NCBI GenBank assembly: GCA_902826615.1
Contig: CADEFN010000002.1
Span: 1 to 64,000, forward strand
Length of the DNA: 64,000 nucleotides
DNA from: an uncultured Gemmatimonadota bacterium
GTDB lineage: Bacteria; Gemmatimonadota; Gemmatimonadetes; Gemmatimonadales; Gemmatimonadaceae
Direction of reading: 5' to 3'
A program made the position numbers and the translations under genes. This document shows positions 1-64,000 of the stretch, piece by piece. A model generated the notes under the pieces. That model saw only the letters and a list, made by a program, of their open reading frames with translations. It was not told the origin of the DNA and searched no databases. How positions within the stretch are numbered: the stretch's first letter is position 1; each line of letters begins with the position of its first letter.

Positions 1-233
1 GCGTGTGGTGCCAGGCCTGTGAGTCACGGCACGTCGCCCAGTGGCGATGGCGCCAGGCGAGCGACGTCGGCCACGCTGGCTAACCAGCGGCTGCAGGCTG
101 ACGGGCCGTCAGGGGCGGGCCGCCCCGCCCGGGCGGGCACACACAGGTCCGCGCGACCGGATCATGCTGAAAGTCGCTGGGCTGGAAGCGGCGCGGCGCT
201 GCCGGTGGCGCCGTCAGCGGCGGGCGCGTGCCG

Positions 234-1577
234 TCAACGACCCGCCGGACGCGCCGCGCGCCGCGCCGCCTGGAACAGGGCCTCGCGCGCCGCGGCATCG
301 AACACACGACCGTTGGCCACGACCGCGTGAATGCGGCGCAGGTTCGTCACCTGCACCAGCGGGTCGGCATCGAGCACGACCAGGTCGGCCACCTTCCCGC
401 GCGCCACCGTGCCGAGCGAATCGGCGGCGAGGTAACGCGCCGGTTCGGTGGTGACGGTGCGCAACGCCTCACGGGGGGTGAGTCCCGACTGCACCAGCAG
501 CTCCAGCTCGCCGACGATCCCCGCGCCCGGGCCGCCGACCGCCAGCGGTGCGTCCGTTCCGCCGAGGATCGGGACGCCGGCGCGATGCAGCGCCCCGACC
601 AGCGCCATGCGCCGCGCGAACAACGCCTCACCCGCGGCCACCGAGCCCGGGGGCGGCGTGGGCGGCAGCTCCATCTCCATCGCCAACCGCAGCATCAACG
701 AGTCGCCGTAGAACTGCGCCGTGCTGTCACCCGGGACGATCGGGACGCGCATCGCCGACAGCATGCGCTGCACCGTGAGCGTGGGCGTCACCCACGTGCG
801 GTTGCGCGCCAGTCTGGCGTACATCGCTTGCTGCGACACCGACGTGCACTCCCCCATCACGTAGCGCTGCAACGCGATCCCGCGGGCGATCACCGCCGAG
901 TCGGCGGGGGTGCACTCATTCAGGAAAGCGTAGAGATGCTCGAGCGAGCGCTGCCCCGAGTCCGATGCCTGGAGCGGCGTCACCGGCAGCGTGACGTGTC
1001 CGGCAAAGGCGATGCGCTTGCGTCGCGCCGCGCGGGCGGCGGCAAAGTACGCCGTCGGCGTGAGGAAGCCGTGCACCTTCACGAAGTCCACGCCTAACGC
1101 CACCAGCGAGTCGACGCCGCGCGTCGCGCTGGCCTCGTCGCTCGCGCGCAGGTACGGCATCCCGAGCGCAGGCGGGAGGTCGCGCCCGATGATGTACGGA
1201 CCGGAGATGACCAGGCGTGGCCCGACGAGCGTCCCGGCCGCGATCTCGCGCTGCCACCCACGCAGCCGCGACAGCGAGCCATTCATGTCGCGCACCCCGG
1301 TGACGCCCGCGGCGACGAACAGCGGCAGCAGCGCGCGCCCACCGCTGGCGTCGGCGTGGACGTGCATGTCCCACATCCCGGGAATCACGTACTTGCCGCG
1401 CCCCTCGATCACTCGCGCCCCAGCAGGAATGGTGGTCGTCGCACTCGCGCCGACCGCCTCGACGTGCGTCCCCCGCACCACGATCGTCATGTCGCGGCGC
1501 ACGGCCGAGACATCGGGGTCGATCAGCGTGACGTGCGTGATCGCGAGGAGCTGCAGCGCGAGCGTGATGGCAGGCAT
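234..1577 (-). CDS. Amidohydrolase family metal-dependent hydrolase
   Basis: This 447-residue protein has the amidohydrolase (imidazolonepropionase-like) layout. A short beta-sandwich lead is followed by the first metal motif His72-x-His74 (context WDMHVHAD), an internal KVHG lysine, AGHV and LEHLY histidines, and a GGTDAPL aspartate. The C-terminal segment GKVADLVVLDADPL is the usual second half of the sandwich. All metal ligands expected for a binuclear hydrolase appear present. The N-terminus is hydrophobic but short (about ten residues), so export is possible rather than certain. The substrate cannot be named; relatives cleave cyclic amides and dipeptides such as Xaa-Pro. It lies upstream on the same strand as no close partner and about 190 bases from the S41 peptidase gene. 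Confidence 0.9.
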   Translation of the reverse strand: MPAITLALQLLAITHVTLIDPDVSAVRRDMTIVVRGTHVEAVGASATTTIPAGARVIEGRGKYVIPGMWDMHVHADASGGRALLPLFVAAGVTGVRDMNGSLSRLRGWQREIAAGTLVGPRLVISGPYIIGRDLPPALGMPYLRASDEASATRGVDSLVALGVDFVKVHGFLTPTAYFAAARAARRKRIAFAGHVTLPVTPLQASDSGQRSLEHLYAFLNECTPADSAVIARGIALQRYVMGECTSVSQQAMYARLARNRTWVTPTLTVQRMLSAMRVPIVPGDSTAQFYGDSLMLRLAMEMELPPTPPPGSVAAGEALFARRMALVGALHRAGVPILGGTDAPLAVGGPGAGIVGELELLVQSGLTPREALRTVTTEPARYLAADSLGTVARGKVADLVVLDADPLVQVTNLRRIHAVVANGRVFDAAAREALFQAARRAARPAGR

Positions 1578-1769
1578 GAGTGCGTGAGGAGGGTGGGGCG
1601 AGGGCCAGCAGCACGGCGGGCGAATCTCGGACGACGCTGGCGTGGCTACATCCTACCGCACCGCTCGCGCGGCGCCAACCGCGATCCCGGCGTGCACTCG
1701 CGCCGCGCACATCCACGTGCGCAAACGGACCGCAGCCAACTCCGGCGACCACGCAGGTTCAGAAGCGTT

Positions 1770-3239
1770 TCACGGCGGCGTGCGCGCCACGGCAAATGCG
1801 CGATCGAGCGCCGCATCGATGCCGTGCAGGGTTTCCTCGATCCTCCGGGGGATCTCGATGTCCGGCAGCGTGCCGCGCCCCTTCGGGCCCGGACGAACGG
1901 CGTTCACGTACCCGTACATCTGCACGAACACTTTGAAGCGGGAGTTCGGCAGGATGACGGTGGCATTGAGCCCCGATGTGTTCCCCTCGTACGCGCCGCC
2001 GGTCTCCTCGCCTATGAATGTCGCGCGATTCATGCTCCGCAAGACCGCGGTCACATCGGCCGAAGTTGAAAACGTCCCGCCGTCGATGAGTACGACAAGT
2101 CGACCAGGAAAAGGCTTCGTAGCAGGGGCCTGTTCGGCGACGCCCTCATGAAGGTCGCGCGTCACTCGATAGCCGCCACCGGGATGCGGGGTCGTGCCGG
2201 CTCTGGTTGACTCAAACGTCCGCGGAAGCCAGGTAGCGAACGAGGGTGCGATTGAAGTGAGATGGATGTAGTCGAAATACCGGAAGGGCTTGTCGGTGAA
2301 GTACGAGACAAGCTTGGCGCCGAACATGTCCGCGCCACCGCCGTTTCCTCTCAAGTCGAGGATCATCGCCGACACGCGTCGGTCGACCGCCAGTGCGACC
2401 GCCGAATCCAGCGACGCGAGAAATCCGTTCCCGACAAACGAGCGAATCTTGAGGAGCGCGACCTGCGAATCGCCAACAAAACGCAGCGAAATGTTCTCGG
2501 GCGGTTCGGCGATCCTCGCCACAGCCGTGCGATATGCGACGTTCGCCGCGTTGCTGTTTACATTCGCTGATCGCTGCGACGCCAAGACGCCGGATACCGA
2601 GGCCGTCACGGCTGTGCCGTCGCCGGCGCGTGCCGTGATCACGTACTCAGACGCCGTGTCGATGTTCATCCAGTAGCGAAACGGGAACGAACTGCCGAAG
2701 GCGACACGCCGCCCGGTTTCAATGAAGCCGTCACGCCGGATGGTTGGCATGATCCGCGCGAGCAGCTCGGCAATCGCGTGTCCGTTGACCGACGTGATCT
2801 CCATTCCCGGCCGGATGATGCTGTCGTCGCGAGTCGCATTCGCGGTGACAAAAAGGCGCGTACCCTCGAGCACGACGTTCAGCGGGAAGCGCAACGCTCG
2901 ATCCAATTCAGCGGTCGTCGAGTCGTCCTGGTCCGCGCGCGCGTGTCCGTCACCGGTCTCCGCCAGCAGTTCGTTCACCAAGCCGAAGAATTCGCGCCTC
3001 GACATCGCGTGGTTCGCGCGCGCGCGCACGGCGTCAAAGCGCCGGTCGAGCGCTGGCTTCGGCGTGAAGCGGTAGAGCGAACCATGCGCCTCTTCGAGCG
3101 ATCGGCGGACCACGTCCAGGTCCTGTCGGGCCTGGGCCGCCGACAGTCGCGCGGGAATCCCTTGCGCCGTGGCCGGGTGCGCCACGACTACGAGGAGCGT
3201 CACCGCGGCCAAGCTTCGTCGATGCCCGGCTATCGTCAT
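1770..3239 (-). CDS. S41 family peptidase, exported
   Basis: I place the start at the ATG at 3239, which gives 489 residues beginning with a clear signal peptide (MTIAGHRRSLAAVTLLVVVA, cleavage near ATAQG). The longer reading frame adds 54 residues rich in Pro and Arg that do not look like protein. The C-terminal half carries the tail-specific protease fold: ILDLRGNGGG near residue 293, GGTFSTSADVT near residue 390 containing the candidate nucleophilic serine, and FIGEETGG after it. An N-terminal helical segment with HGSLYRFTP is typical of S41 proteins of this type. It probably cleaves peptides in the periplasm or at the cell surface. The natural substrate is unknown. Confidence 0.9.
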   Translation of the reverse strand: MTIAGHRRSLAAVTLLVVVAHPATAQGIPARLSAAQARQDLDVVRRSLEEAHGSLYRFTPKPALDRRFDAVRARANHAMSRREFFGLVNELLAETGDGHARADQDDSTTAELDRALRFPLNVVLEGTRLFVTANATRDDSIIRPGMEITSVNGHAIAELLARIMPTIRRDGFIETGRRVAFGSSFPFRYWMNIDTASEYVITARAGDGTAVTASVSGVLASQRSANVNSNAANVAYRTAVARIAEPPENISLRFVGDSQVALLKIRSFVGNGFLASLDSAVALAVDRRVSAMILDLRGNGGGADMFGAKLVSYFTDKPFRYFDYIHLTSIAPSFATWLPRTFESTRAGTTPHPGGGYRVTRDLHEGVAEQAPATKPFPGRLVVLIDGGTFSTSADVTAVLRSMNRATFIGEETGGAYEGNTSGLNATVILPNSRFKVFVQMYGYVNAVRPGPKGRGTLPDIEIPRRIEETLHGIDAALDRAFAVARTPP

Positions 3240-3716
3240 ATCGTAATGCTCACGGAGTGGAGGGGGAGCGGGATCCGCAGGCTGTGGATTCTGTTTTGAC
3301 CGCCCAAGGCCGCGCACGGTTTGAAGCGGCGCATGGATCGGGCGGCCGGCAACTCGGCGATCCCGCGCCCACCGCCGCCCGCGTGGGTCCCCATGCGTCA
3401 CGCGGGGGGGGCGTGCCCCCAGACTCGCTCGGCGTGCGGTGTAGGGACGGTCACAGTCGCACCCTGCCTAACCTTGCGTTGCTGCTCGACACCCACAGCA
3501 CAATGAGACCAACTCTACGACGCGCCCCGATCACGGACTTCTGTCCGCTGTCGGTGAGCCGGTAAGACTGGCGCTGGGAGCCATCGGGAACCAACCGGAC
3601 GACCTGCTCCGGCGCCCTCCCCAGCCTCCCTGGTAGAGAGTGCCACGCTCGCATCACGCATCGCGCGCACACGAGCCGACGTCGGGCGGCGGGACCACGC
3701 GGGCGGGTGGCTCGCT
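3240..3716. other. Intergenic stretch with a possible regulator relic
   Basis: No intact gene is seen in these 477 bases between the S41 peptidase and the DUF418 gene. The minus-strand frame from about 3654 to 3451 reads like the wing of a MarR or PadR type regulator and is listed separately. The remainder is GC-rich sequence without repeats or a recognisable RNA. Confidence 0.5.
3451..3654 (-). pseudogene. Possible winged-helix regulator fragment
   Basis: The frame ending at 3451 contains EQVVRLVPDGSQRQSYRLTDSGQKSV. This resembles the recognition wing and following helix of MarR, HxlR or PadR type regulators, where a basic beta-hairpin is followed by Y.LT..G. No helix-turn-helix core precedes it, because the frame runs backwards into the antisense of the DUF418 gene. 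If it is real it is a decayed remnant. Chance resemblance in GC-rich DNA is the main alternative. Confidence 0.25.
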
Positions 3717-4901
3717 TCAGCGGGTTGCGGCCCTGTAGGTCATCCGCCGCCATAGCCACTCGACCGGGCCTGTGCGGAAGTGCGCGAGCCATGCGCGGCT
3801 CGCCCACACCTGCAGCGCGAAGAAGGCGACGCCGCCCAGGATGATCAGGTTCATGGGGACGAGTCCGTAGAGCCCGAGCCCGTAGCCATTGAAGACGAGC
3901 GTGCACACGACCGACTGGAGCAGATATTGCGACAGCGTGGTCCTGCCGAGTGGTGCCAGCACACCAACGATGCGCTGCCACGCGGGGGCGAGCGTGAGCA
4001 GCAGGATGCCGGCCGCATAACCGATGGTGAGCGTGGGGCGCGCGAAGAACGCGACCGCCTTGATAAGCACACGCAGCGGCCGGAAGGCGAGGTCGGCCAC
4101 GGCCGCATGCAGCCGGTCCTGCGGGATCAGGTTCGCGATCACGCCCAGCACGAAGCACCACACGAAAACGCGCTTCAGTGTGCGCACGCGCGACTGCGGT
4201 TCTGCGAACAGACCCGTGCGCCAGAAGTAGATGCCGAGGATGAAGAATGGCGACAGGATCGGCAGCCGGTTCGCCAATCGCTGCGGCCCCACCACGTGCA
4301 CAAACTCCCACGCGCGGAACCGCAACGCCTCGAGCCACGTGCCATGGGCGTAGTAGCGCTGTGCCATGGCGTAGGACTCGGCCGCCTGATCGGGCCGTTC
4401 GCCCTGCGCGATGACCGGCAGCGCCAGTAGCACGGAGATCACGAGCACGGCCGGGATCGCCCAGAGGATGCGGCCGCCCTTCAAACGCATGAACGGCAGC
4501 ACCAGCAGGCTGATGACGGCGTAGTCGAGGAGGATGTCGATGTTCCAGAGCAGCAGCGTGTGAGCGAGCCCCAACAGCGCCAGCGCACCGGCGCGCCGGA
4601 ACGCGTGCGGCAGATACGACACGCCGCGCGCATGCGCGTGGTCGTATTGAATCGCGATCCCGGCACCGAACAACATGGCGAGCAGTGCCGCCGACTTGGT
4701 CTCGAGCAGCGCGCGACGCAGGAACGCGAGCGCTGCCCCGCCCCAGCCCATGGGGTACGGTATACCCGACTCGATCGCGAAGTCGGAGCCGCTGAACGCG
4801 CCCAGGTTCACGAGCAGCACGCCCAGGAGCGCGAAGCCCCGGAGGATGTCGAGCTGTGGGAGCCGCTCGCCGGGCGCGGTCGGTCGGAGCGATGAACTCA
4901 A
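3717..4901 (-). CDS. DUF418 family integral membrane protein
   Basis: The 394-residue product opens with the family hallmark LPQLDILRGFALLGVLLVNL and carries about eight to ten hydrophobic segments. The C-terminal half contains the DUF418 region, including GRTTLSQYLLQSV and FRTGPVEWLWRR at the extreme end, which is the typical terminus of YeiB-like proteins. The biochemical role of DUF418 proteins is not established. The start codon overlaps the stop of the upstream tetR-like gene as ATGA, so the two are translationally coupled. The TetR regulator therefore probably controls this gene. Confidence 0.93.
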   Translation of the reverse strand: MSSSLRPTAPGERLPQLDILRGFALLGVLLVNLGAFSGSDFAIESGIPYPMGWGGAALAFLRRALLETKSAALLAMLFGAGIAIQYDHAHARGVSYLPHAFRRAGALALLGLAHTLLLWNIDILLDYAVISLLVLPFMRLKGGRILWAIPAVLVISVLLALPVIAQGERPDQAAESYAMAQRYYAHGTWLEALRFRAWEFVHVVGPQRLANRLPILSPFFILGIYFWRTGLFAEPQSRVRTLKRVFVWCFVLGVIANLIPQDRLHAAVADLAFRPLRVLIKAVAFFARPTLTIGYAAGILLLTLAPAWQRIVGVLAPLGRTTLSQYLLQSVVCTLVFNGYGLGLYGLVPMNLIILGGVAFFALQVWASRAWLAHFRTGPVEWLWRRMTYRAATR

Positions 4902-5512
4902 CGTGCGCTCGCGGAGCGGCGCGCGCGGCGAGGCGCCGCGGTGGTGCGCTTGGCGCGTGCCGGGCTCGTTAGCCCCAGCAAGAGAGCGGCGATCCGCTTG
5001 GCCCGCATGGCCGGCTCCGGCGTGCCCACGCGCACGGCGGTGACCGCGGCGCCATCGAACAACTGCATGAGATCGGGCGCGTGCGAATCATCCAACCCCG
5101 CGTCGCGTAGCAGGCCCGCGAGATAACCCTCGAAGCGCGACTTGTGCTGGGCCGCCGCGCGGTGCGCGGTATCATTGCGGTCCGGCATCTCCGACATGGT
5201 GTTGAGCAGACCGCAGCCTCGGTAGCGCTCGGCCTTGAAGCGCAACGCCAGCGCATCGAACACGGCCAGCGGCCGATCGCGCGGATCCGGCGCCAGACGC
5301 TTGACCTCGCGCTCGAACCATGCGAGCACGCGCTCATCGCGCGCTTGCACGCAGGCCAGAACGAGCCCGTCCTTCGACTTGAAGTGGCGGTAGAAGCTCA
5401 TGCGGGCCACGTCGGCCTGCGCAATGATGGCGTCGATCCCCACCGCCCGCACGCCTTCGCGGTAGAACAGTTCACCCGCCACCTCGAGGATCCTGTCACG
5501 CACTGCGCTCAT
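4898..5512 (-). CDS. TetR/AcrR family transcriptional regulator
   Basis: The 204-residue protein has the canonical TetR DNA-binding domain at residues 5-50: RDRILEVAGELFYREGVRAV, then a recognition helix around ADVARMSFYRHFKSKDGLV. The remaining helices form the ligand-binding and dimerisation part and end in a Lys/Arg/Ala-rich tail. An AGGAGGG ribosome binding site lies 8 bases before the ATG. An imperfect palindrome just upstream (5540-5559) is a candidate autoregulatory operator. The gene overlaps the DUF418 membrane protein gene by four bases, which makes that gene its likely target. The inducer is unknown. Confidence 0.95.
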   Translation of the reverse strand: MSAVRDRILEVAGELFYREGVRAVGIDAIIAQADVARMSFYRHFKSKDGLVLACVQARDERVLAWFEREVKRLAPDPRDRPLAVFDALALRFKAERYRGCGLLNTMSEMPDRNDTAHRAAAQHKSRFEGYLAGLLRDAGLDDSHAPDLMQLFDGAAVTAVRVGTPEPAMRAKRIAALLLGLTSPARAKRTTAAPRRARRSASAR

Positions 5513-5539
5513 GGGCTGTTCCCTCCTGTGCCCGAGAAT

Positions 5540-5559
5540 GGTATAGACTGGTCGGTATC
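5540..5559. promoter_or_regulatory. Candidate TetR operator
   Basis: The 20 bases from 5540 to 5559 form an imperfect inverted repeat (GGTATAGAC, TG, GTCGGTATC) with matching AGAC and GTC half-site cores. They lie about 30 bases upstream of the tetR-like start. This layout is usual for TetR autoregulation, but no second copy was found to support it. Confidence 0.45.
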
Positions 5560-5564
5560 ATGTC

Positions 5565-5684
5565 AAACGCAGTGATGGCCGCGCGGTCGGTGGGGAGGGT
5601 CGCGCGCCGAACGAGGACGCCCTCCGCGTCGACGGTGTGGAAGGCGATGGTGCGCTTGTGCAGGTCGAGTCCGGAGTACAGCAT
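5565..5684 (-). pseudogene. Truncated IS110 family transposase (N-terminus only)
   Basis: From the ATG at 5684, behind a GGAG ribosome binding site, the frame reads MLYSGLDLHKRTIAFHTVDA and continues for about 40 residues. This is the opening of the DEDD catalytic domain of IS110 transposases, with the first acidic residue in GLDLHKR. After the segment DRAAITAF the similarity stops and the frame runs into the tetR promoter region. The rest of the domain and the C-terminal Tnp20 part are missing. The insertion sequence is therefore a dead relic truncated at its 3' side. Confidence 0.75.
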
Positions 5685-5870
5685 TGGAGGAGCTCCCAAG
5701 GAGGACAGCTACGGTATTCAGTCGTTAGGGCTCCTTGGGAATATCAGTGGGTTGCTGCTGCCGCCGCTTGAATGGGAGCGAGGACTGAACGTGCCAAGTG
5801 TCTTCTGCACCTGAGAACTGAGTCGGCCTGACCGCAAGCGCACCGTCCCACCTCCCATCACACACCCCGA
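5685..5870 (-). ncRNA. Possible relic of IS110 left end with bridge-RNA region
   Basis: In the IS110 group the non-coding end next to the transposase start encodes a structured bridge RNA. Here the bases immediately before the relic start hold a perfect 10-bp inverted repeat, TCCCAAGGAG at 5694-5703 and CTCCTTGGGA at 5731-5740, around a 27-base loop. The assignment rests on position and this hairpin only; the far boundary is a guess. No gene is seen between here and the signalling gene at 6065. Confidence 0.35.
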
Positions 5871-6064
5871 ACCGTGAAGATGGGAAATTCCTCACGCGCC
5901 CCAAACCCACGCGGTCGAAGAGCGGCTCGTCTGACCTCCCCCTACAACCCCTCAACGACGCTTTCCACCGCCGGAGCCGCGTGGCGCGGCCCCCTCAGCA
6001 ACCGTATGTTCTCGCGTTTCGGCAGAGTTCGCCATCGGAGACACCCTATTATGGAAGTGCGTCC

Positions 6065-9000
6065 GTGATTGAGGTCTTGGGCTACGAAATCACAGAGACA
6101 CTCGGCGACGGCCGAGTCACCGCAGTCTACCGCGCCAGGGGAGAGACTGGTGACGTGGTGCTCAAGTGCCTGGTCGAACCCTACCCGACCGCACAACAAA
6201 TCGAGGCGTACCGCTCCGAATTCGCGATCCTTTCGCGTCTCACCTCACCGGGCGTCGTTCGCGCGCGGGAACTGCGCGAGGCCGGCAACGGGCTCGTGCT
6301 GGTCATGGAGTCTGTCCCGGGACCGACGCTCCGCGAGTCGATCAAACGCGGCCCCATGCCGGTCAAGAAATTTCTCGACTTCGCGCGACATATCGTTGCG
6401 ACGATTGGCGAGGTACACGCGGCCGGGGTGATTCATAAAGACATCAACCCTGACAACATCCTCTACGATCCGAGCACGGGGACGGTCCGGCTGATCGATT
6501 TCGACATCGCCACCGAGCTCCCGCTTGAACACATCGAACTCGCCGAGGTGTCGCAGCTCGAAGGCAGCCTGCCGTATGTGTCGCCCGAGCAGACCGGCCG
6601 CGTCAACCGCCTCCTCGACTCCCGAACGGACCTCTACTCGCTCGGCGCAACGTTCTACGAGGCCCTGACAGGCAAGCCGCCGTTTGAGTCGGATCATCCG
6701 ATGGGCATCCTGCATGGTCATCTGGCACGGCATCCGCGCCCGCTGACCGAGCTGGTGCCGATGCCGCCGGTGCTCTCGGCCATCGTGCTCAAGCTGCTCG
6801 CGAAAGACGCGAGCGAACGGTACCAGAGCTGCGCCGGATTGCTGCATGACCTGGGCGAATGCGACCGTCAGCTGCGTGACACCTACACGGTCGCGGACTT
6901 CCCGCTCGCGCGGCACGATCAGTCCGCCCGTTTCGAATTGCCGTCGCGGCTCTACGGTCGCGACGAGGAGCTGCGTGTCCTGCTTGGGGGCTTCGAGCGC
7001 GTCTGCACCGGTCAGACCGGGGTGCTGATGGTCGAGGGATACTCGGGGATCGGCAAGTCATCACTTGTGAACGCGGTGCACCGCCCACTGGTGCGGGAGC
7101 GAGGTCGCTTTATCCAGGGGAAGTTCGATCTCTATCGTCGCGACAAACCACTCAGCGCCTTCATCGAAGCGTTTCGTGCGCTCGTGGTGCAAATGCTGGT
7201 CGAGGGAGACACGGATCGCTGGAAGCGCGAGATCGAACTCGCACTCGGCGGCAACATCGGGGTCATCGCACAGGAGATTCCCGAGCTCGCACACATCGTC
7301 GGTACCGTCGCGCCACCACCTGAGGTGGGCGCGATGGAAGCACGCAACCGGTTGCACCTCGCCTTTCAGCGGTTTGTCGCGACCGTCGCGCGCCGGCAGT
7401 CGCCGCTGGTGATTTTCATTGACGACCTGCAATGGGCCGATCAGGCATCGCTGCTCCTGATGCAAGCGATTCTGACCAACCCGGAAAGCAGCTACCTGTA
7501 CTTCCTTGGCTGTTACCGCGGTAATGAAGTGGGCGCGGACCACCCGCTCCTCGCCACGATGGAGTCGATCGCCCACGTGCATCCGGTGGAGCGTGTCTCG
7601 CTGCCTCCGCTCACGCGTGAGCATCTGCAGGCGCTGGTGAGCGACGCGTTCGGCGCACGCAAGGAAGAAGCGGCCGAGCTGGCCGGCGTCCTGCTCGAGA
7701 AGACCGCGGGCAATCCATTTTTCGCCGGCGAGTTTCTCCGCGCGCTCAACCGCACGAAACTGTTTGTCCACGACGCGGAGCGCGGCGAGTGGGTGTGGGA
7801 CGCTGCTCGCATCCGGGAGCAGGGGCCGACGGAAAACGTTTCCGAACTGATGAGTGCCCGCCTTGGCGGACTCCCCGCATGGACCCAGGAGGCATTGGGT
7901 GTAGCCGCCGGGCTGGGCAACCAATGCGAGGAGTCGACGCTCGCGGCAGTCCTCGCTACTGACGCAAACGATGTCCAGCGACGTCTCGCGCCCGCTATCG
8001 AGGAAGGAGTGCTGCATCGCGCACGCGCGAGTGCGGGACGTGCACCGCGATACCGCTTTGCCCACGACCGCGTCCAACAAGCGGCGTACGCCTTGATTCC
8101 CGAAGCAGAGCGGCCCGCCCTGCACCTCAAGGTCGCCCGGTTCCTGCTCAGCCAATTCGAGGGCGAGGCGCGCGACGCACGACTGTTCGACATCGTCGAC
8201 CACTTCAATGCGGCGCGCGCAGAACTCACGTCGACCGCCGATCGGACCCAGCTGGCCCGGCTGAATCTGGAAGCCGGGCAACGCGCGACGGCCTCGGCAG
8301 CCTTCGCGCCCGCCTTGCGTTATCTCACCACGGGGTGCGAGGCGTCGGGCGAGGACCGCTGGAACGATGAACCAGACCTGGCACGTGCCCTGTGGCTCGA
8401 CCGGGGTGAATCGGAGTTCCTCAACGGCAACCACGAGGCTTCGGCCCGTTACCTCTCGGAGTTCATCGAGAAGGCACGGACTCCGGTCGAGGCGATGAAG
8501 GCGTATGCGATCCGCCTGGCATCGTACAACGCGCGGGGACAATTCGTCGACGCCATCGGCATCGGACTTGAAGCGCTGGGGTTGCTCGGGATCGAGCTGC
8601 CGAGTGACCCCGCCGAGATCGGTCAGATGACGGGGGCCGAACTCGGGCGGGTGAAGGAGCTGCTCGCGCACCGGTCGATCGAAAGCCTGATCGACCTGCC
8701 GCCCATGCAGGACCCCAAACTGATCGAAGCTATCCGGATTCTGGTCACCCTGACGTCGACCGCATACATCGGCCACCCGCAGATGTATCCGCTGATTGTC
8801 GCGAAGCAGGTGAACCTCTCGATCGAACATGGCAACGCACCGCAGTCGGCCGTGTCGTATTCGTCCTATGCCGTGCTGAACTCACCCGGTGGGCTGGGTG
8901 ATCTGGACACGAGTTACCGCTTTGGCGAACTCGCGCTGGCGATGCTCGATCGCGAGGGCAAATCCGACAACGTCACGAACATCAACTTCGTGTTCGGCAC

Positions 9001-11548
9001 CTTCGTGGGTCACTGGCGCAACCACCTCGCGTCCAGTCTTCCGTACCTGGACACCGCGTGTGTGGCGTCGCTCGAAATGGGCGACTTCGAGTACGTGAAG
9101 TACTCCGCGACCTTCGAGGCATTTTACTCGGTGCTCCTGTGGCGCGACCTCGCGGCGGTGCGCGACCACTGTGATCGCCGTCGGCTGATGCTGCAGAAGG
9201 TACGAATGGAGGGAGCCTCCGGCGCCTTCATGCTGGCGCGACAGCTCGCCTTCACCTTGTCCGGCGCCAGTGATCCGGAGCGACTGGCCGGAGCAGACTT
9301 CGATGAGGAGTCGGCTCACGCGACCTGGCTGCAGCATAACGACTTCCTCTCGCTCTCCTGCCTGGCGACGACCCGGCTGCTCGTGGCGAGCCTGTACCGC
9401 CGGTCAGACGCCATTGCACTGGTCGACGCGGCGCAGCCCTTCCTGGTGGCCAATACCGGGATGTTCCTCCTCGCGGAATTTCACCTTGCGGCCGCACTGG
9501 CGTTTACCGATGCGGCCAGGGGGGCAACGCCGGAGGTCGCCGCGTCACACGTCGCGCGCGCCAGAGAGAGCCTGGCACTGCTGGACGTGTGGGCGGAAAA
9601 GAGCCCGGTGAACTTCCGGCATCGAGTCCTGCTGGTCCGCGCGGAGATCGCCGCACTGGGGCACGATCCTGCCACGGCGGGCGTCGCCGAAGTGATTCGG
9701 CTGTACGAAGCCGCCGCACTGGCCGCGCGCGAAGGGGGATTCCTCCTCCACGAAGGCATCGCGTTCGAGCGCGCTGGCGACTTCTGCGAACAGGTAGGGC
9801 TGTCGCGGTTCAGCGGGACCTTTCTCGACGATGCGATTTACGCGTTTGAGCGTCTCTCGGCGCAGCCGAAGGCGAACCTCTTGCGCCGCCGACGTGGCGT
9901 CGGTCGACACGAGGCGCACACCGAACGCGGCACACGAAGACGGAGCACACAGGCGACGATTCGCGGCGTCGACTCCGACAGCCTGCGGCGCGCCGGGCAC
10001 GCGATCTCGGAAGCCATTCGTATGGATGTGCTGCTCGCCGAGCTGATGAAAATTCTTATCGAAACGGCGGGCGCCGACCGCGGCGCGCTGATTCGTGTGA
10101 CACCCACCGGTCTTCGCGTGGCCGCGACACGCGACGCCGAGACCGACGAAGTGCAGCGTTCGGATATCGATCTCAAGGATGCAGAGTGGGTGCCGGCGAG
10201 TGTGATCCGCTATGCGCTACGCACCATGGAGCCTGTGGTGCTAAGTGACTCACCGACCGAGGGTCCCTTTCGCGATGATCCCGCGATTCGGACCGGCGGC
10301 GCCCGTTCGGTGCTGTGCATTCCCATTGTGTACCGTGGCAAGGTTGAAAGCCTGCTCTATCTGCGCAACGGACTGGCCTCCGGCGTGTTTACGCCGGATC
10401 GCATCGACGGGATCTCGCTGCTCACGGGTCAGATCGCTGTCTCGCTCAAGAACGCCGAGTTGTATGAACAACTCGAGGAACGCGTGGAAGAACGCACACA
10501 GCAGCTCGAAGTGCGTAACCAGCTCATTCGACGTGCGTTCGGGCGATACCTGAGCGACGATGTCGCATCAGCCCTGCTCGAGGCTCCAGAAGGCCTCACA
10601 CTTGGCGGGGAGCGTCGCGATGTCACCATCCTGATGGCGGACTTGCGCGGATTCACGCCGCTGACGGACCGACTCCCGCCCGAAAGCATCGTCAGTATCG
10701 TGAACACGTATCTCGGTGAGATGACCGACGTGATCTTCCGGCACGAGGGGACGATCAACGAGTTCATCGGCGATGCCATTCTCGCCATTTTTGGCGCGCC
10801 GCAACGGCAGGCCAATCATGCCGAGCGTGGTGTGGCGTGCGCCGTGGAAATGCAGATGGCGATGGATCATGTCAACGCCCGCAACCGCAAGCTCGGCCTG
10901 CCGCCTGTGGAGATGGGCGTGAGCGTGCATTCGGGCGAGGTGGTCGTGGGGAACGTGGGTTCCGAGAAACGCGCCAAGTATGGTGTGGTGGGCCGCACGG
11001 TGAACATCGCGGCACGCATCGAATCGCATTCGGTTGGCGGCCAGGTCCTCGTCTCCGAGCGGACGTTGTCGCAAGTGACCTCGCCGGTCACGACGGTGCG
11101 CCAGTTCGAGATCCAGCCCAAGGGCATTGGAGAGCCACTGAAAGTGTTCGAGGTCGCCGGCATTGTTGGCGCGAACGCACTGGTCGTACCTGAGCGCGCC
11201 GCCATCGTTGCGCCCCTCGAAACACCACTCGAGATCGGCGTCGAGGTGATCCACGGCAAGTCCACCGGGAAAGGCTTCCGGCCGGCACAGCTGACGGCGC
11301 TTTCGAGTTCCTCAGCCTCGGTCCAGACCCCTGACCGGCTCCGGGTGTTCGACAATCTCCGCGTTCGCCTGCCCGCAGTCAGCGGCGACTTGACGGATGT
11401 GTTCGCCAAGGTGATCTCTGAGGAGCGTGGGGGAGCGTTTTTCGTTCGCTTCACGTCACTGCCCCCCGAAGCGCAGGAATGGATCGACGGTATTCTGCAC
11501 ACCGCCGGTTCGCCTACCATCCTGTCGCATCAACCACCCACTCCCTGA
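6065..11548 (+). CDS. Hybrid Ser/Thr kinase, AAA-type ATPase, GAF and class III nucleotide cyclase
   Basis: I use the GTG at 6065 (GGAAG seven bases upstream), because relatives of this trifunctional kinase family begin with the GY.I.. strand seen here as LGYEITETLG; a GTG at 5981 would add 28 residues. The 1,827 residues contain, in order: a protein kinase domain (about 1-280, catalytic HKDINPDNIL, LIDFDIA, SPEQTGRVNR); a predicted ATPase with Walker A GYSGIGKSSL near 326 and Walker B VIFIDDLQWAD near 450; a long TPR-like helical region; a GAF domain near 1320-1470; a coiled linker; a class III cyclase domain near 1515-1700 (MADLRGFT and GDAILAIFG aspartates, GRTVNIAARIES); and a PilZ-like end. 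It heads a same-strand gene run. The cyclase replaces the histidine kinase that usually ends this family. Confidence 0.92.
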   Translation: MIEVLGYEITETLGDGRVTAVYRARGETGDVVLKCLVEPYPTAQQIEAYRSEFAILSRLTSPGVVRARELREAGNGLVLVMESVPGPTLRESIKRGPMPVKKFLDFARHIVATIGEVHAAGVIHKDINPDNILYDPSTGTVRLIDFDIATELPLEHIELAEVSQLEGSLPYVSPEQTGRVNRLLDSRTDLYSLGATFYEALTGKPPFESDHPMGILHGHLARHPRPLTELVPMPPVLSAIVLKLLAKDASERYQSCAGLLHDLGECDRQLRDTYTVADFPLARHDQSARFELPSRLYGRDEELRVLLGGFERVCTGQTGVLMVEGYSGIGKSSLVNAVHRPLVRERGRFIQGKFDLYRRDKPLSAFIEAFRALVVQMLVEGDTDRWKREIELALGGNIGVIAQEIPELAHIVGTVAPPPEVGAMEARNRLHLAFQRFVATVARRQSPLVIFIDDLQWADQASLLLMQAILTNPESSYLYFLGCYRGNEVGADHPLLATMESIAHVHPVERVSLPPLTREHLQALVSDAFGARKEEAAELAGVLLEKTAGNPFFAGEFLRALNRTKLFVHDAERGEWVWDAARIREQGPTENVSELMSARLGGLPAWTQEALGVAAGLGNQCEESTLAAVLATDANDVQRRLAPAIEEGVLHRARASAGRAPRYRFAHDRVQQAAYALIPEAERPALHLKVARFLLSQFEGEARDARLFDIVDHFNAARAELTSTADRTQLARLNLEAGQRATASAAFAPALRYLTTGCEASGEDRWNDEPDLARALWLDRGESEFLNGNHEASARYLSEFIEKARTPVEAMKAYAIRLASYNARGQFVDAIGIGLEALGLLGIELPSDPAEIGQMTGAELGRVKELLAHRSIESLIDLPPMQDPKLIEAIRILVTLTSTAYIGHPQMYPLIVAKQVNLSIEHGNAPQSAVSYSSYAVLNSPGGLGDLDTSYRFGELALAMLDREGKSDNVTNINFVFGTFVGHWRNHLASSLPYLDTACVASLEMGDFEYVKYSATFEAFYSVLLWRDLAAVRDHCDRRRLMLQKVRMEGASGAFMLARQLAFTLSGASDPERLAGADFDEESAHATWLQHNDFLSLSCLATTRLLVASLYRRSDAIALVDAAQPFLVANTGMFLLAEFHLAAALAFTDAARGATPEVAASHVARARESLALLDVWAEKSPVNFRHRVLLVRAEIAALGHDPATAGVAEVIRLYEAAALAAREGGFLLHEGIAFERAGDFCEQVGLSRFSGTFLDDAIYAFERLSAQPKANLLRRRRGVGRHEAHTERGTRRRSTQATIRGVDSDSLRRAGHAISEAIRMDVLLAELMKILIETAGADRGALIRVTPTGLRVAATRDAETDEVQRSDIDLKDAEWVPASVIRYALRTMEPVVLSDSPTEGPFRDDPAIRTGGARSVLCIPIVYRGKVESLLYLRNGLASGVFTPDRIDGISLLTGQIAVSLKNAELYEQLEERVEERTQQLEVRNQLIRRAFGRYLSDDVASALLEAPEGLTLGGERRDVTILMADLRGFTPLTDRLPPESIVSIVNTYLGEMTDVIFRHEGTINEFIGDAILAIFGAPQRQANHAERGVACAVEMQMAMDHVNARNRKLGLPPVEMGVSVHSGEVVVGNVGSEKRAKYGVVGRTVNIAARIESHSVGGQVLVSERTLSQVTSPVTTVRQFEIQPKGIGEPLKVFEVAGIVGANALVVPERAAIVAPLETPLEIGVEVIHGKSTGKGFRPAQLTALSSSSASVQTPDRLRVFDNLRVRLPAVSGDLTDVFAKVISEERGGAFFVRFTSLPPEAQEWIDGILHTAGSPTILSHQPPTP

Positions 11549-11556
11549 GGCCCCGC

Positions 11557-12126
11557 ATGGATCCACTCGCCACTGCCAAGGCACTGTATGCAGCATTCAA
11601 CGCGCACAACATCCCGGGCATTCTTGCCTTGTTGGAGAACAAGGTTGTGTGGGAAGCGTTCGGACCCGATTTCGCGCTGGCGATCGGCACTTTCACCGGC
11701 AAGAGCGGCGTCACCGATTTCTTTGGCAAGCTGGTAGGTCCGACCGGCCAGCAGGTCGACACGATCTTCATGCCGCAGAACTTCTACGTCGGCGGCGGCA
11801 CGGTTCACGTGACCGGATTCGAGGCCGGCAAGCTCACGAGGTTCGTGGCCAATGGTTCCGACGCCGGCAAGCAGTTCTTCAACCACTTCGACCACACCAT
11901 CTGGTTCGGTCCGAGCGGGAAGATCAGCCGTTTCCGCGCCAACTATCAGCTGGCGTTGTCCGGTCCGAACTGGGTGCAGTGGCCCCCCATGAAAGGCAAG
12001 AAGGCGAAAGCCGGGACAAAGCCGACTGGGGGAAGCAAATCGAAGGCGGCTCCGAAGTCAAAGACCGCGAAGCCGTCGAAGGTCGCGAAAACGGCCAAAC
12101 GCGCGGCATCGACAAAGCGGCGCTGA
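11557..12126 (+). CDS. NTF2/SnoaL-fold protein with histone H1-like basic tail
   Basis: The 189-residue product starts eight bases after the giant signalling gene. Residues 1-140 resemble a SnoaL-like or NTF2 fold (MDPLATAKALYAAFNAHNI, then FFGKLVG, then FRANYQLAL), a family used both as small-molecule enzymes and as binding modules. Residues from about 145 to the end are almost only Lys, Ala, Ser, Thr and Pro, like a eukaryotic histone H1 tail, with repeats such as SKAAPKSKTAKPSK. A similar tail occurs on the product of the gene at 13541. The tail suggests binding to nucleic acid or another polyanion. No signal peptide is present, so a cytoplasmic location is likely. Confidence 0.8.
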   Translation: MDPLATAKALYAAFNAHNIPGILALLENKVVWEAFGPDFALAIGTFTGKSGVTDFFGKLVGPTGQQVDTIFMPQNFYVGGGTVHVTGFEAGKLTRFVANGSDAGKQFFNHFDHTIWFGPSGKISRFRANYQLALSGPNWVQWPPMKGKKAKAGTKPTGGSKSKAAPKSKTAKPSKVAKTAKRAASTKRR

Positions 12127-12206
12127 CGCAACGTCGCACCAAACGATGTAACGCATCGCTCGGTCCAGTGCCGAGCGATGCGAGTTCCATCTCAACCGAA
12201 GCCCCC

Positions 12207-13544
12207 ATGCCAAGCCACACCTTTCGGCTGTCGATCGGCGCCGCAGTCGGCGTGATCCTGTTGCTGCCCATGGCGCGATCGACGACCGGACGAGCCGCGA
12301 CGCCAGTGCGACGCGCGGCCCCTGCGTCGGCTTCTGCGCCAGTCGTCCCCCTGGCCGCGCTGGCAAGCCTGAGTTGGCAGGTCCCAACAGACCTGCCCGC
12401 GAGTCCCACACAGTCCGACGCCGTGACGTTCGCGTGGCAATCGTTTGTCGCGCTGAATTGGCCGGCCAAGGCGGGGGCACGCGGCGTTCCGGACCAGTCG
12501 AAGCGCATCGGACAGACAGGCCCCGTGGTGTGGCAGACATGGAAGGTACCCGAGGAGATTTTCTATCCCGATGGCCGCGTGCCGCCGTCGTGGAATACGA
12601 ATGGCACCACGGTGCCGGCGCAGTGCAGGGGCTCCAACCGTCCTTTGCTGCTCGCGCGAACTACCAAAATTCCAGGCAATAGCGCGAATCAAACCGTGGA
12701 GAGCGCGAGTCGGGAGGCCGTCGGCGGGACACTCACGGACCAGCACGGCCAGCTCGCGTACTTCGAAGTCCGGATGAACCAGGCGATCTTCGACAACATT
12801 GTTGCCAAGCAATACTACAACATCCAGGGGCAGAACAAGGCCACGTCGATCCAGTTTCCGAACAACGTGATGGAAGTCAAAGCGGCATGGCGCATTCTCA
12901 CCGCCGCCGACTCCGCCGTGGCCAAGCGCTACATGCGGCAAACCGCCTGGATCTACTCGCCAGCGTCGGGCTCGACGCCGGCCCGCTGCGTGAGCAGTGA
13001 GGTGGGGCTCGTCGGCATGCATATCACGCAAAAGACCGCAAGCCGGCCTCAGTGGGTGTGGGCGACCTTTGAGCACGTCGACAACGTGCCACCGTTCCGG
13101 TCGAACAACGCCGTCCTCCCCATCCCGTACTCCTTCAACAACCCGAAGTGCCCGGTGACGCAGTGTGTGCCGAACAAGAGCACGGAGAAAAATGGCAAAC
13201 CCTCTGGCGTGCCGACGCAGGTGACTCGTGTGGTAAACATCGGGACCGCCGCACAGGCAGCCAATCCGATCTGGCAGAAGGATCTCGCCGCGGCCGTGGC
13301 TGGTTCGGCATACCAGTACTATCAGCTCATCGACGTGCAGTGGCCGCAAACGCCCTCCACGCTACCGACAGGCAACCCCACCCCCGGCCTGCTCGCCAAC
13401 ACCACGATGGAGACGTATAACGGCTCCACCAGTTCCTGCGTGAACTGCCATTTCAGGGCGCGGACACAGTCGAACAAGATCTCGTCCGACTACAGCTACA
13501 TGCTTGCGGAAGCGCACGCGCAAACGACGAGCCCACGACGATGA
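12207..13544 (+). CDS. Exported protein with single C-terminal CxxCH heme motif
   Basis: I place the start at the ATG at 12207, giving 445 residues with a signal-peptide-like N-terminus (FRLSIGAAVGVILLLPMA). No domain in the body is recognised. Conserved-looking stretches include AWQSFVALNWP and ATFEHVDNVPPF. Near the end, Cys411-x-x-Cys414-His415 (SCVNCHFRA) is a canonical c-type heme attachment site, so the protein is probably a periplasmic monoheme cytochrome or oxidoreductase. Its stop overlaps the next start as ATGA, and the pair probably works together. The distant heme axial ligand cannot be chosen from the sequence alone. Confidence 0.75.
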   Translation: MPSHTFRLSIGAAVGVILLLPMARSTTGRAATPVRRAAPASASAPVVPLAALASLSWQVPTDLPASPTQSDAVTFAWQSFVALNWPAKAGARGVPDQSKRIGQTGPVVWQTWKVPEEIFYPDGRVPPSWNTNGTTVPAQCRGSNRPLLLARTTKIPGNSANQTVESASREAVGGTLTDQHGQLAYFEVRMNQAIFDNIVAKQYYNIQGQNKATSIQFPNNVMEVKAAWRILTAADSAVAKRYMRQTAWIYSPASGSTPARCVSSEVGLVGMHITQKTASRPQWVWATFEHVDNVPPFRSNNAVLPIPYSFNNPKCPVTQCVPNKSTEKNGKPSGVPTQVTRVVNIGTAAQAANPIWQKDLAAAVAGSAYQYYQLIDVQWPQTPSTLPTGNPTPGLLANTTMETYNGSTSSCVNCHFRARTQSNKISSDYSYMLAEAHAQTTSPRR

Positions 13545-15940
13545 GCATTCTTTCCTTTCCGCGCCTGAACTTCAACGGCGTCTTCACCACGAATCCGTGC
13601 ACCGCCAACAACGACGACGTCATGGGCGCCGTCGTGAATCGCGACTCGGATACGCTCGGCCCGGACCTCAAGGGGATGACGGACGCGCAGGTGGAAGCGT
13701 TCCTGCGTGAACCGGTGAACATGTCCATCCCGGGTTCGCAGCGGTGCCTCACGTACATCCGGTCTGGCTGGAATCTCTTCGGGAATCACTTCACGACGTT
13801 CGATAACACGACGATCTGCTCAGTAGTGACCGGCCCGAACCCGGCCAATCGCTTCACGTCACCACAACAGGATCCGCTGGTCGGACAGCCCATGACCTTG
13901 CTGGGCAGCGCGACGAACGATCCCACGCGGCGCATGGCTGCGATTCTCTGCGACCTCGACTCCACGGGCCTCGTGACCACCCAGTTGTGGGTCGGTGGCA
14001 TCCAGATCGGCTCGGGGGGGCCAACGAAGATTGATCCGTCGCAGATCGCGCTGAAGGTGGACCACGACACCCGCGGCTACCAGAACTGGCTCAACTTCAT
14101 GAGCACGGTGGGGCCGTACGCGGGCGAGCAGAACTTCGTCGGTATTGGCTGCGTGATGCAGTTTGGCATTCCCAGGTCTGCGCTGCCGGCGAGCTCCCGA
14201 TTCGACTCACCGGGGCTTCGGTTGCTGCTCAAGGCGGCGCACGCCGCGCAGGGCCTCGTGGTGCGATTCCGCTGTTACGAGGTGCAGCCCGGCCTCACGA
14301 GTGACACCCTCGCCAGCACCTTCGGGCAGGGGCAATCCGTGGAGAATCCGGCCATGGGGTATCTGGTGGGGACCATCGGCGTCTGGGGAATCGGCGAGCC
14401 GGCGAGCGAGCCGGCGGGACGTGTGCTGCATCCGCCGTACCCACGGCAGGCGATGAACTGGGTGTCACAAGACGCGAGCGCCAAAGGTGGAATGCCACCC
14501 GCGCCCGAACCGTGGAACAACGCACCCGCCCTGATCGGGAACGCCGTCGCCCATGTGACACAGTCGCCACCGGTGATCTCGCTCGACCTGGTCCAGACCT
14601 TTCCCAAGTTCGGATTCCGCGATCCGGATGGACCGCAGAAGCCAACCTCACGCGGCTTCACCGCGCCCAAGGAGATGGCGAGCGTGGGGACCGTGGAGCT
14701 GGCGATCGGACCTAACGGCGCCGGGCCGATGCAACCCGTTGCGACGGTCGACTACGGACTCAACGACTACAACGACTATTTCCAGTTCGGCGGCATCGTG
14801 GACGTGCCGTACGATCCCACCCTCTACCCGAGCCTCCAGCAGGGCCGTCTGGCGCTCAATGCCACCAGCGCACCGAACGCCGGCGTCACGCTGCTCCAGG
14901 AAGAGACGGTCCGGCTCATGACGGATGACCGCGCAGCGTACATGCCGGCGGGGACGAAAAACTACACGGTGAACCTCAAGGTCTCCGAGCGCGGCGGCCC
15001 GACCAAGCAAGACACGAAGGTGTATCTGTTCGAGTACATCAACGTGATTGTGCCGGAGCCGAACAAGCCACCGAACACTCCACCGGTGTGTGCCGACGGG
15101 GTACGGCCCAACCAGACCGTCGCCCAGGAGCCGCAGCACATCCTGGCGTACCCCCGGCAAGTGGTGATTCCCGCCGGACAGGGATTCAAGGACTGGTACC
15201 CGGTCAAGATCTCGGCCAGTGGCACCGGCGCGACGATCATCGCCTATCAGCTGAAGAACAAGCCCTTCACGGGCGCCAAACAAAACGGCGTGCCGAACGT
15301 CGTTGGCGTTCCGGGCTGGTCGACCGCCACGTACTCCTCGATTCGCGTCTTTGACGACGACGACTTCTCGGCGCTGTACGCCAAAGGCGAACTGCAGTGG
15401 AAGGACGTCTATGACAAGGTCCTGCGGTATTACTACCTGATCTACCCGGTGATGTCGACGTTCATCCCGCTGAACATGCCAGACGGGCTCGTGGGTGCCG
15501 GCGCACTGGTCAAGCAGCGGATGCATCCGTGCACCGCCCCGGGATTCTATACCACGCATAACATGCCGGTCACGAGACAAATGTCGCCGGCGAAAGTGAA
15601 GCTGGTGCTCGACTTCATCAGTCAGGAGGAGAAGAAAAAAGCGACTGGCGCCCCGTCGAGCACCGCACCGAAGAAACAGAAAGCCGGGCCAAAGGTGGTC
15701 GCGAAACAACCTGCCGGAAAGAAGAAGGTCGCGAAGAAGAAGGTCGCGACCAAGGTGGTGAAGCGCAAAACCGGGAAGGCCAACGCTGCGGCAAAGCGGA
15801 GCACGGTGAAGCCGAAGACGCGACGGACCAGTGCGAAGGCCAAAGCCGGAGCGACACGGCCGGCGAAGCGGAGCAGCGCAAAACGTACCGTCGCGACTAA
15901 ACGGCCTGTGAAACGCAAGGCCGCCAGGAAGAAGCGTTAG
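13541..15940 (+). CDS. Uncharacterised 799-residue protein with histone H1-like tail
   Basis: The product begins MSILSFPRLNFNGVFTTNPC and has no signal peptide. The first roughly 690 residues appear to be a globular, mixed alpha/beta protein rich in Gly, Pro and aromatics, and no known domain is recognised. Residues 696-799 are a Lys/Arg/Ala/Thr tail of about 104 residues (for example KKKVAKKKVATKVVKRKTG), very like bacterial histone H1 homologues. The frame stays open through the tail and stops at TAG 15938-15940. The start overlaps the stop of the CxxCH gene by four bases, so the two are coupled. The function is unknown. Confidence 0.8.
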   Translation: MSILSFPRLNFNGVFTTNPCTANNDDVMGAVVNRDSDTLGPDLKGMTDAQVEAFLREPVNMSIPGSQRCLTYIRSGWNLFGNHFTTFDNTTICSVVTGPNPANRFTSPQQDPLVGQPMTLLGSATNDPTRRMAAILCDLDSTGLVTTQLWVGGIQIGSGGPTKIDPSQIALKVDHDTRGYQNWLNFMSTVGPYAGEQNFVGIGCVMQFGIPRSALPASSRFDSPGLRLLLKAAHAAQGLVVRFRCYEVQPGLTSDTLASTFGQGQSVENPAMGYLVGTIGVWGIGEPASEPAGRVLHPPYPRQAMNWVSQDASAKGGMPPAPEPWNNAPALIGNAVAHVTQSPPVISLDLVQTFPKFGFRDPDGPQKPTSRGFTAPKEMASVGTVELAIGPNGAGPMQPVATVDYGLNDYNDYFQFGGIVDVPYDPTLYPSLQQGRLALNATSAPNAGVTLLQEETVRLMTDDRAAYMPAGTKNYTVNLKVSERGGPTKQDTKVYLFEYINVIVPEPNKPPNTPPVCADGVRPNQTVAQEPQHILAYPRQVVIPAGQGFKDWYPVKISASGTGATIIAYQLKNKPFTGAKQNGVPNVVGVPGWSTATYSSIRVFDDDDFSALYAKGELQWKDVYDKVLRYYYLIYPVMSTFIPLNMPDGLVGAGALVKQRMHPCTAPGFYTTHNMPVTRQMSPAKVKLVLDFISQEEKKKATGAPSSTAPKKQKAGPKVVAKQPAGKKKVAKKKVATKVVKRKTGKANAAAKRSTVKPKTRRTSAKAKAGATRPAKRSSAKRTVATKRPVKRKAARKKR

Positions 15941-15946
15941 GCTCGC

Positions 15947-16672
15947 GTGGTGATCGACCCTTCGCCGCCTGCGGGGACGGGCCCGGCGCTTGCACCAGCA
16001 GGCGGGGTGTGGCGCTGGGTGGCACTCGCCGTGCTCATCCTCGCGCTGATCCTCGTGCCGTTCGCACTCTTCGGCGCCCAGCTCGACCAATGGAGCATGG
16101 CAGCACTTGAACGTTCGCGTTCCGATGCATGGCTGACGCGTGCCCTCGTGATCGGCCTGCTCGCGATCGACATCTTTTTCCCGGTGCCGTCGAGTGTGGT
16201 GAGCACCTTCGTCGGCGTGTCCCTGGGTCTGTGGGATGGCGCGATCACCTCAACCGTCGGCATGACCCTGGGTTGTGTGGTCGGTTACGCTTTCGGCCGC
16301 CGTTTCGGCCGCCCTGCCACTATCCGCATCATCGGCGGGCCGCAAATGGCGCGGCTCGAATCGGGGTACGCACGCTGGGGCGACTGGATTGTTGCAACTA
16401 CACGCGCCGTGCCTGTGCTGGCGGAGGCGTCCACGCTCGTCGCCGGTGCCGGACGGATGCGACCCGGCCGGTTTTTCATGATCGCGACGTGCGCCAACGC
16501 GGGTATCTCGGTGATCTATGCCGCGGTCGGTGCCTATTCTGCGAATGCCTCTTCCTTTTTGCTGGCCTTCGCCGGTGCGGTCGTCATCCCCGGTGCCGCA
16601 TTGCTGGTCGAGCGCACCTTCGCGAGTCGGGCATCCGCGGCATCGTCAGGAGCCTACGTTGACCCCAAGTGA
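15947..16672 (+). CDS. VTT (DedA/TVP38-like) domain membrane protein
   Basis: This 241-residue protein starts at GTG 15947, six bases after the preceding stop. Hydrophobic segments frame the VTT core: FFPVPSSVVSTFVGVSLGLW, then YAFGRRFGRPATIRIIGG, then RAVPVLAEASTLVAGAGRM. The proline-containing re-entrant loop and the R-x-x-P-x-x-x-E motif are typical of DedA and TMEM41/64 proteins, which act in lipid scrambling and membrane homeostasis. No strong ribosome binding site is visible close to the GTG, so translation may depend on coupling to the upstream gene. The 3' end overlaps the DinB gene by 14 bases. Confidence 0.9.
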   Translation: MVIDPSPPAGTGPALAPAGGVWRWVALAVLILALILVPFALFGAQLDQWSMAALERSRSDAWLTRALVIGLLAIDIFFPVPSSVVSTFVGVSLGLWDGAITSTVGMTLGCVVGYAFGRRFGRPATIRIIGGPQMARLESGYARWGDWIVATTRAVPVLAEASTLVAGAGRMRPGRFFMIATCANAGISVIYAAVGAYSANASSFLLAFAGAVVIPGAALLVERTFASRASAASSGAYVDPK

Positions 16673-17165
16673 GAGGACCGGAGTCACCTCCGACGAGCTC
16701 GCGCCAGAGCGTGTTCTCGAGCTCCTGGCTTCCACGCCAGGCCAGATCGCGCGTCTCGTGCGCGGTTGCCCAATCGCACTCCTGGAACGGGCGCCAGCCC
16801 CAGAGGCCTGGTCCGCCCGCGACATTGTTGCGCACCTCCGCGCGTGCGCCGACGTGTGGGGTGGCAGCATCGAGCGGATGCTCGCGGAGGACCACCCCAC
16901 CATCCGCTACGTCTCGCCCCGTGGCTGGATGCGGAAGAGTGGGTACCTGCAAGTGAGCCTCGACACTTCACTCCGGGCGTTCACCCAAACGCGGGCAAGC
17001 CTGGTCGAGACACTGGAAACGTTGACGGTGACGCAGTGGGGTCGCGGAGCAAAGGTCACCGGCACGACGGCCGGCGCCACGGCCACCGTGCTGGGCTACG
17101 CCACCCGCATGGCCGAGCACGAAGTGGGGCACCTCGCGCAGATCCACCGTACGCTCGCGCCGTGA
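16659..17165 (+). CDS. DinB family protein
   Basis: I choose the TTG at 16659 because an AGGAG site lies six bases upstream and no better start exists before the domain. The 168-residue product has the DinB four-helix layout: ELLASTPGQIARLVRG, then APEAWSARDIVAHLRACADV with the family histidine, and finally RMAEHEVGHLAQIHRTL, whose two histidines complete the usual metal site. DinB proteins include thiol-dependent transferases and metal-binding enzymes, and the reaction here cannot be deduced. It overlaps the VTT gene by 14 bases, which suggests co-transcription. Confidence 0.85.
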   Translation: MTPSERTGVTSDELAPERVLELLASTPGQIARLVRGCPIALLERAPAPEAWSARDIVAHLRACADVWGGSIERMLAEDHPTIRYVSPRGWMRKSGYLQVSLDTSLRAFTQTRASLVETLETLTVTQWGRGAKVTGTTAGATATVLGYATRMAEHEVGHLAQIHRTLAP

Positions 17166-17243
17166 ATCGCAGGTGGAGGTCGGCGACAAACCTCCTGCAT
17201 TCGTCGGCTGTCCCATCAGCGACTTCTCTCCTGAAGGTACCCT

Positions 17244-18008
17244 TTGCTCTTCCGCGCTCTGTACGCTGCTACGCTGGTCCTCGCGCTCGCGGCACGCGGA
17301 GACAGGGCGCCAGGCCAGCCGGAGAGCGGCCCACAGTGCCGACCTGACCCGGACGGCCCATGGGTGCCGCGAGCAGCCTTCGCGCGCCCCGACACCTCGG
17401 CCTACGTCCTACCCGTCGAACCTGGCCGTGGCTACCTGGTGTGGCGCACCACGAGTCACTTCACGCCCGGCAACGGCGGGGTCGGCCTGTACGCCATCGA
17501 CATGGAGATGGCGATCGGCACACCACTCGTCGCTGCGCGAGGCGGGGTCGTGGCCGCCGTGCGAGATAGCTTTCCCGACGGGAACGACACGGACCTGCAG
17601 GAGAACTACGTGATGGTGCGGCACGTCGACGGGACGATTGCGCGCTACATCCACCTCACGCGCGGCGGCGCCCTGGTGGCGTTAGGCGATACGGTGCGCC
17701 AGGGTCAGCGGATCGCACGGAGCGGCAACTCGGGCCAGACGGGCGGGCCGCACCTTCACTTTGATGTCCAAACCTGCGGCCCCAACCTGCCGCCGGCGTA
17801 CAACCGGCTCCCCTGTGGGCGCACAGTACCGCTGACCTTTCGCAACGCGGGCTCGAACGCGTGTGGGCTGGTCCCCGGCCGCAGGTACCGCGCGCTCAAA
17901 GCCGGGACCATGCCTGCAGTACCGCGAGGCGGCGCGCGCGTGCCCGCCGCCGAGCGAGGCGCTGCGGCAGACGGAACGGTCCGGGCATCGTCAGCACTTG
18001 AGCTGTAG
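17244..18008 (+). CDS. M23 family metallopeptidase (LytM-like), exported
   Basis: The start is TTG at 17244 with GAAGG six bases upstream. The 254-residue product begins with a hydrophobic signal segment (LFRALYAATLVLALAA). The peptidase M23 fold is seen in GLYAIDMEMAIGTPLVAARGG, YIHLTRGGALVALGDTVRQG and GGPHLHFDVQ. The HLHF motif supplies two zinc ligands, but the residue four positions before the aspartate of YAID is Leu, where classical enzymes have His. This matches the YAID(F) variant seen in some M23 proteins, and activity is therefore likely but not certain. Peptidoglycan cross-links or small proteins would be its substrates. Confidence 0.88.
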   Translation: MLFRALYAATLVLALAARGDRAPGQPESGPQCRPDPDGPWVPRAAFARPDTSAYVLPVEPGRGYLVWRTTSHFTPGNGGVGLYAIDMEMAIGTPLVAARGGVVAAVRDSFPDGNDTDLQENYVMVRHVDGTIARYIHLTRGGALVALGDTVRQGQRIARSGNSGQTGGPHLHFDVQTCGPNLPPAYNRLPCGRTVPLTFRNAGSNACGLVPGRRYRALKAGTMPAVPRGGARVPAAERGAAADGTVRASSALEL

Positions 18009-18011
18009 CAC

Positions 18012-18028
18012 GGCCTGCTGCGCAGGCC
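18012..18028 (+). terminator. Hairpin after the M23 gene, possible terminator
   Basis: A perfect 7-bp inverted repeat (GGCCTGC, loop TGC, GCAGGCC) begins four bases after the M23 stop codon. No T-run follows, so intrinsic termination is doubtful. The following 220 bases up to the FAD oxidoreductase gene hold no gene that I can see. Confidence 0.35.
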
Positions 18029-18245
18029 TAACTTGGGCGTTAGGCGTCTGCGTGCACACGAGCCAGCACAGTGCCGGCTTCTTCGCGCGGGCGGGCTTTG
18101 CAGAAATCGCGGTGACGCCGAATGAGCACTCGCAACTTGTCGCACACCCACGGACGCCTGGCACCGCATCGCCAAGCGTGCGACCTTGAGCACGACGAGA
18201 GGCCGCGCGTCCACCCGTCAAGGCTAACCGCCCTTCCCATTCTAC

Positions 18246-19421
18246 ATGTCGCACGCAACATCCGGACGGGTCCTCATCATCGGCGGCGCCATCATGGGCA
18301 GCTTCAGCGCCTGGGCGCTACGAAAGGCCGGATATGCAGGCGCCATCACCGTCGTCGAGCAGGATCCGACCTATCAGTTCTCCTCGACGGCACTCTCTGC
18401 TGCGTCGATTCGAACGCAGTTCGGCACGCCAGCCAATATCGAGATGAGCCTCTACGCGGCCCGGATGTTCCGCGACATCAGGCTCGTGTTCGGGGAGGAC
18501 GCAGACATCGGCTTTCGCGAACGCGGGTACCTGATCCTGGGCGGACCGGATCAGGTGGCTGAACGGGTGGCAGCGGCGGAGATGCAGAGAGCACACGGCG
18601 CGGACATCGAGGTGCTTGGCCCAGACGAATTGCGCGAACGTTTTCCTGGCATCGATTTCGGGGACGTGCGGATCGGCACGTTCGGCGCGCGGCATGAAGG
18701 ATGGTTCGATGCGTGGAGCTTGCTCTCAGTGGTGCGGCGGGCGGCGCGAGCCTTGGCGGTTGACTATGTGCACGCCACGGTGACGGCCTTCGAGACTGAG
18801 GGTGCCGCTGTGACCGGAGTAAGGCTCTCCGATGGCCAGAGCTTGGGCTGCGACTTCTGCGTGCTGGCGGCCGGCGCCTGGTCCGGGCGGCTGGTGGCCG
18901 CGCTGGGTATCGACTTGCCGGTCGTTCCAAAGAAGCGCACGGTCTTCGCCTTCGAGACACCGTTCCGGTTGAACAATTTCCCGATGCTTTTCGACACCAG
19001 TGGACTCTGGGTTCGGCCCGAGGGCGATGGCTACATCGGAGGGATCCAGCCGCTCCCCGAGCACGACGCCGACGCGGATGGGGACTTCGTACCGCAACAT
19101 GCCCTGCTGGAGGAAACGTATTGGCCGCTGCTGGCAACCCGCATTCCGGCGATGGAGCAGTTGCGCCTCCAGCGCGCATGGGCCGGGCACTACGAGGTCA
19201 ACACCCTCGACCACAACGGCGTTGTCGGCCCCCACGATGAGTTGACCAACCTCATATTTGCCACGGGGTTCTCGGGGCATGGCGTCATGCACGCGCCAGC
19301 GGTCGGGCGGGCGGTCGCCGAGCTTATTGCGTACGGCGAGTACCGGTCGATCGATTTGAGCGCGCTGGGCTGGGCGCGCATTCGGACCGCGACGCCCATG
19401 GTCGAAACGATCGTCTACTGA
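18246..19421 (+). CDS. FAD-dependent oxidoreductase, DAO/FOXRED1-like
   Basis: The 391-residue enzyme has an N-terminal Rossmann motif in the degenerate form VLIIGGAIMGSFSAWAL, an acidic ribose-binding strand end VVEQD, and the segment ALSAASIRTQFGTPANIEMS, which is characteristic of the DAO subfamily containing FOXRED1 and sarcosine oxidase-like enzymes. The C-terminal GFSGHGVMHAPAVGRAVAELI closes the flavin site. It should oxidise a secondary or cyclic amine or an N-methyl amino acid. It is the first gene of a tight operon with SDR, VOC and pxpABC genes, which suggests it feeds a lactam or pyroglutamate degradation route. Confidence 0.9.
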   Translation: MSHATSGRVLIIGGAIMGSFSAWALRKAGYAGAITVVEQDPTYQFSSTALSAASIRTQFGTPANIEMSLYAARMFRDIRLVFGEDADIGFRERGYLILGGPDQVAERVAAAEMQRAHGADIEVLGPDELRERFPGIDFGDVRIGTFGARHEGWFDAWSLLSVVRRAARALAVDYVHATVTAFETEGAAVTGVRLSDGQSLGCDFCVLAAGAWSGRLVAALGIDLPVVPKKRTVFAFETPFRLNNFPMLFDTSGLWVRPEGDGYIGGIQPLPEHDADADGDFVPQHALLEETYWPLLATRIPAMEQLRLQRAWAGHYEVNTLDHNGVVGPHDELTNLIFATGFSGHGVMHAPAVGRAVAELIAYGEYRSIDLSALGWARIRTATPMVETIVY

Positions 19422-19433
19422 GGAAAGCACTAA

Positions 19434-20207
19434 ATGAAACTTGCAGGCAAGGTCGCCGTCATTACCGGGGCAGCGCGCGGCATTGGGCGCGCAACCGCTG
19501 AACGCCTGCTGGCCGAAGGGGCCAAGGTGGTGATCTCCGACATCGACGTGGAGCGGCTCCATCAGACGGCGGCCGAACTGGCGGCGCCAGACCACGTGCT
19601 GGCGCAGCGCACGGATGTCGCCCACAAGGACGAGGTCGTGCAACTCATCGACGCTGCGGTGCAGCGATTCGGGAGTGTCGACATCATGGTGAACAACGCC
19701 GGCATCGCACCGGTCATCCCCTTTCTCGACGTCACCGAGGAAGTCCTGGGCCGTGTCCTTGACGTGAACCTCAAGGGCGCCTTCTACGGGACCCAGGCCG
19801 CCGGCCGACAGATGATCAGCCAGGGGACCGGTGGCGTCATCATCAACATGTCGTCGATCAACTCGGGGCTGGCCAATCCCAACGTGGCCCCCTACGCGAT
19901 CTCCAAGGGAGGGATGAACCAGGTGACCTCCACCGCTGCGGTCGCCTTTGCGCCACATGGTATCCGGGTCGTCGGCGTCGGCCCCGGGACGATCCTGACC
20001 GACATGACGGCCGGCGCGTTCGTGAATACAGCGGGGCATCATGCGATCCTGTCGCGCACGCCGCTGGGCCGCTACGGCGAGTGCTCGGAAATCGCGTCGG
20101 TCGTCGCCTTCCTGGCCAGCGACGATGCGTCGTACATCACTGGTGAGACGGTCTACGTCGACGGGGGGCGTCGCGTGCTCAACTACCTGGTCCCCGTCAA
20201 GGAGTGA
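19434..20207 (+). CDS. SDR family NAD(P)-dependent oxidoreductase
   Basis: This classical short-chain dehydrogenase of 257 residues has the cofactor motif TGAARGIG at residues 11-18, NNAG at 87-90, Asn112, the catalytic Ser at 140-141, and Tyr154-x-x-x-Lys158 (YAISK). Asp36-x-Asp38 at the end of the second strand favours NAD over NADP. The C-terminal YITGETVYVDGG is standard. A GAGGAAA site precedes the ATG, within the 12-base gap after the flavin gene. It probably oxidises or reduces a hydroxy or keto intermediate in the same pathway. Confidence 0.95.
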   Translation: MKLAGKVAVITGAARGIGRATAERLLAEGAKVVISDIDVERLHQTAAELAAPDHVLAQRTDVAHKDEVVQLIDAAVQRFGSVDIMVNNAGIAPVIPFLDVTEEVLGRVLDVNLKGAFYGTQAAGRQMISQGTGGVIINMSSINSGLANPNVAPYAISKGGMNQVTSTAAVAFAPHGIRVVGVGPGTILTDMTAGAFVNTAGHHAILSRTPLGRYGECSEIASVVAFLASDDASYITGETVYVDGGRRVLNYLVPVKE

Positions 20208-20210
20208 GAG

Positions 20211-20675
20211 ATGACGCACGGAGTGACGCCGCTCTTCGACAAGCTTCACCACATCTGCATCGTGGTGCGCGACATCGACAAGGCGCAGACCTATTACGAG
20301 TCCATCGGCATCGGGCCGTGGATGCCATATCCGCCGCTCGCCGAGTACGAGGAGCTGGACGTGCCCAGCACCGAGGGGTTCCTCTCGCTCAAGTACAGGA
20401 TCTGCAACCTGCCTAACGTGCAGCTCCAGCTGTGCGAGCCCGGTGACGCGCCGTCGCCGCAACGCCAGCACCTCGACGCCAGGGGCGAAGGGGTCTTCCA
20501 CATCGGCTTCGAGGTGCTCGATGCCGACGCCGCAGAAGCACAGGCGAGGGCGCAGGGCCTGCCGGTGCTCATGCGTGGACGCCGGGCCAATCGCACCGGC
20601 TTCACCTACTACGACTCGGCGGGTGGGGCGGGCGTGAATCTCCTCACGCGCGCCACCAACCTCCCCGGCAAGTGA
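20211..20675 (+). CDS. VOC family protein (glyoxalase/epimerase-like)
   Basis: The 154-residue protein begins with the vicinal-oxygen-chelate strand FDKLHHICIVVRDIDKAQTYYE, where the HHI histidine is the first metal ligand. The second half contains FHIGFEVLDADAAEAQARAQ, and NRTGFTYYDSAGGAGVNLLT near the end. The pattern is closest to methylmalonyl-CoA epimerase or glyoxalase-like members. The reaction is not predictable, though an isomerase or hydratase step would fit the operon. It is three bases downstream of the SDR stop. Confidence 0.92.
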   Translation: MTHGVTPLFDKLHHICIVVRDIDKAQTYYESIGIGPWMPYPPLAEYEELDVPSTEGFLSLKYRICNLPNVQLQLCEPGDAPSPQRQHLDARGEGVFHIGFEVLDADAAEAQARAQGLPVLMRGRRANRTGFTYYDSAGGAGVNLLTRATNLPGK

Positions 20676-20757
20676 ACGGAAACGTGTGCCGTGCCATCGC
20701 CGCACTCGGCCGGTCGCTTCCGAACCTGCTCTTGCGATTTAGTCCTGAGGATCTTGA

Positions 20758-21516
20758 ATGCAGATCGACCTGAACTCCGACCTTGGTGAAGGCTACGGGC
20801 CCTGGATCATGGGGAACGACGCCCTGATCCTGGATTGCGTGACGAGCGCGAACATCGCGTGCGGAGGCCATGCGAGCGATCCGGAGACAATGTTCACCAC
20901 ATTGCGCCTGGCTGCTGACCGCGGGGTGCAAGTTGGCGCCCATCCCGGCTACGCCGACCGCGAAGGCTTCGGACGCCGAGTCATTCCGATGCAGGCCGCT
21001 GAGATTGGCCGCATGGTCGTGGCCCAGACGGGCGCACTCGTCGCCATCGCCCGGCTGGCCGGGACGCAGGTTCGCTACGTCAAGCCGCATGGTGCGCTTG
21101 GCAACCTGGCGGCCGCAGACACGAGTGTTGCAACCGCCATCGCGGCGGCGGTGAAGGCGATGGACCCAACGCTGGCCATCCTGGCCATCTCGGGGACGGC
21201 GCTCGAAGATGCCGCTCGCGCCGCAGGCGTGGCGGTCTTCTCCGAGATCTTTGCCGATCGCGCGTACCTGCCTAACGGCCAGCTCGTGCCGCGCAGTGTG
21301 CCCGGCGCGGTGCTGCACGAGACGAAGGAAGCGGCAGATCGCCTGATCGGCTTCCTCAAGAGCGGACGGATGCCCGTGGTGGGCGCCGACCCCATCGCCT
21401 TGCGCGCCGACTCGATCTGCGTCCATGGTGACACGCCGCACGCTACCGAGATGGCGCGTCAGATCCGGGCGCGGCTGGAAGCGGAAGGCGTCACCGTCAC
21501 GGCGTTTCTGGGCTAG
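20758..21516 (+). CDS. pxpA: 5-oxoprolinase subunit PxpA (LamB/YcsF family)
   Basis: The 252-residue product opens with the signature IDLNSDLGEGYGPW, and NIACGGHASDPETM follows, as in LamB/YcsF proteins. GVQVGAHPGYADREGFGRR and YVKPHGALGNLAA are also diagnostic. PxpA together with PxpB and PxpC forms the bacterial ATP-dependent 5-oxoprolinase, which opens pyroglutamate to glutamate in the cytoplasm. A GAGGA site precedes the ATG. The pxpB and pxpC genes follow directly, so a complete enzyme is encoded. Confidence 0.96.
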   Translation: MQIDLNSDLGEGYGPWIMGNDALILDCVTSANIACGGHASDPETMFTTLRLAADRGVQVGAHPGYADREGFGRRVIPMQAAEIGRMVVAQTGALVAIARLAGTQVRYVKPHGALGNLAAADTSVATAIAAAVKAMDPTLAILAISGTALEDAARAAGVAVFSEIFADRAYLPNGQLVPRSVPGAVLHETKEAADRLIGFLKSGRMPVVGADPIALRADSICVHGDTPHATEMARQIRARLEAEGVTVTAFLG

Positions 21517-21521
21517 CCCCG

Positions 21522-22253
21522 ATGGACGCGCGCCCGATGTCCGGCGAAGCGTGGCCGAGGTTCACACCGGTCGCGGACCATGCGCTGCTGGTGTCGTTCG
21601 GCGACTCGATCTCGGATGAGACGAGCAGCGTGGTGTTGGGCCTCGACCGGGCACTGGCCGAGGCGCCGCCTCCTGGAATCGCCGAGTGCATACCGGCTTT
21701 AGTCAACCTGTTGATTGACTTCGATCCGTTAGTCACCGACCACGAGCAGGTGCGGGCGCACGTGGAGCGCCTGCTCCGCACGCCCAGGCGCGGGACGACC
21801 AATGGGCAGCTGCGCGAGGTCGAGGTCTGTTACGACGAAGACTTCGCCCCGGATCTTGAGGCAGTGGCGCGGGCGGTCGGCCTCTCCGTCGATGAGGTGG
21901 TTGGCTGTCACCAGCAAGCAGACTACGTCGTTCGCATGTACGGTTTCGCGCCGGGGTACGCGTACCTCTCGGGTGTGCCACCGGAAATTCAGGTCCCCCG
22001 CAAGCCATCGGCGGTGCGAGACATTGCGGCGGGCAGCGTGCTCATTGCAGGGCCGCAGTGCCTCGTCAGCACGCTCACCATGCCCACGGGGTGGTCCATC
22101 ATCGGCCGATCGCCGACCAGAATCCTCCTGCCCGACGATCGCGCCCCCTTCCTCTTTGCAGTGGGCGACATGGTTCGATTCAAGCAGATCGACCGGTCGC
22201 AATACGAGGCGCGCAAGCTGGCCGAGCGCGATGATCGCGAGCACCATGCGTGA
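21522..22253 (+). CDS. pxpB: 5-oxoprolinase subunit PxpB (KipI family)
   Basis: The 243-residue protein matches the KipI/allophanate hydrolase subunit 1 family. Diagnostic segments are DHALLVSFGDSISDETSSVV near the start, EVEVCYDEDFAPDLEAVA in the middle, the hallmark MYGFAPGYAYLSGVP, and VLIAGPQCLVSTLTMPTGWS with IGRSP. It starts five bases after the pxpA stop and overlaps pxpC by eight bases (22246-22253), so stoichiometric synthesis of a PxpB-PxpC pair is likely. The upstream extension to residue 15 is less conserved, and an internal start is possible. Confidence 0.95.
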   Translation: MDARPMSGEAWPRFTPVADHALLVSFGDSISDETSSVVLGLDRALAEAPPPGIAECIPALVNLLIDFDPLVTDHEQVRAHVERLLRTPRRGTTNGQLREVEVCYDEDFAPDLEAVARAVGLSVDEVVGCHQQADYVVRMYGFAPGYAYLSGVPPEIQVPRKPSAVRDIAAGSVLIAGPQCLVSTLTMPTGWSIIGRSPTRILLPDDRAPFLFAVGDMVRFKQIDRSQYEARKLAERDDREHHA

Positions 22254-23268
22254 GGCGCGCCTGTCCGTTCGGTCGTGCGGCCCGCTGGTGTCGTATCAGG
22301 ATGGCGGCCGGTTCGGCATGATGAGATTCGGCGTACCGCACTCGGGGCCGATGGACTCCCTTGCCCACGCAGCGGCCCACGCCGCTCTTGGGCAGCCGCA
22401 CGACGCCACGGCCATCGAGATCTCCATGGGGGGACTGGAGATCGTGTGCGAGTCGGGGAGCGTCACGTGTGGCATCACCGGGGGCGGGTTTCACGTCGTG
22501 CATTCCGGGACCGGGGCCGCGCCATGGTGCGTGCGAACCCTTCGTGCGGGAGACGTGTTGTCGGTGCACCCGGGGAGTTGGGGGAGTTGGGCCTACCTCG
22601 CGTTTGCAGGCGAGCTGCTTTGCAACCGATGGGGCGGGCGCACGTCGACGCACTCGCCGTCAGGGCTCGGCGGCGGCATGCTCGCGCGGGGCGCGGAGGT
22701 CGTGGTGCGGAACCCACAGGTTTCGGAGGAGCGGGAGGGAGATCTCCCGGTACCGCACCTCGCCCGAGCGCGAACGATTGTACGCGTGGTGCTGGGACCC
22801 CAGACGGCGCAATTCGCGCCAGACGCGACGGCCACGCTCCTGCGGGAGAGCTTCGCGGTCACATCACGCTATGATCGCATGGGGATGCGGCTGGCGGGGC
22901 CGGCGTTGCACTTGAGAGATGCCTTGTCCATTCCGTCCGAGCCCCTGGTACGCGGATCGGTCCAGGTGGGGGGCGATGGTGTCGCCTCCATCCTGCTGGC
23001 CGACCACCAGACCACCGGCGGCTACCCGAAGATCGCCACCATCGTATCGTCGGACATTGACGGCGTGGCCCAACTCCAACCGCGCGACCGTGTGCGCTTT
23101 CAAAGTGTGAGTGCCGGCGAAGGGGTCCTTCTCGCCCGATCACATGCGGAGTCCACGCGTCGCTACCTGGGGGACATCGCCGTCTCGCGAGTCACCCTCG
23201 ACGATCGGCTGATGCAGGAGAACCTGATCAGCGGTGTGGTGGCGAGTGCTGAAGCAAGCACGCCGTGA
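22246..23268 (+). CDS. pxpC: 5-oxoprolinase subunit PxpC (KipA family)
   Basis: The real start is the ATG at 22246, inside the pxpB end; the longer open frame is antisense-like sequence. The 340-residue product has the biotin-dependent carboxylase-like KipA/AHS2 domain: SYQDGGRFGMMRFGVPHSGPMD near the N-terminus (family hallmark), EISMGGLEI, RYDRMGMRLAGPAL, and LADHQTTGGYPKIATIVSSD near the C-terminus. With PxpA and PxpB it completes ATP-dependent 5-oxoproline hydrolysis. It is the last gene of the operon; the next gene starts 133 bases on with its own signal peptide. Confidence 0.95.
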   Translation: MREARLSVRSCGPLVSYQDGGRFGMMRFGVPHSGPMDSLAHAAAHAALGQPHDATAIEISMGGLEIVCESGSVTCGITGGGFHVVHSGTGAAPWCVRTLRAGDVLSVHPGSWGSWAYLAFAGELLCNRWGGRTSTHSPSGLGGGMLARGAEVVVRNPQVSEEREGDLPVPHLARARTIVRVVLGPQTAQFAPDATATLLRESFAVTSRYDRMGMRLAGPALHLRDALSIPSEPLVRGSVQVGGDGVASILLADHQTTGGYPKIATIVSSDIDGVAQLQPRDRVRFQSVSAGEGVLLARSHAESTRRYLGDIAVSRVTLDDRLMQENLISGVVASAEASTP

Positions 23269-23401
23269 TTCGCGCTCCGCGGCAGCGCCGCTACTTCACA
23301 ACGCTGCGATCGTCCAGCGAAGCTCGCAGGAATGGTGTACGGCCACTGGCGCCCATGGGCGAGGAACGGGAGATTGGGCGCGCCCGTTCCCTCCTCGCCG
23401 C

Positions 23402-25765
23402 ATGCCATTCACCACTCGATTCTCCCTCTCGGTCGCCAGCCTGGCGATTGCCGTGCACGGGAGCGCCCTCGCGGCGCAACCCGCGCGTCTCCCTGTTGAG
23501 CGCTACCAGCGCGCCATGCAGATGCTCGCCGGCAACGCCGAGTTGCTGGTGCTGCGCGACAAGATCACCCCCAATTGGATTGGCGGTGGCGATCGCTTCT
23601 GGTATCGCGTGCGCACGGAGCGTGGGAGCGAGTTCGTGCTCGTGGACGCAGCGAAGCAGGAGCGACGCCCGGCCTTCGACCACGCGAAGCTGGCGGCGGC
23701 GCTGGCCAGGCGCGCTGACACGGCGGTGGTCGCCGATTCCCTTCCCTTCGAGCGGCTCGATTGGCTGGAGGAAGGGAAAACAAGCCGCGTGCGGGTGATG
23801 CTGCGTGGCAAGGCGTGGCGCTGCGACCTGGCGACGTACGCCTGCGACTCGACGGCCACCCCCACACCACCCGCGCCTAACGAGCTTGTCTCCCCCGACG
23901 GGAAGTGGGCGCTCTTCACGAAGGACCACAACCTGTGGGTGCGCGACGTGGCGTCGGGGGCGGTGCGGCCGCTCACGACCGATGGCGCGGCCCGCAACGC
24001 GTACGCCGGACATCCGGAGCAGAATACCAATTTCGTGTCCATGCAGCGTGTGGGGATGCCGCTGCCGCCAGTGGCACTCTGGTCGCCCGATTCGCGCCGG
24101 GTGCTTGTGCATCGCATTGATGAGCGGCGAGTGCCGGTGTCGTATCTCATTCAGAATGTGCCCGACGGCACGCTCCGCCCCAAACTGTGGAGCTTTGCCT
24201 TTCCGTTCCCGGGCGACAGCACGGCGACGGCGCGCACCTACGTGATCGACGTGGCGAACGATCGCGCGACGCTGGTCCAGGGGGACGAGGCGCTGGTGGG
24301 GCTCGAGTCGCCGATCGCGTTGCAGCAGGGGTGGTGGGGCGACTCGTCAGGCACGACGGCGTACCTCATCCATCGCGGCGCGGCGATGAAGTGGTTCTCG
24401 CTCGTCGCCATCGATGCGACCACCGGGAATTCCCGCACGGTCGCAACCGAGCGTGGCGCCACCTTTGTCGAGCCGACGCCATCGATCGGGACACGGCCAA
24501 ACATCCGTGTGACGGCCGACGGAAAAGAAGTAATCTGGTACTCGACGCGCGATGGATGGGGACACCTCTACCTGCTCGATGCCGCCACGGGAAGCGTGAA
24601 GCAGCGCATCACGACGGGCGAGGGGCTTGTACGCTCGATTCTCAAGATAGACGAGAAGACGCGGCGCATCTGGTTCATCGGCAGCGGACGCGAAACGGGG
24701 CGCGACCCGTACCTGCAGCACCTCTACTCCATCGGATTCGACGGGACGGGACTCACCCTGCTCTCCCCTGAAGACGCCGACCATGACGTCACGCTGTCGC
24801 CTAACGGGCGCTGGTTCATCGATCGGTACAGCCGAGTGGATGTAGCACCGGTGACGGTGCTGCGTTCGCTGGATGGGAAGCGTGTGCTGCCGCTGGAGCG
24901 CGCCGACGTGTCGCGACTGCTGGCCACGGGGTGGCGTTGCCCCGAGCGCTTCGTCGCCAAGGCAGCAGACGGAACGACCGACGTCTACGGGATCATCATC
25001 AAGCCGGCCGACTTCGACTCGACGAAACGTTATCCGCTGATCGAGGAGATCTACCCGGGGCCGCAGGCGATCCAGGTGCAGAAGGGCTTCACGCCCGGCA
25101 ACGACCAGCGCGCACTGGTGGAGCTGGGAATGATTGGCGTGTCGGTGGACGGGCGCGGGACACCGTATCGCTCCAAGGCCTTCCACGACTACTCCTACGG
25201 GCGACTGGAGAACGCCGGTGGGCTCGAAGACCACCTTTCGGCCTACAAGGCAACTGCAACAACGCGCCCATGGATGGACCTGGACCGCGTGGGGATCTAC
25301 GGCCACTCGGGGGGCGGCTTTGCCTCGACGCGGGCGATGCTCCTCTTTCCCGACTTCTACAAGGTGGCCTTCTCGTCAGCGGGGAACCACGACCAGCGCG
25401 GTTATATCGGACTGTGGGGCGAGACGTATCAGGGCATGCCGAACGGAGACAACTATGTGCAGCAGGCGAATGTCACGCTGGCAAGCCGGCTCAAGGGGAA
25501 GCTGTTGCTGTCTTACGCCGACATGGACGACAACGTCCCGCCGGCGCTCACGGTGCAGCTCATCGACGCGCTCACCAGGGCCAACAAGGATTATGACCTG
25601 CTCGTGGTGCCTAACGGCAATCATGGGTACTATTACAACCCGTACCTGAAGCGACGGCGGTGGGACTACTTCGTGACACACTTGATGGGACAGGTGCCGC
25701 CGGCGGATTTCAGGATCGTGGAGCCGGTGGCGTTTCCGAGAATTTGGCTGGGGTCTCAGTACTAG
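23402..25765 (+). CDS. S9 family prolyl oligopeptidase (DPP4-like), exported
   Basis: The ATG at 23402 gives 787 residues with a signal peptide (RFSLSVASLAIAVHGSALAA). An N-terminal beta-propeller of the dipeptidyl peptidase IV type (about 60-530) precedes the alpha/beta hydrolase domain. The catalytic triad is visible as Ser636 (YGHSGGGFAS), an Asp in ADMDDNVPP near 709-710, and His741 (NGNHGYY). The enzyme should remove N-terminal dipeptides, often Xaa-Pro, from extracellular peptides. The longer open frame upstream of 23402 lacks protein character. It belongs to the set of exported peptidases in this region. Confidence 0.94.
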   Translation: MPFTTRFSLSVASLAIAVHGSALAAQPARLPVERYQRAMQMLAGNAELLVLRDKITPNWIGGGDRFWYRVRTERGSEFVLVDAAKQERRPAFDHAKLAAALARRADTAVVADSLPFERLDWLEEGKTSRVRVMLRGKAWRCDLATYACDSTATPTPPAPNELVSPDGKWALFTKDHNLWVRDVASGAVRPLTTDGAARNAYAGHPEQNTNFVSMQRVGMPLPPVALWSPDSRRVLVHRIDERRVPVSYLIQNVPDGTLRPKLWSFAFPFPGDSTATARTYVIDVANDRATLVQGDEALVGLESPIALQQGWWGDSSGTTAYLIHRGAAMKWFSLVAIDATTGNSRTVATERGATFVEPTPSIGTRPNIRVTADGKEVIWYSTRDGWGHLYLLDAATGSVKQRITTGEGLVRSILKIDEKTRRIWFIGSGRETGRDPYLQHLYSIGFDGTGLTLLSPEDADHDVTLSPNGRWFIDRYSRVDVAPVTVLRSLDGKRVLPLERADVSRLLATGWRCPERFVAKAADGTTDVYGIIIKPADFDSTKRYPLIEEIYPGPQAIQVQKGFTPGNDQRALVELGMIGVSVDGRGTPYRSKAFHDYSYGRLENAGGLEDHLSAYKATATTRPWMDLDRVGIYGHSGGGFASTRAMLLFPDFYKVAFSSAGNHDQRGYIGLWGETYQGMPNGDNYVQQANVTLASRLKGKLLLSYADMDDNVPPALTVQLIDALTRANKDYDLLVVPNGNHGYYYNPYLKRRRWDYFVTHLMGQVPPADFRIVEPVAFPRIWLGSQY

Positions 25766-25902
25766 AGGGCGAGCGGACGAGAAGGCGGAGAGGAATTTTC
25801 CGGTGTGCACTGCCGGATCGAGGGGTGCCGCCAAACGAATTTTCCCGGTGGAGCAACGATGCCCCTTCAGAGCGAAGGGGTGCTGCGCCGCTATGTTTCC
25901 GC

Positions 25903-26835
25903 ATGTCTTCTAACGCGGTGACAGAATTCGGGCGGCTCATCCTGGGTATGACCGTCGCCCTTGCCTGTGGGCGTCCCGAGGGCGTGCCTCCACCGCCGCG
26001 CCCCCCTGTTGCGCCGGAGGCGGTGACCGAGCGCGTCGTGGATGTTGGGGGGCGGCGGCTGCATGCCACCGTGCGCGGAAGTGGATCGCCGACGGTAGTG
26101 CTGCTGAGCGCGCTCGACGCGCCGCAGGACTACTGGAACACCGTGACACCCATGATGGCGGCACGCACGACCGTGGTTACGTATGACCGCGCCGGAACGG
26201 GCAAGAGCGAACTGGGCAACCTTCCCGCGCATGCGGAACAGTTGGCTCGTGACCTGCGAGTGCTGCTCGACTCGTTGCACACGCCGCCGCCCTTTCTCCT
26301 GGTGGCACACTCCGCTGGTGGAAACGTTGCTCGTGTATTCGCCTTCAAGTACCCGGAGACCATCGCAGGAGTGGTGCTCGAAGAGACGCAGCACGAGGAG
26401 AATCTCGCCGGGATGCGGAAGGTGCTGACTGGCAGCGACCTTGCCACGTTCGAGCGTGACCTGGCGTCGCTATTCGATGCCCCCGCGTCTCCCCGGACCG
26501 AGCGCGATTTCAGCAGCGCCACACGCGACCAGCTGCGCAGGGCACGACCGTTGCCACACGTCCCCTTCGTGGTGCTCGTGGTGGCGGGCCGAGGCCGCGA
26601 CATGAGGGCGCTCTTCAGCGAAGCGGGGACCGAGCGTATCGTCGCGCTCGACGCCGAATTGATGAAGAGCCTGGCGTCGTCGGTGCCGGACGGCCGGCTC
26701 ATTGTCGTCGAGGGGAGTGGCCACAATCTGCACGTGGACAAACCCGACGCACTGCTGGGTCCAGTGCTGGGGATGATCGCTGACATTCAGGGGCGTGATC
26801 GCGATACAACGGCCAGGCGCCCCCTCTCCCCGTAA
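25903..26835 (+). CDS. Alpha/beta hydrolase, exported or lipid-anchored
   Basis: The 310-residue protein starts at ATG 25903. Residues 10-25 are a hydrophobic export signal ending near a cysteine (ALACGRPEG). This is an imperfect lipobox, so lipidation is possible but unproven. The hydrolase fold shows the nucleophile elbow VAHSAGGN with Ser137, and the catalytic His274 in EGSGHNLH. YDRAGTGKSEL is the usual oxyanion-side loop. The third triad acid is not certain. The substrate is unknown. The gene follows the S9 peptidase by 137 bases on the same strand and may share its transcript. Confidence 0.88.
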   Translation: MSSNAVTEFGRLILGMTVALACGRPEGVPPPPRPPVAPEAVTERVVDVGGRRLHATVRGSGSPTVVLLSALDAPQDYWNTVTPMMAARTTVVTYDRAGTGKSELGNLPAHAEQLARDLRVLLDSLHTPPPFLLVAHSAGGNVARVFAFKYPETIAGVVLEETQHEENLAGMRKVLTGSDLATFERDLASLFDAPASPRTERDFSSATRDQLRRARPLPHVPFVVLVVAGRGRDMRALFSEAGTERIVALDAELMKSLASSVPDGRLIVVEGSGHNLHVDKPDALLGPVLGMIADIQGRDRDTTARRPLSP

Positions 26836-26915
26836 GTGCAGGGCATTGTGGCCCGGAACACGTCGCTTCGCGCAAAGCGGCCCGCAACACTAAGCAGCGG
26901 AAGCGGCCCTGACTG

Positions 26916-27803
26916 TCAGGAGGTTTGCTCGATGAAGCCGGGGCGGCGGAAGGCCGGGTCGGGGTACGCATAGAAACCCGCCCCGCTCTTCACCCCCAGC
27001 CTTCCTGCCGCAATCATCGCGTCGAGGAACGCCGGGGGACGGTCATCCGGGTCGCCGCTCGCCTCGGCGTAACTCATTTCGATGTCGCGCACCACGTCGA
27101 GGCCAATCACATCCATCAGGCCACAGGGCCCGATCGGGACCTCCCAGTCGAGCATCCATGAACGATCGAGGTCCTCGGCGGAGACGGCTCCGGTGGCAAG
27201 CTGACGCAGGACTTCCTGCTTGACCGCGCGCCAGACGCGATTGCCGGCGTAGCCGAACTGCTCCTGCTGCAGGACGATAGGGATGAACCCAGCGCCACGC
27301 AGCAGCCCCACCACCTGATCGCGGGTGGCCAGCGAAGTCGCGGGATTGGGCATCACCTCGACCTTCGGATGTCCGAGGTGCGAAAAGTTTGCGTTGATGA
27401 AGCGGTCGGCGCGCCCCGACGCATCCGCCATGGCCGACCCGGGGAGCGACGAAGTGTTGGAGACGATGATCGTGTGAGCCGGGAGGAGGCTCGCGAGGCT
27501 CGCAAAGAGCGACCGCTTGAGCGCCAACTGCTCGGGGATGTTCTCGAGAATGAGGTCGGCCTCGCGCGCGGCATCGGGGAGTGCATCACGCACCTCGCAG
27601 CGCGCGAGCGCATGCGCCGTGGTCCCCTGGGGCAGGCGGCCCTCGGCTTCCCACCCCTGCATCGTGGTTCTGAGCCATGCGACCGCAGCCACGGCGACGC
27701 CGGGAGTGGCGTCGTAGAGCACGACCGACGACTCCGTGCGCGCGAAGTCGAAGGCGAGGCGACGGCCCATGGTGCCTGCGCCGATGATGGTCACTCGCGT
27801 CAT
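26916..27803 (-). CDS. 3-hydroxyacyl-CoA dehydrogenase family protein
   Basis: The start is the ATG at 27803, directly before the Rossmann strand MTRVTIIGAGTMGRRLAFDF; upstream residues of the longer frame lack protein character. The 295-residue product has the NAD-binding domain (IGAGTMG, then LYDATPG), the SNTSSLPGSAMAD segment and NANFSHLGHPKVEVMPNP. These match the catalytic Ser/His-Glu region of 3-hydroxyacyl-CoA and related 3-hydroxyacid dehydrogenases. The C-terminal domain ends with VKSGAGFYAYPDP, the family signature. It probably acts in beta-oxidation or a related catabolic step. It is convergent with the alpha/beta hydrolase gene. Confidence 0.92.
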   Translation of the reverse strand: MTRVTIIGAGTMGRRLAFDFARTESSVVLYDATPGVAVAAVAWLRTTMQGWEAEGRLPQGTTAHALARCEVRDALPDAAREADLILENIPEQLALKRSLFASLASLLPAHTIIVSNTSSLPGSAMADASGRADRFINANFSHLGHPKVEVMPNPATSLATRDQVVGLLRGAGFIPIVLQQEQFGYAGNRVWRAVKQEVLRQLATGAVSAEDLDRSWMLDWEVPIGPCGLMDVIGLDVVRDIEMSYAEASGDPDDRPPAFLDAMIAAGRLGVKSGAGFYAYPDPAFRRPGFIEQTS

Positions 27804-28038
27804 GATCGCGATCGAAGGCGTGAAGAGAACTGGCTGCGCCCTATTCCGAGCGACGTCCCCCAACTTGGCCGGTGGGGTGGGTAACACGCCAGCGCTTCAC
27901 CGCCGCGCCCGTCGGTCTGGCGCTCCTCCAGCCCGAGCGGGACCTTCGAGCATTGCCGCCCATCGAACCACCGACTTCTTTGCGCAGTCTCCTGATCACG
28001 CTCCCCATCCCCCCGAGCCACAGCCCCGCGCTTCCGTC

Positions 28039-30006
28039 ATGCACACAAGGCTGATTCTCGCTGCCCTTTGCACCGCCGTAGCCCTCTCCCGCGCGCACGC
28101 GCAGGTGGCGTCCTTCTCCACGAAGCCCAGCGTGGTGGATGCGGGCGGCTACTACACGATCCACTACACCTTCACAGCAGGCGCGCGCGGTTTTGCACCC
28201 GGCGGCGGCGTCCGCATCGAAATCCCGGTCGCATACGCCGAGACCGAGGCGCTGCTCTGGAGCGCACCACAGACGGTGAGCGCCACGACGCCGGGTTATG
28301 TCACCGCCAGTGCATCGAACAAGGCACGCGTGAGCGTGCAAATTGCCGGTCTGCTGCGCGGAATCATCGAGGCGAACTTCGAAGACACGATCCCCGCTGG
28401 CACCACGGTGTCGATCCGCTATCAGGGGCAGGTGCAGGGGATCGCGGGCGAGATCGATGCGCGTTATCAGTCGCGCGCCAATGCACGTCAGCCCTGGGCG
28501 ACGCCGGCACGTGTGCCCCGCCTAACGGTGCGCCCGGCGCGCGCCGAACTGGTCACCGTCAGCTATCCGTCGAACATCGTGCGCAATGCACCATTCGCCC
28601 TGACGGTCGTCGCGCTCGACCGGTACGGCAACGTCGCCACGGACTTCACGGGTACCCTGCCGCTGCAATCGACGGACACGGCGGCCGCCATTCCGCGATC
28701 GGTCACCTTCCGTGCAGCCGATCGCGGGCGGGTCGTCATTCCGAATACGATTTTTCGCACCCGCGGCTTCCAGAAGGTCACGGCGACGGGAAACGGCACG
28801 ATCGCCACCGCGTTCAAATACGCGATGGTCGGTGACAGCGCACCGGCCCTGCTGCACCTCTTTGGCGACACGCACTTTCACTCGGGCACCGGAGCGCAGA
28901 GCCAGGGCTTTTTCACGAACGCCACAGGCACTGACGTCAACACGACGGGCACCAGCAACTTCAAGGCGCTCAATCTCGCCGGTGACCATCGCGCGAACTT
29001 CACACGCGCCGCGGACGCGTACACCTACGCTCGCGACGTCATGCATCTCGATTTCGCCAGCACGACGGAGCACTCGGCGCCGATCCTCACCCCGTCCGCC
29101 TGGGGCGGGTCGCAGGATGTGTCCGATGCGTTCAACGTGCCCGGCCGCTTCACGACGTTCTACGGCTTCGAATGGACGCCCGACCTGAATCACTACATCG
29201 TGCTGTACAAGAGCCGAGCCGGACAACCTATCGGGCATGACAGCCTCCCCGACTTTCCGTCGTTGGCGCGTGCGCTGGAGGTTCAGGGTGTTCCCGTTCT
29301 CGCCATTCCGCATGTGTCCTGGCCATTCAGCGATCACAACATCTGGCAAGACACGGCCGGGCGCGCATTCCGTCGCATCGGCGAGATGTATTCGCTGTGG
29401 AACAGCCGACATCTCGTGCAACCCGACGATGATCCACAGCTCTTCGAGTTGGGGGCCACGAATCGCTGGTCCTATCAGTACGCCTGGACACGCGGCCTCC
29501 GTCTTGGTGTGATCGCGGCGAGCGACAATCACCTCGGCCATCCCGGCGCGAACAACTCCTCCATCTACGTGCGCCATTCGGGCGGACTCGCCGGCGTGTT
29601 GGCCCGCAGCAATGATCGGGAGCAAGTCTGGCAGAGCATGACCGGGCGCGCGACATACGCGACCACCGGCACGCAGATCTACATCGACTTCGAAAGCGAC
29701 GGGCACGTGATGGGCAGCGAATATCAGTCCGCAGCACCTCCGCGGCTCACCGGACGCATCGCCGGGACAAATCGATTGGCGTTAGTGGAGGTCGTGCGTC
29801 TCGCCGCGGGTCGCTACGAGACGGTCTTCAGCGAGCGTCCGAATCAAGAGACCTTCACCTTCGACTTTGTAGCCGGCAGCGTCGGCGGACCGGCGATGTA
29901 CTACCTGCGCGTGAGGCAGGTGGAGGAGTACCCGGGCCGATTGTATTCGCACTCCACCGCTGAAATGGCCTGGTCGAGCCCGATCTGGGTCGACGTCCCG
30001 AGGTAG
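28039..30006 (+). CDS. DUF3604 domain exported protein
   Basis: The ATG at 28039 gives 655 residues with a signal peptide (LILAALCTAVALSRAHAQ). After about 260 residues of beta-rich N-terminal domain, the DUF3604 part begins with HLFGDTHFHSGTGAQS, where the HxH pair resembles a PHP-type metal site. It continues with HLDFASTTEHSAPI, FYGFEWTP and VIAASDNHLGHPG. These histidines and aspartates look like a trinuclear metal site of a phosphoesterase-like enzyme, but DUF3604 has no assigned reaction that I can rely on. It is divergent from the hydroxyacyl-CoA dehydrogenase gene. Confidence 0.9.
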   Translation: MHTRLILAALCTAVALSRAHAQVASFSTKPSVVDAGGYYTIHYTFTAGARGFAPGGGVRIEIPVAYAETEALLWSAPQTVSATTPGYVTASASNKARVSVQIAGLLRGIIEANFEDTIPAGTTVSIRYQGQVQGIAGEIDARYQSRANARQPWATPARVPRLTVRPARAELVTVSYPSNIVRNAPFALTVVALDRYGNVATDFTGTLPLQSTDTAAAIPRSVTFRAADRGRVVIPNTIFRTRGFQKVTATGNGTIATAFKYAMVGDSAPALLHLFGDTHFHSGTGAQSQGFFTNATGTDVNTTGTSNFKALNLAGDHRANFTRAADAYTYARDVMHLDFASTTEHSAPILTPSAWGGSQDVSDAFNVPGRFTTFYGFEWTPDLNHYIVLYKSRAGQPIGHDSLPDFPSLARALEVQGVPVLAIPHVSWPFSDHNIWQDTAGRAFRRIGEMYSLWNSRHLVQPDDDPQLFELGATNRWSYQYAWTRGLRLGVIAASDNHLGHPGANNSSIYVRHSGGLAGVLARSNDREQVWQSMTGRATYATTGTQIYIDFESDGHVMGSEYQSAAPPRLTGRIAGTNRLALVEVVRLAAGRYETVFSERPNQETFTFDFVAGSVGGPAMYYLRVRQVEEYPGRLYSHSTAEMAWSSPIWVDVPR

Positions 30007-30099
30007 AGCGGTCCCCTGTCGACATACGGTTGCCCAAGTCAACTTGGGTGGCCGCAACCGGAAGCTCGAGAGCCTTTACGGAACAACCAAGGAGCGCAC

Positions 30100-30480
30100 A
30101 TGGCCCGTCAGATCATCTTTAGCGCCAAGGCCGGAAAGCCGCCGGCGACCTATAGCCAGGCGGTGAAGGCGGCAGGCCTGGTGTTTGTCTCAGGCACCGC
30201 CCCGACCGATCCGGCTACGGGCGCGATCACCGGGACCACCATTCAGGAGCAGACGCGACAGTGTCTCACCAATATCCAGGCCATTCTCGAGGCGGCCGGC
30301 AGCTCCCTGGAAAAGCTGGTCAGCGCAACCGTCGTGCTCGCAGAGGAAGAGGACTTCGCCGGGATGAACGAGGAGTGGCTCCGCTGGTTCCCCTCTGATC
30401 CTCCCGCGCGTCAGGGCGCGAAGTTGCCGGTGCGCATCCCGGGCCTGAAAGTGTCGATCGCCGCCATCGCAGAAGCTTGA
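30100..30480 (+). CDS. RidA family protein
   Basis: The 126-residue protein has the RidA/YjgF fold: PPATYSQAVKAAGLVFVSGT near the N-terminus, then IQEQTRQCLTNIQAILEAAG, and PPARQGAKLPVRIPG, which includes the arginine expected to bind the carboxylate of imine substrates. RidA enzymes hydrolyse reactive enamines and imines released by PLP enzymes, preventing cofactor damage. An AAGGAG ribosome binding site lies just before the ATG. The following membrane-protein frame begins within the RidA stop codon if its TTG start is used. Confidence 0.93.
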   Translation: MARQIIFSAKAGKPPATYSQAVKAAGLVFVSGTAPTDPATGAITGTTIQEQTRQCLTNIQAILEAAGSSLEKLVSATVVLAEEEDFAGMNEEWLRWFPSDPPARQGAKLPVRIPGLKVSIAAIAEA

Positions 30481-31355
30481 CGGTCAGCAGCTCACGAGTG
30501 CCAAAGCTCCATGGCAGCATGCATGGCCGATTCGTGCTGCTCTGGGCTGCCGTGCCAGCCATCATCTTGAGCCTGTGGCTTCTTCGTTTGGCAGAAGCGC
30601 CGCGCTCAGTGCAGACAGCGCAAATCGTTTTCGCAGCTGGCGCGGTGGCCATTCATGTACTGACGATGCGGCTGCGTCCGCTCACGTACCTGAGCACTAA
30701 ACAATGGCTGCTGCTCCCTCTCGTTGGCACTCTCTTCTTGCCGCATATCACCGGCGCGACTGATAGTCCGGCGCGTTGGCTTGTTCTGGGCGGCGCCCAA
30801 TTGTACATCGCGCCTGTTGTGCTGCCGGTCGCGCTGCTCGCACTCGCACAGGTCCACCGCGCTCCTGCCATCTACGCCCTTTCCGCAACGACTGCGGCAA
30901 TCGCTCTGGTGCTGCAGCCAGATGCATCGCAACTGACGGCGTTCGCAATGGCGCTCCTGGTGCTTCTCACCACCGACACTGTGCCGCGTCCGCTACGGCT
31001 TGGCCTGTGCGTTGTGTTCGCGACCGCCCTCGCAGTGGCGTGGCGCATTCCGGATCCTCTGTCACCGGTGCGGTACGTCGAAGGTGTGTTCTCCGTAGCC
31101 GCAGAAGCGTCGCCACTGGCCCTCGCCGCGGCGATTCTCTCCGCTGCCTTGCCGGTCGCGGCGCTGGCCTGGGTCGCGCGAGTGACCCACTCCCGAGGTA
31201 CGTTCGCAGTTGCTGTCTACTTTGGGGCCCTCCTTTCGCTTGCCCCGTTGCAGATCACGCCGGTGCCACTGCTGGGGTTTGGCAGTGGGCCCATCCTGGG
31301 CTATTTCCTCGCCGCTGGCATGGTCAAGCGCAACCGTAGCGACGAGCCGACCTGA
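30477..31355 (+). CDS. Multi-pass membrane protein, weakly FtsW/RodA-like
   Basis: The frame encodes up to 292 residues with about eight hydrophobic segments. The start is uncertain: TTG at 30477 overlaps the RidA stop, and the ATG at 30519 would begin with MHGRFVLLWA just before the first membrane segment. The central stretch ARWLVLGGAQLYIAPVVLP, followed about 40 residues later by ALVLQPDASQLTAFAMALL, recalls the SEDS pattern in which RW..LG is followed by a membrane segment and then QPD. Most SEDS proteins have ten segments, so this may be only a resemblance. No function is assigned. Confidence 0.7.
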   Translation: MTVSSSRVPKLHGSMHGRFVLLWAAVPAIILSLWLLRLAEAPRSVQTAQIVFAAGAVAIHVLTMRLRPLTYLSTKQWLLLPLVGTLFLPHITGATDSPARWLVLGGAQLYIAPVVLPVALLALAQVHRAPAIYALSATTAAIALVLQPDASQLTAFAMALLVLLTTDTVPRPLRLGLCVVFATALAVAWRIPDPLSPVRYVEGVFSVAAEASPLALAAAILSAALPVAALAWVARVTHSRGTFAVAVYFGALLSLAPLQITPVPLLGFGSGPILGYFLAAGMVKRNRSDEPT

Positions 31356-31403
31356 TCGCGGCTAGCGACCGACGCGTTACCTCGCGCCGCCTCGACGGCA
31401 GGC

Positions 31404-33023
31404 GTGAAGGGGGTGATGTTTCCCCCCATGAGCCTCACACAGCAACTCCGAGCGGCACCCGCCATCCTCTGCGCACTGGCAACGACCCTGAGCTGCGCGC
31501 GCGCCACGGGAAGCGGCGGGCCCCAGGAGCCCACGCCTTCGGTGCAGGGCCAGAAACCGACGTTGGTGGTCATGCTCACGGTCGATCAGCTTCGACCAGA
31601 CTACCTGGAGCGCTTTTCGGGGGACCTGACGCACGGGTTCGCGCGCCTGCTCAAGCGCGGGGCGTACTTCACGAACGCACACCACGACCATGCCATCACG
31701 GAGACCGCTCCGGGACACGTGACCCTTCTGACGGGACGTTTCCCGCGGTCAACGGGGATCACGCGCAACGTGGCCGGGGTGAACACGCCGCAGTACCCGC
31801 TGCTCGTCGGCACCGGTCCGGGCGCCGCGCCTTTCCGGCTGCGTGGCTCCACCCTCTTTGACTGGCTTCGCGCTGTGCAGCCGAACGCGCGAGCCCTCTC
31901 CGTCTCGGCCAAGGATCGAGGTGCGATTCTTCCGGTGGGACGGGAGAAGCAGGATGTGTACTGGTTCACGGATGACGGCTACTTCACGACAAGTACCTGG
32001 TACCGCGCGACACTGCCCCCGTGGGCGTCGGATTTCAACGCAAAGGGGCCTGCACGCGCGTATGCGGGGACCACATGGGATCTCGTCGCGGGCGTCACCT
32101 ACACGGAACCCGACAGTGTGCCCGTGGAGCGTGGGGGACGAAACTTCACCTTCCCGCATCTCTTCCCGACGAGCCTGGACAGTATCGGCCTGGCCGTGCG
32201 CTATTCGCCGATGGTGGATGAACTCACCGCACGGTTCGCATGGAGAGGCTTCCGCGAGTTAGACCTCGGGCGCGGGCCGGGGATGGACCTGCTGGCGGTA
32301 TCATTCTCCGCGACGGACTACGTCGGCCACACGTATGGTCCCGAATCGCGCGAGGTGCACGACAACATGGTGCGCCTCGATCGCGTCCTGGGGGCCTTTC
32401 TTGACAGCCTGTATGCGGTGCGCGACTCGACTCGCATTGTCATTGCCCTCTCCGCGGATCATGGGGTGCAGAAGATCCCCGAACTCCACGGTGGTGTGCG
32501 GGTGTCGATGCGACCGGCTATTGTCGCCGCGCGCGCCGTCGTCAGGCGGTTTGGCGGAGACACCACCGCGATTGATTTCGAGAGTGGTGGCTTTTTCATC
32601 GAAAAGGAGGCACTCGCGGGGGGCCTCACCAGCCGAATGCTGGCCGACAGCTTCATGGTCGCCGCCCGCAAGGTGAACGGCGTGATGCGGGCGGAGCACT
32701 TTGACGCGATGGCGCGGCTCGATACGCTGACCGACGCTGTGGCACGCCGCTGGGTTCACATGTTCCCCGACGACCTCGCCCCCTCGGCGGTAGTGACCCT
32801 GCGACCGGGGAATATCTACGCCGGCAATGTCGCCACGCATGGGACGCCGCACGACGCCGATTCGCATGTGCCGCTCCTGTTTGTGGGCGAGGCCTTCGCT
32901 CCCGGTCGTCACGACGGCTTCGTGCGCACCGTCGACCTGGCGGCCACCCTGGCCCGCGCGTTAGGCATTCGCCCCATCGAACGTCTGGATGGGCGGGTGC
33001 TGGGGGATGCATTCAGGAAGTGA
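31404..33023 (+). CDS. Alkaline phosphatase superfamily phosphodiesterase/phosphatase, exported
   Basis: The frame gives 539 residues from GTG 31404, while ATGs at 31416 and 31428 are equally plausible starts before the hydrophobic export signal (APAILCALATTLSCA). The fold is that of nucleotide pyrophosphatases and PafA-like phosphatases: LTVDQLRPDYLERF with the first metal aspartate, TETAPGHVTLLTG carrying the nucleophilic threonine, SFSATDYVGHTYGP with Asp and His ligands, SADHGVQKIP, and NVATHGTPHDAD near the end. It should hydrolyse phosphate mono- or diesters in the periplasm, although the substrate cannot be chosen. Confidence 0.92.
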   Translation: MKGVMFPPMSLTQQLRAAPAILCALATTLSCARATGSGGPQEPTPSVQGQKPTLVVMLTVDQLRPDYLERFSGDLTHGFARLLKRGAYFTNAHHDHAITETAPGHVTLLTGRFPRSTGITRNVAGVNTPQYPLLVGTGPGAAPFRLRGSTLFDWLRAVQPNARALSVSAKDRGAILPVGREKQDVYWFTDDGYFTTSTWYRATLPPWASDFNAKGPARAYAGTTWDLVAGVTYTEPDSVPVERGGRNFTFPHLFPTSLDSIGLAVRYSPMVDELTARFAWRGFRELDLGRGPGMDLLAVSFSATDYVGHTYGPESREVHDNMVRLDRVLGAFLDSLYAVRDSTRIVIALSADHGVQKIPELHGGVRVSMRPAIVAARAVVRRFGGDTTAIDFESGGFFIEKEALAGGLTSRMLADSFMVAARKVNGVMRAEHFDAMARLDTLTDAVARRWVHMFPDDLAPSAVVTLRPGNIYAGNVATHGTPHDADSHVPLLFVGEAFAPGRHDGFVRTVDLAATLARALGIRPIERLDGRVLGDAFRK

Positions 33024-33082
33024 GCGTGGAGATCGCGGAGTGACCGCTGTAGCCTGACTCAACCCTGCTCCGTCACCGCTCA

Positions 33083-33499
33083 ATGGCCGACTACTACGGT
33101 TTCCTCGCATCCATCAGTGCCGTCCTCGGCGGCTTCGCGCTGGCGTTTCTTGGAGTCCTCTTGACGGCGCCCGACGTCCGGGCAGTCACGTGGACCACGC
33201 GGTGCGCCGCGTTGGCGACGGGACTCTTCACGGTGACCGCGCTCGGCTGGGCCCTCGCTGCCTCCGGGTTGGCCGCTGATGCGGCGACCTCCGCGGAGCG
33301 TGGCAGGGAGTTCATGGCGCGCTTTCAGACCACGCATCGGTGGCTGTCGATGGCGTTTATCGCGGGAATCCACGTTTTCCTCGCCAGCCTGGGCATCGCC
33401 GGGTGGATCCGCTCCCGAGGGATGGGGGTGTTCACCTCGCTGGTGGCTCTGGGATCGGTTCTGGCTGTGCTCCGGGTCCTCGCGCAGTTTGTCAATTGA
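33083..33499 (+). CDS. Small four-segment membrane protein, unknown
   Basis: The 138-residue product has four predicted hydrophobic helices (about 7-28, 38-62, 88-108, 115-135) with short connecting loops and the sequence FQTTHRWLSMAFIAGIHV in the third. I recognise no family. It is flanked by two exported hydrolase genes on the same strand, 59 bases after one stop and 60 before the next start. The open frame, membrane periodicity and lack of an opposing gene make it a likely real gene. Confidence 0.65.
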   Translation: MADYYGFLASISAVLGGFALAFLGVLLTAPDVRAVTWTTRCAALATGLFTVTALGWALAASGLAADAATSAERGREFMARFQTTHRWLSMAFIAGIHVFLASLGIAGWIRSRGMGVFTSLVALGSVLAVLRVLAQFVN

Positions 33500-33559
33500 G
33501 TCTCGCGCCCGTCGACGCCTTCTGTTGAGGCCGTAACCGCCATCCTGCGGAGTCCCGCC

Positions 33560-35074
33560 ATGGTTACTCTCTATCGTTTGTCATTCGCGTTCGGCCTCTT
33601 CACGACCGCAGCGGCCAGCGTTTCCACCGCCCAGGGCACGGCTGAACGCTGGGCACTGACCGGCGCCACCGTGATTTCCGCCACCGGTGCCGCACCGATG
33701 CAAGACGCCGTGGTCCTCATGGATGGCCGCCGCATTGCAGCGGTCGGGCCGAGAGCGTCGACCCCCATCCCGCGTGGCGTGCGAACGGTGGATGCCACCG
33801 GCAAGTTCGTCATACCGGGGATGATCGACGCCAATGTGCATCTCGTGCTGATGATCACTCCCGAGTTTTATGTGAAATACGAGGAGCGATTTGCCGACAT
33901 CGCGGTGCAGGGGGCTCAGGTGGCGCTCAAGTACGGGCTCACCACGGTGATGGACTCGTGGGGCCCGCTGCAACCACTGCTGCAGGCGCGCGCGCGCATA
34001 ACGAGTGGACGCGACGCCGGCGCGCGTGTGCTGGTCGCCGGCAACATCGTCGGTTTGGGGGGCCCCTTCTCTCCCTACTTCAGCGGTACATACGACCTGC
34101 GTGGCACCGATCTGCGTTATGGCGGCTGGGTGCACCCCATGATCCAGTCGCGGATCAATGCCATGTGGGAGGCGGGCGCAGGCCCCGAGCTGCTCGCGCT
34201 CACTCCCGACGAAGCGGGTGGAGCGATCACGAAGTACCTCGCCAGTGGTCCCGATTTTCTCAAGGTCGCGGTGAGTGCGCACGGAATCGGGCCAGTGGAG
34301 CCGCTCATGTTTTCGTCGCCGGTGCTGGCGTCGATGCGGCGCGCGACACAAAACGCCGGCAAACACTTCCAGACTCACACCTTTACCCTCGAAAGCCTCC
34401 GCGAAGCGATCGCGGTGCGGCCGCAGCTCATGCAGCATCCGAATGTGATGAGTGTACTGCCTAACACCCCATCACAACTGCGCCTCCTCGACTCCCTCCT
34501 CGCCGAAGTCAAGCGCCTCGGCATCTACTCGGCGCCGCTCGCCGTGCCACTCGAGGAACAGCAGCGCGTCTACGACAACTGGTCCGTGGACGACACACGC
34601 CGCGACCCGCACCTCGGCGCAGTCATCGGGTCGCGCCAGCCAGGGCAGACCCGTGCCGGGTTTGACGCACGCCGCGCCAACCTGCAGCGCTGGATCAGAG
34701 CCGGAGTGAAGTTCGTGATCGGCACCGATCAGGGACCAGAAGCCGCTGAGCTGGGTCCGGTGGTTTGGGGTCGCATGGGGCGGCGCCACTTCGAGGTGAT
34801 GGAAGGGCTCGCCGAGGCGGGCGCCACGCCGATGGATATCCTGGTGGCCGCGACCCGGCATGGGGCGGAGGCGTACGGCCTCGCCGACTCGCTTGGCACC
34901 GTCGAGATGGGCAAGGTGGCCGACCTGGTGATACTCGACGCCGATCCACTGGCCGACGTGCGCAACCTGCGCCGTATCAGCCAGGTGATTCAGGGGGGAC
35001 GTCTGGTCAACCGCGAGAGCCTCCCGGCCATGAAGGTGCTCACCTTCGATCCCGAAGGGCGCTGGCCGCGTTAG
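33560..35074 (+). CDS. Amidohydrolase family protein with altered metal motif, exported
   Basis: The 504-residue product has a signal peptide (LSFAFGLFTTAAASVSTAQG) and the amidohydrolase fold: ALTGATVISATGAAPMQDA, KFVIPGMIDANVHL, FLKVAVSAHG, FQTHTFT, VIGTDQGPEAAELG and GKVADLVILDADPLADV. The first metal motif reads Asn-Val-His, whereas active binuclear enzymes have His-x-His. The carbamylated-lysine-type KVA strand and the GTD aspartate are kept. It may use one metal or be a divergent subgroup. A second amidohydrolase with the complete motif lies at 234-1577. The substrate is unknown. Confidence 0.88.
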   Translation: MVTLYRLSFAFGLFTTAAASVSTAQGTAERWALTGATVISATGAAPMQDAVVLMDGRRIAAVGPRASTPIPRGVRTVDATGKFVIPGMIDANVHLVLMITPEFYVKYEERFADIAVQGAQVALKYGLTTVMDSWGPLQPLLQARARITSGRDAGARVLVAGNIVGLGGPFSPYFSGTYDLRGTDLRYGGWVHPMIQSRINAMWEAGAGPELLALTPDEAGGAITKYLASGPDFLKVAVSAHGIGPVEPLMFSSPVLASMRRATQNAGKHFQTHTFTLESLREAIAVRPQLMQHPNVMSVLPNTPSQLRLLDSLLAEVKRLGIYSAPLAVPLEEQQRVYDNWSVDDTRRDPHLGAVIGSRQPGQTRAGFDARRANLQRWIRAGVKFVIGTDQGPEAAELGPVVWGRMGRRHFEVMEGLAEAGATPMDILVAATRHGAEAYGLADSLGTVEMGKVADLVILDADPLADVRNLRRISQVIQGGRLVNRESLPAMKVLTFDPEGRWPR

Positions 35075-35092
35075 GCGGCGGAGCCTGGCGAC

Positions 35093-37162
35093 CTAACGAG
35101 GCCCGGCCACCCGCGTGAGACTCCACGATCCCAGGAGACGTGGCACCTGCGTGGCGCTCCCCACCTCCACGCGGCCGACAAGTGTCTCGCCGCTCAAGAC
35201 GGCGTGGTGGCGCTCCTCCGGCGCCAGGAATCGTGGATCGGGGAGGCTGAAGGTGAGGCGCGGCCCGTCGACGGACAGATCACGGAGTGCGAGCTCGCTC
35301 CCCCACCCCGTCCCTCGCACCCTCCACATCGCCGTGTGTCCCTGCGTCGCCCGGGTCACAGTGAGCTCTACCTCCACGGGCGAGTCGTACAGGCGCATCG
35401 TGCCGGCCCAGCGCCCCTCGAGGGACTCCATGCGCAGGGCAGCCCCGTCAGGCAGCGGCGATTGACGCGGGGATCGAGCCGCGGTCGCGTCGAGGGTGGA
35501 TACTGCAGCAACGGCCGCGTCGACCTGCCGCTGGATGAAGATGGCGTCGCTGTCGGGCAACGCGACAAGCGAGCCCACCTCTCCAAACGTCACACGCAGT
35601 GAATCCGTGAGCCGCGCCCCACGCACAGTGGGGCTCAACCCCCGCGCAGGGGTGCCGGAGATGGTCGCCCACAGGGTCGCTGCCGCGAGGTAGGATCCCG
35701 TCGGCGACGGGTGTGTGCCATCAGGGTCGTAGAGTCCAAGCGAGGGCCGGGCCGAGCGCACCGCCTGCCACGCGACACCGGCTGGGGCGAGCAGTGCACC
35801 TGTCTCGCGTGCAATGGCGGTGTAGGCACTCGTCAGATGGTCCTGAAGGGCCGGCGTGGCCTGACGCGCCCAGGTGAGGTAAAACACCGGCTTCGCTCCT
35901 GCCGCCGCAACCTCCCGGGCGAAGAGTCGCGCATACCGATGGAAGAACTCCGGATCGTTCACACTCGGCGCTCCGTCCACCAGCATGACGCCCAGCATGC
36001 TCTGCTCCTGCAGCACGACATAGTCCCACGTCCCGCGCCGGATGGCCGCAAGTCCCTCGCCGGACATCCAATGATCCCGAAGTGTCGCGCCGCCTTGTGC
36101 CACCATCTCCACCGTCACAGGTCGTTCGTAGGCGACGGTGCGCGCGAAGTCGGCGACGATACCGGGGAGATTGTTGTAGTAGGTGTAGCTGTTGCCGATA
36201 AAGAGGATGCGCAGAGGTTTGCCCGGCGCACGCATCAGAAAGGAGAAGCCGTCGAAGGGGTACTCGACGAGTCCGTCGCCGCGTGATTCGAGTCGCGCCG
36301 CCCCGGCCCGCACCTGCCTGAAGGCGTCCAGCACCCGTGGCAACACCGACGGGCTCGCAACGGGGAGGTTGTGTGCGGGAAAGAGTCGCGTGAGCGAGGG
36401 CGCGAGCGCTGCGAGGCGCGTCATGCTGGCTTCGTACGCGCCAAGGTCAGTCCCCGGGAAGTAGAGCCAGATCGGCCCGGGATAAAAGGTGTCGCCGGTC
36501 CAGAGATGTCCGCGCGCACGGTCGAGGAGGGCGATCGCATCCGGGGTGTGCCCCGGGATGGCCACCACTTCCAGGCGTCGGCCACCGAGGTCGATGACGG
36601 TGCCATCACGCACCGTACTCGTCGCGCGAAAGGGACGTATGGCGTACGACGCTGTGTCGAAGGGCACTCGCAGTTCGCGCGCGCAGAGCGCGTCCGGTCG
36701 CACCTCGATTGCCACATCGGCATGCGGGATGCCGTCGGCATTATCGGTGGTGAAATCCGTCTCCAGTGACCGAATGTCGGTGAACTCAGCGTTGCCACCA
36801 ACATGATCGTAGTGCGAGTGCGAGTTCACGACCGTCACGGGAAGCCGCGTAAGCTCACGGACAACGGTCGAAATGCGGCTCATGCCCATCCCCGTATCAA
36901 ACAGCAGGGCACGCGACCGGCCGACGATCAGCCAGGAGATGACTTCCTGGAAGTTGAACGGCTCATACAGCGCGAAGACACCGTCCTCCATGCGGTACAC
37001 GTGGAACCATGGATCGCTGACGCGAACGCGCTGCAGCGATTCGTATCCGGCGCGCGGCGCACGGTCACACCAGGCTTGCGCGAAAGTTGAAGCGGGAGTG
37101 ATGGCTAGACCGAAAGCCAACACGAGGAAGGTGAGCTGGCGCACAGGGCGATGGACGAGCAT
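35093..37162 (-). CDS. MBL-fold hydrolase fused to DUF4886-like SGNH domain, exported
   Basis: The 689-residue protein has a signal peptide (LTFLVLAFGLAITPASTFAQ). Residues 35-300 form a metallo-beta-lactamase-fold hydrolase with NSHSHYDHVGG, IPGHTPDA, LWTGDTFYPG and FPAHNLP as metal motifs. From about residue 315, LRILFIGNSYTYYNNLPG starts an SGNH hydrolase of the DUF4886 type, whose catalytic Asp-x-x-His is seen in DPDGTHPSPTG near 490. A C-terminal beta-rich domain of about 120 residues, probably carbohydrate-binding-like, completes it. The fusion suggests sequential attack on one substrate, perhaps an acylated sugar or phosphorylated ester. The 3' end faces the amidohydrolase gene. Confidence 0.88.
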   Translation of the reverse strand: MLVHRPVRQLTFLVLAFGLAITPASTFAQAWCDRAPRAGYESLQRVRVSDPWFHVYRMEDGVFALYEPFNFQEVISWLIVGRSRALLFDTGMGMSRISTVVRELTRLPVTVVNSHSHYDHVGGNAEFTDIRSLETDFTTDNADGIPHADVAIEVRPDALCARELRVPFDTASYAIRPFRATSTVRDGTVIDLGGRRLEVVAIPGHTPDAIALLDRARGHLWTGDTFYPGPIWLYFPGTDLGAYEASMTRLAALAPSLTRLFPAHNLPVASPSVLPRVLDAFRQVRAGAARLESRGDGLVEYPFDGFSFLMRAPGKPLRILFIGNSYTYYNNLPGIVADFARTVAYERPVTVEMVAQGGATLRDHWMSGEGLAAIRRGTWDYVVLQEQSMLGVMLVDGAPSVNDPEFFHRYARLFAREVAAAGAKPVFYLTWARQATPALQDHLTSAYTAIARETGALLAPAGVAWQAVRSARPSLGLYDPDGTHPSPTGSYLAAATLWATISGTPARGLSPTVRGARLTDSLRVTFGEVGSLVALPDSDAIFIQRQVDAAVAAVSTLDATAARSPRQSPLPDGAALRMESLEGRWAGTMRLYDSPVEVELTVTRATQGHTAMWRVRGTGWGSELALRDLSVDGPRLTFSLPDPRFLAPEERHHAVLSGETLVGRVEVGSATQVPRLLGSWSLTRVAGPR

Positions 37163-37234
37163 GCCGGAAAGTGCACCGGGCCCTCAGTGAGGCCAAGCCC
37201 CCTGTGCGGCCCCCACGGCCGCAGACATCGCGCG

Positions 37235-38803
37235 TCAGCTGTGTCCGCGCAGTACGTCGAGGAAGGTGGCGCCGTAGCGTTCCAGCTTCGCCCTGCCCAC
37301 CCCGGGAACGCTCAGAAGCTCGTTCTCCGTGCGCGGGCGGCGCGTGACCATCTCGAGGAGCACGCGATCGCCAAAGACGATGTACGCGGGCACACCAGCG
37401 GCATCGGCCAACTCGCGACGGCGCGCGCGCAATTCGTCGAAGAGCACGCGGTCGTCAGCGTCCAGATCGTGCACGTCCATGGAGGAGCGGGTTGCCGGTC
37501 GCGCGGACGGCTTGCGCCACTCGGGCTGACGGCTGCGCTCCTTCTGTGTCACCCGCGCCAGGCGCTCCTCGATCGTCTCCCCGGTGCAGCGATCGCAGGA
37601 CGCGCGGCAGACCTCGACTTCTTCATCGAAGTGGGCAACAAGTGCCTGGTGCCGGCAGCCGGAACGCTCGATGAGGTCGAAGAGCGCCACGGTCGCCTGA
37701 CGAGTGCGCTTGCGGAGTGCCTCATCCTCGATCCGATCGAGAAAACGTTCGTGCAGCTTGACGTCCGCCCATGAATAAAACAGCACACAATCACTGGGCA
37801 GGCCGTCACGGCCCGCGCGCCCGATCTCCTGGTACCACGACTCGATGTCCTTGGGCATGTCGCGGTGGATGACAAAACGCACGTTAGGCTTGTCGATGCC
37901 CATGCCAAAAGCCACGGTGGCGACCATCACGTCGACGTCGTCGCGCTGGAAAGCGTCCTGGTTGTGCTCGCGCTCCTCAGCGGGAAGACCGGCATGGTAC
38001 GGCAGAGCGCTCACGCCGTTCTGCTTGAGGAACGCGGTGGTCTGTTCCACGCCCTTGCGGCTCAGGCAGTAGACAATGCCGCTCTCGCCGGCGTGTGACT
38101 TGACGAGTGTGAGCAGCTCGCGCCGAGTGTTGCCATCGCCTTTCTTGCGCGCGGCAATCCGCAGGTTGGACCGGAAGAAGGATCCCTTGAAGCCTGCGGG
38201 CTTCTGCATGCCGAGCTGGCGCAGGATGTCGCGCGCAACGGTGCGAGTGGCGGTGGCGGTGAGGGCCAGGACGGGAACGTCGAGCTGCTCCTTGAGCCCC
38301 TGCAGGCGGCGATACGAGGGACGGAAGTCGTGCCCCCACTGACTGATGCAGTGCGCCTCGTCAACGACCAGCAGCGAAATCGGGCACCCCTGGACAAACT
38401 CGCCGAGGTATCCGTCGAGTGCCTCGGGGGCGAGGTAGACCAGTTCGTAGGCGCCGTTGCGGAAGGCGGCGAGCCGTTCGCGGCGCTCGTCGAAGTCCAG
38501 CGTGGAGTTGATCGTCGTGACCCTGTAGCCGAGTTCGGCCACGGCATCCACCTGGTCCTTCATCAGGGAGATGAGGGGCGATATGACGAGGACCGTGCCG
38601 GGGAGGAGGCGGGCCGGAAGCTGGTAGGTGAGCGACTTGCCCGCGCCCGTGGGCATGAGCGCGATGCAGTCTCGGCCGGCGAGCACGGCGTCGATGACTT
38701 CGCGCTGCCCGGGGCGAAAAGAATCGTACCCGAAGACGTCGCGGAGGACGACTTCAGGGGTGAGTGCGGGGGTTGGTGAAGCGGTGGGTGGGACTGCAGT
38801 CAC
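37235..38803 (-). CDS. recQ: RecQ family ATP-dependent DNA helicase
   Basis: The 522-residue enzyme has the superfamily 2 motifs in order: [13 protein letters not shown], Walker [25 protein letters not shown] box [22 protein letters not shown], then [27 protein letters not shown] and [14 protein letters not shown] zinc-binding subdomain follows (CRHQ, then CRASCDRC). After it there is a short linker and an HRDC-type end ([17 protein letters not shown] to [13 protein letters not shown]). The winged-helix RQC domain expected in long RecQ proteins appears to be absent or reduced. It unwinds recombination intermediates with 3'-5' polarity. Confidence 0.95.
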
Positions 38804-38922
38804 GACGACAGTGGGAGCGGGAGACCCTGCACTCTAATGGATGCACCGCCGACCTCCACGTCCCGCGACGCAGCGGCGGCCTGGATGTGACGACGGGCGG
38901 GTCAAGGTTGGTCGCGGTCGAC

Positions 38923-38997
38923 ATGAGCTGCTGCCGGTGCGGAGGAGCGCTGGGGCCGGACCTTCCAGTCGGCATGTGCCAACACACCGACGCCTGA
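38923..38997 (+). CDS. Tiny Cys-rich open frame, possible zinc-ribbon relic
   Basis: A 24-residue frame, MSCCRCGGALGPDLPVGMCQ and four more residues, lies between recQ and the next gene. The spacing of the cysteines resembles the N-terminal zinc ribbon found on some bacterial kinases and regulators. It is more likely the leftover of such a gene than an independent peptide. The rest of the 292-base intergenic region shows nothing recognisable. Confidence 0.2.
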   Translation: MSCCRCGGALGPDLPVGMCQHTDA

Positions 38998-39095
38998 GCC
39001 TGCCTCGAGCAGCGCCGCCCTACCCCACCACCTTTCCTCTTGCAAAATTGGGCAAGCAGCACCAACTCTTTGGTACTGCAAGCAGAGAGTGGAGC

Positions 39096-39941
39096 ATGAA
39101 GTGGCAAGTGGCTGTTGGGGTGGTCGCTGCGGCTGCGGCTGGGGCATGCGAAGCAGCGTCACCAACCGATCCGACGGCACGCCAGCGCGCGGCCTTTGTG
39201 GAGTCGATCGCGGTGACCGAACTGACGACGCTCGTCACGTCGCGGCCTCACAACCGCATACAACCTCTCATATCCATCGGCCTTCCGACCCCTGGCTTCA
39301 TAAGCCCTTCTTTCCTGGGTTGCAGGGCCGACTCGACCGGGATCGCGACTTCGAACAGCACCGGGGTGCCACAGGACCTGACCCTGACCTGGCCCGCCGG
39401 TCGCTGTTTACAGGTGACCGGCGGGACGGTCAGCCAGACCTTCTCCGGGACTATCCGCATCCAGGACCTTGGCGGGCGCTACGCCACCCGGGTGAGCTAC
39501 GCCAACGTGGAGTCCACGCTCTCAGGCCTGGGAGCGGGCTCCAGATCTACGCTGGATGGCATAGTCGAGTCGCGAGCCCTCGATGCGACAAATGGTCGCC
39601 TGCTCTTGCAGACGCGTGACCGTCAGGAGACGGGGACACCTTCAAGCGCGAATATCGTACACCGGGCACGCGATGTGATGGTCGACTACAGTGATGCAGC
39701 AGGGGTACCGCGGCCCGTATCTGCCGCCACCGCACCGGGACCCGTGACCTTCAGCGGTACAATGGCCATCGTGGTATCGTCACCCCTCGGCACCGATTCG
39801 GTACACCTCCGCATCTCTACGGGCGTGCCCCTGCAGCCAGACCTGACCTGCATCCTCAGCGGATATCGCGCCGGCGAAGTGAGTGCGGTGGTCACCGGGG
39901 CCATCCGGACCACACTCACTACCCGCTATTCGTGCCGCTAG
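39096..39941 (+). CDS. Predicted lipoprotein, unknown function
   Basis: From the ATG at 39096 the 281-residue product begins MKWQVAVGVVAAAAAGACEA, a short signal peptide ending in a lipobox-like AGAC, so it is probably lipid-anchored. The remainder is rich in Thr, Ser, Gly and Val with predicted beta structure, and has four further cysteines that could pair after export (GCRADS, GRCLQ, TCILS, YSCR). No domain is recognised. The gene stands alone and is convergent with the NTF2-like gene downstream. Confidence 0.75.
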   Translation: MKWQVAVGVVAAAAAGACEAASPTDPTARQRAAFVESIAVTELTTLVTSRPHNRIQPLISIGLPTPGFISPSFLGCRADSTGIATSNSTGVPQDLTLTWPAGRCLQVTGGTVSQTFSGTIRIQDLGGRYATRVSYANVESTLSGLGAGSRSTLDGIVESRALDATNGRLLLQTRDRQETGTPSSANIVHRARDVMVDYSDAAGVPRPVSAATAPGPVTFSGTMAIVVSSPLGTDSVHLRISTGVPLQPDLTCILSGYRAGEVSAVVTGAIRTTLTTRYSCR

Positions 39942-40052
39942 GCATGTGTGCGTCCCGGGCACGATAGGGGTGTGGCTCCCACGCGTTCGGTAGACCCCAC
40001 CGTCGCTGAAAGGCCAGTTTGGGAGCCCGGCGGTCAGCAAGGGTTCGGGCCG

Positions 40053-40490
40053 CTACTGGGTAATCCCCCATCCCCAGGAGATGCCCGTAATGAGCCACGC
40101 ACCGTTCGTCTTGTGCAAGGTCATCAGCTTGTACTCGGCCTCTGGTCGTCGCTTGCTTGCCAGTCGGAGGCGCGCCAGTGCGACCGTTTCGTAGATCTCG
40201 ATGCTCAGCAACTCTTCGGTGTACATCGTATCACCCGCCGTCGCAGTCAGCTGGAACGCGCTCTCCTGATAGTTGCCGGACTTGTCGACAAATCGAAACG
40301 CGCCCCGCGGATGCATCGAGGCCCGTTTGTGCTCAACGCTTCCTGTATGGTCGCCAACGTAGAAGTTGCCAATCGTCTGAATAATCGCATCTCTGTCGGG
40401 CGACGCGACGATGCGCGGCTCGGCAACCGCGTGATGAAAAGCAAGCAGCAGCGAACCAGTCAGCAGGGCCGTGCGCGTCGCATGCAACAT
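40053..40490 (-). CDS. Exported NTF2-fold (lumazine-binding-like) protein
   Basis: The 145-residue protein starts with a signal peptide (TALLTGSLLLAFHHAVA). The mature part resembles the small NTF2/SnoaL-like family annotated as putative lumazine-binding: DAIIQTIGNFYVGDHTGSVE, then FRFVDKSGNYQES, and LMTLHKTNGAWLITGISWGW at the end. Such proteins often bind small ligands or act as accessory domains, and no catalytic residues are evident. It lies 86 bases downstream of the zincin-like gene on the same strand. Confidence 0.8.
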   Translation of the reverse strand: MLHATRTALLTGSLLLAFHHAVAEPRIVASPDRDAIIQTIGNFYVGDHTGSVEHKRASMHPRGAFRFVDKSGNYQESAFQLTATAGDTMYTEELLSIEIYETVALARLRLASKRRPEAEYKLMTLHKTNGAWLITGISWGWGITQ

Positions 40491-40576
40491 GAAGTCCTCG
40501 TCAAATGGTCCAACAGCGATACGCCATGCGCACGCGCTGGTTTCACCCCCCGCGGTGCCGGTTTCAGACGGCGCGC

Positions 40577-42088
40577 CTACCCGCCTGCCCGCCGGTGCAA
40601 CTCCTGCACCACCGCGTCGCGGAACATGCGCGCCTCGATTGCGTCATCGATCTTCTGTGTCCGCAGCGCCTTGAGCACCTTCTCCGCGGTCGCCTCGCAT
40701 TTCCATTCGATCTCCTGGTAGCCGTCAGCGCCTAACCACCTCGTCATCGACCCACGCTGCTTGCGGCACAGCTCCAGGAGCCCCGCCTCGTAGGTGGAAT
40801 CGAACAGCTCCAGCAGCTGCGCCGGCGTCTTGAACCCATGACCACCGGCAGCCCAGAGTTGGGACGGATCCATGCCGCACTCGATCTGGATCAACTTCGG
40901 GAAACCGCAGTCCTCATAACTACGAGAGTCGCGAGGCGGCGCGAACTGGCGATGACAGAGCGCATTCTCGTGGTGCGGGCACGCTCTCCTGTGCGGGCAG
41001 AACTGATACGGCGGATCCTCGTGGTATTCGACGAGCCGGATCGCGGCGCCAACCATCGACGTCACGGCGATGACGTTTCGCTGCACCTCGATGTCGATCC
41101 CTGGGTGCCCCTCGACGATGGTGCGCCCCTCACCGGAATACACCGTAAGGGGCGCGCGTAGCACCTCAAACGTCTCTGCCGTCGTGCGGTGGGGGAAAGC
41201 GGCAATCTGCAGGACCTGATCCACCCCCAACTCGCGGACCACGAAGGCCGCACAGGGATCGAGACAGAGGTGACCCGACTCTGGCTCGCCCTCGGTGAAC
41301 CGGTGCGGCAGGGCCCGGTCCGGGTGCAGCCCGAGCGCGTCGGCCAGTGCGCTGTATTCGGTCAGCTCCAGCGGATGCAGCCCGGCCTTGAGACCACCGG
41401 ATATCACGGGAGCACAGGGATCGGTCCCCGAGAGAACTTTGGCGCAGCGTATGAATGCGCCGCGGACATCGACGTCCTGAAGGGCCACAAACGACACGCC
41501 TGGGAGCAACTCAAAGGCGGCATCCACTCCGATCGCTAACGCGAGAAAGTCGAATGCACGACGATAGACACCGTTCCGGTCGCCGGGGAAGTGCCGTTCG
41601 AGAAAGTCCAGAAAGTGTGCCGGCTGTGCGTTCGCCGTGCACAACCTGAAGCTTTCCAGCACCGCGACCCCTTCCATGATATCGAGCATATCGATGCGGT
41701 CATGGTCGGGCACCGGCTCCATGAAGACTCCCGCCTTCACCTCATGAAGTCGCACCCTCTCGTCACTACCCATCGCGTAGACAACTGACTCGGCCTCCCG
41801 AAAGGCGTCGGAGGTGCTCGTCGGGATTGATCCCTGTGACGCGGCGGTCAGCACGGCCCTGCTTCGATGCACGATCTCCTGGCTCGCCCAATGGACGGAG
41901 GCACAGGTTATCGACTGGAGGAAATGGACCCACTCGTGATGCAACGTCACGGAGTTCAGCCAGCTTCCTTCAGTTCGGACTTCAGGCGTTCGAAAGAGCC
42001 GCTCGCGAGAGCTGCCGATGACGATGAGGCCTGACTCGATAAAGGTGCGACCGGCGCCGCCTGGCAGCACGATCACAGGATCCGGCAC
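40577..42088 (-). CDS. Putative zincin-like metalloprotease, unknown family
   Basis: The 503-residue product is not recognised as a whole. It contains His51-Glu-Trp-Val-His55 in the context SVTLHHEWVHFLQS, a textbook HExxH zinc-protease motif on a hydrophobic helix. Glu139 in DIMEGVAVLES is a reasonable third zinc ligand, as in other zincins. Near residues 375-410 a His/Cys-rich cluster (FCPHRRACPHHENALCH) looks like a second metal site. There is no signal peptide, so it is probably cytoplasmic. It starts three bases after the stop of a small membrane protein gene, and the two are probably co-expressed. Confidence 0.7.
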   Translation of the reverse strand: MPDPVIVLPGGAGRTFIESGLIVIGSSRERLFRTPEVRTEGSWLNSVTLHHEWVHFLQSITCASVHWASQEIVHRSRAVLTAASQGSIPTSTSDAFREAESVVYAMGSDERVRLHEVKAGVFMEPVPDHDRIDMLDIMEGVAVLESFRLCTANAQPAHFLDFLERHFPGDRNGVYRRAFDFLALAIGVDAAFELLPGVSFVALQDVDVRGAFIRCAKVLSGTDPCAPVISGGLKAGLHPLELTEYSALADALGLHPDRALPHRFTEGEPESGHLCLDPCAAFVVRELGVDQVLQIAAFPHRTTAETFEVLRAPLTVYSGEGRTIVEGHPGIDIEVQRNVIAVTSMVGAAIRLVEYHEDPPYQFCPHRRACPHHENALCHRQFAPPRDSRSYEDCGFPKLIQIECGMDPSQLWAAGGHGFKTPAQLLELFDSTYEAGLLELCRKQRGSMTRWLGADGYQEIEWKCEATAEKVLKALRTQKIDDAIEARMFRDAVVQELHRRAGG

Positions 42089-42091
42089 AGG

Positions 42092-42505
42092 TCACGCCCC
42101 GGATAGAAAGCGAACAGCGGTGATGGTGCGCGTCGCGGGCAGCCGGCTGGCGAGCGCGCGCTCGAAGCCGTCCTCGACCGGGATGACCACGGAAGTGGTG
42201 AAGGTCTCGATCTCCACGGCATGAGGCTTCGCCGGACGCGCGGGCTCTGATGGTGTCTTCGCGCGCGCGTTGATCTTCGCCACCCAGACGGTGGCGATCG
42301 CCGAGATGGTAGCGACCACAATGCTCGAGATCGCCGGGACGACGATGGTCAAGGCGGCCGCATCCATATTGACCCCACGTGTCGCTACGCGCGGCTCGAC
42401 GCGACTTTCCGAGGGGAGCTCACTGGTGCCGAGCCTATTCAGGTCCGATTCGTCGATTCCGAAGAGTGGAATGGAGTAGACCTCAGGGTCGTCAGATGAC
42501 TGCAT
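42092..42505 (-). CDS. Small single-pass membrane protein, partner of zincin-like gene
   Basis: I place the start at the ATG at 42505, which has a GAGG site seven bases upstream; the longer frame reads antisense to the SusD relic. The 137 residues hold an acidic N-terminal region, one long hydrophobic segment (ALTIVVPAISSIVVATISAI) and a basic, proline-rich stretch followed by a C-terminal part with VIPVEDGFERALAS. No family is recognised. The three-base spacing to the zincin-like gene suggests one functional unit, for example a membrane tether or substrate for the protease. Confidence 0.6.
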   Translation of the reverse strand: MQSSDDPEVYSIPLFGIDESDLNRLGTSELPSESRVEPRVATRGVNMDAAALTIVVPAISSIVVATISAIATVWVAKINARAKTPSEPARPAKPHAVEIETFTTSVVIPVEDGFERALASRLPATRTITAVRFLSGA

Positions 42506-42599
42506 CACGAGACCTCGGTGTTGGGAAGACGAGGACGGAACTTGTTCCCGGAATGCACAACCGCACAATGGCATCGGATTCTCCTCGTGGAGCAACACT

Positions 42600-42986
42600 C
42601 CCGCCGGGGCCGACTTCACGCAGGGTGGGTTCCAGCGTATCGCCTCGCGTCTCGAGGCGGAGTACATCGCAGCGGAGGTGGCCGGCCCCACCGCGGCAAC
42701 GCTCGCCTTCGTGAATGCGCGCCGTGCCGTTGGCCTGCAGCCGGCCGTCACCCTCTCGGGAGACCCGCTCATGGCGGAGCTGCGCGACCAGCGCCGTCGC
42801 GATTTCTACCTCAGCAACCACCGGCTGGGCGACCTCCGGCGGTACAAGCGCTTCTACAACGTCGATGAGTTTCCGCAGGGGACCTATCCGGGCACAACCA
42901 CCGGCGACACCTACAACTCGGCAGCGACCTGCTATCCCTTGCCGCTGGCAGAGCTCAACGACAACCCCAACATCCCCAAGGGTTAA
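42600..42986 (+). pseudogene. SusD/RagB family outer-membrane lipoprotein, C-terminal relic
   Basis: The plus-strand frame reads DFTQGGFQRIASRLEAEYIA, then AATLAFVNARRAVGLQPA, ELRDQRRRDFYLSNHRLGDL, RRYKRF and YPLPLAELNDNPNIPKG before TAA at 42984. This is the typical C-terminal end of SusD-like nutrient-binding proteins. The N-terminal 400 or so residues, the signal peptide and the SusC partner are missing. The relic ends up against the start of the small membrane protein gene, consistent with deletion during insertion of that unit. Confidence 0.65.
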
Positions 42987-43074
42987 CCCGTAGCATCTGG
43001 TGTTCGGACCGCGGGCCGATGGTGATCTTTCCATCGGTCCGCGCGGCACCGACGGACCGCAACATCCGACCGCT

Positions 43075-43509
43075 CTACACGAGCGGATTCGTGACGCGCA
43101 GGAACTTGAACTGGTGGAAGTCCGTATCGGCAGTCCGAATCTCGGACACGCCGTGTTCCAGCATGAGCGTAGCCGTATGCAGGTCGTGGACCGGATTGCC
43201 AGCGAGGCGTGGGTGCCGAGCGGACAGCTCCTCCAGTATGTAGGGATGACGCTCCGTTTCAGCCAGCACCTGGCAGCGGCCCCCCGCTCGCACGGCATCG
43301 ACCCACTCGAGTGCGGAGGCGAGTGTCAGGGGGCGCGGGAATACTCGGCGGTGTGTGCTTACCCGCAGGAATTCGTAGATGATGCCCCACGTCAGAAACC
43401 AGAGGCCACCATCGCGGCGATACGCCTCCAGGGCTGCGCGTGCCCCGTCGTGTTCCGTCGCGCCCGGATTGGCCGCGTACAGCAGGATGTTTGTGTCAAC
43501 CACGAACAT
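43075..43509 (-). CDS. PIN-domain ribonuclease toxin (VapC-type)
   Basis: The 144-residue protein is a PIN domain: MFVVDTNILLY with Asp5, Glu46 in IIYEFLRV, Asp109 in NPVHDLHTATLMLEHG, and ADTDFHQF with Asp128 or Asp130. These acidic residues bind Mg for RNA cleavage. It begins two bases after the stop of a ribbon-helix-helix antitoxin gene, the classical VapBC layout. Free toxin would cut specific RNAs, often tRNA or rRNA. The pair probably autoregulates through the antitoxin. Confidence 0.93.
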   Translation of the reverse strand: MFVVDTNILLYAANPGATEHDGARAALEAYRRDGGLWFLTWGIIYEFLRVSTHRRVFPRPLTLASALEWVDAVRAGGRCQVLAETERHPYILEELSARHPRLAGNPVHDLHTATLMLEHGVSEIRTADTDFHQFKFLRVTNPLV

Positions 43510-43511
43510 GG

Positions 43512-43742
43512 CTACGAACCCTCCATGGCGCGGTACAGTGCATCACGGTCCGCCAGGTCCACGAGTGGCGCCCCCATGTCGTGAACTGGGAGAGGCGGGA
43601 GATCCTCCCGGTCGTTAGCCTGCGCGCGCAGGCCACAACGCAGTACTTCTTCGACCACAGCCGAAAGTGTCTCCCTCTTGCGAGCCGCGCGTCGCTTGAG
43701 TTCGCGAAACACCTGGTCAGGAATTATCAGCGTAGTCTTCAT
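43512..43742 (-). CDS. Ribbon-helix-helix antitoxin (VapB-type)
   Basis: The ATG at 43742 gives 76 residues, MKTTLIIPDQVFRELKRRAA and onward. The N-terminal strand followed by two helices (RETLSAVVEEVLRCGL) is a ribbon-helix-helix DNA-binding domain. The acidic C-terminal part (DMGAPLVDLADRDALYRAME) is the likely toxin-binding segment. The 232-residue frame that extends further upstream is antisense to the sigma-factor gene end and is not real. It precedes the PIN toxin gene by two bases. Confidence 0.88.
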   Translation of the reverse strand: MKTTLIIPDQVFRELKRRAARKRETLSAVVEEVLRCGLRAQANDREDLPPLPVHDMGAPLVDLADRDALYRAMEGS

Positions 43743-43873
43743 ATGGAAAAACATACGCTCGATGCGGAGCGGCGCAAGGATGTACCGATGCACACGCGAG
43801 GTATCTCTCCGATTATGTTCGACCTCGAATCGACCAGATACACGTGGCTCATCATTGGCGCTCACTCGCGACT

Positions 43874-45118
43874 TTACCCAGTGATGTGGAGCCGACGAAC
43901 GAGCGCCTGTTTGATGGCCGCCGTGGGTGCCACCTGGCACGCGAGCTCCCCATAACGGCGGGCGAGCTGGACCTTGCCGCAACGTCCGTTCAGGTCGGCC
44001 AGGACAGCCAGCCACAAATAGGAGCCGGCAAGCCAGCTCGGCGGCTGAAGGCCATCCAGCACCGCAAGACCAGCGGAGGGTCCCTGGTGCTCCGCAACCG
44101 CAAGCGCACGGTTCAAGCGGTGGAGCGGGGACGGCGCGACCCGCTCCAACATGGCATAACACTCTGCCACCTTCTCCCAATTGGTCTCCCGCAACGAGGG
44201 CGCCAGGCAATGCTCCGCGGCGATTGCCGCCTCAGCATGGTACCGGGAGAAGTCGTCACCGGCGGCTGACTTCGCGAGCCACGAAAGACCGGACGCGATG
44301 TCATCCTGATCCCAGCTCCCCCTGTCCTGTTCGGCCAGCAGCAGCAACCCACCCATTTCGTCCTGACGTGATGCCAGGCGAGCCGAATGCAAATACATCA
44401 GCGCCAGCAACGCGGACGTTTGCGGCGACTCCCCGACCGTGTGTTGCGCGAGCAGAGTGGTCAGCCGAATGGCTTCGGCGCAGAGCTCGCGACGAATCGC
44501 AGTCTCCGCGTGTGACGAGAGATACCCCTCCGTGAACATGAGGTAGAGAATCCTTCGCACCGATGGAAGACGCGACGCGTACTCGGCAGAGGTAAGGTCC
44601 TCATGGGGACGCACCAGCGACTGCAGACGGACGCGTGCCCGGCTGAGTCGCTTGTACACATTGGCTTCACTCGTAAACAAGCGCAGCGCGATCTCTCGGA
44701 CATCAAAGCCACACAGCACCTTCAGGGCAAACACGAGTTGTGATTCCGGTGGGATACCTTCGTCGCAACACACAAAGAGCATCCGGAGCAAGTCGTCCGG
44801 CATCTCCTCCCCTGCAAAGGCTTCGAGCGTTTCTGCCTGAGTGAGCGCTTCTGTCTGCTGGTCCAGGATGCGACGCTGGCGCGATCGCGCTCGCAGATCA
44901 TCCAAAAGCTTGTTCTTTGCGGCACGAAAGAGCCACGCACTCGGGCTCTCCGGCACACCGGCCAACGTCCAGGACTCCAGCGCAGACATCAAGGCAGACT
45001 GAACGGCGTCTTCAACTGTCTCGATGTGCTGTGCTCCAACCCGTCGCGAGAGCGTCGACACCAGCCGACCATATTCGTGCCGGAAGAAATGGTCGGCGAG
45101 CTGCCGCGGTGCACTCAA
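43874..45118 (-). CDS. ECF sigma factor with C-terminal extension (ECF42-like)
   Basis: The 414-residue protein begins with sigma region 2 (LADHFFRHEYGRLVSTLSRR, then ESPSAWLFRAAKNKLLDDLR). Region 4 follows (VLCGFDVREIALRLFTSEAN, then RARVRLQ), and a long helical extension from about residue 190 contains YLMFTEGYLSSHAETAIRRE, diagnostic for the DUF6596-type extension. ECF42 factors have this extension and are encoded with YciI/DGPF-domain proteins. The upstream gene here is exactly that and overlaps by ATGA. No anti-sigma gene is nearby, and the extension is thought to regulate activity. Confidence 0.94.
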   Translation of the reverse strand: MSAPRQLADHFFRHEYGRLVSTLSRRVGAQHIETVEDAVQSALMSALESWTLAGVPESPSAWLFRAAKNKLLDDLRARSRQRRILDQQTEALTQAETLEAFAGEEMPDDLLRMLFVCCDEGIPPESQLVFALKVLCGFDVREIALRLFTSEANVYKRLSRARVRLQSLVRPHEDLTSAEYASRLPSVRRILYLMFTEGYLSSHAETAIRRELCAEAIRLTTLLAQHTVGESPQTSALLALMYLHSARLASRQDEMGGLLLLAEQDRGSWDQDDIASGLSWLAKSAAGDDFSRYHAEAAIAAEHCLAPSLRETNWEKVAECYAMLERVAPSPLHRLNRALAVAEHQGPSAGLAVLDGLQPPSWLAGSYLWLAVLADLNGRCGKVQLARRYGELACQVAPTAAIKQALVRRLHITG

Positions 45119-45450
45119 GGCGTGCGTAGTTCGATCACTTCAACGCCGGACCCCGGACCCACCAGCCCCGGGCATTCACGCGCGATTCCGATCGCCTCTT
45201 CCAGACTTGTGGCGGCAACAATCATGTAGCCACCAACCAGTTCCTTGATCTCGACGAAGGGACCGTCCGGCACTGGATCCGCAGTGGCTACTCTGCCATC
45301 ACCAAGTCGGCCGCCCATGTCGACCAGGTTCTTCGTGAACTTCTGTTGCCACGCGCCAAACATGGCGTACATCTCCTGCATTTGCGCGGGCGATGGACGC
45401 TCCGCACTCCCCCCCGGCAGCTTGCGCTGCAAGCACAGATACTTCGGCAT
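45115..45450 (-). CDS. YciI/DGPF-domain protein, partner of ECF sigma factor
   Basis: The 111-residue protein has the YciI-like fold with the DGPF motif in PVPDGPFVEIKELVGGYMIV and EEAIGIARECPGL near the end. These small proteins are standard neighbours of ECF42 sigma factors, and their role is not settled. The stop overlaps the sigma-factor start by four bases. The 285-base gap upstream, shared with the divergent PadR gene, should hold the promoters of both units. Confidence 0.93.
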   Translation of the reverse strand: MPKYLCLQRKLPGGSAERPSPAQMQEMYAMFGAWQQKFTKNLVDMGGRLGDGRVATADPVPDGPFVEIKELVGGYMIVAATSLEEAIGIARECPGLVGPGSGVEVIELRTP

Positions 45451-45735
45451 GTCACTCTCCTTGTGGCGCCGCCGGCGAATCCGGTCGACACCCTATGACG
45501 CACGGGTTCGCCGGGATTGGACACTCCCCTTCGGTGGTCTTTCAGCCCACTCGCGCCACCCGCCAACCCATGCCGAATGGCGCGACGCGGGCAGGGTCCA
45601 TCCTACGGAACGTCGGGCGCGACGGCCAGCCCGATGCTGAGCTTCCGAAACCGCTCTGGCCACAACTCCCCCGGTGAAACTCGCCCGCAGCCCCTCTCGT
45701 ATGGGTTGCCAACATATCCAACCGCGCAGCCAGAA

Positions 45736-46077
45736 ATGCCTCCCAAACTCGACGTCAAGCAGGGCACCCTCAACCTGATGGTGCTGCGCACCCTGGACGT
45801 GCTCGGACCCCTGCACGGCTACGGCATTGCGCGACGGATCGAGGAAACCAGTGGGAACCGACTCGTGCTTAACTACGGCACGTTGTACCCGGCGCTGGTC
45901 AAACTCGAACAGGAAGGGGCAATTGTCGGTGAGTGGCGTCCGAGCGAGAACAATCGCCGGGCGAAGTTCTACACACTAACTGCCGCAGGCCGTAAACAGC
46001 TGGCCCGGGAAACCCGAGAGTGGCACGAAACCGCCGATCTCATCGGCGCCTTCCTCGCCCCAAGACGAGAGGCGTGA
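45736..46077 (+). CDS. PadR family transcriptional regulator
   Basis: The 113-residue protein from ATG 45736 is a minimal PadR: KQGTLNLMVLRTLDVLGPLH, then GYGIARRIEETS, NYGTLYPALVKLEQEGAIVG and a basic wing SENNRRAKFYTLTAAGRKQL. Its TGA stop shares one base with the ATG of the permease gene. PadR genes next to ADOP permeases are frequent in Acidobacteriota and Gemmatimonadota, and the regulator probably represses the pair in response to a hydrophobic compound. Confidence 0.95.
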   Translation: MPPKLDVKQGTLNLMVLRTLDVLGPLHGYGIARRIEETSGNRLVLNYGTLYPALVKLEQEGAIVGEWRPSENNRRAKFYTLTAAGRKQLARETREWHETADLIGAFLAPRREA

Positions 46078-48770
46078 TGCGCCTCCTCAATTACCGGCGT
46101 GCGCGGCTCTCGGGCATCCGCTCCAGCGCCGCCGCCGACGCCGAACTGCAGGAAGAGATGGAGGCGCACCTGGAAATGGAGGTGGCCGAATACGTGCGAC
46201 GAGGAATGGACCCCGACACCGCACGCCGCAAGGCACTCATTGCGGCAGGAGGGTTCACGCAGGCAGCAGAGGCAGTGCGTGATCAGCGGGGGCTCCCCTG
46301 GCTCGAAACACTCGCAGCCGACGCCAAATACGCGCTGCGCGCCCTGCGCCGAGCACCGGGCTTCACCACCGTGGTCATACTCACGCTCGCCCTGGGCATC
46401 GGCGCCAATACGGCCATCTTCAGCCTGGTACGAGGTGTGTTGCTCAAGCCATTGCCACATCGCGATGGCGAGCGCCTGGTCTACCTTCAGCAGTCCATGG
46501 AGGGAGCTGGTGGCACCAGCATAGGCTTCTCCGTGCCCGAGGTGCGCGACCTTCGCTCGGCGGCTCCGTCGCTGAGTGCAATCGCGGAGCTCTCCAACTG
46601 GACCGTGACACTCCGGAACGCCGAGGGAGCAGACCGCGTCGATGCCGGGCTTGTCACCGGGAACTGGTTCGAGGTGATGGGATTGGGCCCCATCCTCGGG
46701 CGTGTGACCGGGCCCGAACACGACGGCCCCGGCGCGCCGGTGGTCGCGGTGCTCACACACGAAGGGTGGCTGCACCGCTTTGGTGGCGATTCGACCGTCG
46801 TCGGTCGCGAGATCACGGTGGACGGCAAGCCCGCCACGGTGATCGGGGTGCTGCAGCCCGCCCCCTTCTACCCTGGCCGCGCGGAGATGCTGCTGAACAT
46901 GGTCGCCAGTGACCATCATCTCAGCGCCACAATGGTCGAGGGGCGTACGCACCGGATGACCGAGGTGGTCGCACGTCTCGCCGAAGGGGCAACGGTCTCA
47001 GGTGCGCAGGCAGAAATGGAGTCGTTCCAGTCACAACTGGCGCGCGATCATCCCGAAGCCTACCCGAGCGCTGCGCGCCATCGCATGAGTGCCATTCCCT
47101 TCCGCATCATCATGTCGCAGCAGGCGCAACTCACGCTTTGGCTGCTGATGGGAGCCGCCGCCTTTGTGCTCGTTATTGCGGTGGCGAATGTCGGCAACCT
47201 CACCCTCATGCGTGGCGTGCGCCGCCAGCATGAACTGGTGGTGCGCGCCTCACTCGGCGCTGGGGCCCGCAGGCTCCGGCGGCTGCTGCTCGCCGAGAAT
47301 CTGCTGCTCGCGCTTGGAGGTGCCGTGGCGGGAAGCGCCGTGGCGATGGGTGGCACACGCCTCCTCACCGTGATGGCGGCTCGGTATACACCACGGGCGA
47401 GTGAGGTGCAGCTCGATGCCTCGGCACTCGCGTTTGCGCTGGGGCTCGCGGTGGTCGTTGCCCTCCTGTTGTCATGGATCGCGACGGTACCGCGTGAGGG
47501 TCACTTTGCCTCGTGGGTCCTCTCCGGTGGTCAGCGAGCCAGTGCGGGACGCAGCCGCCACCGCATGCAGCAAGCGCTGGTGGTCGTACAAGTGGCCGTG
47601 TCAGTCATCCTGCTGACGGGAGCCGGTCTGCTGACTCGCACCATGTTGCGCCTCTCGGAGGTCAGCACGGGACTACGGACCGAACATGTGTTGTCGCTTT
47701 CGGTGCAGCTGCTATCACCGACGGAGCTGCTCTCCGGACCTGCCGCCGATGTTGGCGCCAAGGTGAAGTATGAGCAGATGCGCTCGGACATTGCCGCGTT
47801 GCCAGGGGTGACTGCGGCCGGACTTGGGTCACCCGGGCCGCTGCGTGCCTCGGATGTGCGATTCGATGTGAAGGTGGAAGGCACTGCCCCGCCAACGGAC
47901 CGTCCCCTTCCGCGTGCCGAGTATCGAACGTCCAGCCCCGAGTTCTTCACAGCGGCGGGTATTCCGCTCGAACAGGGACGCGCCTTTGCCGCCACTGACG
48001 ATCGTGCTGCGGCCCCCGTGGTTGTCATTAACCGGGCGCTCGCCGATCAGCTCTTTCCGGCGCAGGACCCGGTGGGACGTCGCATTGCATGGACGGGAGA
48101 TGTGCTGCGGTTCACCCCGATCAGCGGGGAGTGGCGCACCATCGTCGGTGTGGTGGGAAACACGCGGGACGGTGGGCTCGATGCGCCCGCGCGTGAAGTG
48201 GTCTACATGCCCTTTGCGCAATCGCTGGCGCTGGGTGGCAGCCTGGCCATCCGGGCCGATAGCAATGTCGCCGCACTGGTTCCAGCGGTCACGCGCATCG
48301 TGCGACGTGTGGCCCCTGGGGCACCGATCGAAAACGTGCTCACCATCGAACAGATCCGCGACCAGAGCGTGGCACCACGGCGCCTCAACGCGGCGCTGAT
48401 CTCGTCGTTTGGCATGCTGGCGATGCTCGTGGCCGCGGTCGGTATCGCCGGTGTGCTGGCCTTCTCGGTCGGCGCTCGCATCCAGGAAATCGGCATTCGC
48501 ATGAGTCTTGGCGCCGACCCGCATCGTGTGGAACGCATGGTTCTGCGCGAAGGCGCGCTGATCCTGGTGATTGGTCTCGTCATCGGAATGGTGGGCGGCT
48601 TCGTCGTCGGTGACCTCATGCGCGGTCTCCTCTTTGGTGTGGCGCCACATGATCCGGTCACGATCTCCACAGTCGCGGCGGGAATGGCTCTTGTTGGACT
48701 GGTCGCATGCTGGATTCCGGCATTGCGGGCCGCGCGGATCGATCCCGCGATCACCATGCGCGCGTCGTAG
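46077..48770 (+). CDS. ADOP/MacB-like ABC transporter permease
   Basis: The 897-residue protein has the ADOP layout. A cytoplasmic prefix (DAELQEEMEAHLEMEVAEYV) is followed by a linker and a first membrane segment after RRAPGFTTVVILTLALGIGA. A MacB periplasmic domain and an FtsX permease domain come next (near LWLLMGAAAFVLVIAVANVG), then a second periplasmic part and a final FtsX domain (LGADPHRVERMVLREGALIL). No ATPase gene is adjacent, as is usual for these orphan permeases. It likely exports or extracts a substrate together with an unlinked ATPase. It is coupled to the PadR gene. Confidence 0.94.
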   Translation: MRLLNYRRARLSGIRSSAAADAELQEEMEAHLEMEVAEYVRRGMDPDTARRKALIAAGGFTQAAEAVRDQRGLPWLETLAADAKYALRALRRAPGFTTVVILTLALGIGANTAIFSLVRGVLLKPLPHRDGERLVYLQQSMEGAGGTSIGFSVPEVRDLRSAAPSLSAIAELSNWTVTLRNAEGADRVDAGLVTGNWFEVMGLGPILGRVTGPEHDGPGAPVVAVLTHEGWLHRFGGDSTVVGREITVDGKPATVIGVLQPAPFYPGRAEMLLNMVASDHHLSATMVEGRTHRMTEVVARLAEGATVSGAQAEMESFQSQLARDHPEAYPSAARHRMSAIPFRIIMSQQAQLTLWLLMGAAAFVLVIAVANVGNLTLMRGVRRQHELVVRASLGAGARRLRRLLLAENLLLALGGAVAGSAVAMGGTRLLTVMAARYTPRASEVQLDASALAFALGLAVVVALLLSWIATVPREGHFASWVLSGGQRASAGRSRHRMQQALVVVQVAVSVILLTGAGLLTRTMLRLSEVSTGLRTEHVLSLSVQLLSPTELLSGPAADVGAKVKYEQMRSDIAALPGVTAAGLGSPGPLRASDVRFDVKVEGTAPPTDRPLPRAEYRTSSPEFFTAAGIPLEQGRAFAATDDRAAAPVVVINRALADQLFPAQDPVGRRIAWTGDVLRFTPISGEWRTIVGVVGNTRDGGLDAPAREVVYMPFAQSLALGGSLAIRADSNVAALVPAVTRIVRRVAPGAPIENVLTIEQIRDQSVAPRRLNAALISSFGMLAMLVAAVGIAGVLAFSVGARIQEIGIRMSLGADPHRVERMVLREGALILVIGLVIGMVGGFVVGDLMRGLLFGVAPHDPVTISTVAAGMALVGLVACWIPALRAARIDPAITMRAS

Positions 48771-48811
48771 TCGCGCCTTTTCACCTGTTGTCTCCCCCTT
48801 GAGGTCATTAG

Positions 48812-49957
48812 ATGCAGAAGCCAGCTAGTCGCCTATGGCGTTTCCTCCGTTTGTCCTGCCGAGTGTTCGCCTTGCTTTTGGTAGTTGGTGTGCTCGCCGG
48901 GGTTGTGGCGTACTGGCGTTCGTCCAACGACTGTCCCGAGGTCGGTAAGGCCGAGCCCGCCGACGCGATCAACACCTGGATCTACTGCGAGTACGGTTCG
49001 CCCGACGTGCTCCGGCTTGCGCGTCTTCCACGTCCGGCGCTCAAGGACTCACAGGTGCTCGTGCGTCTGCGCGCCACATCGATCAACGCCGGTGACTGGC
49101 ATATGCTCCGTGGCGAACCCATCATTGCGCGGTTTGCCATGGGGCTGCGCAAACCGTCGTCCACAAGACTTGGCAGCGACTTTTCCGGAGTGGTGGAGGC
49201 AGTAGGAAGCGCCGTCACGCGCTTCAGCCCGGGCGACTCGGTGTGGGGGGCAACTTCCGCTGCCTTTGCTGATCGGGTGGTCCTGCGCGAATCCAGAGTA
49301 TTGCCAAAGCCTGCCAACATCACGTTCGAGCAGGCCGCCGCTGTGCCGGTGGCCGCGCTCACCGCCCTGCAGGGGCTGCGCAACGAGGGTTTGGTGCACG
49401 CCGGTCACCACGTCCTGGTCAACGGCGCATCGGGTGGTGTTGGAACCTTCACCGTGCAGATTGCCAAAGAGCTCGGCGCGACCGTGACCGGGGTGTGCAG
49501 CACGCGGAACGTCGACCTGGTCCGTTCACTCGGCGCCGATCGCGTGATCGACTACACCAGGGACGATTTCGCCAGCGACAGTCAGCGGTATGACGTGGTG
49601 ATCGACAACGTCGGCAATCGGTCACTGAGCGACTTGCGACGCGTGCTGAAGCCCGGAGGAAGAGTCGTGCTCATTGGCGCCGGTTCAGGGCGCTGGTTTT
49701 CGTCCATCCCGCGCCTACTGACGGTCATGGCGCGTCAGAAATTGGGCGATCAGGGAACGCGTTTCTTCATCGCCGAGGTCAACGAGCCCGACCTGGCTCA
49801 ACTGAATAGCTGGATGGCGGCTGGAAAGGTCACACCGGCAATCGACCGAACGTTCCCATTCAGCGAACTGCCCCAGGCTATCCGGTATGTGGAAGAGGGA
49901 GCGCGAGCCAAGGTGGTCGTCACGCTCGAGGAGACCTCGCCACCGCCGGCCCCCTGA
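48812..49957 (+). CDS. Membrane-anchored quinone-oxidoreductase-like MDR enzyme
   Basis: The 381-residue product belongs to the zinc-independent medium-chain dehydrogenase/reductase group: ATSINAGDWHMLRGEP, LGSDFSGVVEAVG, AAAVPVAALTALQGLRN and the NADP-binding GASGGVGTFTVQIAKEL. Unusually it starts with a basic stretch and a hydrophobic segment of about 20 residues (FALLLVVGVLAGVVAYW), which should anchor it in the membrane and place the enzyme on the periplasmic side or act as an inside anchor. The C-terminal FPFSELPQAIRYVEEG is standard. It follows the permease by 41 bases. Confidence 0.88.
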   Translation: MQKPASRLWRFLRLSCRVFALLLVVGVLAGVVAYWRSSNDCPEVGKAEPADAINTWIYCEYGSPDVLRLARLPRPALKDSQVLVRLRATSINAGDWHMLRGEPIIARFAMGLRKPSSTRLGSDFSGVVEAVGSAVTRFSPGDSVWGATSAAFADRVVLRESRVLPKPANITFEQAAAVPVAALTALQGLRNEGLVHAGHHVLVNGASGGVGTFTVQIAKELGATVTGVCSTRNVDLVRSLGADRVIDYTRDDFASDSQRYDVVIDNVGNRSLSDLRRVLKPGGRVVLIGAGSGRWFSSIPRLLTVMARQKLGDQGTRFFIAEVNEPDLAQLNSWMAAGKVTPAIDRTFPFSELPQAIRYVEEGARAKVVVTLEETSPPPAP

Positions 49958-50219
49958 TGTGACGGCGACGTGACGCGACGTCGTTGATTCTCCGCAGGTG
50001 GTAACTGTGGATGTGGACTGTGGCAGGCTCCTGAATCAGCCGGGCCGCTGGAGGCCCGCACAGTGCGCGCTGCTCCTGCACCGACCGGAGTGCATGCCCA
50101 CGCACTTCTGGAGGAAACCGCGTTCGTTTGCTCATGACTCCATCTTCTCACGAATTGGAGCCTCCGGGAGTCCCGGGTCGGATTCAAGTTGACGACGAGC
50201 GCCGACAAGGCGGTATCGG

Positions 50220-50756
50220 CTAAATGAACTCTGTGAGCCTGATCTGAAGAGCTTGCTTGCTGACCTTGAACTCTCGCGCCAGCGCATCGATCGCCCGCTC
50301 ATGCGACTTGTCGGCGTCTACATACTCGATGTCGAGTTCCGACGTTCTCTTCATCAGCAGGTGTGACGGCATCAAGACTTCTGCTGCGAATTGATTGGCC
50401 TCCACCTCCTCAGCTACCGAAGCATCGTACTCGCGGTTCGCTCGAAACCGAATCTTGAATCCCGTGTCCGCGTGAGGCGTTCGGTAGTCATGTAGCAATA
50501 GATGTCCTAACTCGTGCGCAGCAGTAAACCTCCTTCTCACCTCAGAGTGGGTCTTGTTAACGATGATGGCCCACTTTTTCTCGCGATGTGGGTCCTCCAA
50601 AGGGATGAGCATTCCTGAAATGTCATCCGGCATGCTCTCCTCGATGATGTCGGCGTACTGTTCTGCAATTCGATAGATGTCGACAGGAGCTCGCTTGACG
50701 GCCGCCTTACTCAGAACTTCGCGGGCCTCGCGCACGGCTCGTTGGGCTTTTCGCAT
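50220..50756 (-). CDS. ImmA/IrrE family metallopeptidase
   Basis: The 178-residue protein contains the zinc-protease motif His81-Glu82-x-x-His85 in RRFTAAHELGHLLLHD, and AEEVEANQFAAEVLMP with the further acidic ligand. These are hallmarks of ImmA/IrrE peptidases. Such enzymes cleave XRE-type repressors, as with ImmR and DdrO. Its gene lies two bases after the stop of an XRE gene on the same strand, so that protein is the likely target. The unit is divergent from the ubiquitin-like cassette. Confidence 0.94.
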   Translation of the reverse strand: MRKAQRAVREAREVLSKAAVKRAPVDIYRIAEQYADIIEESMPDDISGMLIPLEDPHREKKWAIIVNKTHSEVRRRFTAAHELGHLLLHDYRTPHADTGFKIRFRANREYDASVAEEVEANQFAAEVLMPSHLLMKRTSELDIEYVDADKSHERAIDALAREFKVSKQALQIRLTEFI

Positions 50757-50758
50757 TC

Positions 50759-51178
50759 CTAGATTTTTTGTCTTAGGGGTGCGCTTCTACGTTGCTTCGA
50801 GGGTTTCGCGCTCGCGGCGGCGTGAACGTTGATGATGGCTTGCGCAGCCTCGGCGGATTTTCCGGATAGCGGGGCGTCGCTCGGCGTCCGGATATCCGGG
50901 GCGCGGTAGACATCCGCGACACTTGGAAGCAGAAACTGAACATCCGTGTTGAGGATGTGGGCAGCGTGGAACACCTGATCTAGATATAGACGCTGTGTAC
51001 CGCGCTCGATGTTGCTGATTGTGGTGCGCGTAAGGTTCATCTCGACGGCGATTGTCTTCTGCATGAATCCGGCGTCTCTGCGAGCGGTACGGAATCGCTC
51101 GCCGAAGACAACTTGGATTCGCTTGCAGACGTCACGTTGCTTACCGTCACGGGATTTCGCCACGACATCAAAGTGCAT
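50759..51178 (-). CDS. XRE family transcriptional regulator
   Basis: The 139-residue protein has a helix-turn-helix at about residues 25-80: VFGERFRTARRDAGFMQKTI, then NLTRTTISNIERGTQRLYLD. The C-terminal part is flexible, Ala/Ser/Lys-rich and probably contains the cleavage site for the downstream ImmA-type protease. Its promoter region is shared with the divergent Ubl gene, so it may repress both directions. A palindrome at 51257-51273 is the candidate operator. Confidence 0.93.
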   Translation of the reverse strand: MHFDVVAKSRDGKQRDVCKRIQVVFGERFRTARRDAGFMQKTIAVEMNLTRTTISNIERGTQRLYLDQVFHAAHILNTDVQFLLPSVADVYRAPDIRTPSDAPLSGKSAEAAQAIINVHAAASAKPSKQRRSAPLRQKI

Positions 51179-51256
51179 GGAAACCGCGCCACGTCAAGTC
51201 CGACCATACACGGATCACCCTCGTGCGTTGACCACTCCGTGTCGCGTCAGACATTA

Positions 51257-51273
51257 CATCGGGAGAATCCCGA
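51257..51273. promoter_or_regulatory. Palindrome between XRE and Ubl genes, candidate operator
   Basis: A perfect 7-bp inverted repeat around GAA (ATCGGGA, GAA, TCCCGAT) lies in the 215-base divergent region. An AT-rich GATATA stretch begins on its right flank and TTGACC follows, so it overlaps likely promoter elements. XRE regulators commonly bind such short palindromes. Binding is inferred and not shown. Confidence 0.4.
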
Positions 51274-51393
51274 TATACTTGACCTCGGCGGGGTCGTCGA
51301 TATCTTCGTCGATAGGGAGTCTCAGGTTTAGCGGCCTGGGCTACCCCGCAGGCGACATTGCGTCGCTTCGCTCCTTTTGAAGACGAGGCACTA

Positions 51394-51666
51394 ATGGCAA
51401 CCAGCATGACCCCGCTCACAGCCAGCGGGAACAAGGGTGGTGGCGGTCCGAAGTTCCACATCAACATCGAGGGTCAGATCTTCGATTGGGACGAGGACAC
51501 CATCACGGCAGCACAGATTCGGCAGGTCGGTGGACTGCCCGCGAACGTCCCGGTCGAGATGATTGACTTGGATACGAACGAGCAGCGCACGTTGACGGAG
51601 TTAGAGACCGTCACCTTGCGACCGGGACTCGGGTTCGCAAAGAAGATCAAGTTTCAGCGCGGATGA
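51394..51666 (+). CDS. Ubiquitin-like modifier (multiubiquitin family, single Ubl)
   Basis: The ATG at 51394, with GAGG six bases upstream, gives 90 residues. After a flexible Gly-rich lead of about 18 residues comes one beta-grasp domain of the multiubiquitin type: KFHINIEGQIFDWDEDTITA, then QIRQVGGLPANVPVEMID, and a C-terminal VTLRPGLGFAKKIKFQRG. The chain ends in Arg-Gly, so the conjugation glycine is already exposed and no maturation cut would be needed. E2-like, JAMM and E1 genes follow with overlaps. It should be adenylated at its C-terminal Gly and attached to a target. Confidence 0.88.
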   Translation: MATSMTPLTASGNKGGGGPKFHINIEGQIFDWDEDTITAAQIRQVGGLPANVPVEMIDLDTNEQRTLTELETVTLRPGLGFAKKIKFQRG

Positions 51667-52055
51667 CCGAGCGGATCGATCAGGAGCTTGAACTCCTTCG
51701 GTCGGTCTTCCACAACCTCGAGTACTCGCCGGCGGCGCGTTGGGTGCGCCTCCGGCAGTATCGGGTTCCGCCGGAAGGCGGGTGGAAGGCCACCGAGGTC
51801 GAGGTCACGTTCCAGTTTCCGGCCGCTTTCCCAGGCCAGAAGCCCTATGGTTTTCATGTGTCGCCGCCGCTCGAACTGAGTAACGGCGCGACGATCCAGA
51901 ATGTCGCGGCATCGTCCGAACCGCCGTGGCCAGCTCAGTGGCAGAAGTTCTCGTGGGACGTGCCGGACTGGACCCCGGCGGAAGAGGTGCGTTTAGGATC
52001 GAACATGTTGGACTTCGCTCTAACGATCACAGACCGACTTCGGCAGGGGGCATAG
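51663..52055 (+). CDS. E2-like protein of the prokaryotic E2 family, cysteine-free
   Basis: The 130-residue product starts inside the Ubl stop (ATGA). Its pattern fits an E2/UBC-like fold of the prokaryotic E2 family E: a first helix (ELELLRSVFHNLEY), strands around LRQYRVPPEGGWKATEVEVT, then FPAAFPGQKPYGFHVSPPLE, and a Trp/Pro-rich region (PPWPAQWQKFSWDVPDW) before the last helix. I find no cysteine anywhere in the protein, so it cannot form the thioester typical of E2 enzymes. It may use another nucleophile or act as an adaptor. The family call rests on this fold pattern and on gene context. Confidence 0.8.
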   Translation: MTERIDQELELLRSVFHNLEYSPAARWVRLRQYRVPPEGGWKATEVEVTFQFPAAFPGQKPYGFHVSPPLELSNGATIQNVAASSEPPWPAQWQKFSWDVPDWTPAEEVRLGSNMLDFALTITDRLRQGA

Positions 52056-52570
52056 TGCGCGCTCACGAGCTGGTCGTTTCGCCCACAGACTGGATTGTTT
52101 TGCAACGCCACCTTCTCAAGAACGAGGTCGAGCAGGCCGCGATCATCTTCACCAGCGCCGACCACAGCGAGGATGGAGTTCAGTTCATCAGTCGCGCGAC
52201 GGAGTTGTTGACGGACGCCGATTTCGACCACCAGTCCGCCTACCACATTTCGCTCACGGACCAGGCCCGAGGCCGCATCATCAAGCGAGCGTGGGATCTC
52301 AAGCTTTCGATGGTTGAGGTACATTCGCACGTTGGCCCATTCGCCTCCGCGGCGTTCTCGCCTAGCGACTGGTCCGGGTTTAGTGACTTCGTTCCCCACG
52401 TCCGCTGGCGACTCCGGGGTGCCCCGTACGCCGCAGTGGTTGTGGCGCAAGAAGGCTTCGACGGTCTGGTCTGGGTAGACGACGAACCTACAGCCCTCGA
52501 TCGAGTGATCGTCGGCAGCGAGCATCTCAGGCCAACGCAACTCAGCCTCCCGCGGAGGTGGACCCGATGA
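52055..52570 (+). CDS. JAMM/Mov34-type metallo-isopeptidase
   Basis: The start is GTG 52055, which shares one base with the E2 stop (TAGTG) and has AGGGGG upstream. The 171 residues show a JAB/MPN domain: Glu24 or Glu26 on the first strand (NEVEQAAIIF), then His90-x-His92 and Ser102-x-x-Asp105 in VEVHSHVGPFASAAFSPSDW. This is a complete JAMM zinc motif with nine residues between the second His and the Ser. It should remove the Ubl from targets. It overlaps the E1 start by four bases. Confidence 0.9.
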   Translation: MRAHELVVSPTDWIVLQRHLLKNEVEQAAIIFTSADHSEDGVQFISRATELLTDADFDHQSAYHISLTDQARGRIIKRAWDLKLSMVEVHSHVGPFASAAFSPSDWSGFSDFVPHVRWRLRGAPYAAVVVAQEGFDGLVWVDDEPTALDRVIVGSEHLRPTQLSLPRRWTR

Positions 52571-53457
52571 CCGGCACCCGCTATGCCCGCCACGAAGCGT
52601 TTTTCGGGTACGACGGGCAAGAAAAGATCCGGCAGACGAAGTTCGTGATCGTAGGTGCAGGAGGAACTGGAAGCCATGCCATTCAACAGCTGGCGTATCT
52701 AGGCGGCGTGGACTTCGGCCTGATCGACGGGGATCGTCTCGACGAGACGAGCGGAAATCGAGTCGTCACCGCCTATCCGCCGGACATCGCGCAGGGGGAG
52801 CTGAAGGTCGACGTCGCAAGGCGCCAAATCCTGGCCATTCAGCCCAACGCCAGAATCGAGGTGGTGCCGACCAGTTTCCTGACGCATCCCGGTTTCGCTC
52901 AGATCCGCTCGGCGGGTTTGGTGATCGGTTGCGTGGACCGCGACTCCGCCAGGCTTGTCCTCAACGAGCTGTGCCAAGCCTACAACATCCCGTATGCCGA
53001 TATCGCCACGGACATCGATACGCACAACCCACGCGAGTTTGGTGGGCGGTTTCACCTTTCGATAGGTGGGGAGCGGTGCCTTTTCTGTGATGACCTCCTG
53101 GACCAGGAAGCGATCAGAAGGGACTTCGAAACGCCAGACCAGCGCGCGACTGAGGAGCGAATCTACGGAGTTCCTCGTTCCGCACTGAATGGAACTGGCC
53201 CTTCGGTGGTGGCCCTTAACGGCCTCCTGGTGTCCGCAGCAATAATGGAGGTGATCATGTATTTGACGGGGTTGAGGGAGGCGAACCGCCGACTGGAGTA
53301 CCGAGGCTCCTTCGGTAGACTGACGACGGTGACAACGAAGGCCAAGGCACACTGCCCGTATTGCAAGGGTTCTTCGATCAGGGGCAGGGGCCTCGCTGCC
53401 GACGTCGAGCGATACATCGCTGCACTCGGAAGCGAAATCGCCGAAGGTGACAGTTAG
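52567..53457 (+). CDS. ThiF/E1-like adenylyltransferase
   Basis: The ATG at 52567 overlaps the JAMM stop as ATGA. The 296-residue enzyme has the ThiF/MoeB/E1 adenylation fold: RYARHEAFFGYDGQEKIRQ, the nucleotide loop VIVGAGGTGSHAIQQL at residues 28-42, the acidic LIDGDRLDETSGNR (Asp54, Asp56, Arg65), and zinc-binding Cys171-x-x-Cys174 and Cys263-x-x-Cys266. In MoeB-type enzymes a catalytic Cys sits in the crossover loop after the first zinc pair. Here that region reads GVPRSALNGTGPSVVALNG without Cys. It should adenylate the Ubl made by the first gene. Confidence 0.93.
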   Translation: MTGTRYARHEAFFGYDGQEKIRQTKFVIVGAGGTGSHAIQQLAYLGGVDFGLIDGDRLDETSGNRVVTAYPPDIAQGELKVDVARRQILAIQPNARIEVVPTSFLTHPGFAQIRSAGLVIGCVDRDSARLVLNELCQAYNIPYADIATDIDTHNPREFGGRFHLSIGGERCLFCDDLLDQEAIRRDFETPDQRATEERIYGVPRSALNGTGPSVVALNGLLVSAAIMEVIMYLTGLREANRRLEYRGSFGRLTTVTTKAKAHCPYCKGSSIRGRGLAADVERYIAALGSEIAEGDS

Positions 53458-53988
53458 TTTCGTCTGCGGACCCGCTTAACAGGACGTCAGCTTTTTTGTT
53501 CGTTTTCGCGGATTTTGTGAAGCTTGTCACTTGCCTCTAGAAGGCCCGACTCGCATGATTCTAAGTAGCTCAAAGTTGATTGATTCAATCCAACTTGGGC
53601 CGTCGGGGGCCAAAGATGCGCTAACATCTCCTCGTCTTTCAAAAGGAGCGCGCTCTCGGATTCGTCCGAGGGCGTTTGCTTTTGATAGCCAGCCCTTGTA
53701 TCGAGCATCGCAGGCTACCGCACCGGACACGGTCTCCCGCCTGGCAGTGCTGTCTGGAGCAAGCAGATCGAGGAGATCCGATGGTGCATGGCCAAGGGAC
53801 CCGATGGAGTCGTGCGAGTCGACCGAGGGCTGCCAGGCCGACGCCATTCCGTCACTTTGCTGACGAAGGGGCAATGCCTCTAACCTAGATTCTCGGCTGA
53901 AGCGTCTCTGTCGATCGGTCATGTGTACCTCCGATCCGTTAGATCACCCTGAGGTGGTATCCACGGAGACCGGAGCAGCTTAAAGGCT
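53458..53988. other. Convergent intergenic region
   Basis: These 531 bases between the end of the Ubl cassette and the end of the opposing operon hold no gene that I accept. Two small minus-strand frames (53487-53708 and 53527-53922) and one plus-strand frame span the terminator hairpin and look accidental. AT-rich stretches near 53500 (TTTTTTG, GTTTTCG) may add to termination. Confidence 0.6.
53651..53683 (+). terminator. Rho-independent terminator, probably bidirectional
   Basis: A 10-bp stem (CGCTCTCGGA paired with TCCGAGGGCG, one G-U pair) with a stable TTCG loop at 53661-53664 is followed by TTTGCTTTT. On the opposite strand the same stem is followed by CGCTCCTTTTG. It can therefore end transcription of the Ubl cassette and of the opposing two-gene operon. 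Confidence 0.75.
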
Positions 53989-55293
53989 TTATCCCCCCTT
54001 GTACGCCTTCTTGAGGTCCTTCGCGAGGCGGATCACCAGCGCCTCCTGTCCTTCCTGTGCTGCAGCAACCATTCGTGACGTGTTGGGCGACAGAGACGCT
54101 GGAGCCTTTGGTAGGTTGAGCTGCGGAACGAGTTCGATGAGTCGCGTTGCAGGCTTCTCCTCGGCAAGAGCATCAAGCAGGTCGTCTGCGCTTCCAAGCA
54201 CAACAGAGAAGAAGTACTCCCACGTCGTCGCGCTCAGTGCCACAAGCTGGTCCTTCGCGATGGCAGCCGCTGCGAACGAGTAGCCGTATCGGTTCCCGAT
54301 GTAGACCAACAGGAAGGCTCTCATCGCCTCTGGCACAGCCGCCTTTGGAATGGCTGTGCCGAGGCTAGCCAGGAGTCGCGTAGGCTTCACTTCGCCCTCG
54401 AAGTTGCCGAAGCTGAAGTGTGCGTCGATCACCGCCTGCGCTGCGCGCCGATAGGTGACCGAGCGAAGACTCTCGGGTACGTAGTCAAATCCCTTCACCT
54501 TTAGCAGCGCCCGCTTGAGATCCGCGACCGCATCAAGGCGCCCTGATGTTGTGGCCGCGGCGTAAGCACTACCGACCGCCCACTTGTCCGCTTCGGGAAG
54601 ATTGGGCCACACAATTGGGAGCACAGCGTTGGCGTTGTTCAGCGCGTGCTGCAGCCTCGCTCCTTTCTCCACTCGAATGGCCGCGAGAAGTGCGCGAACG
54701 GCTGTGCTCAAGAAAAATGGCGGTGACCCTGCCAACTGGTCCAGCTCCGCCGCACTAGGGGCGAGCGTCTGGGTCACCAGTGACTGCCGAAAGCGCGAGA
54801 AGTTAACAGCGACCTGTAGGTCCTTCTCGCCAAGCGCGTACTGCACACAAGCACGAACGATCAGCACGGCATCGTGGTATGTGAACTCCTCCTCCACGTT
54901 CGCACGGGAGTGATGTGAGAGTGTCTCGAACGCATGCCGAAGCTTCATCGCGCCGGTCTCACTGACTACGCCGAGCTGCTCCGCAACGCGAATGGTATCG
55001 ACATCCGTAAGTGCTGCTTCAGCGCTGCTTGAGTCGTCCAGGTCTGTGCGGCCCAACATCTCCGCCACGAAATCCATTCCGAGACCGCCAATCGTCTGCC
55101 GCAGCCGCGTCATTGCACGACGCCAGACGAACTCGGCACCCATGTCGAAGAGATTGTTCTCGAGTGCATCTACAACTCGCTTCTGCTCGCTTGGCTTAAG
55201 GCCGACAGCGTAGTCAACGATCTCGGAAGCCAGTTTGGCAGTGGCCGGAATGGAGACGCCAGTAGGCCCGACCCAACGGACTAGTTGATCCAT
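53989..55293 (-). CDS. Unknown protein, second gene of DAC-like sensor operon
   Basis: I choose the ATG at 55293, one base after the preceding gene's TAG, with GGAG upstream; the longer frame overlaps that gene. The 434 residues appear almost fully helical (for example AKLASEIVDYAVGLKPSEQK, RVVDALENNLFDMGAEFVW, DLKRALLKVKGFDYVPESLR). No catalytic motif, signal peptide or membrane segment is seen, and no family is recognised. An FVWRRAMTRLRQTIGG stretch is strongly basic. The close coupling to the sensor-like gene suggests that it is its partner or effector. Confidence 0.8.
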   Translation of the reverse strand: MDQLVRWVGPTGVSIPATAKLASEIVDYAVGLKPSEQKRVVDALENNLFDMGAEFVWRRAMTRLRQTIGGLGMDFVAEMLGRTDLDDSSSAEAALTDVDTIRVAEQLGVVSETGAMKLRHAFETLSHHSRANVEEEFTYHDAVLIVRACVQYALGEKDLQVAVNFSRFRQSLVTQTLAPSAAELDQLAGSPPFFLSTAVRALLAAIRVEKGARLQHALNNANAVLPIVWPNLPEADKWAVGSAYAAATTSGRLDAVADLKRALLKVKGFDYVPESLRSVTYRRAAQAVIDAHFSFGNFEGEVKPTRLLASLGTAIPKAAVPEAMRAFLLVYIGNRYGYSFAAAAIAKDQLVALSATTWEYFFSVVLGSADDLLDALAEEKPATRLIELVPQLNLPKAPASLSPNTSRMVAAAQEGQEALVIRLAKDLKKAYKGG

Positions 55294-55294
55294 T

Positions 55295-56362
55295 CTAGAG
55301 CTCTCCATGTTGCGCGGGTCCCGGTGACTCCCACAAGGTGACTGACCCATCGTGAGATACTGCGACTGCGCACAGTACGCAGCCCGTATCGCATAGCGCC
55401 CGAAACGCGCGCTGGCGAGCGCCACCAACAACAGCGCCGATGGTGCTCTGTGGCACGAACAAATTGTAGCAGACTAGACGCGCGTCAGCAGTGAAGACCG
55501 TGATTCCGTCTTGAGCCACCATGCCCCGCACGAGACTCATGTATGACCTCAGATTCAGAGCGGACTCCCGCGACCTGGCCTCGTCGAGGTCTCGGAGCAG
55601 CTCCACTAGGTCGATCGGCGTCTCCAAGTATACTCCGTCTGGGAGTGCGGAACGGAGAGCACGGATCGATTCCGCAGCGGTGTCAACCACCGACAGCAAA
55701 CACCCGTGAGTATCTCTGACCGATTCGCGCAGTAGGCGTCGGGTGAAGTCTCGGGCGATCGGACGTCGATCATCGGGAACGGCCAGTGTAATGCTACGGG
55801 CAAGGCTTTCGAGCGTAGCATCAATCTTGGGAGTGGTGCCAAGGCCGAGCACCACAAGCACCCGATCATGAAGGCTCGCAATCTCGACTTCACCCGAATG
55901 CACAGGCCGAAAGAAGACCGTTGGCGGCAGTCCAGGGTCGCCAATCGCGAGGTCTCCCACGGTTTGCGTGTGGAAATCAGGACTCAGGTCTGTGACCGCG
56001 ACCGAGGCAACGCCAAACTCCATCGTTTCGTCGTCTGCACTCTGCAGGTAGATCACCCAGCCGCCGCTCGCCAGCGGGGCGCACTGCTTGAGCGCACGCG
56101 GTACGGCGTCGTGCACGCTTGATACACCAATCTTCTGCCTCCGATGAAAGGGCACTTGGGACAGCAAAGCGTCGGTGTTGGTCGTCAGAACGACTTCCGG
56201 GTAGAGGCGCCGTCCCTCCTCGGTATACGCGCCAATGGCGCCAACAAGTGAGAGCAGCGGCTTCGCGAGGGAGTGTGCGTGCGAGAATCCAGATCGTAGA
56301 AGGACGTCTCGCAACGATTCCTCGACCGTCGAATGCAGCGAGACGGTTCGAATCTGGAGCAT
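55295..56362 (-). CDS. Putative sensor with diadenylate-cyclase-like (DAC) domain
   Basis: The 355-residue product is not fully recognised. Its C-terminal 75 residues resemble the DAC fold: DGITVFTADARLVCYNLFVP, then VVGGARQRAFRALCDTGCVL and AVAVSHDGSVTLWE. True DisA/DacA enzymes have Asp-Gly-Ala and Arg-His-Arg motifs. Here the second reads Arg316-Gln-Arg318 and the first is lost, which fits the non-catalytic DAC-like sensor domains described in NTP-dependent conflict systems. The N-terminal part (HAHSLAKPLLSLVGAIGAY) may be a regulatory domain. AAGGA precedes the ATG. It is followed at one base by an unknown gene. Confidence 0.7.
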   Translation of the reverse strand: MLQIRTVSLHSTVEESLRDVLLRSGFSHAHSLAKPLLSLVGAIGAYTEEGRRLYPEVVLTTNTDALLSQVPFHRRQKIGVSSVHDAVPRALKQCAPLASGGWVIYLQSADDETMEFGVASVAVTDLSPDFHTQTVGDLAIGDPGLPPTVFFRPVHSGEVEIASLHDRVLVVLGLGTTPKIDATLESLARSITLAVPDDRRPIARDFTRRLLRESVRDTHGCLLSVVDTAAESIRALRSALPDGVYLETPIDLVELLRDLDEARSRESALNLRSYMSLVRGMVAQDGITVFTADARLVCYNLFVPQSTIGAVVGGARQRAFRALCDTGCVLCAVAVSHDGSVTLWESPGPAQHGEL

Positions 56363-56839
56363 GAAGAATCCTTGCCGTGTTTTGTTCAGCCAACTGGGAG
56401 GTGCGCGATCCCGACGCCTACTCGGCCCTCACGACGGGGTGGATCCATCCTTCACGCTCTTGCGCGCGGCCGCGAGTAGCTCCCGCAAGGTAGAGTGCAG
56501 CCCGCTCCCCGTCTAGGAGGCTGCGGCGCGCCACCAACACGTCGCCACCCAAGCTCGGTTCCTCGCGTTTCATCCCCAAGTAACCGGCGGGCAACAACCG
56601 GCTTTCCGATCGCTGATCCCTTACGCGGGTGGTCGCTCTGTCGGGTCGAACCTCGGCTGTCGCTACTTTTGATGCGGTGATCGAGGTGCAGGCGGGTTCA
56701 CCGGCGGATTTGGCGCGGGCCTGAGCGTAGGGAAGACCGCAATCAGAATCGAGCAGATCGGGACAGGCGTGCTCTTCGCTGACTGACCGGGCGCGGTGCG
56801 CCCCTTGTGTCGCTAATGCGTTATATGTAGAATAAAATC
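56363..56839. other. Intergenic region upstream of PadR gene
   Basis: This 477-base stretch separates the island from the PadR-permease pair. It holds no acceptable gene and no tRNA or direct repeat that I can see. Only its last 25 bases, which are AT-rich, look like a promoter. Confidence 0.55.
56803..56839 (+). promoter_or_regulatory. Candidate promoter, possibly leaderless, for PadR gene
   Basis: TAGAAT at 56828-56833 looks like a -10 box and ends six bases before the PadR ATG. Transcription would thus start at or next to the ATG, giving a leaderless message, and no Shine-Dalgarno site is visible. TTGTGT at 56803 could be the -35 at a slightly long spacing. The surrounding TTATATGTAGAATAAAATC is AT-rich and could be the PadR operator. 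Confidence 0.4.
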
Positions 56840-57142
56840 ATGCAGCGACTCACCCGGACCATGACGCGTGCCCTTATCGCCTTTCTCGACTCCCCCAGGA
56901 GCTGGCGGTATGGCTACGATCTCATGAAAGAAGCAGAGCTGTCGTCGGGCACACTCTACCCCCTGCTCGCGCGACTCACCGACGACGGGTGGCTCGAGTC
57001 CCGCTGGGAAGAATCGGAGTTTCCCGGCAAACCGGCACGACAGCTCTATCGGCTCACACCAAACGGCCGAGTGCAGGCTCGTGAGGTGCTGGCGCGGGCG
57101 CAGGCGTCGTGGCTGCCATCGTCTCGCACACGGCTCACCTGA
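56840..57142 (+). CDS. PadR family transcriptional regulator
   Basis: The 100-residue protein is a minimal PadR: TRALIAFLDSPRSWRYGYDL, then SSGTLYPLLARLTDDGWLES and a wing FPGKPARQLYRLTPNGRVQA. It ends with a short helix and is followed at two bases by a membrane-protein gene that it probably controls. No ribosome binding site is visible before its ATG, consistent with a leaderless transcript. Confidence 0.93.
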   Translation: MQRLTRTMTRALIAFLDSPRSWRYGYDLMKEAELSSGTLYPLLARLTDDGWLESRWEESEFPGKPARQLYRLTPNGRVQAREVLARAQASWLPSSRTRLT

Positions 57143-57144
57143 CC

Positions 57145-58143
57145 ATGTCACTCTCCCTCGCAGACCTCGTCGAGCGGCTGGCGGCCCACGCCGCACCGCA
57201 CCACCAGGAGCTGGCCCGCGCGATGGTGGCGGAGCTTGCAAGCATCACCGGCAGGAACGCACGCGCCCGATTTGCACTCGGCGCGATCTTCGCTCTCGCC
57301 CGACTCCGGATGCGCGAGTTACGCCCCTTGTCCGCCCTACCTGTGGGAGGATTCCCGATGCAAACACCAGCGACCGGCCACGTCATCCGTCGTCACGCCG
57401 CTCCTTTTGCCCTCGCGCTCGTGCTCATCACCGGGCTGCTCCTTGCCAACTTCATCGCCAAGCGACCCGACGTCGCATCCACGGGCGAAGTGCTGGTGTT
57501 GGCCATCCCCTTCACCCTGGCGATGACGGTCCCATTGGCGGTCTTTCTCGCGGTGTTGTGGGTCTTCACGCGCTACGGGAAAGAAGGCGTGCTCGCTACA
57601 GCTCGACGTGAGACCAACGGCGTCAGGCGACTTCTGACTCCCGTTGTGGCGCTGGCTACCCTGTTCGCGTTGCTCATGGGCGTCCTCAACACCCGCGTGC
57701 TCCCCGGAGCGAACGCTCGGCTGGCGACGGCGCTCAGAGGCGCACCAACTCAGCCCAACGATCGCACGATGACCGTAAGTGCGCTGCGAGATGCGGCGCG
57801 CGCCGCCCGTGCAGAGCCTGGAGTCAGCAGTGAGTCCAGGGCCGTGGCGTTCGAGGTCGAGATCCAGAAGAAGTTCGCGATCGCCGCGGCGTGCATCGTG
57901 CTGGCGCTTGTCGGAGCTGCGATCCCGCTGCGCTTTCCTCGTGGTGGGTTGCTCACCATGCTTGCTGGCCCCGCGCTCGTTATTCCCGGGTACTACGTTG
58001 CGCTCATCGTCGGCGAGTCGCTCGCGGACCGCCAGCTCGTTCCCGCCTTTGTCGCGATGTGGGGGGCGAATGCAATACTGCTCGCCGTCGTGCTCCTGCT
58101 CATTCGACGCCGCGACACAACCGTGCCCGCACGAGTGGCTTAG
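57145..58143 (+). CDS. LptF/LptG-like permease with N-terminal prefix
   Basis: The ATG at 57145 gives 332 residues. The first 70 residues form a soluble prefix (LADLVERLAAHAAPHHQELA and on), followed by about six membrane segments. From residue 85 on, segments resemble the LptF/LptG permease core: FTLAMTVPLAVFLAVLWVFT, then RRLLTPVVALATLFALLMG, EVEIQKKFAIAAACIVLALV and PGYYVALIVGESLADRQLVP. The large periplasmic beta-jellyroll of true LptF/G is nearly absent (about 60 residues). Coupling to PadR recalls PadR-ADOP pairs. It may be a lipid or drug exporter component. Confidence 0.75.
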   Translation: MSLSLADLVERLAAHAAPHHQELARAMVAELASITGRNARARFALGAIFALARLRMRELRPLSALPVGGFPMQTPATGHVIRRHAAPFALALVLITGLLLANFIAKRPDVASTGEVLVLAIPFTLAMTVPLAVFLAVLWVFTRYGKEGVLATARRETNGVRRLLTPVVALATLFALLMGVLNTRVLPGANARLATALRGAPTQPNDRTMTVSALRDAARAARAEPGVSSESRAVAFEVEIQKKFAIAAACIVLALVGAAIPLRFPRGGLLTMLAGPALVIPGYYVALIVGESLADRQLVPAFVAMWGANAILLAVVLLLIRRRDTTVPARVA

Positions 58144-58149
58144 GGAACG

Positions 58150-58809
58150 TCAGACGGGGAGTGGTTCAAAGACCCACCCGTCGACCACCGGGACCACTCG
58201 GTCGCCTGGCGCAGCCTGAACAGGAGCACCACCTGTCAGGGGCGTGAACGCGGGCAAGACCGTGGCGGCAGCTCCCAGATGGAAGCATGGCACGCGCGCT
58301 CCATCCAGGCCTCCTGAAAGCCGGATCGCCGGATGCAGGTGACCGCAGAGGAGATGCCCCCCCACCGCCGCCGGCTCGTGACGCAGCGTGAATGGCGGCA
58401 TCTCCAGACATTCGCCGTGGACCACCAGACCCCACTCCTCCGGCATCGACGCCACCCGCTGATCGTGATTCCCCGGGACGAGTTCGACGCTACAGGTGAG
58501 CTGCCGCCGCCAGCTGGCGAAACGCGTGCGCACCAATGAGGTGAGTCCCGCGGCGTCGTGTATGAGATCGCCAATCACCACCACACGCTGCGCGCCGGTC
58601 TCACGCACGGCCGCCGCCAGTCGTGCGAGGTCGTGATCCATCACGCCATCGGGGAGCGCGGCACCGTCGCGACGGAGGCTTTCGGTTTTGCCGAGATGCA
58701 GATCGGCGACTACCAGCATCCGCTCGCGCGGCCAGTACAGTGAGGCGTCCCCACGCAGCTCAACCCGTTCACCCGCCAGCGCGACCACCACCGATCTCAG
58801 GCGCGCCAT
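58150..58809 (-). CDS. pdeM: Ligase-associated DNA damage response phosphoesterase PdeM
   Basis: The 219-residue calcineurin-like phosphoesterase carries all metal motifs: VVADLHLGK, VIGDLIHD, VPGNHDQR and CGHLHPA. This is the ligase-associated subfamily encoded next to the Lhr-type helicase, ATP-dependent ligase and MBL exonuclease. It overlaps the helicase stop by 13 bases and is the last gene of the operon. It probably trims DNA ends or phosphodiester damage in the same repair pathway. Confidence 0.94.
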   Translation of the reverse strand: MARLRSVVVALAGERVELRGDASLYWPRERMLVVADLHLGKTESLRRDGAALPDGVMDHDLARLAAAVRETGAQRVVVIGDLIHDAAGLTSLVRTRFASWRRQLTCSVELVPGNHDQRVASMPEEWGLVVHGECLEMPPFTLRHEPAAVGGHLLCGHLHPAIRLSGGLDGARVPCFHLGAAATVLPAFTPLTGGAPVQAAPGDRVVPVVDGWVFEPLPV

Positions 58810-61217
58810 GTCTTCACCATTCGCTCCACACGCGTGACGAGATCTTCGGTGGACAACCGTGAACCAAGCCTGTCGATGAACAAGGGGAAGGCCAGCGGGG
58901 TGGGATGTGCAATCTCCCGGACAAGGAGCTCGGACCCACGAAGCCGAGCGAGCGCGGCCTCGAGCCGTGTGAGTTCGAATTGCTGCTCCAACACTTCACG
59001 ATGGGCCTGCATCACGAGAAGGTTGCCCGGGTCGTACCGCGTGAACACATCGTACACCAGTGACGACGTGAGCTGCACCTGCCGTGTGCCCTTGGGGGCG
59101 CCAGGGTATCCGGCGAAGACCAGTCCGGCAATCCGTGCAATGTCGCGGAACTGCCGCTTGGCCAGCTCTCCCATGTTCACACTCGCCGCCACATCGCGTA
59201 GCAGTTCCACGTCAGACAACATCTCACCTGACAACAGGTCCGCGGCATCCATGGGTTCGCGCCCGAGCAGTTCGATGCCGTAGTCGTTCACGGTGAGGGA
59301 GAATGTGCCGGGCTGCCGTTGGCCCCATCGGTAGGCCAGGAGCGCCGCCAGTGCCTGGTGGGTCATCCGCCCCTCGAAGGGATACAGATAGAGATGATGT
59401 CCTTCCCTCGAGCGCCACTGCTCCACCAGCAGCTGATGGACCATGGGAATCGCCGAGAGACGCTGCTGTTCGGCCAACACGGGGCTCACCGCCGACATCT
59501 CACGCGATCCCTCGTCTCCACGAGTCACCCAGCGTTCCAGACGCACCCGCACCGCCTCACCTAACGAGGTGGACATGGGAAAGCGGCTCCCGGCCCAGAT
59601 GGGTGTGACCGAGGGGCGCACCCCAGACCTCCGCACATAGGCCACCATGTCACGCACCCGCACAAACTCCAGTGGACGTCCCGCGAAACTGAAGCGATCC
59701 CCCGCGCGCAGCCGAGCAATGAAGTCCTCCTCGATTTGCCCGATGCGAACCCCGCTCAGGTAGCGAATGTCCATGGTCGCCTCGGTGGTGATGGTGCCGA
59801 TGGCCAGCCGATGCAGTCGGGCCACACGCGGCGACGCCACCACGTACTGCACACCCTCACGCCGCACCTTGTGATGTTGTTCGTAGGCACGGAGCGTGGC
59901 ACCACCATGTTCCACCATCGCCAGCGCCCAGTTGAATGCCTCACGAGTGAGATCGCGATACGACCAGGCCTCCCTCACCTCGGCAAACAACTCGTCGGCG
60001 TCAAATCCGCCCCCCATGGCACAAGTCACCAGATGCTGCACCAGCACATCGAGTGGCGCGCGGAGTGGGTGACGCGCCTCGATGGCACGTTGCTCCAGGG
60101 CGTCACGCGCGGCGGCAAACTCCACAAGTTCCAGCGCATGGGTGGGCACACAGACCACATGCGACGACTCTCCGGGTCGATGGGCGGAGCGCCCTGCCCG
60201 CTGCAGCAAACGCGCGATCCCCTTGGGTGAGCCAATCTGCATCACACGATCGACCGATGTGAAGTCGACACCCAGATCGAGCGACGATGTGGCGACCACC
60301 GCGGTGATGGCCCCAGCCTTGAGCCCCGCCTCCACACGTTCGCGTTCGTCTCGTGCGATGGAGCCATGATGCAGGGCAATACGCGCTTCCCACTCAGGCC
60401 GCGCGTCCTTCATGGCCTGATACCAACGCTCGGCCTGTGACCTCGTGTTGGTGAACAACAACGTCGTACGCCCATCCTCCAGTACCTCGAGCACACGCGG
60501 TAACATGGCCAGACCAAGCCGACCTGCCCACGGCAAACGTTCGACCTTCTCGGGGCTGATGGTGTCGAGCCGCGTTTCGCGCGAGAAGTCCCCACGAATG
60601 ACACGGAATGGCCTGTCACTCCCCACCACACACTGCGCCGCCGCCTCGGGATCACGGAGGGTGGCCGAGAGTGCCCACGTTTGCAGCGCCGGCGACCAGC
60701 GGCGCAAACGGGCCAGTGCCAGTTCGGTTTGTGTACCTCGCTTGCCGCTGATGAGTTCATGCCACTCATCGACAATCACCGCCTTCACACCCGACAACCG
60801 ATCCTGTGCTTCGGGATACGAGAGCATGACGGTGAGCGACTCGGGCGTCGTCACCAGCACCTGCGGCAGCTGTGCACGCTGCCGGGCGCGTTGCGCCGTG
60901 CCCGTGTCACCCGTGCGCATCTCCACACTGAGCGGCATGCCTGACGAGTCGATGGGTCGCTGCAACGCCAGGGCGATATCACGGGCCAGGGCGCGCAACG
61001 GGGTGAGATAGAGGATCTGCAGCCCCTCACGCGCCTCTGCCATCACGCCAGCCAGCGCACCCATGTACGCCGCATACGTCTTGCCGGCACCCGTTGGCAC
61101 ATGAATCAACCCGCTTTCACCGGCCCCATGGGCCTTCCATGCTGCCTCCTGGAACGGGAAAGGAGTCCATCCCTGTCCCACCATCCAGCGTCGGAGCTTG
61201 TCGAGCTCGTCAGGCAT
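58797..61217 (-). CDS. Ligase-associated Lhr-type DEXH helicase
   Basis: I place the start at the ATG at 61217, which overlaps the ligase end by eight bases; the longer frame is antisense of the ligase gene. The 806-residue enzyme has Walker A HVPTGAGKT, the TPLRALARD motif, VTTPESLTVML, DEWH box VIVDEWHELISGKRG, ALSATLRDP, then LLFTNTRSQAERW and LLQRAGRSAHRPGE. The Lhr-core winged-helix and C-terminal domains follow. It is an ATP-dependent 3'-5' DNA helicase of the ligase-associated group, acting in the damage response with the neighbouring nuclease and ligase. Confidence 0.95.
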   Translation of the reverse strand: MPDELDKLRRWMVGQGWTPFPFQEAAWKAHGAGESGLIHVPTGAGKTYAAYMGALAGVMAEAREGLQILYLTPLRALARDIALALQRPIDSSGMPLSVEMRTGDTGTAQRARQRAQLPQVLVTTPESLTVMLSYPEAQDRLSGVKAVIVDEWHELISGKRGTQTELALARLRRWSPALQTWALSATLRDPEAAAQCVVGSDRPFRVIRGDFSRETRLDTISPEKVERLPWAGRLGLAMLPRVLEVLEDGRTTLLFTNTRSQAERWYQAMKDARPEWEARIALHHGSIARDERERVEAGLKAGAITAVVATSSLDLGVDFTSVDRVMQIGSPKGIARLLQRAGRSAHRPGESSHVVCVPTHALELVEFAAARDALEQRAIEARHPLRAPLDVLVQHLVTCAMGGGFDADELFAEVREAWSYRDLTREAFNWALAMVEHGGATLRAYEQHHKVRREGVQYVVASPRVARLHRLAIGTITTEATMDIRYLSGVRIGQIEEDFIARLRAGDRFSFAGRPLEFVRVRDMVAYVRRSGVRPSVTPIWAGSRFPMSTSLGEAVRVRLERWVTRGDEGSREMSAVSPVLAEQQRLSAIPMVHQLLVEQWRSREGHHLYLYPFEGRMTHQALAALLAYRWGQRQPGTFSLTVNDYGIELLGREPMDAADLLSGEMLSDVELLRDVAASVNMGELAKRQFRDIARIAGLVFAGYPGAPKGTRQVQLTSSLVYDVFTRYDPGNLLVMQAHREVLEQQFELTRLEAALARLRGSELLVREIAHPTPLAFPLFIDRLGSRLSTEDLVTRVERMVKTWRA

Positions 61218-62892
61218 CGTCGCCGAGGTCGTCGAACAAGGAAGGAGCTTCCGGCTCAGCTTGGGCGGGTTGCGCCGGGTGTGCAGCCGCAGCCTGCTCC
61301 AGCAACCGATGCAGAGCGGGCAGCGTATCCGCCTCTCGTGCTGGCTTGTCGGTGCGCCACCGGAGTATTCGCGGAAACCGGACAGCAATTCCCGCTTTGT
61401 GTCGCGACGATCGCTGAATGGCCTCGAAGCCCAATTCAAAGACATGCACCGGTTCTACCACACGCACCGGGCCGAAGCGCTCCTTGGTATGCGCGCGGAT
61501 CCAGCGATCCAGCCGGGCAATCTCCTCATCGTCGAGTCCCGAGTAGGCCTTGGCGACGGGCACCAGTGTGTCACCGTCCCACACAGCGAAGGTGTAGTCA
61601 GTATACAGACTCGCACGTTTGCCGCTTCCGGCCTGCGCGTACACCAGCACGGCGTCCATGGTGAAGGGCTCGATTTTCCACTTCCACCAGTCACCACGTG
61701 GCCGGCCGCTGCGATAGGGCGAACTCCACCGCTTGAGCATGATCCCTTCGACCCCGAGCGAGCGAGACTGCGCTCGCAACCCCGCAAGCGCCGCCCAGTC
61801 AGGTGCCACAACTGCTTGGGAGAGTTGGAGTGGCCCGGTTCCCGAGGCGCCGAGCAGCTGCGCCAGTACCTCGCGTCGCTCCCGCAACGAACGCTCGCGC
61901 CAGTCCTCCCCTCCCCACTCGATCAGATCAAAGGCCAGGAAGACGGCGGGCGAATCGCGCAGCACCTTGGCCGAGAGGTTGGTGCGACCAATGCGGGTCT
62001 GCAGCACGGCAAAGGGTTGTACCACACCATCGCGTTTGATCACGATTTCGCCGTCCAGCACGGTGCCATCAGGCAGGTGCCCGGCCGGCACGACGAGATC
62101 GGGGAAACGCTCGGTAAGCCGCTCTTCCCCGCGCGACCAGAGAAAGACCTCGCCCCCACGCACAATCAGCTGGGCGCGAATCCCGTCCCACTTCCACTCG
62201 GCGAGCCATTCGTCCCGTTCGCCTGACGATTCTGGTGAGTCGCCCAGCGGGCTGGCGAGATAGAAGGGATAGGGACGCGAGCGGTCCGCGGCACCGTCGT
62301 CGGCCGCGCGGAGACGTGCACCAAAGGCTGCGGTAGGCTCCCAGGTCCCCATGAGGCGATGCTCGACCACACTGGGAGCGTACCCGAGTCCCTTCGCGAA
62401 TCCGCGCACCGCCAGGGTCGCGGAGACCCCAACACGGAGCGCTCCGCCAACGAGTTTGTGCGCCAGAAAGCAGTCCCGCTCATCCAGCGTGTCCCACCAG
62501 CGCTGCAGCACCTGCCGTTGCTCGTCAGGCTCGGCGGCGCCAAGGGGGAGCACCTCCTGCTCCATGAACTCGGCGAGACTGAGATCGGGTGGCGCGTTTC
62601 CCTGCCCTCGGCTGCAGAGAATGGCAAGCGTCTCGCTCAAGTCCCCGACAGCATGATACGACGCCTCGATGAGCCAGGCAGGCAACCCCGTGTGCTGACT
62701 GGCCCAGTCGCGCATCACGTTTCCCGACACCGGGCGGCGCATGCGGCGGCCGGTGAGCACAAACACGGCCCACGCCAGGTCGGCATCACTGGCATCCGTA
62801 GCGTATGCCGCCAGGGCGTCGCGCTTTTCGTTGGTCGAGGTGGTCTCGTCCAGCGCGCGGTAGAGATCGCCAAACCGCCGAAAGCCGCTCAC
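61210..62892 (-). CDS. ATP-dependent DNA ligase, damage-response type
   Basis: The 560-residue ligase has the adenylation motif AEWKWDGIRAQLIVRG, the catalytic lysine being that of WKWDG near residue 235. Later motifs are LDGEIVIKR, VFLAFDLIEWGG, VEGIMLKRWSSPYRSG and WWKWKIEPF. An N-terminal DNA-binding domain precedes (FRRFGDLYRALDETT to about 200), and an OB-fold ends the protein. It matches the group called cisplatin damage response ligases. It overlaps the exonuclease stop by four bases (ATGA) and the helicase start by eight. Confidence 0.95.
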   Translation of the reverse strand: MSGFRRFGDLYRALDETTSTNEKRDALAAYATDASDADLAWAVFVLTGRRMRRPVSGNVMRDWASQHTGLPAWLIEASYHAVGDLSETLAILCSRGQGNAPPDLSLAEFMEQEVLPLGAAEPDEQRQVLQRWWDTLDERDCFLAHKLVGGALRVGVSATLAVRGFAKGLGYAPSVVEHRLMGTWEPTAAFGARLRAADDGAADRSRPYPFYLASPLGDSPESSGERDEWLAEWKWDGIRAQLIVRGGEVFLWSRGEERLTERFPDLVVPAGHLPDGTVLDGEIVIKRDGVVQPFAVLQTRIGRTNLSAKVLRDSPAVFLAFDLIEWGGEDWRERSLRERREVLAQLLGASGTGPLQLSQAVVAPDWAALAGLRAQSRSLGVEGIMLKRWSSPYRSGRPRGDWWKWKIEPFTMDAVLVYAQAGSGKRASLYTDYTFAVWDGDTLVPVAKAYSGLDDEEIARLDRWIRAHTKERFGPVRVVEPVHVFELGFEAIQRSSRHKAGIAVRFPRILRWRTDKPAREADTLPALHRLLEQAAAAHPAQPAQAEPEAPSLFDDLGDDA

Positions 62893-63899
62893 GCGCCATC
62901 CTCGTCGGCGTCACTCGCGCCGGGCATCACGGCACCCAGTGCGGCGGCCTCCAGTCCGGTTTCCGCAAGGAACCGCACCAGCGCAGCGCTGTCACCATGG
63001 GTGGCCAGGACGCGTTGTGCCCCGGTCTCACGAATGGTCTGCAGCAGCCCGGGCCAGTCCGCGTGGTCGGACAGGGCAAAGCCGCGGTCCATCGAGCGAC
63101 GGCGCCGAGTGCCGCGGAGCCGCATCCATCCCGACACAAAGGCCATCTGTGGCTCGTGAAGGCGGCGTAGCCATGCAGGAACGGCAGCACTCGGGGGCGC
63201 CAGCACCACGGCCCCGCGCACACCGCCACGCACCGGTGTGTCACGCACCAGCTGGGTGCTGGCCAGTGTGACACCCGCCGCGCGATACAATGCGTTCAGT
63301 GGTTCGACCGCGCCGTGAACCAGGACGGGGGCCTCCAGATGCGGAGCCAGCTCGGCCAGCAGCCGCTGCGCCTTGCCTAACGTGTAGGTGAGCAGGACCG
63401 CACACCCATCGCTGGCCATGGTGGCCTGGCACCAGCTGACCACGTCGGCCATCACCGCATCTGGTCCGGCCCACCGGTACACCGGGAGGGCAAAGGTGGC
63501 TTCGGTGATGAAGGTGTGGCAGCGCACGACCTCGAAGGGGCGGCAGGTCGGGTCGGCTTCGCGTTTATAGTCGCCCGACGCCACCCACACCTCGCCTCCA
63601 TGTTCAACACGCACCTGCGCCGCACCGCGGATGTGCCCGGACGGATGCAGCGAGACCCGCACACCATGAATGGTGCGCGTTTCGCCCCACTCCAGTCCCT
63701 CCACCCTGGCACCAGGGAGCCGATGCTGTAGCAGCGAAACACCTTCAGCTGCCGCGATGTAGAGCTCGCTCCCCGCGCGCGCGTGGTCGGAGTGTGCGTG
63801 TGTTGTGACGGCTCGAGGGACGGGCCGCCAGGGGTCGATATGAAAGTCGCCGGCCTCGCAATAGAGACCGGCGTCTGTCATGGTCAGCAAATCAGCCAT
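62889..63899 (-). CDS. Ligase-associated MBL-fold exonuclease
   Basis: The 336-residue protein is a metallo-beta-lactamase-fold nuclease with the altered motifs of this subfamily: THAHSDHARAG (H-x-H-x-D-H), LHPSGHIRGAAQVRVEH, WVASGDYK, and a C-terminal beta-CASP-like part (LLTYTLGKAQRLLAEL, then SDHADWPGLL). It is the first gene of the four-gene repair operon and overlaps the ligase gene by four bases. It should degrade DNA ends before ligation. Confidence 0.94.
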   Translation of the reverse strand: MADLLTMTDAGLYCEAGDFHIDPWRPVPRAVTTHAHSDHARAGSELYIAAAEGVSLLQHRLPGARVEGLEWGETRTIHGVRVSLHPSGHIRGAAQVRVEHGGEVWVASGDYKREADPTCRPFEVVRCHTFITEATFALPVYRWAGPDAVMADVVSWCQATMASDGCAVLLTYTLGKAQRLLAELAPHLEAPVLVHGAVEPLNALYRAAGVTLASTQLVRDTPVRGGVRGAVVLAPPSAAVPAWLRRLHEPQMAFVSGWMRLRGTRRRRSMDRGFALSDHADWPGLLQTIRETGAQRVLATHGDSAALVRFLAETGLEAAALGAVMPGASDADEDGA

Positions 63900-63917
63900 C
63901 GAGTCCGATGGTGTGTG

Positions 63918-63955
63918 TTACCTCATATTACTCGCACGCTCCGTATGCGCACCAC
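63918..63955 (-). promoter_or_regulatory. Candidate promoter of the DNA-repair operon
   Basis: On the minus strand TAATAT (63930 down to 63925) is a good -10 box about 25 bases before the exonuclease ATG. No clear -35 is seen at the expected distance, so the assignment is weak. The remaining bases to the window end show no gene. Confidence 0.3.
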
Positions 63956-64000
63956 ACTCTTGAGACGTTGTGGTGGGGCGTCGTCGGCCGGCATCTGCTG

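Follow-up and report, generated by a model that had tools for sequence, protein, structure and literature searches.

We found that a single gene in the window, the 64,000-nucleotide stretch of Gemmatimonadota DNA analyzed here, joins in one frame a Ser/Thr kinase, a STAND-type ATPase, a middle region, a GAF domain, a class III cyclase and a tail with a predicted PilZ fold, in this order (Table 1). The protein is probably a cytoplasmic signal-integrating guanylate cyclase, in which an HstK-like scaffold drives a Cya2-type cyclase carrying a PilZ-like tail that does not bind c-di-GMP. The tail belongs to the cyclase and not to the N-terminal scaffold. The observation made in an earlier note on this DNA was confirmed overall, and the interpretation given there was partly supported.

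Table 1. Features of the kinase-cyclase gene. Pfam residue ranges count from GTG 5981; other residue numbers refer to the 1,827-residue protein P0001 (start 6065). Row counts are from the 84-row family alignment.
Feature	Position in window	Strand	Basis or remark
Whole gene, GTG start	6065-11548	+	1827 codons and a stop codon; upstream, the frame is open as far as GTG 5981
Ser/Thr protein kinase domain	6083-6829	+	Pfam PF00069, residues 35-283, 2.4e-35
STAND-type P-loop ATPase (AAA_16)	6947-7498	+	Pfam PF13191, residues 323-506, 6.7e-37
Middle region	8012-9934	+	Conserved among full-length relatives; blastp, e.g. 5e-75 in L038
GAF domain	10025-10447	+	Pfam PF01590, residues 1349-1489, 9e-12
Linker: signalling helix and putative cyclase transducer element	10448-10600	+	Model helices 2-18 and 24-32
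Class III nucleotide cyclase catalytic domain, Cya2 type	10616-11119	+	Pfam PF00211, residues 1546-1713, 1.8e-25
First metal Asp, D1526	10640-10642	+	D in 84/84 rows
Base-selecting Glu, E1566 (INEFIGD)	10760-10762	+	E in 83/84 rows
Second metal Asp, D1570	10772-10774	+	D in 84/84 rows
Lys1638-Tyr-Gly1640 (KYGVVG): conserved Lys and second base-selecting position	10976-10984	+	K in 83/84 rows, G in 68/84 rows
Transition-state Asn1647 and Arg1651	11003-11017	+	N and R each in 84/84 rows
Predicted PilZ-fold barrel and C-terminal helix	11210-11506	+	AlphaFold2, Foldseek, VIA-align; without c-di-GMP motifs

Gene, reading frame and neighbourhood

The reading frame 5981-11548 on the forward strand is uninterrupted and would encode 1,855 amino acids if begun at GTG 5981. 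The GTG at 6065 is the likelier start, since the N-terminal residues of the resulting protein (1,827 amino acids, P0001) line up with the start of the homologue in Symploca (L106). A chance or spurious frame is very unlikely in view of the whole-length homology to other proteins and the GC content by codon position of gene 6065-11548 (0.70/0.46/0.77). The base composition gave no sign of foreign origin (gene GC 0.642 vs 0.647 for the window).

Pfam searches of the frame translated from GTG 5981 found Pkinase, AAA_16, GAF and Guanylate_cyc, each exceeding its own cut-off, and thus bore out the reading of the earlier note that kinase, ATPase, GAF and cyclase are combined in one chain. Neither HisKA nor HATPase_c was among the 18 Pfam families listed for the protein.

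Among the nine neighbouring frames, Pfam identified S41 peptidase, DUF418, TetR, SnoaL_2, VTT, amidohydrolase and DAO families, two frames being empty, and no phosphodiesterase or cNMP-binding protein was present as a partner gene. The SnoaL-like gene (window 11557-12126, forward strand; PF12680, 26.9 bits vs a cut-off of 27) has an inner ATG 8 bases past the stop codon of the kinase-cyclase gene, and co-transcription of the two is possible. Directly upstream of the kinase-cyclase gene, on the reverse strand, lies a fragment (window 5514-5684, beginning MLYSGLDLHKRT) that has no Pfam match at 0.01 and that we take to resemble the N-terminus of an IS110-type transposase. The fragment shows a 66% match within a 454-residue frame at G000:C3:338938.

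The cyclase domain and its likely product

The cyclase domain scored 90.1 bits with PF00211, vs a curated cut-off of 21.9. When the cyclase was searched against PDB sequences, the nearest entries were Cya2 (2w01, E 5e-61) and 6fht. In a Foldseek search with the model of cyclase and tail, 2w01 was the nearest natural solved structure, at 49% identity, and the first row was 6fht, an engineered chimera built on Cya2. Cya2 (Sll0646 of Synechocystis), the most closely studied of the bacterial guanylate cyclases, shares with this protein the Glu-Gly pair, the Lys before Tyr-Gly, the Asn and the Arg. The two proteins differ in that Cya2 is driven by CHASE2 and a membrane region, according to the available text of PMC5995499, and in that the Ala of this protein is a Tyr in Cya2. 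The 84-row family alignment used for the residue counts includes one exact repeat (L072, whose frame is that of L033) as well as near copies; the cyclase-ended relatives L025, L026, L028 and L030 were excluded, having another cyclase.

The earlier note was correct in reading Glu at the base-selecting site and Gly at the second one. The note took this Gly to leave the product uncertain. However, the base-selecting pair of Cya2 is Glu-Gly in the accessible parts of PMC4215837 and PMC4886424, so that the second-site Gly speaks for a guanylate cyclase and not against it. Cya2 is described as having a higher specific activity for making cGMP (PMC4284465, in the part available). Judged from its sequence, the product of the cyclase is likely to be cGMP.

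A cyclase that yields cAMP, or cAMP and cGMP together, instead of mainly cGMP is unlikely. What points that way, and counts against the cGMP reading, is Ala1650, which occupies the position of a Cya2 Tyr that enhances guanylyl activity in the available portion of PMC4215837. This position holds Tyr in 10 and Ala in 24 of the 84 family rows, and a Tyr near the guanine site is therefore not family-defining among the family examined. The Glu and the Lys, on the other hand, are each kept in 83 of the 84 rows, and it takes a Glu-to-Lys change, which by itself suffices, to turn Cya2 into an adenylate cyclase, as given in the text available for PMC5995499. In addition, the genome search found two class III cyclases, and the other PF00211 match (L001), a Lys/Thr type without the tail, already resembles the adenylate cyclase.

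The scaffold and its relatives

The kinase keeps Lys34, Glu52, His-Lys-Asp126, Asn131 and Asp145. Its DFG motif reads DFD, which counts against our preferred explanation. With its residues intact except for DFD, the kinase may phosphorylate its own chain or a partner. The ATPase carries a Walker A motif (GYSGIGKS) and a Walker B motif (LVIFIDD). For the middle region, Pfam returned TPR_14 alone, at 0.35, and we presume this region to be a TPR-like helical repeat. The linker after the GAF domain appears to correspond to a cyclase transducer element (CTE), a name taken from the accessible text of PMC5995499.

The DFD motif, together with the loss of the catalytic Asp from the kinase of the Planctomycetota homologue (L038) and the absence of the full gene form from the 59 other genomes of the nearest-relative search, could indicate that the fusion has decayed or is inactive, with a pseudokinase and an idling cyclase. 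We consider this improbable: the frame is intact over its 1,827 codons, the kinase retains the Lys, the Glu, the Asn and both the catalytic and the metal Asp, neither of the Walker motifs and none of the catalytic residues of the cyclase is missing, and several relatives also vary at the DFG Gly.

The scaffold aligns across about 1,460-1,490 residues with relatives that end in a histidine kinase. An N-terminal Ser/Thr kinase followed by GAF is common to this protein and to the HstK-type dual kinases (cbSTKIII) of cyanobacteria. The HstK-type kinases end in a histidine kinase, whereas this protein is without HisKA/HATPase and its output is a cyclase. In a search of 395 genomes of the phylum, 14 matched at E ≤ 1e-60. 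Ten of the fetched relatives carry the scaffold beyond GAF (the contig-cut L031 was excluded); five of them end in a histidine kinase, four in a cyclase and one in a sigma-54 activator domain. A histidine kinase is thus the ending of just 5 of these 10 relatives, and not the normal ending of the family as the earlier note had it. Moreover, a survey of 2007 already lists a protein with a cyclase ending: in its accessible part (PMC2176072), Tery_2857 of Trichodesmium (cbSTKII) comprises kinase, GAF and CYCc and clusters with the HstK-type kinases. Tery_2857 shares the kinase-GAF-cyclase chain with this protein; the two were likened by description, and neither the ATPase nor the tail is listed, and no nucleotide preference given, in the same part of PMC2176072.

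The relative with the sigma-54 activator ending (L024 832-6027, reverse strand; 8.1e-73) carries the kinase-ATPase-GAF scaffold and represents a third kind of output. Three others (L025, L026 and L028) have the kinase-ATPase-GAF-cyclase order with a Ser at the base-selecting site (DSYNGDE) and a Gly at the second position, without the PilZ-like tail.

A Planctomycetota MAG (L038) and Symploca SIO1C2 (L106) each encode the complete combination in a single frame: kinase, ATPase, middle region, GAF, Cya2-type cyclase and tail. The combination was also found in L047 and L037, whose frames are cut near contig ends, giving 4 of the 80 loci examined (the best 80 of 516). A search for the same architecture, which the earlier note had proposed, therefore shows that it recurs in one planctomycete and one cyanobacterium. 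The Planctomycetota frame (L038/L118) is 40% identical over residues 6-1808. Across 386 genomes of the phylum of Symploca, with 56 Cya2-type matches, one frame was longer than 1,500 residues. Among plasmids, 277 records match and 26 cover at least 80% of the query; an annotated cyclase-domain protein on a Rufibacter tibetensis plasmid matches residues 31-1667 of the query. The best NCBIfam match was TIGR03903, a TOMM kinase/cyclase fusion that likewise unites a kinase, an ATPase and a cyclase, but the score of 204.2 bits is far under the equivalog cut-off of 705.75.

In a tree built from 83 rows of cyclase and tail (L072 dropped), the fused label needs three changes, at least two of them by well-supported branches, which indicates that the fusion was probably gained or lost more than once. 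The fusion is best read as a rare recombination of known modules, of which the kinase-GAF-cyclase chain was already in the 2007 table.

Several other loci hold parts of the combination. The cyanobacterial genome that contains L047 has a second frame (L119 1459-6807, forward strand) in which the scaffold is followed by a Lys/Thr-type cyclase and no tail. In two loci of the window's own family (L034 1108-2553, forward strand, and L035 1477-3051, reverse strand), a response-regulator receiver domain, recognized by eye, precedes the cyclase and tail. Two Nannocystis genomes each have a stand-alone Cya2-type cyclase with the tail and, a few kilobases downstream of it, a kinase-ATPase frame (L092 11718-15632 and L101 10851-15629).

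The tail is predicted to be a PilZ barrel without c-di-GMP motifs

With the tail of this protein, Pfam returned no family at E ≤ 10, PilZ included, and the tail alone had no match among PDB sequences at E ≤ 10. A match of the tail family profile to TFIID in the PDB (0.51) was attributed to chance. Since sequence and profile searches against the PDB were empty, a comparison of folds was needed.

The AlphaFold2 model of window 11138-11545 is a six-strand barrel plus helix (strands 25-39, 48-55, 59-63, 73-79, 85-95 and 100-107; helix 110-123). The pLDDT is at least 90 for 81 of the 136 residues and low at the two ends of the model, which we count against our preferred explanation. With this model, the 11 best PDB rows of Foldseek were all PilZ (Alg44, a cellulose synthase and a P. 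aeruginosa protein), with 4rt1 at 7e-05; the TM-score by query length was just 0.47-0.55 in the 12 best rows, a further point against that explanation. The 30 best rows of VIA-align (Z 12.6 to 8.9) were nearly all PilZ entries, the rmsd being large (5-7) in some of these alignments and F1-ATPase barrels reaching a Z of 6-7. PF07238 was found by 23 of 81 homologous tails (best 9.9e-08), and each family other than PilZ was matched by at most 2 of the 81. On the predicted structure, the protein ends in a degenerate PilZ barrel of ~100 residues. The PilZ-like end that the earlier note had read from the sequence, to be refuted by a model lacking the barrel, is upheld by the six strands and helix of the model, by Foldseek and by the homologues; a Pfam match of this sequence itself is absent, which counts against it.

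The earlier note had also proposed the last 60 residues as a candidate for c-di-GMP binding. Across the 84 family rows, the RxxxR motif occurs in 1 and the [DN]xSxxG motif in 0; the tail of L141 has an NVSACG string, but away from the motif site. The sole PF07238 match of the genome (L117), a single positive control, carries both motifs (RRSYR and DCSERG). The tail profile gave this canonical PilZ an E of 3.5, the same as shuffled decoys, so that the tails and the canonical PilZ are far apart by sequence. Residues kept in the family rows are Lys1732 (83/84), Lys1782 (84/84) and Thr1797 (83/84). The genome carries 20 GGDEF domains and 3 cNMP-binding domains and may thus use both kinds of messenger. 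That the tail is a functional receptor for c-di-GMP and modulates the cyclase, which would bring the signalling by c-di-GMP and by cGMP together in a single protein, is nevertheless very unlikely: the PilZ fold, the presence of PilZ domains with bound c-di-GMP in the top rows of Foldseek, the GGDEF domains and a link from cGMP to c-di-GMP via other domains in Xanthomonas (PMC3770947, in the part available) speak for it, but the near-complete absence of both motifs from the family, vs their presence in L117, the only canonical PilZ that the genome has, speaks against it.

The tail accompanies Cya2-type cyclases

The tail profile was scored on the best cyclase frame of each of 126 loci. The tail was found in all of the 80 best loci, which is partly a result of selection because the query used for the ranking itself contained the tail; the first specificity residue was unreadable in 4 of them and Asp in 1. 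The fairer test is provided by the Glu-type cyclases retrieved with the Cya2 catalytic domain alone, of which 12 of 12 had the tail (the best 12 of 56 matches). By contrast, it was found in none of 21 Lys-type cyclases (19 from the nearest-relative genome search, L001 and L119), and it was absent from the three cyclases whose base-selecting residue is Ser and from a divergent Glu/Thr cyclase (L030). The tail therefore goes with the Cya2-type cyclase and is not specific to this protein.

In two close orthologues of Cya2 (L137 and L138), whose frames share 96-97% identity with the catalytic fragment in 2w01, the cyclase is followed by a C-terminal tail domain as it is here. The tail profile gave 97 bits in both (E near 4e-32), vs 93-95 bits in this protein, and their tails have weak Pfam PilZ matches (0.0025 and 0.0051), under the gathering score.

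In the accessible text of PMC5995499 (2018), truncated Cya2 constructs had low activity and the native 118-residue C-terminal extension substantially raised it; the extension influenced the linker/CTE region and was described as structurally uncharacterized. That these activation data come from chimeras of a different protein counts against our preferred explanation. Since the same tail type follows Cya2-type cyclases, our tail data give this extension a predicted fold. The word PilZ occurs zero times in PMC5995499, and no description of the Cya2 tail as PilZ was present in the titles and abstract starts searched, subscription papers aside.

Proposed mechanism and implications

In the mechanism that we favour, the inputs to the scaffold (a GAF ligand, the state of the ATPase and the activity of the kinase) would alter the coiled linker and transducer element. 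The linker/transducer element would set the dimer of the Cya2-type cyclase, which would convert GTP to cGMP. By analogy with the related systems, kinase, ATPase and GAF may all control the cyclase. The barrel would not sense c-di-GMP; its most likely place is against the cyclase or the transducer element, where it would stabilise the active state and raise activity, and in this protein the tail may thus act as an activator of the cyclase.

A more far-reaching proposal, which we regard as tentative and rather unlikely, is that the PilZ-like domain is an allosteric module of the whole Cya2-type family that has lost c-di-GMP binding and reads another ligand, such as its own cGMP or GTP, or the state of the dimer, via the conserved residues. 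Such a module would add a regulatory input beyond control by kinase, ATPase and GAF.

The fold for the Cya2 extension, together with a reason against expecting c-di-GMP binding, is a more useful result than the fusion itself. Bacterial cGMP signalling is still poorly mapped. Since the extension is a mark of the Glu-type bacterial cyclases in this analysis, it could aid in recognizing likely cGMP makers in genomes.
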